DNA of 39,797 nucleotides from an uncultured Oscillospiraceae bacterium (GTDB lineage: Bacteria; Bacillota; Clostridia; Oscillospirales; Oscillospiraceae). The notes under the pieces are model-generated. The model did not search any database. It was not told the origin of the DNA and was given only the letters and a program-made list of their open reading frames with translations. Shown here piece by piece: positions 1-39,797 of the stretch (its first letter is position 1; every line of letters begins with the position of its first letter). A program made the position numbers and the translations under genes. Location: NCBI GenBank assembly GCA_947624035.1, contig CANQIH010000003.1, positions 1 to 39,797 of the forward strand, given 5' to 3'.

Positions 1-989
1 CCGTAGCTGGTGCGGTATTTCTGCCGGCCCAGGAGCTTTATCAGCTCCGGGTGCAGGCCGTGCACGCCGGTCTCGAACACGGCGCGCTCGCCCTCGGCCT
101 TGATGGTGGCGTTGACCTCCTTCTGGGCCTTGGCGATCATCTCCTCGATGCGGGCGGGGTGGATGCGGCCGTCGGCGATGAGCTTTTCCAATGCCAGACG
201 GGCCACCTCCCGGCGCACCGGGTCGAAGCAGGAGACCGTGATGGCCTCCGGGGTGTCGTCGATGATGAGATCCACGCCCGTCAGGGTCTCGATGGACCGG
301 ATGTTCCGCCCCTCGCGACCGATGATGCGTCCCTTCATCTCGTCGTTGGGCAGATTCACCACGGACACGGTGACCTCGCTGGCGTGATCGGCGGCGCAGC
401 GCTGGATGGCCAGGGCGATGACCTCCCGGGCCCGCTCCTCGGCCTCCTCCTTGAACTGGGCCTCGATCTCACGGACCTTCACGGCCTGCTCGTGGGTGAC
501 CTCGCTGGCCAGCGAGTCGATGAGCAGGGCCTTGGCCTCCTCGACGGTATATCCCGATATGCGCTCCAGCTCCGCGAGCTGGGCCTGTTTGAGCTTTTCC
601 GCCTCCTCCTGCTGGGCCTCGACCTCGGAGATCTTCTTGGTGAGAAGCTCGTTTTTCCGGTCGATGGCGTCGGTCTTTTTGTCCAGGTGTTCTTCCTTCT
701 GCTGCAGGCGGTGCTCCTGCTTGGACAGCTCCGCCCGTCTCTCCTTGACCTCACGCTCGTATTCCGAGCGGTTTTTGTGTATCTCTTCTTTTGCCTCCAA
801 AAGCGCTTCGCGCTTCTTGCTCTCCGCGGATCTGATCGCTTCGTTCAATATCCGTTTCGCCTCTTCCTCGGCCGAGCCGATCTCCCGCTCGCCTACCCGC
901 TTGCGGTAGCTCATACCGGCTATGAAGGACGCGGCTGCTGCCACGACCACGCACACGACCGCCAGAAGAATGATCGACCATGTTGGCAT
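1..989 (-). CDS. rny: Ribonuclease Y (3' end cut by window edge)
   Basis: Missing from the ORF track because it has no stop inside the window. Reverse-strand reading from ATG at 989 gives [31 protein letters not shown] (N-terminal TM), a coiled coil, then KH-domain motif [47 protein letters not shown], typical of RNase Y. Confidence 0.95.
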
Positions 990-1178
990 TGTAAGTATAC
1001 ACACCTCCTGTTCCTGTAGATTTTGAGTCACGGCGGGCATCAAGCGCCCAGTCCGATAAATCAAGGACGCAACAGCATGGATACACTTCTCCACACTGCA
1101 ACTAATACATTTTAATTCCAAACACTTTTTATGTCAAGCAAAACTGTTCACCGGTGGAGAACATTTTTGCGCAGAATG

Positions 1179-1206
1179 AAAACCGGCGTCGTATGACGCC
1201 GGTTTT
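1179..1206 (-). terminator. Intrinsic terminator after the 1225-2226 gene
   Basis: Perfect 12-bp stem AAAACCGGCGTC/GACGCCGGTTTT with 4-nt loop and T-run, just downstream of the minus-strand gene. Confidence 0.8.
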
Positions 1207-1224
1207 GTACCGTGATGCGGTATC

Positions 1225-2226
1225 TCATTCGTAGTTGCACAGCAGGAACATGGGCTTGACGGTGACCACCTCGTCGTACTCCTCCTGCTCCACCTGGACG
1301 GAGGAGTTGAGGGCTTTCAGGTCCTTTTTCATGACCTCGAAGGCCTGGTCCACGGTCTGGGCCCGGCCCTCCCGGAGCACCCGGATCATCCGCTGGAGGA
1401 CGATGGGGTGGGCGTACTGGCTGGGCACCGGGAAGTCGGGTCCGATGTACTTGGCCATGGCTGCCTTGGCGTCCTCCCAGGCCTGGTCGATGGCCTTTTT
1501 GTTGTTCTTGGCCGTGGGCAGCACCCGGGAGCCGGCGAAAAAGAACACGGCGGCCAGACCCAGCAGGGTGAAGTAGATGCCGGTGCGGTCGTGGGTCAGC
1601 AGGGCGTAGACGCCGTAGGCCGCGGCCAGGGCGCCGGCGATGACGATGGCCAGGGCCACCCACTTGTAGGCGGGGTTGGCCTGGTCGTTGCGGCGCTTCT
1701 CCTTGGCGGCCCGGGCCAGGCGGGTGGACCGGCCGGGGTCGTTCTCCAGCTGCTTTTTGGCCCGCTCCAGCTCGTCCCAGGCGGCCTGGGCCTGGGGGGT
1801 GAGCTCCTTCAGGTACCGGGCGGCCTCCCGGGCGGCCTTCTCCCGCAGGCGCCGCTCGGCCTCCACGCTGTGCAGGGGGATGCTGGGCCACTGCTTGCCG
1901 ATGTAGGCCAGCATGTCGTCCACGTCCTCCTCCCGCTTGAAGTTGCACTGCTTGACCTGGTTTTTATCGTACTCCACCACCAGGTAGGGGACCGAGGCGA
2001 ACACGCCCCGGCGGGTGAAGCCGCCGCGGCTCATGGCCACCCGCTTGAACACCCGCTTCACGGACTGGATGGGCACGTAATACCGCCGGTCAAAGTAGAA
2101 GCTGTTGAGGTACAGCGCCAGCTTTCCCACGCCGCAGGGGCCGTAGCGGAAGCAGGCCTTCTTGTCGGCCACCATATCGTCCTGGGGCAGGCTCACCTTG
2201 CCAAGCTGCTTGGGTTTGAAGATCAT
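1225..2226 (-). CDS. Hypothetical membrane protein, about 2 TM segments
   Basis: 333-aa ORF MIFKPKQLGKVSLPQDDMVADKK...; hydrophobic segments WVALAIVIAGALAAAYGVYALL and FTLLGLAAVFFFAGSRVL; no family recognised. Confidence 0.75.
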   Translation of the reverse strand: MIFKPKQLGKVSLPQDDMVADKKACFRYGPCGVGKLALYLNSFYFDRRYYVPIQSVKRVFKRVAMSRGGFTRRGVFASVPYLVVEYDKNQVKQCNFKREEDVDDMLAYIGKQWPSIPLHSVEAERRLREKAAREAARYLKELTPQAQAAWDELERAKKQLENDPGRSTRLARAAKEKRRNDQANPAYKWVALAIVIAGALAAAYGVYALLTHDRTGIYFTLLGLAAVFFFAGSRVLPTAKNNKKAIDQAWEDAKAAMAKYIGPDFPVPSQYAHPIVLQRMIRVLREGRAQTVDQAFEVMKKDLKALNSSVQVEQEEYDEVVTVKPMFLLCNYE

Positions 2227-2248
2227 GGAAATTCCCTCCCATATGGGA

Positions 2249-2277
2249 ACGGCGGAGGGGCGATGCCCCTCCGCCGT
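2249..2277 (-). terminator. Strong intergenic hairpin between the CstA gene and the 1225-2226 gene
   Basis: Perfect 13-bp stem ACGGCGGAGGGGC/GCCCCTCCGCCGT with 3-nt loop; no clear T-tract, so terminator or processing hairpin. Confidence 0.5.
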
Positions 2278-2292
2278 GAGGTATGCTGCGTT

Positions 2293-3762
2293 TTACTTCG
2301 CCACAGCGGCGTTCTTGGCCTTGTTGGCGGAGAACATGAAGATGCCGAAGAACACGATGGCGGCCACGATGCCCACGGGGTAGGCGATCTTGGTGCTCAG
2401 GTTCAGGCACTCCTTGCCGGCGCAGAAGTAGGTGATGGACACCGCGCTCATGAAGGTGGCGGGGATGGCGGTGATCCAGTAGTTTTTCTTCTCCTTCACC
2501 AGGAACATGGACGCGGCCCACAGCACGATCATGGCCAGGGTCTGGTTGGTCCAGGAGAAGTAACGCCAGATGACCTGATAGCTGAACCAGCCAAGGCTGT
2601 TGCCGATGCCCAGGAAAGCGCCCACGCCCAGCACGGGGATGCAGAGGTACAGGCGGTTGAGCATCTTGCCCTGGTCGATGTGGAACCAGTCGGCCAGCAC
2701 CAGACGGGCGGAGCGGAAGGCCGTATCGCCGGAGGTGATGGGGCAGGCCACGACGCCCAGCATCGCCAGGACGATGCCGATGCCGCCCAGGGTCTTGGAG
2801 CAGACGTCGTACACAGCGGCGGGCTGGCCGGCGGCGATGATCTCGTTCAGGCCGGTGGACAGGCCGTCGGTGAGCTCATACAGGGAGCAGCCGGCAGCGG
2901 CCCACACCAGGGCGATGACGCCCTCGGCCACCATGGCGCCGTAGAACACGAAGTGGCCCTGATGCTCGTTTTTCATGCAGCGGGCCATCAGAGGGCTCTG
3001 GGTGGAGTGGAAGCCGGAAATGGCGCCGCAGGCCACGGTGATGAACATGAAGGACCACACCGGGGTGCCGGCGGGATGATGGTTATAGAAGTTGGACCAG
3101 ATCTCGGGGATGGTGAATTCCGAATGAGTAAAAATGCCGATGGCCACGCCGAAGGCCATGACGATGAGGCAGATGCCGAACAGGGGATAGATCTTGCCGA
3201 TGATCTTGTCGATGGAGATGAAGGTGGCGATGAAGTAGTAGACCAGGATGAGGATCAGCCAGAACATGGTGTTGGCAAAGAGGCCGCTGCCGCCGCTCTC
3301 GGTGATGAGCTTCACCAGGATGCCGGCGGGGCCCACGGCGAACACGGTGCCGACCATGATGAGCAGGACCACGTTGAACACGCGCATGACGTTCTTCATG
3401 AAGCCGCCCAGATAGATGCCGGTGACCTCGGAGATGGAGGCGCCGCCGTTGCGCTCGCTCATCATGCCGGAGAAGTAGTCATGCACAGCGCCGGCGAAGA
3501 TGGTGCCGAAGGTGATCCACAGGAACACGATAGGTCCCCAGAGAGCGCCCTGGAGCGCACCGAAGATGGGGCCCAGACCGGCGATGTTCAGCAGCTGGAT
3601 CATAAACAGCCGCCACTGCGGCAGGACAACGTAGTCAACGCCGTCGTTGATCTTGACAGCCGGGGTCTCCCGGTCGTCAGGCGCGAAGGTGTTCTCCACG
3701 ACCTTGCCGTAGGTGAAATAACCGCCAATCAGGAGCGCGAGACATAGAAAGAAACTGATCAT
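2293..3762 (-). CDS. cstA: CstA-family carbon starvation protein / peptide or pyruvate carrier
   Basis: 489-aa polytopic protein with CstA-type segments (GLGPIFGALQGALWGPIVFLWITFGTIFAGAVHDYFSGMMSERNGG; GAISGFHSTQSPLMARCMKNE; PITSGDTAFRSARLVLAD). Confidence 0.92.
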   Translation of the reverse strand: MISFFLCLALLIGGYFTYGKVVENTFAPDDRETPAVKINDGVDYVVLPQWRLFMIQLLNIAGLGPIFGALQGALWGPIVFLWITFGTIFAGAVHDYFSGMMSERNGGASISEVTGIYLGGFMKNVMRVFNVVLLIMVGTVFAVGPAGILVKLITESGGSGLFANTMFWLILILVYYFIATFISIDKIIGKIYPLFGICLIVMAFGVAIGIFTHSEFTIPEIWSNFYNHHPAGTPVWSFMFITVACGAISGFHSTQSPLMARCMKNEHQGHFVFYGAMVAEGVIALVWAAAGCSLYELTDGLSTGLNEIIAAGQPAAVYDVCSKTLGGIGIVLAMLGVVACPITSGDTAFRSARLVLADWFHIDQGKMLNRLYLCIPVLGVGAFLGIGNSLGWFSYQVIWRYFSWTNQTLAMIVLWAASMFLVKEKKNYWITAIPATFMSAVSITYFCAGKECLNLSTKIAYPVGIVAAIVFFGIFMFSANKAKNAAVAK

Positions 3763-3835
3763 TTGGGTATTCCTCCCTCACAAAAGTTGTCTCGGACAGC
3801 CGTCGCCGAAAAGCGGCCATCTTTGATTCGGCCAT

Positions 3836-3864
3836 ATTCTACCACCGGCAAATCACGATGTAAA
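3836..3864 (-). promoter_or_regulatory. Sigma-A type promoter of the CstA gene
   Basis: Reverse strand TTTACA - 17 bp - TAGAAT. Confidence 0.65.
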
Positions 3865-3989
3865 GCGTTTTCGTCAATTTTTTTAAGTACATTTTTGGCC
3901 CGTTCAAGGGGGTATTTATCGGCCCTGACAATAGACGAAAATGGGCCCGGGAAAGGGGGGGGCGGGGGAGGCTTGAAGTCACCACCGGC

Positions 3990-4137
3990 CTCCTTGCCTC
4001 CCCTGTGTAAGGGGAGGGGGACCGCGCTTGCGCAGTGGAAGGGTTGTTACCAGTCTTGGATATTTACCCAGCTTGGTAACAATCCCCCCTGGCCGTCCTT
4101 TGGGCGGCCTTCCCCCCTTTGCACAAGGGGGGCTTTA
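3990..4137. repeat. Hairpin-rich intergenic repeat, family A copy 1
   Basis: GCCTCCCCTGTGTAAGGGGAGG...GGTTGTTACCAGT...CCCAGCTTGGTAACAATCCCCC...TTTGCACAAGGGGGG; shares order and core with 15899-16044. Confidence 0.7.
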
Positions 4138-4198
4138 TTTAGCCTGGCAGTCAACCAAAATAAAGCGCCGCGCCGGGGACCGGCGCGGCACATTTTGT

Positions 4199-4939
4199 TC
4201 ACAGCTCGATATTTGAGAAGAAATAGGGCAGCTGCTTGCGCCACCAGGGCCAGTCGTGGTTCACGTCCGGGCCCCACTGGTCCACCCAGGCGGGGACGTT
4301 CTTGTCCAGCAATATCCGGTCCATCCGCCGGGCCTGGTCCAGCATGTAGTCGTCCCAGGCGCCCTGACCGGCGCAGATGACGATCTGGCTATGGCGGTAC
4401 AGGTCCAGCCAGGGGTGGTCCGCCGGCATGTTGGGCAGGAAGTCCAGGGGGGAGTTGGCGTAGGTCAGGTCGTCGTGGTAGTCCCCGAAGAAGTAGCGGG
4501 TGTCGAAGAGGCCGCTGAGGGAGATCATGGTGTCGAACAGGTCCGGCCGCCGGAAGAAGAAGTTGCCCGCGTGGAGGCCGCCCATGCTGCAGCCGGTGGT
4601 CATGGCCTTCTTGTTCCTATCCCCGCCCAGCTCGTACACCCGGGGCAGCAGCTCGTCGGTGACGTAGGCGAACCAGCGCTCCTGGAGCTCCAGCCGCTGC
4701 CGGGGGTCGCCGTGGCTGGACCAGGTCTCGCCGTCGATGGCGTCCACGCCCACCACCATGACCTGGCCGTTTTCCACCCAGCGGGCGATGGTGTCCACCA
4801 TGCCGTAGTTCTCAAAGTCGAAGAACCGTCCGTCCTGGGGCGGGAAGGCCAGGCAGGGCTTTCCGCCGTCGCCGTAGAGCTTGAACTCCATGTCCCGGCC
4901 CAGGATGTGGCTGTATTCCTTGAAATAGCGTGTGTTCAT
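4199..4939 (-). CDS. Alpha/beta-hydrolase esterase (esterase D / PF00756-like)
   Basis: 246 aa; nucleophile motif GCSMGGLHAG, FFFRRPDLFDTMISLSGLFD, C-terminal NHDWPWWRKQLPYFF. Confidence 0.85.
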   Translation of the reverse strand: MNTRYFKEYSHILGRDMEFKLYGDGGKPCLAFPPQDGRFFDFENYGMVDTIARWVENGQVMVVGVDAIDGETWSSHGDPRQRLELQERWFAYVTDELLPRVYELGGDRNKKAMTTGCSMGGLHAGNFFFRRPDLFDTMISLSGLFDTRYFFGDYHDDLTYANSPLDFLPNMPADHPWLDLYRHSQIVICAGQGAWDDYMLDQARRMDRILLDKNVPAWVDQWGPDVNHDWPWWRKQLPYFFSNIEL

Positions 4940-4948
4940 ATGTCCTCC

Positions 4949-6139
4949 TTATGCCCGCTCCAGCACGAAGCGGATGAAGTCCTTGGCCTCCTGCTCCGTA
5001 CCGGCGTGGACGGTGTACATCTGGTTGCCCATGGCGTCGGCCAGGGCGTCCGGCATCCGCTCGCACATGGCCATCTGGCCGCCGTAGCGCGCCAGCACCT
5101 CCTCGTGGCTGTGGACGTAGGCCTTGCCGTCCCGGCGGCTGGCGTAGGCGCAGAAGTGGTCGCCGCCGTTCGCCGGCAGGCGGCGCTCATCGAAGGCAAC
5201 CATGTCCGCCCAGATCTGGTAGATGTCCGTGCTGTGGGCGAAGTTTATCATGTCCGGGGTGTAGCCGCCGGCGGGGCGCATGTTGACCTCCAGGCCCACG
5301 AAGTCACCCACGCCGCCCAGGCCGGGCTTGGCCTTGGTGAGCTGGAAGAACTCCAGGTGGATGAACCGGCGCTGGGCGCCGAAGGCCTTGGCGGTGCGCC
5401 GGCCCATGTCCGCCAGGGCGGGGGGCACCGTGTCGCCCACGTAGTAGGCCAGGTCCCCCTCCTCGTTCACGATGTCCGCGATGGAGGGCGGGAAGATGGC
5501 CGAGGACTCGATGAGGGGCTCACACCGGGAGTCCATCACCGCGTCGTAGGAGCGGATGTCGCCGAAGATGAACTCCTCCATGACGTAGGGCTCCGACGGC
5601 TTGTCCGCGAAGAAGGCGGCCAGGTCCGCGTCGTTTTCCAGCTTCCAGGTGTGGGACGCGCCCACGCCCACGTCGGGCTTCACGATGACGGGATAGCCCA
5701 CCTCACCGATGAACGCCTGGGCGGCGGCCAGGTCCGTGACCTTGTGGCACCGGGCGGTGGGGACCCCGGCCTGGGCGTAGTAGGCCTTCATGCCGGACTT
5801 GCTCTTGAAGGCGGCCACGGCCTGGGTGTCCACGCCGGTGGTGATGTGGAAATCCGTGCGCAGCCGGGCGTCCTGCTCCAGCCAGTACTCGTTGTTGGAC
5901 TCCAGCCAGTCGATCTTGCCGTACTTGAAGGAGAAGAAGGCCACCGCCCGGAACACCTGGTCGTAGTCCTCCAGGGTGTCCACCTTATAATACTCGGTGA
6001 GGGCGCCCTTCACGCAGTCCTCCAGGCCGTCGTAGGGGCAGTCGCCCACCCCCAGCACGTTCACGCCGTTGCGGCGCAGCCTATCGCAGAAGTTCCAGTA
6101 TGTACGGGGGAAATGGGGAGAGATGAACACAAAATTCAT
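4949..6139 (-). CDS. ATP-grasp domain protein (amino-acid/peptide ligase-like)
   Basis: 396 aa; SKSGMKAYYAQAGVPTARCHKV, GYPVIVKPDVGVGASHTWKL, EPYVMEEFIFGD, FVGLEVNMRPAGGYTPDMINFAHSTD are ATP-grasp landmarks. Confidence 0.88.
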   Translation of the reverse strand: MNFVFISPHFPRTYWNFCDRLRRNGVNVLGVGDCPYDGLEDCVKGALTEYYKVDTLEDYDQVFRAVAFFSFKYGKIDWLESNNEYWLEQDARLRTDFHITTGVDTQAVAAFKSKSGMKAYYAQAGVPTARCHKVTDLAAAQAFIGEVGYPVIVKPDVGVGASHTWKLENDADLAAFFADKPSEPYVMEEFIFGDIRSYDAVMDSRCEPLIESSAIFPPSIADIVNEEGDLAYYVGDTVPPALADMGRRTAKAFGAQRRFIHLEFFQLTKAKPGLGGVGDFVGLEVNMRPAGGYTPDMINFAHSTDIYQIWADMVAFDERRLPANGGDHFCAYASRRDGKAYVHSHEEVLARYGGQMAMCERMPDALADAMGNQMYTVHAGTEQEAKDFIRFVLERA

Positions 6140-6182
6140 GATCGCATCTTCTTTCCGTGTGATGTAGGGCCATAACGGCCCT

Positions 6183-6211
6183 ATTATAGTCAGTTCTCTT
6201 TCGATTTACAA
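6183..6211 (-). promoter_or_regulatory. Promoter of the ATP-grasp/esterase unit
   Basis: Reverse strand TTGTAA - 17 bp - TATAAT; 7-bp inverted repeat TAGGGCC/GGCCCTA (6165-6183) immediately downstream. Confidence 0.75.
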
Positions 6212-6215
6212 GGGC

Positions 6216-6245
6216 AAAAACCGGGCCCGGGGCGCTGGCCCCGGG
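6216..6245 (-). terminator. Terminator after dapH
   Basis: Stem CCCGGGGC/GCCCCGGG followed shortly by TTTTT on the reverse strand. Confidence 0.6.
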
Positions 6246-6257
6246 CGGGTATAGGTC

Positions 6258-6968
6258 TCAAATGCTGCGCAGGGCGTCCACCAGGGCGGTCTTGGCGTCG
6301 GTCTTATCGTCCCGGTACTTCACGATGCGGGCGGGGTTGCCCGCCACAACGGCGTTCTCCGGCACGTCCTCCAGCACCACGGCCCCGGCGGCCACCACGG
6401 CGTTGCGGCCGATGTGTACCCCCTCGATGACCACGGCGTTGGCGCCCACCAGCACCCCGTCCTCCACGATGACGGGCGTGGCGGAGGGGGGCTCGATGAC
6501 CCCGGCCAGCACGGCCCCGGCCCCGATGTGGCAGTGGGCGCCCACGGTGGCCCGGCCGCCCAGCACGGCGCCCATGTCGATCATGGTGCCCTCGCCCACC
6601 ACGGCGCCGATGTTCACCACGGCGCCCATCATGACGATGGCGCCGGGACCGATATCCACCTTCTCCCGGATGACGGCGCCGGGCTCGATGCGGGCGGGGA
6701 CGGCCCTCATGTCCAGCAGGGGCACGCCGGAGTTGCGCCGGTCGTTCTCCACAACGAGGTCCGTGATGCGCCCGGCGTTGGCCTCCAGGATGGGGCCCAG
6801 CTGAGCCCAGTCCCCGAAGACGGTGAAGCTGCCGCCGCCGTTTTCGTCCCGGCTGCCGAATACCTTGGCGGCGCCGAAGTCCACGGGGCCGGCGGTGTTC
6901 ACGTATACCTTCACCGGCGTCTTTTTCTCAGAACCGGCGATATAGTCGATGATCTCCTGGGCGTTCAT
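6258..6968 (-). CDS. dapH: 2,3,4,5-tetrahydropyridine-2,6-dicarboxylate N-acetyltransferase
   Basis: 236 aa with left-handed beta-helix hexapeptide repeats ([47 protein letters not shown]) next to dapB/dapA. Confidence 0.95.
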
Positions 6969-6978
6969 AGTGTCCTCC

Positions 6979-7701
6979 TCACTCTCCGAACAGCAGCGTC
7001 TGCATGTCGTAATAGCCCTTGGGCATGGCCGCCAGCCGGTGGACCATGTTCAGAGCGCCGTTCACGAATATCTGGCGGCTGGCCGCCCGGTGGGTGAACT
7101 CCAGCTCCTCGTCCGGACCCAGGAAGTAGACCGTGTGGGTCCCGGCCACGGTGCCGCCCCGGAGGGCGTGGACGCCCACCTCGTGCTTCGTGCGCTCACC
7201 GGTACGGCCCTCCCGGCCGTACACAGGCGTCAGGGCGTGGTCCGGGTCCACGGCCACCAGCAGGAGCTTGGCGGTGCCGCTGGGGGCGTCGGCCTTGCGG
7301 CCGTGGTGGGCCTCGGTGATCTCGATGTCGAAGTCCTCGCCCAATGCCCCAGCGGCGGTCCGCAGAGCGCGGTACAGCACCGCCACACCCAGGGAGAAGT
7401 TGGCGGACCACATCACAGGCGCGGCCTCGCCCAAAGAGCGGATCTGCTCCAGCTGCTCCGGGCTGTAGCCCGTGACGCCGGAGAGAAGGGGCGTGCCGGT
7501 GCGGCGCACGTAGGCCGCCACGGTGTCCAGGGCCCCGGGCTGGGAGAAGTCGATCACGGCGTCCGCGGCGGACGCGTCCAGCCGGTCCAGGCCCTCCAGG
7601 TCCTCCCGGCCGAAAGCGGCCGCGATGCTGTCGCCATTGGCCTCGGCGGTCTGGCGGATGAGGCTGCCCATGCGGCCCCGGCCGATCAGGATGAATCTCA
7701 C
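6979..7701 (-). CDS. dapB: 4-hydroxy-tetrahydrodipicolinate reductase
   Basis: GTG start at 7701 overlaps the dapA stop; [17 protein letters not shown] Rossmann start, [28 protein letters not shown]. Confidence 0.94.
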
Positions 7702-8585
7702 AGCAGTCCCGCCTCCTCCAGGGTGGCCCGCAGCTTCTCCTCGTTGGCGGGGGCCATGTCGCACAGGGGCAGGCGCATGGGGCCCACGTCCAGGCCCATC
7801 ATGTTCATGGCCGCCTTCACGGGGATGGGGTTGACCTCGATGAACAGGTCGTTCATGAGCTGCAGGTACTTCAGGTGGTTGGCCAGTGCCTCCGCGCGGC
7901 GGCCCTGGGCGTAGTCGGTGACGATCTGGTGGCACATGGCGGGCATCACGTTCGCGAACACGGAGATGACGCCGCTGCCGCCCACGGACATGATGGGCAG
8001 GGTGATGTCGTCGTTGCCGGAGTACATGGCGAAGTCCGGCCCCAGGAACCGGGCGACCTTCATGGCGTAGCTCATGTCGCCGCTGGCCTCCTTGATGCCG
8101 CAGATGTGCTCATGGCGGCTGAGCTTCTCCACCACGGACACGGGGATGGAGCAGCCGGTGCGGCCCGGGACGTTGTAGAGAAGGCAGGGGATGTTCACCT
8201 TGTCCGCCGTCTCGGCGAAGTGGCGGTACATGCCCTCGGGGTTGGCCTTGTTGTAGTAGGGGGCGATGAGCAGCAGCGCGTCCGCGCCCATGCTCTCGTA
8301 GAGCAGGCTCATCTTCTGCTGGGTGGCGGTGCAGTTGGAGCCGCTGCCCACGATGACCGGCACCCGGCCGTCCACCACACGGATGGTGTGCTCCACCACG
8401 GTGGTGTCCTCCTCGTGGCTCATGGTGGGGTACTCGCCGGTGGTGCCCAGGGTCAGGATGGCGTCGGTGCCCTCCCGGATCTGGCGCTCGATGAGCTCCG
8501 TCAGCACCGCGAAGTTGACGCTGCCGTCCTCATGGAAGGGGGTGATCATGGCCACGATGGACCCGACCTGATTTTGGAACTTCAT
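7698..8585 (-). CDS. dapA: 4-hydroxy-tetrahydrodipicolinate synthase
   Basis: MKFQNQVGSIVAMITPFHEDGSVNF, LGTTGEYPTMSHEE, APYYNKANPEGMYRHF, LYNVPGRTGCSI, CGIKEASGD, YSGNDD. Confidence 0.97.
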   Translation of the reverse strand: MKFQNQVGSIVAMITPFHEDGSVNFAVLTELIERQIREGTDAILTLGTTGEYPTMSHEEDTTVVEHTIRVVDGRVPVIVGSGSNCTATQQKMSLLYESMGADALLLIAPYYNKANPEGMYRHFAETADKVNIPCLLYNVPGRTGCSIPVSVVEKLSRHEHICGIKEASGDMSYAMKVARFLGPDFAMYSGNDDITLPIMSVGGSGVISVFANVMPAMCHQIVTDYAQGRRAEALANHLKYLQLMNDLFIEVNPIPVKAAMNMMGLDVGPMRLPLCDMAPANEEKLRATLEEAGLL

Positions 8586-8624
8586 GTTGTGTTTCCTCCA
8601 AATCGTTTTTTGTGCATAGACGCG

Positions 8625-8654
8625 AAAAAACGGCAGAGGAGCACGTCTCTGCCG
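8625..8654 (-). terminator. Riboswitch expression-platform terminator upstream of dapA
   Basis: Reverse strand CGGCAGAGACGTGCTCCTCTGCCGTTTTTT: hairpin followed by T6. Confidence 0.85.
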
Positions 8655-8697
8655 CAGGACCGCCGCGTTTATGCGGAGGTATATCGTTCTGCAAGCG

Positions 8698-8858
8698 GAT
8701 AGCGCTCCCGCAGCGGTTTGCCGCGGACAGTCCCGCGCGTATTCCACGCGGGCCCACCCCTCCGCCATACCTGGCGGAGAAGTTCGGCGGAATTGCTTCC
8801 TCCCCCGATCACGGCCTGTCAGCTCCCGGAGGGTTCGTCGCATCCGCGCCTCTATCAC
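8698..8858 (-). promoter_or_regulatory. Lysine riboswitch (L-box) controlling dapA-dapB-dapH
   Basis: Reverse strand GATAGAGGCGCGGATG...GGGGGAGGAAGCAATTCCGCCGAA...GGGACTGTCCGC...GGGAGCGCTATC; matches L-box landmarks (GATAGAGGnGCG, GCCGAA, CTGTC, closing GCTATC). Confidence 0.92.
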
Positions 8859-8864
8859 GGGGCC

Positions 8865-8893
8865 ATTATAGCACCAAGTTCCCAGGGACACAA
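8865..8893 (-). promoter_or_regulatory. Promoter of the dap operon
   Basis: Reverse strand TTGTGT - 17 bp - TATAAT just upstream of the L-box. Confidence 0.75.
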
Positions 8894-9013
8894 GGGGCGC
8901 AGGCAGATTTCATCATTTAAATCAGATTTTGCCCCCGCCGGGGCCTGTTTTTATAGATAATAGCCAGCGATTGTGATATGATGATGAAAATGCGCGCAAA
9001 AGGAGCTGATGGC

Positions 9014-10111
9014 ATGACCGAGCCTGTGGTGGCCCACCGCCGGGCCCTGCACCGTATCCCGGAGCTGGATGACCGCCTGCCGGAGACCGCGGCCTACGTG
9101 ACGGCGGAGCTGCAAAAGCTGGGGTGCGCGGTGTTCTCGCCCACCGAGGGCAGTGTCTGCGCCTTTCTGGACGGCGGCCGGCCCGGGACCGTGGCGGTCC
9201 GGGCGGACATGGACGCCCTGCCGGTGGAGGAGGCCACGGGGCTGACCTACGCCTCCACCCACCCGGGGATGATGCACGCCTGCGGCCACGACGGCCACAC
9301 GGCCATGGCCCTGTCCCTGGCGTCGTACGCCGCGGCCCATATCCGGGAGCTTCCGCGAAACGTGCTGTTTCTCTTCCAGCCCGCCGAGGAGACCACCGGC
9401 GGGGCAAAGGCCCTGTGCGAGAGCGGGATACTGGAGGCCTACAGCGCGGAGCGAGTGTTCGGGATGCACCTGTGGCCGGAGCTGCCCGCGGGGACGGCCT
9501 TCTGCCGCCCGGGGCCCATGATGGCCCGGTCCAGCGAGGTCACCGTCACGGTGACGGGCCGGAGCGTACACATATCCAAATACAAGGAAGGCCTGGACGC
9601 CCTGGCCGCCGGGGCGGAGTTTTTGCGCCGGGCCTATGACATGGCGGCGGAAAAGGTGCCCGGGAGCCTTTTGCGGTTCGGAAAGATGACCTCCGGCACG
9701 GTGCGAAACGCCCTCAGCGGCGCCACGGTGCTGGAGGGCACCTTCCGCACCTACTCGGAGGGCGACTTCGCCGTCTGCAAGGGGGCCCTGGCGGACATAG
9801 CCCGGGCCGTAGGGGCGGAGACCGGCTGCGCCGTGGACGTCCATTGCAGCGAGGGGTATCCGCCGGTGCTCAACGACCCGGCGCTGTATGAGACGGTCCG
9901 GGCGGCCCTGGGGGAGGATGTGCGGGAGCTGGCGGAGCCCGTGCTGGGGGCGGATGACTTCTCCTTCTACCAGCGGCGTGTGCCGGGGCTCTATTTCTTC
10001 CTGGGCGTCGGGCACACCCCGCCGCTCCACGCCCCGGACTTCGCCTTCGACGACGAGGTGGTGCTGCCCCGGGGCCTGGCCCTGTGGGAAAAGCTCATCG
10101 CGCTGGAATGA
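9014..10111 (+). CDS. M20-family metallopeptidase/amidohydrolase (candidate N-acetyl-diaminopimelate deacetylase)
   Basis: HRRALHRIPEL, VRADMDALPVEE, MMHACGHDGHTAMAL, FQPAEETTGGAKAL; AAAAGGAG RBS upstream of ATG 9014. Substrate not determinable from sequence. Confidence 0.9.
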   Translation: MTEPVVAHRRALHRIPELDDRLPETAAYVTAELQKLGCAVFSPTEGSVCAFLDGGRPGTVAVRADMDALPVEEATGLTYASTHPGMMHACGHDGHTAMALSLASYAAAHIRELPRNVLFLFQPAEETTGGAKALCESGILEAYSAERVFGMHLWPELPAGTAFCRPGPMMARSSEVTVTVTGRSVHISKYKEGLDALAAGAEFLRRAYDMAAEKVPGSLLRFGKMTSGTVRNALSGATVLEGTFRTYSEGDFAVCKGALADIARAVGAETGCAVDVHCSEGYPPVLNDPALYETVRAALGEDVRELAEPVLGADDFSFYQRRVPGLYFFLGVGHTPPLHAPDFAFDDEVVLPRGLALWEKLIALE

Positions 10112-10193
10112 CAGAATAAGGACCGGCACGCCGCTCTTCGGTGTGCCGGTTCGCTTTGTGGGCCTGGCGGAGACTTTAAGCTTTTTCCAGGCC

Positions 10194-10322
10194 AGCAGCC
10201 CCCTCTGACGAGGGGGCTGTCAGCGAAGCTGACTGAGGGAGAGAAAAATGTAGTTTGAATATCTCTCCCTCCGTCTTGGCCTGACGGCCAAGCCACCTCC
10301 CTCGTCAGAGGGAGGCTTGGGG
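10194..10322. repeat. Palindromic intergenic repeat, family B
   Basis: CAGCCCCCTCTGACGAGGGGGCTGTCAGCGAAGCTGACTGAGGGAGAG...ATCTCTCCCTCCGTCTTGGCCTGACGGCCAAGCCACCTCCCTCGTCAGAGGGAGGC: nested hairpins at both ends forming a large imperfect palindrome. Confidence 0.7.
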
Positions 10323-10338
10323 GCGGAGATCGTTCAAG

Positions 10339-11619
10339 TCACTTCCTTGGCACCCTCCTGTGCAGCGCCAGGCCAAGGGCGGCCAGGGCCAGGGTCATGA
10401 CCAGCCACAGCAGCGGCGCGGCCTGGTAGTTGGTGAGATACCCGCCGATATGCACCAGCCGTAGGTCGTAGACGACCCCGTTGCTGCCGAACACGGCGGG
10501 CAGCAGGCTCCAGACGTGGCTCAGGCGCGGGTGGGACATGGGCAGGGCGGGGAGCATGATGAACAGCATCATCGCCCCGAAGCACACCGCCATGGCGGAG
10601 GTGCCGCCCTTCGTGCAGAGGCCCGCCGCCATCACAAAGGCGGCGTGGACGAGGCTGGCTGCGAGATACACGGCGCAGACGGTGAGGGCCAGCCGCCGCA
10701 CGGTCATGGGCGCGCCGTAGGTGGGGTTCATCAGCTGCTGCACGGCGGTGGCGGCGTCCTCCGGCCCCAGCAGGAGCAGGCACGCCGCGGCCATGGAAAC
10801 CGTTATCACCAGGGCCCCGGCGAAGCTCACCGTGAGCCCGGCCAGGAACTTCGCGGCGTACAGGGGCGTCCCGCCGTTCCGGGCGCATTGGACAAGGGCG
10901 TCCGTGCGTCGCTGGCGCTCCATGGGGAACAGCCCGGCCAGGGCGATGATGGCGAACAGGAAGATGAAAATGTTCCCCACATAGGCCGTCTCAGCGAGGT
11001 TGCACCAGCCCCCGTCGGGGTAGCCGGTGAGGGTCAGGGGCGTCTCCAGCTCTGCCGCCTGGGCGTCCCACCAGGCCCGTTCTTCCTCCGTCAGGCCCCA
11101 GGCCTGATAGACCCTGTCCCGCTCGGCGTCCACCGCGGCGTAGTAATCCTCACCGGTCAGGTCCTCTGTCATGTTCTCCTGCGTGACCATGGATTCCAGC
11201 GTGTCCCAGATGTTCCCGTACTGCCCCTGGATGATATAGCCGTCCAATGTCCAGCCCGTCTCGTCCGGGTCCGCCTGCCGGACGGTGACGGAGGTCTCGG
11301 CGTTTTCATTACCGATGACCGTCGTGGTGGTCCGGCTTATGATGCCCGCCTTTTCGATGGTCTCCCGGATGAGGTCCGTGTCCAGCTTCCGCCCATCCAG
11401 CCCCGCCGGGTCCTGGCGCTGGCGCTGGACGATCTCATAGTGGCTGTATACCTGGTCCTCCGTGCCGGTGGCGTCCCGGGAGATATACATCTTCCCCATG
11501 ACCTGAACGGCGGGCAGCGAGAACGCCGCCGCCGTCAGGACGGCCAGGGCGATCCAGACCATCTTTTTCTGCAAGAGCTTTTTCAGCTCGAAGCGGTAAA
11601 GCCTTCCGAAGTTATTCAT
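10339..11619 (-). CDS. ABC transporter permease (ABC-2 type)
   Basis: MNNFGRLYRFELKKLLQKKMVWIALAVLTAAAFSLPAV and several C-terminal TM segments; overlaps the upstream ATPase gene. Confidence 0.88.
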   Translation of the reverse strand: MNNFGRLYRFELKKLLQKKMVWIALAVLTAAAFSLPAVQVMGKMYISRDATGTEDQVYSHYEIVQRQRQDPAGLDGRKLDTDLIRETIEKAGIISRTTTTVIGNENAETSVTVRQADPDETGWTLDGYIIQGQYGNIWDTLESMVTQENMTEDLTGEDYYAAVDAERDRVYQAWGLTEEERAWWDAQAAELETPLTLTGYPDGGWCNLAETAYVGNIFIFLFAIIALAGLFPMERQRRTDALVQCARNGGTPLYAAKFLAGLTVSFAGALVITVSMAAACLLLLGPEDAATAVQQLMNPTYGAPMTVRRLALTVCAVYLAASLVHAAFVMAAGLCTKGGTSAMAVCFGAMMLFIMLPALPMSHPRLSHVWSLLPAVFGSNGVVYDLRLVHIGGYLTNYQAAPLLWLVMTLALAALGLALHRRVPRK

Positions 11620-12316
11620 GCTCCGCCTCCTCCCCGTACTGCTTGAGATAAAAGGCCTCCAGGTCCTCATGGGCGTCCCAGGGGCCGTCGAACACGATCT
11701 GCCCGGCCTTCATCATGAGCACCCGGTCGGCCACGTGCTCCACGTCGGAGACGATGTGGGTGCTCAGAAGCACCACGCTGTCCTTTCCCAGGGAACCGAT
11801 GAGCTTCCGAAAGCGGACCCGCTCCTTGGGGTCCAGCCCGGCGGTGGGCTCGTCCAGGACCAGCAGCTTGGGGTCATTCAAAAGGGCCTGGGCGATGCCC
11901 AGGCGCTGGCGCATGCCGCCGGAGTAGGTCTTGACCTTCTTTTTGTACACGTCCGCGAGGCCCACCGTGTCCAGCAGCTCCAGGCTCCTGCGCCTGGCCT
12001 GGCTCTTGGAGAGCCCCTTCAGGGCCGCCATGTACAGCAGAAAGTCCAGGGCGGTGAAGTCCGGGTAGTAGCCGAAGTCCTGGGGCAGGTAGCCCAGCAC
12101 GGCCCGGTAGTCCTCGCTGCCCACGTCCGCGCCGTCGAAGGTGACGGACCCGGCGGTGGGCTTCAATATGCCGCACACCAGGCGCATGAGGGTGGTCTTG
12201 CCCGCCCCGTTGGGACCCAGAAGGCTCGTGACGCCGGGGCCCAGGGTGAGGCTCACCCGGTCCACGGCGATCTTTGCGCCAAATTGCTTGGACAGCCTGT
12301 CGATCAAAAGTTCCAC
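11612..12316 (-). CDS. ABC transporter ATP-binding protein
   Basis: GTG start; Walker A LLGPNGAGKTTLM, signature YSGGMRQRLGIAQAL, Walker B LLVLDEPTAGLDP. Confidence 0.95.
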   Translation of the reverse strand: MELLIDRLSKQFGAKIAVDRVSLTLGPGVTSLLGPNGAGKTTLMRLVCGILKPTAGSVTFDGADVGSEDYRAVLGYLPQDFGYYPDFTALDFLLYMAALKGLSKSQARRRSLELLDTVGLADVYKKKVKTYSGGMRQRLGIAQALLNDPKLLVLDEPTAGLDPKERVRFRKLIGSLGKDSVVLLSTHIVSDVEHVADRVLMMKAGQIVFDGPWDAHEDLEAFYLKQYGEEAEHE

Positions 12317-12996
12317 GATAGTTCCTCCGATTTTTGGATGGTGGTGTGATACTCCGCCGCCGCCAGTGCCATGGCGAGGACCATGGCCAGCAGCCACCAG
12401 CGGAAGTTGGCCGCCGCGTAGGCCTCCATGGCGTTGGCCGCCACGCCCAGCCCCGCCACCAGCACCGCCGCGCCGCCGCAGACGTAGACAGCCTCCCGCC
12501 CCCGGACATGCCGCGCGGCCCAGAGGCCCAGGCCGTCGGTGAGAAGGTAGGGGGTGAGAAGGTATACCCCCGCCCGGGCCGTCTCCGGCAGGGCAGCCGC
12601 CAGGATGACGAGCAGCGCCAGGTGCACCAGGCCAATAAGGCCCATCCGGGCCAGCGCCACGGCCCGGAGCCCCAGCCGGGTGGAGAGCTCCAGTTCTTCC
12701 ATGCCATGCAGCCGGGAGCGGCTCAGCTCCGTCACCGCCAGCAGCGCCGCGAAGGGCGTCAGCGCCGAGGCCGCCCAGAGCCCGTCCGCCGGGAGGGTCA
12801 GCGCCGCGGCCAGCGCCAGGGCGAACAGGGCCCCGGACAGGACCCAGGTGGTCTTTCGGATATACCCCGCCTGGGAGAGGATCACGGATATGAGGCTTGG
12901 CCGGGGGGCGGGCAGGCCGCGGAGAAAGGCCCGCTTTTTCAGAGGCGGCGGGGCCTCCATGGCCCGGCACAGGGCCGAGCGTTCAGACTTTTTCAT
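12304..12996 (-). CDS. Polytopic membrane protein of the sigma/ABC cassette
   Basis: 230 aa with about 6 hydrophobic segments; overlaps sigma-factor stop and ATPase start. Confidence 0.8.
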   Translation of the reverse strand: MKKSERSALCRAMEAPPPLKKRAFLRGLPAPRPSLISVILSQAGYIRKTTWVLSGALFALALAAALTLPADGLWAASALTPFAALLAVTELSRSRLHGMEELELSTRLGLRAVALARMGLIGLVHLALLVILAAALPETARAGVYLLTPYLLTDGLGLWAARHVRGREAVYVCGGAAVLVAGLGVAANAMEAYAAANFRWWLLAMVLAMALAAAEYHTTIQKSEELSWNF

Positions 12997-13448
12997 GGCT
13001 CGTCCTCCTTCATATAGGCGCGCAGCTTGTGAAGCGCCGCCTGGGTGCGCCGGTAGACCGTGAAGCGGGACTGGCCCAGCAGCGCGGCCATGAGGGATAC
13101 CGGCTCTTGGTTGACATAACGCATCAGCAGTAGCTCCCGCTCGTCCGGGTCCAGCTTCGCCAGGGCGTCCCGGAGAGCCATGTCCTCCAGCCGGGCGTCC
13201 TCGTCAGCGGGGGCGGGCAGGTCCTCCGGCAGGGGGTCCGGCTTCCGGCGGCGGTACTCGTCCGTGCACAGGTTCCGGGCCACGGTGTAGAGGTACCGCA
13301 TGGCGGCGCTGCCGCCCAGGGGCCGTCCGCTGGCCAGGTACCGGGTGAAGGCCTCCTGTACGGCGTCCTCCGCCGCCTCCCGGCTGCCTAGCCGGTGATA
13401 GCAGTAGCGGTATAGCTTGTCGTATGCGTCTTCCAGGTCCATGGACAT
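12993..13448 (-). CDS. ECF-type sigma-70 family RNA polymerase sigma factor
   Basis: 151 aa: YDKLYRYCYHRLGSREAAEDAVQEAFTRYL (region 2), ALAKLDPDERELLLMRYVNQEPVSLMAALLGQSRFTVYRRTQAALHKLRAYM (region 4). Confidence 0.9.
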   Translation of the reverse strand: MSMDLEDAYDKLYRYCYHRLGSREAAEDAVQEAFTRYLASGRPLGGSAAMRYLYTVARNLCTDEYRRRKPDPLPEDLPAPADEDARLEDMALRDALAKLDPDERELLLMRYVNQEPVSLMAALLGQSRFTVYRRTQAALHKLRAYMKEDEP

Positions 13449-13544
13449 GAGGGGAATGACCTCCCTTCATCTTGTATAACGGATACACCGGACAAATGTG
13501 CGGGGGCGGGGGAAAAGACTATTGCCAGGCCCCCTACCGTCCGC

Positions 13545-13873
13545 CGCCTTTGGCGGCGGCCACCTCCCCCGAGGGGGAGGCAAGGGGCTTGGTGGAGACT
13601 TCGATCTATTGCCATGCCCCTCGCCTCCCCTTGAGGGGAGGTGCCGAGCGAAGCGAGGCGGAAGGGTGAAAGATCAGTCCTTCTCCCGTTCCCCCCTTCA
13701 GACGCGTCGGCACACGCGTTGTAGGTCTCCCCTCGCCGCAAGCGGCAAGGCTCGAATACAACGCGGCGCCTCCTTCTCCCCATGCGGCAAGCGTGCCGCG
13801 CGGGGGCCCCAGAAAGCGCGGCGGCCAGCTCCCCCGAGGGGGAGGCAAGGGGCTTGGTGGAGAACCAACCTTG
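13545..13873. repeat. Complex hairpin repeat block with a 35-bp exact direct repeat
   Basis: CTCCCCCGAGGGGGAGGCAAGGGGCTTGGTGGAGA occurs at 13564-13598 and 13829-13863; inverted companion CGCCTCCCCTTGAGGGGAGGTGCCGAGCGAAGCGAGGCGGAAGGG lies between. Confidence 0.75.
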
Positions 13874-13939
13874 TCCCCCTATAATAGTAGCATAATCTGC
13901 CAAAACGTGGTACAATCTGGGGGTACGGAGGTGCGTGCT

Positions 13940-15847
13940 ATGGGATTCTTATACGCGCTGGAGGGGATCAGGACCCCTGTTCTGGATAAGCTCTTCTCCG
14001 CCCTGACGTTCCTGGGGGGCGAGGGGGTGTTCATCGCGCTTGCGGTGATCGTGTTCTGGTGCTGGGACAAGCGCCGGGGCTACTACCTCATCGCCGCCGG
14101 CGTGGGCGGCACGGTGGTGAACCAGTTTTTGAAGATCGTCTGCCAGGTGCCCCGGCCCTGGGTCCGGGACCCGGATTTCACCATCGTGGAGAGCGCCCGG
14201 GAGGGAGCGGGGGGCTACTCCTTCCCCAGCGGCCACAGCCAGAACGTGGCGGTGGCCTTCGGCGGCCTGGGCCGGGTCATCAGAGGATGGGTCCGCTGGC
14301 TCTGCGCCGGGGTGGTGGTGCTCGTCTGCTTTTCCCGGATGTACCTGGGGGTCCACACCCCGGCGGACGTGGGCGTGGGCCTTGTGTGCGGTCTCGCGCT
14401 GGTGTTCGGCCTCTGGCCCCTCTTTGAGAAGAGCGAGGAAAAGCCCTGGCTCGTGACGGCGGTGTACGCTGTCATCGCGGCGGTGGCCCTGTTCGCGGCG
14501 CTGTACGTTGAATTCCATGCCTGGCCCACGGATATCGACGCCGAAAACCTCTACGAGGCCCGGAAAAACAGCTACACCATGCTGGGCATCGCCCTGGCGG
14601 TGCTTGTGGCCTATCCCCTGGAACGGAAGTACATCCGCTTTGAGACGAAGGCCTCCTTCTGGGCTCAGGTGCTGAAATGCTCCCTGGGGCTCTTGGTGGT
14701 CATGGGCGTGCGCGTGGGGCTCAAGGCACCCCTGAACGCCCTGTTCGGCGGGCACGTGTCCTCCAACGCCCTGCGGTATTTCATCATGGTGCTGTTCGCC
14801 ATCATCGTCTGGCCGGCCACCTTCGGGTGGTTCGCCAAGGACTGCCCTGTGAGCAAAAAAGGAAAGAAGGCGCTGAAAGTGGCGGTCATCGTTTTGCTGG
14901 TGCTGGCGCTGCTGGCCGGTATCTTCTGCTGGGTGGTGACGAAGGACTCCACCATGCCGCCCCGGGACTTCCCGGAGGCCGCCAATCCCCTCATCACGCC
15001 CCTGGGCGTCACCATGCTGTCCGGCCACCGGGCGGGCGGCGGCGTGGCCCCGGAGAACACCATGATGGCGTTGGAGAACTGCGTCACGAGCACGGACTAC
15101 AAGCTGGACGTGTTCGAGTTCGACCTGCACCTCACCGCCGACGGGGCGCTGGTGCTGCTCCACGACGGCACCCTGGACCGGACCAGCGACGCCGCGGAGG
15201 TCTTCGGCGAGACCGATGTGGACGTGGGCAGCAAGACGTTGGCGGAGCTTCGGCGGCTCAACATGGGCGCCAAATTCACCGCCGAGGACGGCTCCATGCC
15301 ATACGCCGGCCTCCACGGGGACGACGTGCCGGAGGACCTGCGCATCGTCACCATCGACGAGACCCTGGACTATCTGGAGTCCGCGGGGGAGTACCGGTAC
15401 ATCATCGAGATCAAAAACGGCGGGGACCTGGGCCGCCAGGCCGCTGACGGGCTGTACGCCTCCCTGAGCGAGCACGGCTGCCTGGACCGGGCCGTGGTGG
15501 GCACCTTCCACAACGAGGTCACCGCCTACATGGAAAAGGAGCACCCGGACATGCTCCGCAGCGCCGGCGTCATGGAGGTGGTGAAGTTCTACTTCTGCTC
15601 CCTGCTGAACATCAACGTGAAGCCGGGCACCTTCGCCTTTGAGGCATTGCAGATACCCACCACGGACTACTTCTTCAACCTGGGCACCAGCCGTCTCGTG
15701 AACTACGCCCACAGCCACGACATCGCGGTGCAGTATTGGACCATCAACGACCCGGATGAGATGGCCCGGCTCCAGTCCATCGGCGCGGACGCCGTCATGA
15801 CGGACCTGCCGGACCTGGGCGCGAAGGTGCTCAAGCAGCCGAGGTGA
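13940..15847 (+). CDS. PAP2 phosphatase - glycerophosphodiester phosphodiesterase (GDPD) fusion membrane protein
   Basis: N-terminal PAP2 motifs KIVCQVPRPW, SFPSGHSQN, SRMYLGVHTPADVGVG; extra TM segments; C-terminal GDPD motifs LSGHRAGGGVAPENTMMAL, EFDLHLTADGALVLLHDGTLDRTSD, YIIEIKN, VQYWTINDPDEMARLQSIGADAVMTDLPD. Confidence 0.9.
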   Translation: MGFLYALEGIRTPVLDKLFSALTFLGGEGVFIALAVIVFWCWDKRRGYYLIAAGVGGTVVNQFLKIVCQVPRPWVRDPDFTIVESAREGAGGYSFPSGHSQNVAVAFGGLGRVIRGWVRWLCAGVVVLVCFSRMYLGVHTPADVGVGLVCGLALVFGLWPLFEKSEEKPWLVTAVYAVIAAVALFAALYVEFHAWPTDIDAENLYEARKNSYTMLGIALAVLVAYPLERKYIRFETKASFWAQVLKCSLGLLVVMGVRVGLKAPLNALFGGHVSSNALRYFIMVLFAIIVWPATFGWFAKDCPVSKKGKKALKVAVIVLLVLALLAGIFCWVVTKDSTMPPRDFPEAANPLITPLGVTMLSGHRAGGGVAPENTMMALENCVTSTDYKLDVFEFDLHLTADGALVLLHDGTLDRTSDAAEVFGETDVDVGSKTLAELRRLNMGAKFTAEDGSMPYAGLHGDDVPEDLRIVTIDETLDYLESAGEYRYIIEIKNGGDLGRQAADGLYASLSEHGCLDRAVVGTFHNEVTAYMEKEHPDMLRSAGVMEVVKFYFCSLLNINVKPGTFAFEALQIPTTDYFFNLGTSRLVNYAHSHDIAVQYWTINDPDEMARLQSIGADAVMTDLPDLGAKVLKQPR

Positions 15848-15898
15848 GATAAGGACAGTTGGGAGGGGAGACGTTGGTCTGGTTCACTGCCAGCCCGA

Positions 15899-16044
15899 AG
15901 CCTCCCCTGTGCAAGGGGAGGTGGGCGCCGCTTGCGGCGCTCGGAGGGGTTGTTACCAGTTTGTGGTGTTCACCTAGCTTGGCAACGATCCCCCAGGCTC
16001 CGGCTGCCGCCGGAGCCAGCCCCCTTGTGCAAAGGGGCCTTTTG
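15899..16044. repeat. Hairpin-rich intergenic repeat, family A copy 2
   Basis: AGCCTCCCCTGTGCAAGGGGAGG...GGTTGTTACCAGT...CCTAGCTTGGCAACGATCCCCC...CCCCTTGTGCAAAGGGG; same layout as 3990-4137. Confidence 0.7.
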
Positions 16045-16145
16045 AGCGGTGCGCCTATGGCGCGGCAGATCCCGATCTGTCATCCTTTTTCTCGGTCATA
16101 GCATATGCCCCCAGGGCACGCCTGTCGCGTGCGCCGGGGCGGAAC

Positions 16146-16174
16146 TTGCATCTGTTTCTGATGTGTGGTATTAT
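16146..16174 (+). promoter_or_regulatory. Promoter of alr
   Basis: TTGCAT - 17 bp - TATTAT; followed by inverted repeat GTTCAC-T-GTGAAC (16186-16198). Confidence 0.7.
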
Positions 16175-16212
16175 GTAAATTAATAGTTCACTGTGAACGG
16201 TGGTGGAGAGCT

Positions 16213-17340
16213 ATGGAGCTGCATACCAGAACGGCGGCTGTGGTCCGGCTGGACCGGCTGGCCGCCAATATCGCAAAGACGAAGGCCCTGCTGCGGCCCG
16301 GCGTGGAGCTCATCGCCGTGGTGAAGGCGGACGCCTACGGCCTGGGGGCCGCGGGGGTCTATGAGACCATGCGGAAAAGCGGCGTGAGCCGCTATGCCAC
16401 CGCCTATTGGGAGGAGGGCGCCGCCCTCCGGGCCGCCGGGGCCGCAGAGCCCATTTTGCTGCTGGCGGACACCTGCGACAGCGACCTTGCCAAGGTGGTG
16501 GAGCACCGGCTCACCCCGGCCATATACACCGTGGACGCCGCCCGGAAGCTGGACGCGCTGGCTGCCGCCGCCGGGGTCGTGCAGCCCGTGCAGATCAAGA
16601 TCGACACGGGCATGAACCGCATCGGCCTGCATTGGGGCGAGCCCGCCGTGGGACCGGCGAAGGCCATCGCGGCCATGGAGCATTTGAAGATCGAGGGGGC
16701 CTTCACCCACTTTTTCAAGGCCGACGAGCCGGACGACCCTGCCACGGAGATACAGGCGGAGCGGTTTGCCGGCACCGTGGCCCGCATCCGGGCCGCGGGG
16801 GTTTTCATCCCCATGGTCCACGCCTCCAACTCCTCCGGTCTCATATTGCGGCCCCAGCACCAGCTGGACGCCGTGCGGGTGGGGGACATCCTCTACGGCC
16901 TCATCACTGTGGACGACGGGCCCTGGGACGCGCTGGGCATGGAGGAGGTGCTGACCTGGGTCAGCGCCGTGGCCTACGTGAAGACCGTGCCCGCCGGGGA
17001 GACCATCGGCTACGGCGGGACCTATACCACCGTCCGGGACACGGTGGTGGCCACCATCCCCGTGGGCTACGCCGACGGGTACAGCCGCCGCCTGTCCAAC
17101 TGCGGGGTGGTGCGCATCCACGGCCAGGACGCCCCCATCGTGGGCCGGGTGTGCATGGACCAGTTCATGGTGGACGTGACGGACATCCCCGGGGTGATCC
17201 GGGGGGATAGGGTAGACCTGCTGGGGGACGGCGTGTCCATCCGGCGCATGAGCGCGCTGTCCGGCGTCAGCGTGGACGAGCTGGCCTGCGGCATCTCCAA
17301 GCGGGTGCCCCGGGTGTACGTGGACGAGGATATCCAGTGA
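16213..17340 (+). CDS. alr: Alanine racemase
   Basis: MELHTRTAAVVRLDRLAANI, AVVKADAYGLGA (PLP Lys), KIDTGMNRIG, GYGGTYTT, IPVGYADGYSRRLSN, VGRVCMDQFMVDV. Confidence 0.96.
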   Translation: MELHTRTAAVVRLDRLAANIAKTKALLRPGVELIAVVKADAYGLGAAGVYETMRKSGVSRYATAYWEEGAALRAAGAAEPILLLADTCDSDLAKVVEHRLTPAIYTVDAARKLDALAAAAGVVQPVQIKIDTGMNRIGLHWGEPAVGPAKAIAAMEHLKIEGAFTHFFKADEPDDPATEIQAERFAGTVARIRAAGVFIPMVHASNSSGLILRPQHQLDAVRVGDILYGLITVDDGPWDALGMEEVLTWVSAVAYVKTVPAGETIGYGGTYTTVRDTVVATIPVGYADGYSRRLSNCGVVRIHGQDAPIVGRVCMDQFMVDVTDIPGVIRGDRVDLLGDGVSIRRMSALSGVSVDELACGISKRVPRVYVDEDIQ

Positions 17341-17353
17341 CAGGAGAGATGAT

Positions 17354-18817
17354 ATGAGCGAACGCGGCAAGGACAGGACCCCCCGAATGCCCAAGGTCTG
17401 GGAGGCCCTTATCACACTGGCCTTCCTGGTGGCCATGCTGGCCATCGGCATCATGGTCTACGGCGTGGACCCCCACGTGCCCATGTTCATGGGCGTCATC
17501 GGCGCGGCCCTCATGGCCATGCGCCTGGGCTATAAGTGGAGCGAGATCGAAAAGTCCATGATGGGCGGCATCTACAAGGCGCTGCAGTCCATCATCATCC
17601 TGGCCATCATCGGCATCCTCATCGGCGTGTGGCTGGACGCCGGGACCGTCCCGGCCATGATCTACTACGGGCTGAAGATACTGAAGCCCTCCATCTTCTT
17701 CATAGCGACGCTGCTCATCTGCTCCATCACCAGCCTCGCCACCGGCACCAGCTGGGGCACCATCGGCACCATGGGCGTGGCCCTCATGGGCATCGGCTAC
17801 GGCCTGGACATGAGCCCGGCCATGACCGCCGGGGCCATCCTGTCCGGGGCCTACTTCGGCGACAAGATGTCGCCGCTGTCGGACACCACCAACCTGGCCC
17901 CCGCCATGGCCGGTACGGACGTGATGACCCACGTGAAGTTCATGCTGCTGCCCACCGGCATCGTGTATATCATATGTATCGTCTTTTTCGGCGTCCTGGG
18001 CGTCATGCAGTACCGGGGCGGCGCGGCGGACATGAGTAAGGTCACGGAGCTGGAGACCGCCCTGAGCGGCATGTTCAACATAAATCCCCTGCTGCTCCTG
18101 CCGCCGGTGGTGGTCATCGTGGCGGTGGCCTGCAAGGTGCCGGCCATCCCGGGCATCACATTGGGCATCGTCACCGGCGCCGTGGTGGGGCTCATCTTCC
18201 AGCCAGACTGTAACCTGGGCACCCTCTTCTCCTGCGGCATGAACGGCTTTGTATGCGAGACCGGCATCTATGAGATCGACGAGCTATTGAACAGCGGCGG
18301 GCTCATGAACATGATGTTCTCCATCTCCATGACCATCATCGCCATGATGTTCGGCGGTATCATGGAGGACACCCACCAGCTGGAGGTCATCGTGGACAAG
18401 CTGAAGGTCCTGGCCAAGACCCCCGCCACATTGGTGGCCCTCACCGAGGCCACCTGCGTGGCCTCCAACGCCCTCATGCCGGAGCAGTACATCTCCATCG
18501 TGGTCCCCGGCCGGATGTACGCCGAGGAGTATAAAAAGCGGGGCCTGGCGCCCCAGTGCCTCTCCAACGCGTTGGAGAGCGCCGGTACGGTCAGCTCCTG
18601 CCTCATCCCCTGGAACACCTGCGGCGTGTTCATCCTGGGCACCCTGGGCCTGGGGGTGGCGGACTACGCGCCCTACGCCATGTTCAACTGGCTCATGCCC
18701 ATCGCCGGCATCGTCATGGCCTTCCTGGGCATCACCGTGGCGGACGCCGACGGCGTGCGCATGATCCGCCGCAGCAAGCAGAACCTCCGCCCCGAGGGCG
18801 GGGACACCGGCGCCTGA
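17354..18817 (+). CDS. nhaC: NhaC-family antiporter/transporter
   Basis: 487-aa polytopic; GTSWGTIGTMGVALMGIG, GAILSGAYFGDKMSPLSDTTNLAPAMAGTDVMTH are NhaC-family landmarks; 13 bp after alr. Confidence 0.9.
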   Translation: MSERGKDRTPRMPKVWEALITLAFLVAMLAIGIMVYGVDPHVPMFMGVIGAALMAMRLGYKWSEIEKSMMGGIYKALQSIIILAIIGILIGVWLDAGTVPAMIYYGLKILKPSIFFIATLLICSITSLATGTSWGTIGTMGVALMGIGYGLDMSPAMTAGAILSGAYFGDKMSPLSDTTNLAPAMAGTDVMTHVKFMLLPTGIVYIICIVFFGVLGVMQYRGGAADMSKVTELETALSGMFNINPLLLLPPVVVIVAVACKVPAIPGITLGIVTGAVVGLIFQPDCNLGTLFSCGMNGFVCETGIYEIDELLNSGGLMNMMFSISMTIIAMMFGGIMEDTHQLEVIVDKLKVLAKTPATLVALTEATCVASNALMPEQYISIVVPGRMYAEEYKKRGLAPQCLSNALESAGTVSSCLIPWNTCGVFILGTLGLGVADYAPYAMFNWLMPIAGIVMAFLGITVADADGVRMIRRSKQNLRPEGGDTGA

Positions 18818-18835
18818 CGTCGCGAAGCGCCGCAC

Positions 18836-18861
18836 AAAGGCTGTCCAAACGGACAGCCTTT
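18836..18861 (+). terminator. Terminator after alr-nhaC
   Basis: AAAGGCTGTCC-AAAC-GGACAGCCTTT perfect 11-bp stem. Confidence 0.75.
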
Positions 18862-18929
18862 ACAGTTCGTTAATAAAACCCCGGACCATATATGGTATGC
18901 TTATTAGATAGAGATAAGGAGGGCGGACC

Positions 18930-20336
18930 ATGACAAAGCGGATGATATCCCTTCTTCTGCTGGCGGTGCTGGCGGCGTCGTGTCTCTGTGTGCCGGCCAT
19001 GGCGTCGTCCGGGCCCATGGATGAGGCCCGGTCCGCCGAGGTGAAAAACGGCCTGGTGACCGGGGATGACGGCCGGGTCTACTGCTACGCGGACGGCCGG
19101 ATGCTCACCGGCATACAGACCGTGGGCGGCAAGACCTATTATTTCTCCGCTAAGGACGGCCACCGGATGGCGGGCGGCTTCGTGACGGACGGAAAGCAGA
19201 GATACTACGCCTCCGCCAAGGACGGCCACCTGATGAAAAACGGCTTCGTCACCGTGAAGGGCGAGCGGTACTACCTGGCCCCGGACGGCCACGTCATGAA
19301 GGGCGGCTTCATCTCCGACGGCGGCCAGCGGTATTACCTGGACAAGGCCGACGGCCATGTGCACAGCGGCGAGTTCGTGACGGTGGGGAGCCGCCGGTAC
19401 TTCCTCAGCCCCGAGGACGGGCACTGCCTCACCGGCTGCGTCATGGAGGACCGGGGCCAGCTCTATTACCTGGCCGCCTCCGACGGCCACGTGATGTGCG
19501 GCGGCTGGATCAGCGCCGCCTCGGGCCGGTACTACGCCGGAGCGGACGGTGCGCTGTACACCGGCGTCCGGGACGTGGGCGGCCAGACCTACTACTTCGA
19601 CCCGGACGCCGCCTGGCTGCGCCGGGGCGTGGTGCTGTCCTTCGGGGGCAAGCTACACTATTTTGACGAGACCGACGGACACATGGTCAGGGGCAGCTGG
19701 GTCCAGGATAAGGCCGGCCGGCGCTACTACGCCGGAGCGGACGGGGCCTTGGTGACGGGCCGGGCGTCCGTGGACGGCGCCACGTACATCTTTGACGAGC
19801 GGGACGGCCACCTCATCGAGGGGCCCATCGAACGGCTGCCCCTGGAGAACCAGGACCTGGTCCACCGGCTCAGCCAGGAGAGCCGGGGCAGCTGCCTTGC
19901 CACCAGCTTTTCCATGGCGGCCAACCTGATCCTGGGCTGGGACAAGTACGGCGCCTTCGACTGGTGCGCCCCCGGCAGCGACGCGGCGAACGTCAGCCAG
20001 TACAACACCTTTGAGGGCACGGACGGCTGCATCTACAGGCCGTCCATCGGGGGCTACAGCTACGACGCCCTGGTGAAGGGCATCGAGGAGGCCATAAACG
20101 GCGGCTGGCCCATCGTGGTGTCCGTCCGGGGCACCTCCACCGCCAGCACCCACTATGTGCTGCTGGTGGGCTGGACCGACGCGAGCCACACCGATTACCT
20201 CATCGTGGACCCGGCGGGGGGCGGGACCGCCACTATCGCCGAGAGCGCCGTGGCCATGCGGGGCTACCGGCACTATGAGCTGGGCAACCGCAACGGCACG
20301 TACATGTACGTCAGCTTCACCCGGTCGAAAAAATGA
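18930..20336 (+). CDS. Secreted protein with about 11 cell-wall/glucan-binding-type repeats and C-terminal C39-like peptidase domain
   Basis: Signal peptide MTKRMISLLLLAVLAASCLCVPAMA; ~21-aa units such as GGFVTDGKQRYYASAKDGHLMKN; C-terminal ESRGSCLATSFSMAANLI (Cys), STHYVLLVGW (His), YLIVDPAGGG (Asp). Confidence 0.88.
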   Translation: MTKRMISLLLLAVLAASCLCVPAMASSGPMDEARSAEVKNGLVTGDDGRVYCYADGRMLTGIQTVGGKTYYFSAKDGHRMAGGFVTDGKQRYYASAKDGHLMKNGFVTVKGERYYLAPDGHVMKGGFISDGGQRYYLDKADGHVHSGEFVTVGSRRYFLSPEDGHCLTGCVMEDRGQLYYLAASDGHVMCGGWISAASGRYYAGADGALYTGVRDVGGQTYYFDPDAAWLRRGVVLSFGGKLHYFDETDGHMVRGSWVQDKAGRRYYAGADGALVTGRASVDGATYIFDERDGHLIEGPIERLPLENQDLVHRLSQESRGSCLATSFSMAANLILGWDKYGAFDWCAPGSDAANVSQYNTFEGTDGCIYRPSIGGYSYDALVKGIEEAINGGWPIVVSVRGTSTASTHYVLLVGWTDASHTDYLIVDPAGGGTATIAESAVAMRGYRHYELGNRNGTYMYVSFTRSKK

Positions 20337-20347
20337 ACCAGATAAGG

Positions 20348-20379
20348 ACCGCCCCGGAAACAGCCGTTTCCGGGGCGGT
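20348..20379. terminator. Bidirectional terminator between the C39-like and XRE genes
   Basis: ACCGCCCCGGAAAC-AGCC-GTTTCCGGGGCGGT perfect 14-bp stem. Confidence 0.8.
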
Positions 20380-20384
20380 AATCT

Positions 20385-21308
20385 TTATTCGTGATGGTCT
20401 TCGCCGTGGTGGTCCTCCGCGTGGTGCTCCACCCACTGGGCGCTGTCCAGACGGACGTCGCAGGATTCGACGCGGAGCAGGGTGCCGCAGCCGTCCTCAT
20501 CGCAATGGTCATAGTCCCGGACCGTGCGCACGTCGATGCTGCCCTCGCCGGCAAAATTGCGGATGACGCCCTGGAAATCCCCGCCGGTGAGGCTCTCGCC
20601 GTTGGAGGTCAGTATGTCCGTGAACACCCGGACCGGCTGCCCGTCCAGGTACCACTGGCAGCGGGCCCCGTCCAAGTCGCAGGTGAGGCCATAGGGGGCG
20701 TACTCTGCGGCCATGGCCGCCAGCGCCTCGGGGTCGATGTCCCCGCTGGTGACGGCTGTTCCCTCGTAGACATACTCCGTGGCGGGGCTCTCCGCCGCGT
20801 CCGGGTCGGAGACGGCGGTCTCCTCCAAAGCAGGGCCGGCGGGCTGCTCCATCACGGCCTCCTCCACAGCAAGGCCGGGCGCCTGCTCCGCAGCGGCCCC
20901 ACCCACATTTACAGCGCGGTGTGTGCCCGCGGTGCGGCTTATTACCCCGATGAGGACGATGAGGACCGGCAGGACCAGGCAGGCCGCCAGAACCAACCGC
21001 CGGTGCTTTTTGGGCGCCTCTGGGACTGGCGCGGGTCCGGTCTCCGGCGCGGGCGCCGCCTGGGGCGGCTCCTCCGGCGGCGGGGGCGGGGGCGCCTCGG
21101 TCTGGGCGGGGGCGTCGTCTTTTAATAGGTAGTCCGTGGTGACGGAGAAGAGCTCGCTCATCTTGATGATCTTGTCCAGCTCCGGCACCGCCTGGGCCAT
21201 CTCCCACTTGCTGACGGACTGGCGGCTCACGTCCAGCCGGTCCGCCAGGTCGATCTGGCTCCAGCCCTGCTTTTTCCGCAGGTCCGTGATCTTATCGGCC
21301 AAAGGCAT
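20385..21308 (-). CDS. Membrane-anchored XRE-family regulator with extracytoplasmic domain and His-rich tail
   Basis: HTH_3 MPLADKITDLRKKQGWSQIDLADRLDVSRQSVSKWEMAQAVPELDKIIKMSELF; Pro-rich linker; single TM RRLVLAACLVLPVLIVLIGVI; C-terminus EHHAEDHHGEDHHE. Confidence 0.88.
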   Translation of the reverse strand: MPLADKITDLRKKQGWSQIDLADRLDVSRQSVSKWEMAQAVPELDKIIKMSELFSVTTDYLLKDDAPAQTEAPPPPPPEEPPQAAPAPETGPAPVPEAPKKHRRLVLAACLVLPVLIVLIGVISRTAGTHRAVNVGGAAAEQAPGLAVEEAVMEQPAGPALEETAVSDPDAAESPATEYVYEGTAVTSGDIDPEALAAMAAEYAPYGLTCDLDGARCQWYLDGQPVRVFTDILTSNGESLTGGDFQGVIRNFAGEGSIDVRTVRDYDHCDEDGCGTLLRVESCDVRLDSAQWVEHHAEDHHGEDHHE

Positions 21309-21451
21309 AGCATAAAGCCTCCTTTATATCAGATTTTCGGCAGCGCGACCTTATCCTGATTATACCAGCTGCCGGTCTCTTTGGGAACCAAGCGGACCGG
21401 GAAATGTGTCAACCGGCGGTTGCATAGCCCGAAAACAGCCGCTTTTGAGAG

Positions 21452-21480
21452 TGACAAGGGGAAACAAACGTGCTATAATC
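21452..21480 (+). promoter_or_regulatory. Promoter of the EamA transporter gene
   Basis: GTGACA - 17 bp - TATAAT. Confidence 0.75.
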
Positions 21481-21510
21481 CTTCTCGCTGTGGAAAGAGA
21501 GGTATCCCCT

Positions 21511-22452
21511 GTGAAATCCCGTTCGCTGAAAAATCCCGCCCTCCTGCTGCTGACCGCCCTCATCTGGGGCGTGGCCTTTGTGGCCCAGAAGGACGGCATG
21601 AACTACATAGAGCCCTTCACCTACAACGGCGTGCGCAGCATCATGGGCGGCCTGGCCCTGCTGGCGGTGCTGCCCCTGCTGGACAGGCTTCGCAGCCGGT
21701 CCGGGACCTTTGAGAAGGGCAGCCGCCGGGATATCCTGGTGGGGGGCGCGGCCTGCGGCGTGGTGCTGTTCATCTCGTCCATGCTCCAGCAGTACGGCAT
21801 CGCCCTCCAGGATCCGGCCACCAACGTGGGCAAGGCGGGGTTCATCACCGCCTGCTACTGCGCCATCGTGCCTGTGATGGGCCTTTTCATCAAGCGCAAA
21901 TCCCCTCTGCTGGTGTGGCTGGGAGTGGCTGTGGCCGTGGCGGGCTTTTTCTTCCTGTGCCTCATGGACGGCATCGCGGCCGGACAGGGCCTGGACCTGG
22001 GCATGAGCGACTTTCTGCTGCTGCTGTGTGCCCTGGGGTTCTCCGTGCACATCCTGGTCATCGACCACTTCTCGCCCCTGGCGGACGGAGTGCGCATCAG
22101 CTGTGTGCAGTTTCTGGTGTGCGGCGTGCTGTGCCTGCCCTTCATGTTCATCCTGGAGACGCCCCGGCTGGAGGGCATCCTGGCCGCCTGGCTGCCCCTG
22201 ACCTACGCGGGGCTCATGAGCTGCGGCGTGGCGTACACATTGCAGGTGGTGGCCCAGAAGGGGGTACACCCGGCGGTGGCGTCCCTGCTTCTCAGCCTGG
22301 AGAGCGTGTTCTCTGTGCTGGCGGGGTATGTGCTCATGCCCGGGTCCACTCTGTCCCGGTGGGAGCTCATCGGCTGCGTGCTGGTGTTCGCCGCCGTGGT
22401 GATGGTGGAGCTGGCTCCCGCGTCCGGTGAGAGCGACACGCCCCATGCGTGA
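21511..22452 (+). CDS. EamA/DMT-family transporter
   Basis: GTG start after AGAGAGG; VKSRSLKNPALLLLTALIWGVAFVAQKDGMNYIEPFTYNGVRSIMGG and about 10 TM segments with two EamA repeats. Confidence 0.9.
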   Translation: MKSRSLKNPALLLLTALIWGVAFVAQKDGMNYIEPFTYNGVRSIMGGLALLAVLPLLDRLRSRSGTFEKGSRRDILVGGAACGVVLFISSMLQQYGIALQDPATNVGKAGFITACYCAIVPVMGLFIKRKSPLLVWLGVAVAVAGFFFLCLMDGIAAGQGLDLGMSDFLLLLCALGFSVHILVIDHFSPLADGVRISCVQFLVCGVLCLPFMFILETPRLEGILAAWLPLTYAGLMSCGVAYTLQVVAQKGVHPAVASLLLSLESVFSVLAGYVLMPGSTLSRWELIGCVLVFAAVVMVELAPASGESDTPHA

Positions 22453-22508
22453 GCACAGGGCGTGTGAGATAGGTTTTTCCGCGACCCTCCCTCCGGGGAG
22501 GGCCGTTT

Positions 22509-24269
22509 TCATTTGATTGCCTCGGCGTCCGGGTCCCGGCCCCAGACGCGGAGCACCACGAAAAAGGCCGCCACGGACAGGGCGAGGCTTATGAGCGGCG
22601 GGCAGCCGAAGCCGGCGGGGAGACACCCCAGCAGCATGCTGACGGCGGCCACGGTGATGGCGTAGGGCAGCTGGGTCCGCACGTGGTCCAGGTTGTCGCA
22701 GCCGGAGCCCATGCTGGAGAGGATGGTGGTGTCGGTGACGGGGGAGCAGTGGTCCCCGAAGATGGAGCCCGACAGCACGCAGGCCACGCACAGGCTCACG
22801 AACCGGGAGGGGCCGGCGATCTGGCCGGCCTCCACGAACCGGTAGGCCACCGGGACCACCAGGGGCATGACGATGAGCATGGTGCCGTAGGACCCGGCGG
22901 CGAAGGAGATGGCGCAGCAGACAGCGAAGATCAGCGCGGGCATCAGCTGGTATGGCACGCCCAGGTCCACGATCTTCACGATGTAGGAGCAGGTGCCCAG
23001 CTCATCCACCACGCCGGAGAGGCCCCAGGCCAAAATCAGGATGGCCGCCGTGGGCACCAGCAGCTGTACGCCGTCCAGCCACACGGATACGCTCTCCGTG
23101 AAGGTGAAGCGGCCCTTGACCACCCCAATGAGGATGGCCACCAGGCTCGCCACCATGGTGGATACGAACAGGATGAAGGGGGTATCGGTGCTGCCGATAG
23201 CGATGCGTATCTTCTCCAGGCCGAAGGGGGCGTCCGCCGCCAGCAGACCATCCGCCACGGCGGTCCGGGAGCCGTCCACGTAAAAGCCGGCGACGGACAG
23301 GACGATCAGCACCAGCAGGGGCAGCAGGGCGTCCCAGGCGCTGGCGGCGTGGCGCACGGGCTTGAAGTCCTTCGTGAACAATGTGCCCTCGGGGGGCGCG
23401 TCGGTGCCGGAGCGCTTGCTCTCGCCCCGCCGGGCCCGGACCTCGGCCCGGAGCATGGGGCCGAACTCCCGCTTGGACAGGCTGCTCAGCAGGATGAACG
23501 CCAGGCACAGGATGTTATAAAAGCAGAAGGGGATGCTCCCCAGAAAGAGGCTGTAGGCGCTGGCCTCCGCCCCGGATTGAGCGAGACCCGAGTCGATGCA
23601 GCTCAGCTCCACCGCCACCCAGCTGGAGATCACGGCGATGCCCGCCACGGGCGCGGCCGTGGAGTCCACCAGATAGGCCAGCTTCTCCCGGCTCATGCGC
23701 AGCTTGTCGGTGATGGGCTTCATCACCGGGCCGATGATCAGGCTGTTGGCGTAGTCGTCGAAGAAGATGAGCATGCCCAGCAGCTCCCCGATCAGGTTGG
23801 CGCTCCGGGGGGAGCGGATGCGGCGGGTGAGCTTTTCCGCCAGGGCGTAGAACCCGCCGGTCTTGTTGATGACGCCCACCAGCCCGCCGATGGCGAGGCA
23901 CATGAGCAGCGTGGTGGCGTTGCCGCTGTCGGAGAATACGGCCACCACGTCCCGGCAGGCGCCGGAGGCCGTGCGCACCAGGTTCACCGGCAGGGCGGCG
24001 AGGCCCGGGTCCGCCGCGGAGGCCAGTAGGAAGGTGCCGCACAGCATCCCCAGCAGCAGGGAGCTGACCACCTCCTGGGTCAGAAAGGCCAGCAATATGG
24101 CCGCCAAGGGCGGCACCAGCGTCAGCGGGCCCGCCACGGCGCCGCCGGACTGGAACGTGCCCAATAGCAGGACTAGCGCCAGAAGGGCCGTCACCGCCGC
24201 GGTGACGGTGCTCTTCCTTCGGTACCAGGGGGGCTTTTGCCCGGCCTGGAGGGCAGTTTTTTCGTTCAC
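22509..24269 (-). CDS. NhaC-family antiporter/transporter
   Basis: 586 aa polytopic, GTG start; IFFDDYANSLIIGPVMKPITDKLRMSREKLAYLVDSTAAPVAGIAVISSW, FAAGSYGTMLIVMPLVVPVAY, SGSIFGDHCSPVTDTTILSSMGSGCDNLDHVRTQLPY. Confidence 0.9.
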   Translation of the reverse strand: MNEKTALQAGQKPPWYRRKSTVTAAVTALLALVLLLGTFQSGGAVAGPLTLVPPLAAILLAFLTQEVVSSLLLGMLCGTFLLASAADPGLAALPVNLVRTASGACRDVVAVFSDSGNATTLLMCLAIGGLVGVINKTGGFYALAEKLTRRIRSPRSANLIGELLGMLIFFDDYANSLIIGPVMKPITDKLRMSREKLAYLVDSTAAPVAGIAVISSWVAVELSCIDSGLAQSGAEASAYSLFLGSIPFCFYNILCLAFILLSSLSKREFGPMLRAEVRARRGESKRSGTDAPPEGTLFTKDFKPVRHAASAWDALLPLLVLIVLSVAGFYVDGSRTAVADGLLAADAPFGLEKIRIAIGSTDTPFILFVSTMVASLVAILIGVVKGRFTFTESVSVWLDGVQLLVPTAAILILAWGLSGVVDELGTCSYIVKIVDLGVPYQLMPALIFAVCCAISFAAGSYGTMLIVMPLVVPVAYRFVEAGQIAGPSRFVSLCVACVLSGSIFGDHCSPVTDTTILSSMGSGCDNLDHVRTQLPYAITVAAVSMLLGCLPAGFGCPPLISLALSVAAFFVVLRVWGRDPDAEAIK

Positions 24270-24321
24270 TGTGCGCCTCCTTTATATGACTGCGGCGTCC
24301 GCCGCAGCAGGAGAGAAAGGC

Positions 24322-24348
24322 AAAGGCTCCCGGGAGCCGGGAGCCTTT
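24322..24348 (-). terminator. Hairpin between carbamate kinase and NhaC-family genes
   Basis: AAAGGCTCCCGG-GAG-CCGGGAGCCTTT perfect 12-bp stem; weak terminator. Confidence 0.6.
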
Positions 24349-24361
24349 ATTGCGTGTCGTA

Positions 24362-25303
24362 TCAGCCGAAGGTGAAGACCGTGCCGGTCTTGCCCTCCAG
24401 CGCGTCGATGGCCTTGTCCAGAGAGGTGATGATGGCCTTTTTGCCGGGGTTGGAGCGCACGAACTTCATGCAGGCCTCCACCTTGGGCAGCATGCTGCCC
24501 GGGGCGAACTGGCCCTCCTCCACGTACCGGGCCGCCAGGGCCAGGGACAGGTGGTCCAGGTCCTGCTGGTCGGGCTTGCCCCAGTTGACGGCCACCTTCT
24601 CCACCTCGGTGAGGATCATGAGCACGTCGGCGTCCATCTGCTCCGCCAGCAGCTCCGCGGCGAAGTCCTTGTCGATGACCGCCGCCACGCCGGTGAGGGT
24701 GCCGTCCAGGTTCTCCACCACGGGGATGCCGCCGCCGCCGCAGGTGACCACGATGGTGTTGTTCCACAGCTGCCGCACGTCCTCGATCTCCACGATCCGG
24801 CGGGGCAGGGGGGACGCCACCACCCGGCGCCAGCCGCGGCCGGCGTCCTCCTTCATGATGTAGCCCTTGGTCTCGGCCAGCTTGCCGGCCTCCTCCTTGG
24901 TGTAAAACGCGCCGATGGGCTTGGTGGGGTGCTGGAAGGCGGGGTCGTCCTTCTCCACCACCATCTGGGTCACCAGGCTCACCACGGGATAGCTGATGTT
25001 CCGGCGGGCCAGGGCATAGCGCAGGGCCTGCTGGATGTGGTATCCGATGTAGCCCTGGCTCATGGCGCCGCACACGTCGAAGGGCATGGGGGGCACCACT
25101 TCCTTGGCCGTCTCGCTGGCCAGCAGGATGCGGCCCACCTGGGGGCCGTTGCCGTGGACGATGGCCAGCTCATAGCCGCACTCGCTCAGCTCCGCGATGC
25201 GCTCGCAGGTCTGCTTGACGACCTCCAGCTGCGCTTCCGCCGTGGGAGCGCTGTTCTTTGTCTGCAGGGCGTTGCCGCCCAGCGCCACGACGATCTTGGA
25301 CAT
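24362..25303 (-). CDS. arcC: Carbamate kinase
   Basis: MSKIVVALGGNALQ, VHGNGPQVGRIL, VVTCGGGGIPVVE, AVIDKDFAAELLA, MLPKVEACMKFV. Confidence 0.95.
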   Translation of the reverse strand: MSKIVVALGGNALQTKNSAPTAEAQLEVVKQTCERIAELSECGYELAIVHGNGPQVGRILLASETAKEVVPPMPFDVCGAMSQGYIGYHIQQALRYALARRNISYPVVSLVTQMVVEKDDPAFQHPTKPIGAFYTKEEAGKLAETKGYIMKEDAGRGWRRVVASPLPRRIVEIEDVRQLWNNTIVVTCGGGGIPVVENLDGTLTGVAAVIDKDFAAELLAEQMDADVLMILTEVEKVAVNWGKPDQQDLDHLSLALAARYVEEGQFAPGSMLPKVEACMKFVRSNPGKKAIITSLDKAIDALEGKTGTVFTFG

Positions 25304-25321
25304 ATCGCTCCCTCCCATCTC

Positions 25322-26356
25322 TTACAGCAGGCCGCGCTCGGCCATGAACTTGTCCAGCTGCTCCTTGGCCGCGGCCTTTTGCAGCTCGCTGGCCTCCTGC
25401 TCGCGCTGGTACTGTGTGAAGTACACCAGAAGGCCACGCATGGCGGTCAGGCGGTTGCCGGCCTCGTCCCAGCAGATGGAGGACTCGGAGTCGGCCACCT
25501 CGTCGGTCACGTCCTCGCCCCGGGTGGCGGGCAGGCAGTGCATGAACTTGCAGCCGATGTTGCCCAGCTGCATGAGCTCGCGGTTGACCTGGTAGTCGTG
25601 GAACACGCGCACGCGCTCCTCCTTGGGCATCTCGTTCTCATAGAGGCCGTACCACACGTCGGTGTAGATGAAGTCGGCGCCCTTGACCAGGTCACGGTCG
25701 TCGCCCTCGGCGAAGGTGCCGCCGGAGGTCTTGCAATTTTCCTCGATGACGGACATGCAGGCGGCGGAGGGGCTGTCGGGCAGCAGATGGCCCTTGGGGC
25801 CGTAGTGGGCGAACTTCATGCCCAGACGGGTGGTGATCATGGCGAGAGAGGCGCAGACCTGGGTGGCGTCGCCCACGAAGACCACCTTGCAGTCCTCCAG
25901 CTTTTTGCCCCGGGGCAGGTTCTCCACGATGGTGCACATGTCACCGATCTCCTGGGTGGGGTGGTTGTAGTCGCTCATGCCGTTCAGCACGGGGATGGTG
26001 CAGGCGTTGGCCAGGTCCACCACGGTCTTGTGGTCGATGACGCGGGCCATGACGACGTCGATGAGCTGGCTCAGGACCTTGCCGGTGTCGCCGATGGTCT
26101 CATGGCCGCCCAGCTGGATCATGCCCGGCCCCAGGTACTGAGCGTGGCCGCCCAGCTGGCTCATGGCCGTCTCGAAGGAGACGCGGGTGCGGGTGGAGCT
26201 CTGCTGGAAGATCATGCCCAGGGTCTTGTCCTTCATAAGAGGGGGATAGTAGCCGGCCTTGATGCTCTTCTTGATGGCCAGGGACAGCTCGATGATGTCG
26301 AGCAGTTCTTCCTTGGTGAAATCGCTGGTGTCGATGAAATGGCGCAGGGTCTTCAT
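25322..26356 (-). CDS. ptcA: Putrescine carbamoyltransferase (ornithine carbamoyltransferase superfamily)
   Basis: [81 protein letters not shown]; adjacent to agmatine deiminase. Confidence 0.9.
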
Positions 26357-26457
26357 GGTTTTATCCTCCTAAAAAAGTATATGATTCCCCAGACCGGGCC
26401 GCCGCGGGCGGCAGCCCGGCCGATTTTGTTGTGTCGTTCGTCAGGAAAGAGCGGGTA

Positions 26458-27600
26458 TCAGGCCTTTTTCACGCTGGGCTGGTGCTGGGTGATGCAGTGG
26501 ATGTTGCCGCCGCCAAAGGCCACTTCCTCCGTGCGGACGGGCTCGATGGTGTAGCCGGGGAACATGGCCTGGACCTGCTCCACCGCCAGGGCGTCGTTCT
26601 CGTCGCCGTACTGAGGCAGGATGATGGCCTTGTTGGTAATGAGGAAGTTCATGTAGGAGGCGATGGAGATCTCGCCCTCCTCCCGGGGGATGGCGCCGGT
26701 GGCGGTATCGATGGTGTCGGCGGCTGTGAGGCGGCAGGGCTCTTTGGTCAGGCACAGCTTGTGGACCTTCAGCTTCCGGCCCTTGGCGTCTGTGGCCTCG
26801 CACAGGGTCTTGTAGGCGGCCTGAGCCTGCTCATAGAAGGGGTTATCCTTGTCCTCGGTGTAGATGCAGGCCACCTCGCCGGGACGGACGAAGCAGGCCA
26901 CGTCGTCGATGTGGCCGTTGGTCTCGGCCGGGTCGATGCCGTCCTTGATCCAGATGATCTTCTCAAGGTTCAGATATTCCTTGAGCATGTGCTCGATCTG
27001 CTCCTTGTTGAGGGCCGGGAAGTTGCGGCCGGAGTCGGGGTTGAGCAGGCACATCTCTGTGGTGATGAGGGTGCCCTCGCCATCCACATGGATGGAGCCG
27101 CCCTCCAGGATGAAGTCCAGGCCGTCGGGATCGCTGTCCGCGTCTGTGCGGTAGGAGTCGATGCCCTGCAGGTCGCAGATCTTCTGCGCCACGGCGTCAT
27201 CGTTGGCCCAGGGGAAGTACAGGCCGTCCACCAGGCCGCCCCAGGCGTTGAAGATCCAGTCGATGCCGCGGATCTCGCCGGTCTTGTCGTTGATGACGAA
27301 GGTGGGGCCGCAGTCACGGACCCAGGCGTCGTCGCTGCTCATCTCTACCACGCGGATGTTCTCCGGCAGGCGGGCCCGGGCGTTGGCGTACTGCGTGTTG
27401 TTCACGAGCACGGTGATGGGGGTGTGCTTGGAAATGGCGATGGCCACGTTGGTAAAGGTCTTCTGGGCGGGCTTTGCGCCGAGACGCCAGTTGTCGGTCC
27501 GCTCGGGCCAGATCATGAAGACATGGTCCTGGGGCTCGAACTCGCCGGGCATACGAAAGCCGTCCTGCTTAGGGGTGGAACCGTAGATACGCTTTGCCAT
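26458..27600 (-). CDS. aguA: Agmatine deiminase
   Basis: STPKQDGFRMPGEFEPQDHVFMIWPERTDNWR, SSDDAWVRDCGPTFV, GGSIHVDGEGTLITTEMCLLNPDSGRN, AFGGGNIHCITQHQP (catalytic Cys). Confidence 0.96.
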   Translation of the reverse strand: MAKRIYGSTPKQDGFRMPGEFEPQDHVFMIWPERTDNWRLGAKPAQKTFTNVAIAISKHTPITVLVNNTQYANARARLPENIRVVEMSSDDAWVRDCGPTFVINDKTGEIRGIDWIFNAWGGLVDGLYFPWANDDAVAQKICDLQGIDSYRTDADSDPDGLDFILEGGSIHVDGEGTLITTEMCLLNPDSGRNFPALNKEQIEHMLKEYLNLEKIIWIKDGIDPAETNGHIDDVACFVRPGEVACIYTEDKDNPFYEQAQAAYKTLCEATDAKGRKLKVHKLCLTKEPCRLTAADTIDTATGAIPREEGEISIASYMNFLITNKAIILPQYGDENDALAVEQVQAMFPGYTIEPVRTEEVAFGGGNIHCITQHQPSVKKA

Positions 27601-27637
27601 GATCAATTCCTCCTGAAACTGTATTGAATGAAGTTCG

Positions 27638-29008
27638 TTATCTCTTTTTGGCACGCAGGCTGATCAAAGCCTCGCCAATGCCGATGCAGATGATCGCTCC
27701 GATGGTGATGGGCAGCACGCCTGCCAGTGTTTCCGCGTCAAAGGACAGGGGCACGGCGGTGAAGATGATGGACACAACGATCAGCAGCCAGGGGACCCAG
27801 GCCATGAACTTGAGCACCAAGGGGCCGCCGGGGACGCGGAAAGGCCGCTCCGTGTTGGGATCCTTTTTCCGGAGGGTCAGGAAAGCAGGGAACACGGGAA
27901 GATAGCTCATGAGGAACAGCACCAGGTTCAGCGCGAAGAAGCTCCAGAACAGCTCAGACTCAGGAGCCACAACGCTCATGACGCCGCCCAGAAGTACGAT
28001 CACGGAGGCCACGATACCATTCATAAGGGCAGAGCCGGTGGGCATGTCGTTCTTGGCCCAGCGCTTGGCGAAAATCTTGGGCATGTCGTTGTTCTCGGCG
28101 GCGTAGCAGGCCGTGGAGTTGACGCCCAGAGACCAAGAGATCATATTGCCGAACAGAGTGACCATGAACAGCATGGCTACCGCACCGATGAATAGGCCGC
28201 CCTCCTTGCCGCTCATGAGCACCACGGCGTCGATGAGGCCGGAGTCAGCGCTGATCTCGTCTGTGGGGATGGCGGCGCCGATGCCGAAGCCGCCCAGCAG
28301 GTAGATGGCCGCAATGAGAATGCCGCCGGCCACGATCGCCTGGGGGATCTGCTTTTTGGGGTTGGTCATGTCGCCGGAGAAGGTGCAGACGACCTCAAAG
28401 CCAAGCATATTGAAGATGATAACGGAGATGTAGGACAGGCTGTCCAGATCAAAGCTGGGAAGGAAGGTGCGGGCGGACATGTCATTGACAAATCCGTTTT
28501 TGAAGCCGAAGTAAAGTCCCATCACGCCAACCAGCACCGCCAAGGCGATCTTGATGACCGCGCAGACGTTCAGGATGATGATGTTGTCGCAGACAGGGAA
28601 GAAGGCGATGAAGGTGACGACCCACACGAAAGCCAGCTGGATCAACAGACTAGGGATGAGGCCGATCTCCACGCCGAAAGCGATGGTGATGAGATCCGGG
28701 CACATCACCGCCAACGACGCCATCCACAGGGGGAAGTTCAGCCAGTACCACCAGGAGGCGCGGGCGCCCCATTTAGAGCCGGGGTAGGCCTTGTTGACCC
28801 AGTCATACAGGCCGCCGTCGCCCTCATAGGTGGTGCCGAGCTCCGACGAGATCAGACCGTAGGGGACAAGGAACAGGACGATCATAAAGATCCACCAGAA
28901 GAACTGACTGTTGCCGATGGCCGCCACCGGCGCTGCGGCCTCGGCCACGAAAACCACGCAGATGACGGACAGCAACACGGACGCAAGGCTGAATTTCTTT
29001 TTTTCCAT
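27638..29008 (-). CDS. aguD: APC-family amino acid/polyamine transporter, probable agmatine:putrescine antiporter
   Basis: 456-aa polytopic protein with about 12 TM; first gene of the agmatine operon; APC motifs FNMLGFEVVCTFSGDMTNPKKQIPQAIVAGGILIAAIYLL. Confidence 0.85.
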   Translation of the reverse strand: MEKKKFSLASVLLSVICVVFVAEAAAPVAAIGNSQFFWWIFMIVLFLVPYGLISSELGTTYEGDGGLYDWVNKAYPGSKWGARASWWYWLNFPLWMASLAVMCPDLITIAFGVEIGLIPSLLIQLAFVWVVTFIAFFPVCDNIIILNVCAVIKIALAVLVGVMGLYFGFKNGFVNDMSARTFLPSFDLDSLSYISVIIFNMLGFEVVCTFSGDMTNPKKQIPQAIVAGGILIAAIYLLGGFGIGAAIPTDEISADSGLIDAVVLMSGKEGGLFIGAVAMLFMVTLFGNMISWSLGVNSTACYAAENNDMPKIFAKRWAKNDMPTGSALMNGIVASVIVLLGGVMSVVAPESELFWSFFALNLVLFLMSYLPVFPAFLTLRKKDPNTERPFRVPGGPLVLKFMAWVPWLLIVVSIIFTAVPLSFDAETLAGVLPITIGAIICIGIGEALISLRAKKR

Positions 29009-29084
29009 ACTGTGTACCTCTCAATTTTGATTTTTGATTTATTGCCGGCCATCGGCTGGGACCGCCGTCCCTTTTGTTGGTCCG

Positions 29085-29114
29085 AGGATACTCCTGTTAG
29101 CCCGGCGGTTACAA
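29085..29114 (-). promoter_or_regulatory. Candidate promoter of the agmatine operon
   Basis: Reverse strand TTGTAA - 18 bp - TATCCT, with AACTTTTTC(C)TAAAC direct repeats just upstream (29117-29131 and 29173-29186). Confidence 0.45.
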
Positions 29115-29441
29115 TCAACTTTTTCCTAAACGCCGGTCTGATTTTTTGAGGACTTTTGTCATACCTGTCCTAAACTTTTTCTAAACCTTTGTGCGTGATG
29201 CACAGGGAATCTATCGATTTTTGGCAATTTCTCCAAGCGATTTTGTGTCAATTTGACGAGGGGAGACAGGCGGCGTGGAGCGCACGACACTGCCGGGGAC
29301 GGCCCATAGGACCGTACGGCGGGCCGTCCTTCGAGGCCGCTCTTGCAAAATCTCCCGAAAGATTATAAACTATACACAACTGCATATGCAACTACAAACG
29401 GCTGCAAATGGCATGGGCCGGAAAGGAGAGGGGGATGCGCC

Positions 29442-30443
29442 GTGGGCGAGCTGATGTCGTTTCTCTATGAGAATATGATCCTGCTGGTGCACACCGGCGC
29501 CCTGGCCTTTGCCGTGTGCCTCTATCTCACCCGGCGGCAGGACCGGGAGGAGCTGCTGCCCGTCATAGGCTTTCTGAGCTTCTGCCTGCTGGACGACCTG
29601 GTGCTGGACGCCTCGGCCACGGTGCCCGTGTTCACGGCCTTCTATGACCGGTCCTTCCTCACCTCGCCGTCCATCAAGTCCGTCATCTATCTGGGGATGG
29701 GCTACTTCACCCTGCTGTTCTGGGCCCGGGTCCGGGCCCGGCGCTTCACCCCGATCCAGACGGCGGCCCTGGTCTTTCTGGGGCTGTGGCTGTTTTTCAT
29801 CCCCCTGGCGGGGCTGAACGCCGCCACCAACTGGCTGTATTTCACCGGCTACCAGGTGTTCAGCGTCCTCACGGCCCTCTACGCCCTCTGGTCCCTGCGG
29901 CATGACCCGCCTGCCCAGCACGGCCGCTGGCTCCGGGTCCTGGTGTGGACCGTGCTGGTGATGTCCCTGGCCATCGCTGCGGAGGACTCCTTTGTCATAT
30001 TCAAAGTGGACAGCTATGACCCGGACGCTTTGAGCATCTTCAGCCGGAACATCTCTGAGGATATCCTGCGGCTCGTGCTATGCGGCCTCTTCTTCGTGCG
30101 GTACGTCCCGGGCCGGGACAGCCTGCCGGAGGCGCCCGCCGGGGCGGAGGCCCCGGCGCCGGCGGAGACAGAGCCGGAGCCGGTGCCCGAGGAGAGCCCC
30201 GCCGCCCTGGAGGAGCGGCGGCGGGCGGCGTTTTTCCGGTCCCTGGGCTTGACGGACCGGGAGATCGAGATCATGTCCCTCATCCTGGACGACGCCAATA
30301 ACCAGCAGATCGGCGAGACGCTGCACATCTCCCAGGGCACCGTAAAAGCCCACATCCACAATATCTACCAGAAATCCGGCGTGACCCACCGGTATGAGCT
30401 GGTGCGGCAGTACGAGTCCTTCCGCGCCGGTCCGCCCGCCTGA
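29442..30443 (+). CDS. LuxR-type regulator with N-terminal multi-TM domain (AguR-like architecture)
   Basis: GTG start; about 7 hydrophobic segments (ENMILLVHTGALAFAVCLYL ... ILRLVLCGLFFVRYV), then LuxR HTH LGLTDREIEIMSLILDDANNQQIGETLHISQGTVKAHIHNIYQKSGVTHRYELV. Confidence 0.9.
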   Translation: MGELMSFLYENMILLVHTGALAFAVCLYLTRRQDREELLPVIGFLSFCLLDDLVLDASATVPVFTAFYDRSFLTSPSIKSVIYLGMGYFTLLFWARVRARRFTPIQTAALVFLGLWLFFIPLAGLNAATNWLYFTGYQVFSVLTALYALWSLRHDPPAQHGRWLRVLVWTVLVMSLAIAAEDSFVIFKVDSYDPDALSIFSRNISEDILRLVLCGLFFVRYVPGRDSLPEAPAGAEAPAPAETEPEPVPEESPAALEERRRAAFFRSLGLTDREIEIMSLILDDANNQQIGETLHISQGTVKAHIHNIYQKSGVTHRYELVRQYESFRAGPPA

Positions 30444-30461
30444 CGGCCATCCCCCAGGCAA

Positions 30462-30495
30462 CCATGCGCCCGCCCCTCCCGGGGCGGGCGCATGG
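30462..30495. terminator. Bidirectional terminator between convergent LuxR genes
   Basis: CCATGCGCCCGCCCC-TCCC-GGGGCGGGCGCATGG, perfect 15-bp stem, followed by CGTTTTAT. Confidence 0.85.
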
Positions 30496-30499
30496 CGTT

Positions 30500-31249
30500 T
30501 TATATCCCGCCGTTCCGGCGGATCAGGGCCATCAGCTGTACCCGGGTGGATATGCCCAGCTTTTCATAGACGTTGGCCAGGTGCCGGCGGGCGGTAGCAT
30601 AGGAGATGGACAGCCGGTCGCTGATCTCCCGCAGGGAGAGATCGGAGCACGTCAGCGCCGCGATCTCCCGCTCCCGGGCCGTCAGCCCCTCCAGAGGGAG
30701 GACGTCCGGCGGCAGCGCCGCCGTCTCGTAATGCTGTGTGAACCAAAGGCGCATGTGGTCTGTCACCAGCGCCAGCAGATACAGCTCCCGGTCCGTGAAG
30801 TCCCCGTGCTGCTGGGAGCGCATGAGCGTAAGGTCCCCGTAGCGCCTGCCGCCGCTGCGGATGACGTTGCCGCACAGGTACCGCATCCCCATGGGCAGGA
30901 CCCACTCCCGGTAGATGCGGGAGGCGTCCATGATCTCCCCGCTGACCACGTCTGAGTCCCGGTAGACGTCCACATCCTCCTGGTTCAGATACCAGGCTGT
31001 GTAGTCGTAGGGGGCGAACCGCCGGGTGTACTCCTGTTGCTCCCGCTCCGTCATGTTCAGGGAGCGGATGGCCGTCTCCTGCCCCCGGCTCCCCAGGGGG
31101 ACGTAGGTGAAAAAGGACTTCTCATGGGATATGAGCCCCGGCAGCAGCGAGAGCGTACTGTCGCACATCTGCTGCAGGCCATCCGCCCGGTGGATCGCCA
31201 AGGCGAGCTTGTGCAGGGCCTGTATCTCCTTTTCGGTAAACTGCTCCAT
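30500..31249 (-). CDS. Soluble LuxR-type regulator with N-terminal GAF-like sensory region
   Basis: 249 aa MEQFTEKEIQALHKL...; C-terminal HTH GLTAREREIAALTCSDLSLREISDRLSISYATARRHLANVYEKLGISTRVQLM. Confidence 0.88.
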   Translation of the reverse strand: MEQFTEKEIQALHKLALAIHRADGLQQMCDSTLSLLPGLISHEKSFFTYVPLGSRGQETAIRSLNMTEREQQEYTRRFAPYDYTAWYLNQEDVDVYRDSDVVSGEIMDASRIYREWVLPMGMRYLCGNVIRSGGRRYGDLTLMRSQQHGDFTDRELYLLALVTDHMRLWFTQHYETAALPPDVLPLEGLTAREREIAALTCSDLSLREISDRLSISYATARRHLANVYEKLGISTRVQLMALIRRNGGI

Positions 31250-31264
31250 GGTACCTCCGTTATA

Positions 31265-31314
31265 CATCAATTGATGCACGTGATAAAGATACACCATCCG
31301 GCGGATTGTGTCAA
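31265..31314 (-). promoter_or_regulatory. Strong promoter of the soluble LuxR gene plus 12-bp perfect palindrome
   Basis: Reverse strand TTGACA - 17 bp - TATCTT; palindrome CATCAATTGATG (31265-31276) at the predicted start site. Confidence 0.75.
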
Positions 31315-31366
31315 GGCGGGCGGCGGAGTATACTGCCCACGAAGTCAGCAAAGGAGGTATTTCCCC

Positions 31367-32359
31367 ATGAAAAAACTGTTTTCTGTCATCACGCTGGCGG
31401 CTGTCCTGCTGTCGTGCCTTGTCCCCGCCGCTGCTTTTGCGGCCGATGAGGCAGAGACCGAAGAGGCCACTCTGGTGGACGATGATTGGTACGCCGCCGT
31501 TCCCTATGAGAGCTGGGATCAGTTCGAGCCTGTGGAGACGGACCAGAGCTGGTACGATGTGTACAAAATGCCCGGCGACGTCTACGCCATCTGCTGCAAC
31601 GGCCAGTGGGAGCTGGATATCTGCTACCTCATCCTGGGCGGCGATCAGGCCCTGCTGCTGGACACCGGTCTGGGCCTGGGCGACCTGAAGAGCCTGGTGG
31701 ATACCCTTACCGACATGCCCGTGTCCGTGCTGGTGTCCCACTCGCACTACGACCACGTGGGCAACGCCCACCAGTTCGACGACGTGTGGTGCTACGACTC
31801 TGAGGCCTGTGTGGATACCCTGACCAACGGCATCGAACACGACGTGTTCGCCTACGAGCTGGAGGAGGGCATGATCGCCCGGGAGCTGCCCCGGGACATC
31901 GACCTGGATACCTATGCCATCCCCGGCACTGAGGTGACCAGGACCGTGAAGGACGGCGAGGTCATCGACCTGGGCGGCCGGACCCTGGAGGTGCTTTGGA
32001 CTCCCGGCCACACCGGTGACAGCATCATGGTCATCGACGAGGCCAACGGCATCCTGTTCACCGGTGACACCTACTATCCCGACGACCTGTACGCCTGGTC
32101 TGACGACTCCGACGTGACCGTTTACGCCGACAGCATGTGCAAAGCCGCCGACCGCATCGCAGACATGGACCTGGATTGGATATACCCGGGCCACAACGAG
32201 ATCGTCACCGGCACAGATGTGATCGAAGAGGTGGCAGGTGACCTGGAGCAGATCGTCAGCGGCGAAAAGACCGACTATGTGATCGGTGAGGAGGACTACC
32301 GCTACTACGATTTCCCCAACGATATCCGCATCGTCACGCTGGACGAGGACCCCGCGTGA
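31367..32359 (+). CDS. Exported metallo-beta-lactamase-fold hydrolase
   Basis: Signal peptide MKKLFSVITLAAVLLSCLVPAAAFAADEA; SHSHYDHVGN (HxHxDH), TPGHTGDSIMV, LFTGDTYYPD, YPGHNE; GGAGG RBS. Confidence 0.92.
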   Translation: MKKLFSVITLAAVLLSCLVPAAAFAADEAETEEATLVDDDWYAAVPYESWDQFEPVETDQSWYDVYKMPGDVYAICCNGQWELDICYLILGGDQALLLDTGLGLGDLKSLVDTLTDMPVSVLVSHSHYDHVGNAHQFDDVWCYDSEACVDTLTNGIEHDVFAYELEEGMIARELPRDIDLDTYAIPGTEVTRTVKDGEVIDLGGRTLEVLWTPGHTGDSIMVIDEANGILFTGDTYYPDDLYAWSDDSDVTVYADSMCKAADRIADMDLDWIYPGHNEIVTGTDVIEEVAGDLEQIVSGEKTDYVIGEEDYRYYDFPNDIRIVTLDEDPA

Positions 32360-32390
32360 TATCGCCGGGCGGGGTGATATGACCTTCCGC

Positions 32391-32416
32391 GGCGGGCGCA
32401 GACGCGCCCGCCGTTT
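32391..32416. repeat. 26-bp hairpin repeat, copy 1
   Basis: GGCGGGCGCAGACGCGCCCGCCGTTT: 9-bp stem, AGAC loop, T-run; downstream of the exported MBL gene. Confidence 0.85.
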
Positions 32417-32687
32417 CCTGTTCGCATGGTTTGCCGGAGCCAGGGGTTCTGCGTATCGGGATAAACCGGGCTAAACCCGGAAAAACGCCCGGCGCGCAAG
32501 GGTTTGCGGGCCTGCCTAACACGGCCGTATAAACCCGGGATGCCGGAAAAATCACGGACATTTCACGGGAAAGATGATTTTAAACCCGGTCCGGGTCCGG
32601 TATTTTGGATACAGAAGCGGCGCCCCTTGGGCCATGGGGCGGTCCGGAAGCCTGAAGACTATTTTATCACGCGAAAGGAGCAATCAA

Positions 32688-34430
32688 ATGAAAAAGACTG
32701 CACGCACCCTGTCCCTGGTCCTGGCGCTGGCCATGACTATGACCCTGTTCGCCGGAACAGCCTTCGCCGCGGAGGGGCCCGCGGACATGGTCCTGAAAGG
32801 CGGCGTCGTGGAGACCATGGTGGACCACGCCGAGGCCGAGGCCCTGGCCGTGAAGGACGGCGAGATCGTCTATGTGGGCGACGACGCCGGAGCGGAGGCC
32901 TACATCGGCGAGAACACCCAGGTCATCGAACTGGACGGCCGGATGGTGGCCCCCGGCTTCATCGACGGCCACATCCACGGGGCTATGCCCTACCTGACCG
33001 AGGAGACCGAGCTGAGCCTGGCTGGTATGGAAGCTGATCTTGAGGGTTACAAGGCCGCTGTCAGCGAGTTCGTGGAGGCCCACCCCGACTATGATATCTA
33101 CCTCATCGGCTCCATGGACCTGAAGGCCTTCCCCGAGAGCCAGGCCGAGAACTCCTGGCTGGACGAGATCTGCAGCGACAAGCCCATTGCCTGCACGGAT
33201 GTCTCTCTCCACGGCAGACTGCTCAACTCCAAGGCCATTGAGATGTGCGGCCTGACCAAGGACACCCCCAATCCCCCCAGCGGCAACATCTATAAGGATG
33301 AAAACGGTGAGCTGACGGGCTACTTCTCCGATTGCTCGGATATCCTGACCGGCCTGCCTGAGTTCGAGTACACCGACGAGCAGAGGACGGAGGCGTTCCT
33401 GAAGCTCCAGGCCGAGGCCAACAGCTATGGCGTGACCTCCTTCGACTCCGGCGGCGAGGACGTGATGACCCCGGAGCTCCTCAACGACCTGTACGAGGAG
33501 GGCAAGCTGAACGTCCGCTTCAACTACAATTTCTTCTGGCCTGACGCCAGCACGGAGGGCGCCGAGGGCGCTATCCAGTACATCGAGGACAACAAGCAGT
33601 ATGAGTCCGACTTCCTGAACGTCCGCCAGGTAAAGTTCAAGGTGGACGGCGTGCCCGAGGGCAAGAGCTCCTATCTGCTGGAGCCCTATGACCCGGCAGC
33701 CGGCGAGGCCCCGGACTATGTGAGCTCCGCCGCTTCCACCCAGGAAGACCTTACTGATTTTGTCGTGGCTGTGAATACGGCTGGTTACACCGTCCAGACC
33801 CACTGCATGGGCGACGCCTCCGTGCAGATGGCTGTGAACGCCTACGAGGCCTCCCAGGATGCCCTGGGCGACGCCCAGAAGGAGTGCCGCAACAAGATCG
33901 CCCACGTGAACCTGGTCCTGGAAGAGGACGTGCAGCGCATGGCCGACCTGAAAGTCATCGCCGCCATGCAGCCCATGTGGTTCTACTACGACCCCTTCTT
34001 CTCCCCCCTGGAGGAGCAGATGTTCGGCGCGGAGCGCTTCGCCTCCGAGTACCACATCCGCGATATGATGGATACGGGCCTGATCATCACCGGCTCCAAT
34101 GACTACTATGTGACGCTGGATTTCGCGCCCCTGCACGCCATCGAGGCCGGCGCCACCCAGTGCTCTCCCTATCCCGGCGAGGACACCCAGCCCGATCTCT
34201 ACACCCGCAACGCCGACCAGGCTGTGAGCGTGTATGAGATGATGCAGCTGTACACCACCAATGCAGCCTACGGCGCCTTCCTGGACGACCGGGCGGGCAC
34301 CATCGAGGTGGGCAAGAAGGCCGACCTGGTGGTCCTGGGCCAGAACATCCTGACCTGTGACGTGACGGCTATCTCCGACACCACGGTGGATTACACCATC
34401 TCCGACGGACGCATCGTCTACGAGGGCTGA
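32688..34430 (+). CDS. Exported amidohydrolase family protein (YtcJ/amidohydrolase-3-like)
   Basis: Signal peptide MKKTARTLSLVLALAMTMTLFAGTAFAAEG; MVAPGFIDGHIHGAMP, VKFKVDGVPEGKSSYLL, YTVQTHCMGDASVQMAVNAYE, IAHVNLV, GTIEVGKKADLVVL. Confidence 0.9.
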   Translation: MKKTARTLSLVLALAMTMTLFAGTAFAAEGPADMVLKGGVVETMVDHAEAEALAVKDGEIVYVGDDAGAEAYIGENTQVIELDGRMVAPGFIDGHIHGAMPYLTEETELSLAGMEADLEGYKAAVSEFVEAHPDYDIYLIGSMDLKAFPESQAENSWLDEICSDKPIACTDVSLHGRLLNSKAIEMCGLTKDTPNPPSGNIYKDENGELTGYFSDCSDILTGLPEFEYTDEQRTEAFLKLQAEANSYGVTSFDSGGEDVMTPELLNDLYEEGKLNVRFNYNFFWPDASTEGAEGAIQYIEDNKQYESDFLNVRQVKFKVDGVPEGKSSYLLEPYDPAAGEAPDYVSSAASTQEDLTDFVVAVNTAGYTVQTHCMGDASVQMAVNAYEASQDALGDAQKECRNKIAHVNLVLEEDVQRMADLKVIAAMQPMWFYYDPFFSPLEEQMFGAERFASEYHIRDMMDTGLIITGSNDYYVTLDFAPLHAIEAGATQCSPYPGEDTQPDLYTRNADQAVSVYEMMQLYTTNAAYGAFLDDRAGTIEVGKKADLVVLGQNILTCDVTAISDTTVDYTISDGRIVYEG

Positions 34431-34468
34431 TATCTCCTCCCTCCCCTCGTATAGCGATACGGCCGGGC

Positions 34469-34494
34469 GGCGGGCGCAGACGCGCCCGCCGTTT
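34469..34494. repeat. 26-bp hairpin repeat, copy 2
   Basis: Identical GGCGGGCGCAGACGCGCCCGCCGTTT downstream of the amidohydrolase gene. Confidence 0.85.
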
Positions 34495-34688
34495 CCGGCT
34501 GTCAAAGAAGTTTCTTTGACAGCCGGAAAGCCGAGTATTTCCTGCCGGCAAAGCCGTCATGAAATACTGCCGCTACGCGGCGCAAATGCGCCATTTGCCG
34601 GCTTTTGATCCCATTTGAGGCGGGGCTCCGCCCCCCTCAAGCTCCCCCTGCATCATCCAAATATAAGCGTTTTTTGACAAGCTCGGGC
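34495..34688. repeat. Highly structured intergenic block between hairpin repeat copies 2 and 3
   Basis: Perfect 15-bp inverted repeat CCGGCTGTCAAAGAA/TTCTTTGACAGCCGG (34495-34526); AGTATTTC...GAAATACT, TGCCGGCAAA...TTTGCCGGC and GGCGGGGCTCCGCCCCC inverted repeats. Confidence 0.65.
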
Positions 34689-34714
34689 GGCGGGCGCAGA
34701 CGCGCCCGCCGTTT
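34689..34714. repeat. 26-bp hairpin repeat, copy 3
   Basis: Identical GGCGGGCGCAGACGCGCCCGCCGTTT followed by TTCTG. Confidence 0.85.
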
Positions 34715-34788
34715 TTCTGTAACGTCAAATTTCTTTCCATCCCGCCGGGTCTGTGGTATGATAAAACAACAAAAAGGAGTGGGAACGA

Positions 34789-35781
34789 TTGTATCTTGCT
34801 GCGATCAGCCTGGCGGACGGCCTCGTGAAGCTGGTCTGCACCGGGGCTGTGGTCCTGTCCCTCACCCGCTGGCTGCGGGAGCGGCGGCGTCTGGACCTGC
34901 ATCTGCTGGTCCAGTTCGCGGTCATGCTGCTCATCGAGATCTATGTTTACGCCCAGGAGACAGACCCGCCTCTCGCGGCTTTTCTGGACCTGCCCGTCGT
35001 TCCCTCCCTGGTGCTCAAGTCCATCTGTTACGACGCCGTGGTGCTTTTGATGACCTGGGCCCTCTTTGAGGCCGGTGGACAGAAGGTCCCGGCGGTCTGG
35101 GCGGTCCCGGCCCTTCTGGTCTGCGTCTGGACCCTGTGCGTCCCGCTGACCTTTGGCGCCACGGTCCTGACCAGCTACAGCATCTATCTGCTGCCCTACG
35201 AGGCATACACCCTGGCGCTGTCTCTGCGGGGCTTCCGGCTGGCCGGACGGGATGGGCCCCTCCGCAGCCCGGTCCTGCGGGCTGCCCCGGCGCTCACTGT
35301 CCTCATCATCCTGGAGGACGTGTTCTATGCCTGGAGCGCCGGGTTCACCACCAGTTACGGGTTTTATATGGCCAGCGGTCTTTACCTCAAGGAGCGGAAC
35401 TACTTTGAGACCCTGCTGTTTTTCCTGCTGGCCTGCGCGTGGGTCCGGGACAGCATCCGGGTCCTGAGCGCCGCCCCCGCTGTGCCCGCCCCAGCAGAGC
35501 CGCCGCCTCCGGTCCCGGAGGAACAGCCCCGGCCGGAGCGGTACGGGGACTTCGCGGAGGCCATCGGCCTCACTGCCCGGGAGCGGGACGTCCTTCTCCT
35601 GTTGCTGGACGGAGAGACGGTCCAGGAGATCGGCGACCGGCTCTACATCTCATGGAACACCGTCAACACCCACATACGAAACATCTGCCAGAAGGCCGGC
35701 GTGACCCGCCGGGCGGAGCTGGCGGAAAAGGCGGCGGCCTTTCGGCCCGCCCCGCCCGGACAGGAGGAGCGCGATGGATGA
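34789..35781 (+). CDS. LuxR-type regulator with N-terminal multi-TM domain
   Basis: TTG start 9 nt after AAAAAGGAG; several TM segments, Pro/Ala linker, then LuxR HTH IGLTARERDVLLLLLDGETVQEIGDRLYISWNTVNTHIRNICQKAGVTRRAEL. Confidence 0.9.
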   Translation: MYLAAISLADGLVKLVCTGAVVLSLTRWLRERRRLDLHLLVQFAVMLLIEIYVYAQETDPPLAAFLDLPVVPSLVLKSICYDAVVLLMTWALFEAGGQKVPAVWAVPALLVCVWTLCVPLTFGATVLTSYSIYLLPYEAYTLALSLRGFRLAGRDGPLRSPVLRAAPALTVLIILEDVFYAWSAGFTTSYGFYMASGLYLKERNYFETLLFFLLACAWVRDSIRVLSAAPAVPAPAEPPPPVPEEQPRPERYGDFAEAIGLTARERDVLLLLLDGETVQEIGDRLYISWNTVNTHIRNICQKAGVTRRAELAEKAAAFRPAPPGQEERDG

Positions 35782-36196
35782 AATGACTCTTACGCCGGTC
35801 GAGCAGGCGCTGCGAAAGCGGTACTTCCCCCGCATCCCATGGGGACCGGAGGGGCCGGTGCGCCGCCGGTACCGGGTCCGGGCGGCGGAGGAGGGCGTGA
35901 GCCCATCCGAGGCTCTGGCGAAGCTGGCGGAGGCCGAGGGCTTCACGGCCCCGGACCGGCCATGGATAGAGGGGGACGGGGCGGTGTGTCTCGCCGCCTT
36001 TCAGGACCGGCCGGGGGAGAGCGAAGCCGGTCTGGTCATCGGCCGGGGGCTGGACGTATACTGGTGCGACCTGGCCCTGGGAGCGCCGGACAGCGACGGC
36101 TGGCAGGAGCTGATCGTCCGCAGCGAGACGGGGGAGAACCTGATCGCCCTGGCCCACGGGATGGGGACCCTGCGGTTCCGAAAAAGCGGAATATAA
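35774..36196 (+). CDS. Hypothetical protein translationally coupled to the upstream LuxR gene
   Basis: 140 aa MDEMTLTPVEQALRKRYFPRIPWGPEG...; start overlaps the LuxR stop by 8 bp. Confidence 0.7.
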   Translation: MDEMTLTPVEQALRKRYFPRIPWGPEGPVRRRYRVRAAEEGVSPSEALAKLAEAEGFTAPDRPWIEGDGAVCLAAFQDRPGESEAGLVIGRGLDVYWCDLALGAPDSDGWQELIVRSETGENLIALAHGMGTLRFRKSGI

Positions 36197-36231
36197 AAAG
36201 ATACCCGGAGCGGCGCTCTGGGTATCTTTTT
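36195..36231. terminator. Bidirectional terminator
   Basis: AAAAAGATACCC ... GGGTATCTTTTTT inverted repeat between convergent genes. Confidence 0.85.
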
Positions 36232-36839
36232 TATATCAGGTCCGTATAGGAATTTTCCAAAACGTCCGGCAGAAGCTCGTAGACGCAGCGGCCGCACAGG
36301 CCGTCGAACCGCTTTTTAAGCGCCAGGAACGCCCGCCAGCGGGGGATGGTGTTCTCCGGCAGGCCGTACCGCAGAGATACGTCCAGCAGACGCTTCTCCA
36401 TGATGCAGGCGCCGCCCGGCAGGGATATGGCGTCGCACAGCTGCACCAGCCGGTCGTACTCGTCGTACTCGATGCCGGCCAGGTATCCCTCCAGAAAGGC
36501 CAGCTGTGCCGGGGAGACGTCGTACCTGCCGGAGTACATATCCGTGCTCTTCACGGGGAAGGAGTGGGTCAGGCATGCCCGGGCGATGTCCGGCTGGCCC
36601 AGGGCTGTCAGGTAGTCGTATCCGTCAAAGATGTGCAGCATGTCCCGGCCGGGGCCGGCCCGGCGGCCGATGTCGTGGAGCAGCGCCAGCACATAGGCCC
36701 GGTCAGGGTCCATGCCGGGGACCTGCGCCGCGATGAGCCGGGCGTTGACGGCGGCGGACCGGCAGTGGTCCCGCCAGCGGCCTGGGTTGCGTTCATAGCC
36801 CTCGGCCAGCAGTTCGTCCGCCTCTCTGGGCGTCAGCAT
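36231..36839 (-). CDS. HD-domain phosphohydrolase
   Basis: 202 aa; HCRSAAVNARLIAAQ, AYVLALLHDIGRRAG (HD motif), CDAISLPGG. Confidence 0.88.
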   Translation of the reverse strand: MLTPREADELLAEGYERNPGRWRDHCRSAAVNARLIAAQVPGMDPDRAYVLALLHDIGRRAGPGRDMLHIFDGYDYLTALGQPDIARACLTHSFPVKSTDMYSGRYDVSPAQLAFLEGYLAGIEYDEYDRLVQLCDAISLPGGACIMEKRLLDVSLRYGLPENTIPRWRAFLALKKRFDGLCGRCVYELLPDVLENSYTDLI

Positions 36840-36855
36840 AGCGTACCCTCCCGGC

Positions 36856-37473
36856 TCACCGCGCCGTCTCGTTGGCGTATTTCATGTAGTAGTTGAAGGT
36901 CCGCTCCCGCTGCAGGGTGGTGCTCTCCATGTGGCCGGGGTAGACGTCGTATTCCCCGGGCAGGTCGTAGAGCCGCTTCAGGCTCTTCAGCAGGGCGGCC
37001 ATGTCCCCGCCGGGCAGGTCCGTCCGGCCGCAGGACTCCCGGAAGAGGGTGTCCCCGGAGAAGATGGCGTCGCCGCAGAGAAGGCACACGCCCCCCGGCG
37101 TGTGGCCCGGGGTCTCCATGACCGTGAAGGTCAGGCTCCCCACCTGGAACCGGTCCCCCTCGCCGTAGAAGATGGTGTCCGCCGGGGGCTCGAAGAGGAA
37201 GTACTGGCTGCCGGAGGCCACGGCCACGTCCTTTTTGCTCATGCACACCCGGGCGCCGGTCTGCTCCCGGACCGCCAGGGCGGCCATGGTGTGGTCAAAG
37301 TGGCCGTGGGTGAGGAAGATGTATTTTGCCCGGAGCTTCTGGTCCTCCAGGTAGTCCATGATGGTGTTGGACTCGTCGCCGGGGTCGATGACGGCGCACT
37401 CCAGGGTGTTCGGGTCCGCCACGATGTAGCAATTGGTCTCGATCTGACCTACGGTCAGGCATTTGATGAGCAT
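36856..37473 (-). CDS. MBL-fold hydrolase (hydroxyacylglutathione hydrolase-like)
   Basis: MLIKCLTVGQIETNCYIVADPNTLECAVIDPGDE, FLTHGHFDHTMA, TPGHTPGGVCLL, FSGDTLFRESCGRTDLPGGD, YPGHMESTTL. Confidence 0.93.
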   Translation of the reverse strand: MLIKCLTVGQIETNCYIVADPNTLECAVIDPGDESNTIMDYLEDQKLRAKYIFLTHGHFDHTMAALAVREQTGARVCMSKKDVAVASGSQYFLFEPPADTIFYGEGDRFQVGSLTFTVMETPGHTPGGVCLLCGDAIFSGDTLFRESCGRTDLPGGDMAALLKSLKRLYDLPGEYDVYPGHMESTTLQRERTFNYYMKYANETAR

Positions 37474-37486
37474 GGTCGTCCTCCTG

Positions 37487-37960
37487 TCAATTGGCCCGGT
37501 GGGCCCAGGCCCCCGAGAAGTCGTCGGTGTCCAAAAGGATGGTCACGGGCCCGTCGTTCTGGCTGAATACCTGCATGTCCGCGCCGAACACGCCGGTCTC
37601 CACTGTGAAGCCCCGCTCCCGGCAGAGGCGGATGACCGTCTCGTAGAGGGGGATGGCCGTGTCCGGCCGGGCGGCCTCGGTGAAGCCGGGCCGGCGGCTG
37701 CGGCAGTCGGCGAACAGGGTGAACTGGCTGATGATGAGGAGCCTGTCAGCCCCGGCGTCCGTGGGGTTGACGTTCATCTTGCCGGCGGCGTCCTCGAATA
37801 TGCGCAGGCCGCAGATCTTATCGGCCATCTTCTGCGCCTCGGCCTCCGTGTCGCCGGCGCGGACGCCCAGCAGCACCAGAAAGCCCTGGTCTATGGCGCC
37901 GTGGACGGCGCAGTCTATCTCCACCCGGGCGTTTTTCACCCGGGTCACAACGGCCCGCAT
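37487..37960 (-). CDS. dtd: D-aminoacyl-tRNA deacylase
   Basis: MRAVVTRVKNARVEID, GFLVLLGVRAGDTE, KICGLRIFEDAAGKMN, LLIISQFTLFADCRSRRPGF, DMQVFSQNDGPVTILLDT. Confidence 0.96.
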   Translation of the reverse strand: MRAVVTRVKNARVEIDCAVHGAIDQGFLVLLGVRAGDTEAEAQKMADKICGLRIFEDAAGKMNVNPTDAGADRLLIISQFTLFADCRSRRPGFTEAARPDTAIPLYETVIRLCRERGFTVETGVFGADMQVFSQNDGPVTILLDTDDFSGAWAHRAN

Positions 37961-37961
37961 G

Positions 37962-39797
37962 TCAGGTCCCTCCCCTGTCGATGCTGCGGATGCCCCGGAC
38001 GGTCTGGAGCTTGTTCATGATGCTCTGCAGCTCGTTCACGTCCCGGACGTCCAGTGTTATGGCCACCACGGTGGTGCCCTTGCCGGTGTCCCGGCCCGAC
38101 AGCCGCCGGACCTTGGCGTTCACCGCGTTGAGGATGGTGGCGATGTCCATGACCACGCCGTTTCGCTCGTCGAACACCAGGTGCAGCTCCGCGGAATAGA
38201 GGTCCGTGATGGTGTCGGCCCAGGACACGTCGATCCACCGGCCGCTCTCCTCGTCCCGTTGGTAGTTGACGCAGTCCTTCCGGTGGATGGATACGCCCAG
38301 GCCCCGGGTGATGAAGCCGATGATCCTATCCCCGGGCACGGGGGTGCAGCAGCGGGAGAACTTGATGAGGCAGTTGTCCAGCCCCTCCACCAGGATGCCG
38401 TGGACGGATTTCTGGGGCGTCTGGAGGCGGCGGTCCGCCCGCTCCTGTATCTTCTCCAGCTCCGTCTTCCGGGCGGGGGTCCGGTTGCGGAGTATCTCGT
38501 CCCGGATGCGGCCCACGGCGTGGGAGGCGGTCATGCCGCCGTAGCCGATGGAGGCGTACACGTCGTCCAGCTCCTGGACGGCCATGCGCTTGAGGATGAA
38601 GGGCTCCACCTCCGGGTCGGTGACGTCCGCTATGGACAGGCCCTGGCGCCGGGCCTCGTTTTCAAACATGTCCCGGCCCCGCTGGATGTTCTCCTCCCGG
38701 CGCTCCTTCTTGAACCACTGCTTGATCTTGGAGCGGGCCTCGCCGGACTTGGCGATGTTCAGCCAGTCCCGGCTGGGGCCGGTGGAGGCGTGGGAGGTGA
38801 TGATGTTGACGATGTCGCCGTTCTGCAGGGGGTAGGAGATGGGCACGATGCGCCCGTTGACCCGGGCGCCGGTCATGGAGTTGCCCACGGCGGAGTGGAT
38901 GGCGTAGGCGAAGTCGATGGGCGTGGCCCCGGCGGGGAGGCTCTTCACGTCGCCGTTGGGCGTGAAGACGAACACCTCGTCGTCGAACATGTCCACCTTC
39001 AGGTCGTGGTAGAAGTCCTGGGCGTCGGAGTCCTGCTGGCTCTCCACCAGCCGGCGTATCCAGGCGAATTTCTCCTCGTCGCCCTCCTTGTGGCCGGTGG
39101 GGCCGGACTTGTATTTCCAGTGGGCCGCCACGCCGTACTCGGCCATGAAGTGCATCTGCCAGGTGCGTATCTGCACCTCGAAGGGGATGCCCTCCGTGCC
39201 GATGACGGTGGTGTGGAGGCTCTGGTAGTTGTTGGGCTTGGGGGTGGAGATGTAGTCCTTGAACCGGCCGGGCACCGGGCGGAACATCTCATGGATGATG
39301 CCCAGGACGTTGTAGCAGTCCGCCAGGTCGTTCACGATCACCCGGAAGGCGCAGAGATCGAATATCTCCTCCATGCCCAGGTGCTGGGCGTACATCTTCC
39401 GGTAGATGCTGTAGATGTGCTTGAGCCGCCCGTAGACCTTGCAGGGGATGCCCTCGTCGGCCATGCGCTTTTCGATGCGCTGTTCCATGTCCTTCTGGAA
39501 CTGCTCCATGATGTCCTTGCGCTTGTCCAGGATGTTGGTGATCTCCCGGTAGCCCACCGGGTCCAGGTACATCAGCGCCCGGTCCTCCAGCTCGTCCTTC
39601 ATCTTCTCCATGCCCAGCCGGTGGGCGATGGGGGCGTATATCTCCATGGTCTCCCGGGACTTGCTGAGCTGCTTCTCCGGGGTCTGGAAGTCCATGGTGC
39701 GCATGTTGTGCAGCCGGTCCGCCAGCTTGATGAGGATGACCCGGATGTCCTTGGCCATGGCCATGAGCATCTTCCGGAGGTTCTCCATCTGGGCCTC
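37962..39797 (-). CDS. relA: RelA/SpoT-family (p)ppGpp synthetase/hydrolase (5' end cut by window edge)
   Basis: IKLADRLHNMRTM, FCAFRVIVNDLADCYNVLGIIHEMFRPVPGRFKDYISTPKPNNYQSLHTTVIG, TGS VFVFTPNGDVKSLPAGATPIDFAYAIHS, C-terminal ACT. Confidence 0.95.
   Translation of the reverse strand, partial: EAQMENLRKMLMAMAKDIRVILIKLADRLHNMRTMDFQTPEKQLSKSRETMEIYAPIAHRLGMEKMKDELEDRALMYLDPVGYREITNILDKRKDIMEQFQKDMEQRIEKRMADEGIPCKVYGRLKHIYSIYRKMYAQHLGMEEIFDLCAFRVIVNDLADCYNVLGIIHEMFRPVPGRFKDYISTPKPNNYQSLHTTVIGTEGIPFEVQIRTWQMHFMAEYGVAAHWKYKSGPTGHKEGDEEKFAWIRRLVESQQDSDAQDFYHDLKVDMFDDEVFVFTPNGDVKSLPAGATPIDFAYAIHSAVGNSMTGARVNGRIVPISYPLQNGDIVNIITSHASTGPSRDWLNIAKSGEARSKIKQWFKKERREENIQRGRDMFENEARRQGLSIADVTDPEVEPFILKRMAVQELDDVYASIGYGGMTASHAVGRIRDEILRNRTPARKTELEKIQERADRRLQTPQKSVHGILVEGLDNCLIKFSRCCTPVPGDRIIGFITRGLGVSIHRKDCVNYQRDEESGRWIDVSWADTITDLYSAELHLVFDERNGVVMDIATILNAVNAKVRRLSGRDTGKGTTVVAITLDVRDVNELQSIMNKLQTVRGIRSIDRGGT

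Follow-up and report, generated by a model that had tools for sequence, protein, structure and literature searches.

The arrangement of the agmatine deiminase (AgDI) genes of Enterococcus faecalis and the role of their regulator AguR have been described previously (PMC3796520), and extracellular agmatine sensing is known from Lactococcus lactis (PMC4696319). A secreted YtcJ-like amidohydrolase, metalloBSH, has also been described (PMC13081902). Here we analyzed a 39,797-nt stretch of DNA (the window) from the metagenome-assembled genome (MAG) of an uncultured Oscillospiraceae bacterium, which is approximately 75% complete and split into 239 contigs. The region described below is probably an accessory agmatine-use island that comprises at least two independent regulatory units, one of them an extra exported-hydrolase divergon.

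A previous sequence-only reading had treated part of this region as one candidate sense-and-degrade locus of three LuxR-type regulators and two exported hydrolases. Its gene positions were correct (Table 1), as were its three LuxR-HTH regulators (three ORFs match GerE), two of them with multiple transmembrane segments (hydrophobic segments in LuxR1 and LuxR3), and the divergence of LuxR2 from the MBL gene. The MBL-fold hydrolase with an HxHxDH motif (PF00753, invariant ligands) and the YtcJ-like amidohydrolase (PF07969, metal ligands) were likewise confirmed, with export predicted for both. The unit boundaries were wrong: a complete AgDI operon at 22.5–29.0 kb, which LuxR1 faces, had been omitted, and ORFx belongs to the genus backbone.

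Table 1. Features of the island and its flank in the window.
Feature	Position	Strand	Basis or remark
NhaC-type Na+/H+ antiporter, last agmatine-operon gene	22509..24269	-	PF03553 1e-49
arcC/aguC carbamate kinase	24362..25318	-	TIGR00746 405 bits, cut-off 358
ptcA putrescine carbamoyltransferase	25322..26356	-	TIGR04384 537 bits, cut-off 500
aguA agmatine deiminase	26458..27600	-	TIGR03380 541 bits, cut-off 382
APC-family antiporter, aguD-like	27638..29008	-	PF13520
Proposed AguR box, direct repeat CTAAAC-TTTTT-CTAAACC	29170..29187	+	Conserved in AguR-type loci
LuxR1, AguR-type membrane LuxR regulator	29454..30443	+	GerE above Pfam cut-off
LuxR2, soluble LuxR regulator, N-terminus weakly GAF-like	30500..31249	-	GerE above Pfam cut-off
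Proposed LuxR2 operator, palindrome CATCAATTGATG	31265..31276	.	Conserved in L064 at 9862-9873
Predicted LuxR2 promoter TTGACA-17-TATCTT	31286..31314	-	Consensus scan; same element in L064
Predicted MBL promoter TTGTGT-17-TATACT, -35 overlaps LuxR2 -35	31306..31334	+	Spacing as in L064, TTGTGT-17-TATTAT
Exported MBL-fold hydrolase, dinuclear-type ligand set	31367..32359	+	PF00753 passed
Terminator-like hairpin after MBL	32389..32414	+	23-base core recurs identically at 34469, 34689
Exported YtcJ-like Amidohydro_3 amidohydrolase	32688..34430	+	PF07969 2e-75
LuxR3, divergent AguR paralogue	34789..35781	+	GerE above Pfam cut-off
ORFx	35774-36196		Genus-backbone gene, last ORF of the interval

The agmatine deiminase operon and its probable regulator

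AguA, the putrescine carbamoyltransferase and the carbamate kinase all exceed the curated cut-offs for their families. The aguD-like APC permease passes no equivalog cut-off, and its position fits that of an agmatine/putrescine antiporter. Homologues of this permease (64–66% identity) and of the NhaC-type antiporter (52–53%) occupy equivalent positions in two other loci (L093 and L095). The products of the aguD-aguA-ptcA-arcC-nhaC operon would import agmatine and turn it into putrescine, CO2, NH3 and ATP.

The LuxR1 gene adjoins and diverges from the aguD operon, an arrangement that is also found in loci L093, L095, L153 and L155. The protein has several hydrophobic segments and shares 27–31% identity with Enterococcus agu-locus regulators over 98–99% of its length. 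Eight such regulators, all in agu loci, were the only full-length homologues among 72,556 plasmids; in the three records that were inspected the regulator is divergent from the agu genes, and in the other five it lies approximately 3–4 kb from an agu match, on the opposite strand. An alternative GTG start for LuxR1 can be found at position 29442. A direct repeat, CTAAAC-N4/5-CTAAACC, is common to all six AguR-type loci compared. With up to three mismatches allowed, the proposed AguR box is the only place in the window where it occurs (shuffled sequences gave none).

The agu linkage, the Enterococcus homologues and the CTAAAC repeat tie LuxR1 to agu, in an association that is not due to chance. 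By sequence, LuxR1 is AguR, and part of the agmatine deiminase operon rather than of the hydrolase set to which it had been assigned. In the model that we infer, it would sit in the membrane as a one-component sensor of agmatine outside the cell, binding the direct repeat and activating aguD-aguA-ptcA-arcC-nhaC. A regulator from an uncultured gut-type lineage is thereby reassigned to a known sensor family, with a proposed, testable AguR operator common to Enterococcus through Clostridia.

The LuxR2-MBL divergon

The LuxR2 and MBL genes are separated by 117 bp. A divergent pair with 46% (LuxR2) and 68% (MBL) identity was found in a MAG that is labelled Hespellia and belongs to another family (L064), where it adjoins the same AgDI-NhaC block on the opposite side to that seen in the window. 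The two intergenic regions align with a score of 38.5, whereas shuffled sequences reach at most 15. The palindrome has a single occurrence in the window, where the only other match to the 16-mer pattern has three mismatches. Since a distant genome has preserved both this gene pair and the DNA between the two genes, LuxR2 is very likely the dedicated regulator of the exported MBL, and chance does not account for their association. The recurrence of the pair beside AgDI, which is based on two genomes, suggests a loose link to agmatine.

LuxR2 has no hydrophobic segments, as expected of the soluble protein that had been described, and the GAF-like character also attributed to it is plausible, with a sub-threshold GAF match at the N-terminus (14.3 bits, cut-off 22.4). 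No Pfam match to the autoinducer-binding domain expected of an AHL-binding LuxR was obtained for LuxR2 at E values up to 1. LuxR2 relatives occur near aguA/aguB or polyamine-transport genes in four loci (L104, L080, L118 and L036), and related soluble LuxRs also adjoin acyl-CoA dehydrogenase genes. LuxR2 could respond to a cytoplasmic cue and bind the palindrome, which lies between the two divergent promoters where these overlap; as read from the site positions, it would repress its own gene and activate that of the MBL. The exported MBL could then act outside the cytoplasm, cleaving a substrate that might be connected with agmatine or amine feeding. With its conserved promoters, the pair makes a compact LuxR-MBL switch suited to reporter tests.

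The MBL ligands (H125-x-H127-x-D129-H130, H215, D234 and H276) are invariant in 14 aligned homologues, and the top PDB fold matches of the structural model (pLDDT 75.7) are SPM-1 and CcrA. The N-terminus is signal-like and ends AFA/A. The claim that it has no lipobox cysteine is insecure: visual inspection shows ...VLLSC17 to be compatible with a relaxed lipobox, and in the Hespellia orthologue (68% identity) the lipobox is clear (MVGC); for the protein in the window we consider the AFA/A type I site the more likely of the two. At the orthologue search threshold of E ≤ 1e-45, a 391-genome class sample held no MBL orthologue besides that of the window. One orthologue was recovered in a GTDB-wide pattern scan, and two, itself included, among 358 family-mates of that genome. 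Export signals are predicted from sequence in all three MBL orthologues found, the third of which (L173, approximately 59% identity) lies among GH3 glycosidase genes, without LuxR2 or agu. Plasmid matches to the MBL share only about 26–33% identity over partial length.

The amidohydrolase, LuxR3 and the extent of the island

The amidohydrolase (580 aa; model pLDDT 76.7, best PDB match 3icj) retains the metal ligands H95, H97, K316, H372, H406 and D472 and, like the MBL, has a signal-like N-terminus that ends AFA/A. Its nearest homologues share only 31–36% identity with it, several of them apparently with signal peptides of their own. Given these homologues and the secreted metalloBSH, a usual cytoplasmic location is a weak premise for this kind of enzyme. 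A more distant amidohydrolase near the cluster in L095, also Hespellia-labelled, shares 26–27% identity and has no signal peptide.

LuxR3 starts at a TTG codon with a good ribosome-binding site, has several hydrophobic segments and shares 28–31% identity with LuxR1; no AguR box lies near its gene. Terminator-like hairpins separate the MBL, amidohydrolase and LuxR3 genes, and those after the MBL and amidohydrolase genes argue against one operon. The amidohydrolase and this AguR paralogue would be neighbours in separate transcription units, and both tie weakly to the rest of the island.

In 34 congeners, the only DNA matches to the island were to a dispersed repeat and to ORFx at its edge; ORFx is preceded there by other genes. 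An Rfam scan of the window gave a single match, a lysine riboswitch by dapA, and none for the island; riboswitch control of the island was rejected accordingly. PADLOC gave no match, and a defence function was not borne out.

How far the units belong together

The genes could be unrelated passengers in a genus-variable accessory region, with LuxR1-agu and LuxR2-MBL as the only functional pairs, and we give this reading somewhat less than an even chance. It agrees with the absence of island DNA from the congeners, the other genes that precede ORFx and the separate terminators. However, chance is an unlikely explanation for finding MBL-LuxR2 close to AgDI in a second family, as a random gene of a 3.2 Mb genome has an estimated probability of approximately 0.6% of lying no more than 10 kb from aguA.

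It is also conceivable, if rather unlikely, that the exported enzymes supply the agmatine pathway: the MBL and/or the amidohydrolase would act on conjugates outside the cell to free agmatine, or a related amine or amide, under tuning by LuxR2 and LuxR3. The presence of MBL-LuxR2 next to AgDI in two families, on a different side in each, and the LuxR2 relatives near agu or polyamine-transport genes are consistent with such feeding, and distant amidohydrolases adjoin aguA (L099) or lie between AguD-like and NhaC-like transporters (L158). These amidohydrolases are non-orthologous (26–31% identity), however, the MBL orthologue of L173 has no agu link, and related soluble LuxRs are also found beside acyl-CoA dehydrogenase genes. 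The fuller scheme of extended scavenging, in which the LuxR2-controlled MBL, and possibly the amidohydrolase under the AguR paralogue, would free agmatine or a related amine for the AguR-controlled AgDI, seems improbable to us. Should agmatine conjugates prove to be substrates of the hydrolases, agmatine use would gain an extracellular step that has not been reported so far.

We consider it very unlikely that the three LuxRs control the MBL and the amidohydrolase as a single locus whose enzymes jointly process a single small molecule outside the cell. In its favour, both enzymes are seemingly exported and sit among regulators, the LuxR2-MBL divergon is conserved, and the distant amidohydrolase of L095 also lies between AguR-family paralogues near an AgDI block, although its low identity and missing signal peptide weaken the parallel. 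Against this, LuxR1 is tied to agu, a window scan placed no copy of the LuxR2 palindrome close to the genes for the amidohydrolase and LuxR3, and hairpins divide the units. Across a 151-genome family sample, moreover, the genomes with MBL, amidohydrolase and LuxR2 homologues were disjoint, the window's own aside, so the co-occurrence expected of the enzyme set was largely contradicted. One locus with three co-operating regulators is rejected because LuxR1 belongs to agu; dedicated regulation of a hydrolase is supported for LuxR2-MBL and not for LuxR1, and we found no good evidence that the two enzymes function together in sensing and degradation.

A secreted metal-dependent bile salt hydrolase-like role for the amidohydrolase is most improbable: the Pfam family, secretion, metal ligands, auxiliary histidine (H175) and a serine matching S194 agree, but E324 and M374 stand at the Q381 and N443 positions (by ligand spacing, BwBSH1 unaligned) and the 580-aa protein lacks the BwBSH1 C-terminal domain, such that specificity residues and length disfavour metalloBSH.

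Comparison with known systems

The MBL resembles class B1/B3 metallo-beta-lactamases in its fold and export. In the B1 enzymes a cysteine is a zinc ligand, whereas the MBL of the window has Asp234 at that position, invariant in the 14 homologues. All NCBIfam bla models scored far below their cut-offs (best 45.8 bits against 100), and a beta-lactamase was rejected on these scores and the missing zinc-site cysteine.

Eggerthella lenta encodes 12-TM LuxR regulators that are also membrane-anchored and that activate catabolic genes (PMC9734109). LuxR1 and LuxR3, in contrast, are approximately 330 aa, have a short multi-TM region and are related to AguR, and membership of the Eggerthella type was rejected on their size and homology. 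The metalloBSH of Bilophila wadsworthia is, like our amidohydrolase, a secreted Amidohydro_3/YtcJ-like enzyme with the same metal-ligand set (PMC13081902); the window enzyme differs from it at the sulfonate-binding positions and has no C-terminal domain.

The Hespellia-labelled AgDI locus (L064/L095) shares with the window the aguD-aguA-ptcA-arcC-nhaC order, AguR-type regulators and the LuxR2-MBL divergon with its conserved promoters. It differs in that LuxR2-MBL lies across the operon, there are three AguR paralogues, the MBL is likely a lipoprotein and the amidohydrolase is only distantly related and has no export signal. The E. faecalis AgDI locus also has a membrane LuxR-type regulator, similar over its full length to LuxR1, that diverges from ptcA/aguD/aguA/arcC, and has the direct-repeat element in common with the window (PMC3796520). 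The gene order of the two loci differs, and to the components known from E. faecalis the window adds the NhaC antiporter, LuxR2-MBL, the amidohydrolase and LuxR3.

Results and discussion

We found that the open reading frames and domains of the interval at 29442-36196 match those described in the sequence-only reading, with only small corrections (table below). Hydropathy likewise bore out its division of the three LuxR-type regulators into two membrane proteins (LuxR1 and LuxR3) and one soluble protein (LuxR2). The interval had been proposed to form a single sense-and-degrade locus, in which the MBL-fold hydrolase (MBL), the YtcJ-like amidohydrolase and the regulators would co-occur across genomes. 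Part of that proposal held, as the LuxR2-MBL pair recurs in a metagenome-assembled genome of another family (labelled Hespellia sp.; locus L064), but the five genomes of a family sample with the closest amidohydrolase homologues showed no MBL or LuxR2 homologue at the cut-offs applied. Our preferred interpretation is an agmatine island controlled by AguR, the known LuxR-type agmatine sensor, together with an independent LuxR2-MBL divergon, with the amidohydrolase and LuxR3 as uncertain neighbours.

Features of the agmatine island and its surroundings, with positions in the window
Feature	Position	Strand	Remark
Lysine riboswitch	8692-8862	-	5' of dapA; ordinary
NhaC-type antiporter	22509-24269		fifth gene of the agmatine deiminase (AgDI) operon in three genomes (window, L093, L095)
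LuxR1	29454-30443	+	above GerE cut-off
LuxR2	30500-31249	-	above GerE cut-off
MBL	31367-32359	+	above Lactamase_B cut-off
Hairpin core 1	32391-32413		23 bases
Amidohydrolase	32688-34430	+	above Amidohydro_3 cut-off
Hairpin core 2	34469-34491		identical to core 1
Dispersed repeat	34492-34687		about 190 bp
Hairpin core 3	34689-34711		identical to core 1
LuxR3	34789-35781	+	above GerE cut-off
ORFx	35774-36196		genus-backbone gene

The island within the genus

A DNA comparison with 34 congeners gave substantial matches to just two parts of the interval: the dispersed repeat, and everything from about 35.79 kb onward. The second part is matched in 31 of the 34 congeners among the matches listed. 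Downstream of ORFx, most of the relatives inspected carry the same backbone genes (glyII-DTD-RelA), although the HD gene within this stretch gave no match; upstream of ORFx, most carry other genes, which we read from sequence as oxidoreductase genes. A search of three congeners found no AguA. The GC3 of the island genes is similar to that of the flanks, so composition offers no evidence for recent transfer.

Terminator-like hairpins lie 3' of MBL (one) and between the amidohydrolase and LuxR3 (two). Identical hairpin cores occur three times, all intergenic and within the island. The dispersed repeat has at least seven other copies in the same genome (91-96% identical) and partial copies in congeners.

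The LuxR2-MBL divergon

A GTDB-wide pattern scan returned one MBL relative, that of L064 (68% identity), where a LuxR2 orthologue (46%) is likewise divergent from it. The L064 pair adjoins an AgDI-NhaC block and has an AguR-type gene on the block's far side, whereas in the window LuxR2-MBL lies on the regulator's side of the AgDI operon. The two LuxR2-MBL intergenic regions align with a score of 38.5, against a shuffle maximum of 15. Promoters for LuxR2 and for MBL, whose -35 elements overlap, are conserved in both, as is the palindrome CATCA-NN-TGATG, located a short distance downstream of the -10 element of LuxR2. Within the window this palindrome is unique; the 16-mer pattern has one further match there, with three mismatches, at a distant position (10.7 kb). 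Because of the positions of these sites, we suggest that LuxR2 may activate MBL and repress its own gene.

A third MBL orthologue (genome G677; L173:9909-10922), about 59% identical to the window MBL and 56% to the Hespellia protein, is also predicted to be exported. It is encoded between GH3-like glycosidase genes, with neither LuxR2 nor agu genes, and the link between MBL and agmatine is for this reason suggestive rather than established.

The MBL ligand set (HxHxDH, H215, D234 and H276) is invariant in the alignment of homologues. The structure model is of moderate confidence, and its fold matches are generic MBLs. Assignment as a B1 or B3 beta-lactamase was ruled out by cut-off.

Soluble LuxR2 relatives in L104, L080, L118 and L036 (about 22-30% identity) adjoin aguA/aguB or polyamine-transport-like genes. 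Other LuxR2 relatives (L030, L031, L033-L035, L038 and L041) adjoin genes that appear, by eye, to encode acyl-CoA dehydrogenases or CoA-transferases.

The amidohydrolase and LuxR3

The family's metal-ligand residues are present in the amidohydrolase, whose predicted fold resembles 3icj/3igh. Its closest homologues, at 32-36% identity, were found in five genomes of a 151-genome family sample, and at the thresholds applied these five showed neither an MBL homologue nor one of LuxR2; several of the amidohydrolase homologues have signal-like N-termini. More distant amidohydrolases offer leads: in L095, a second locus of the Hespellia-labelled genome, a non-exported one (26-27% identical) has AguR-family paralogues on both sides and is close to the AgDI block, another adjoins aguA in L099, and a third sits between transporter genes in L158.

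The agmatine operon and its probable regulator

The left-hand neighbours of LuxR1, directly adjacent and encoded on the other strand, are genes for an APC antiporter, agmatine deiminase, putrescine carbamoyltransferase, carbamate kinase and an NhaC-type antiporter; the deiminase and both of the enzymes that follow it score above curated NCBIfam cut-offs. In L095 (1315-7731), one AgDI operon is accompanied by three AguR-family paralogues, two of which flank MATE and amidohydrolase genes.

A direct repeat (CTAAAC-N4/5-CTAAAC) is common to the agu-regulator intergenic regions of the six genomes compared, namely that of the window, two of Lachnospiraceae type and three enterococci; it occurs once in the window and not at all in shuffled sequence. 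A term search of the paper on the Enterococcus faecalis system (PMC3796520) returned no description of a direct repeat or AguR binding site.

LuxR1 is an AguR-like regulator. Full-length homologues were found only in eight Enterococcus records in a search of 72,556 plasmid records; in two inspected regions the regulator is divergent from ptcA-aguD-aguA-arcC, and in a third (E. faecium) it is divergent from ptcA. In E. faecalis, the luxR-like aguR is required for induction by agmatine and is divergent from the agu operon (PMC3796520), and AguR of Lactococcus lactis is a membrane sensor for extracellular agmatine (PMC4696319).
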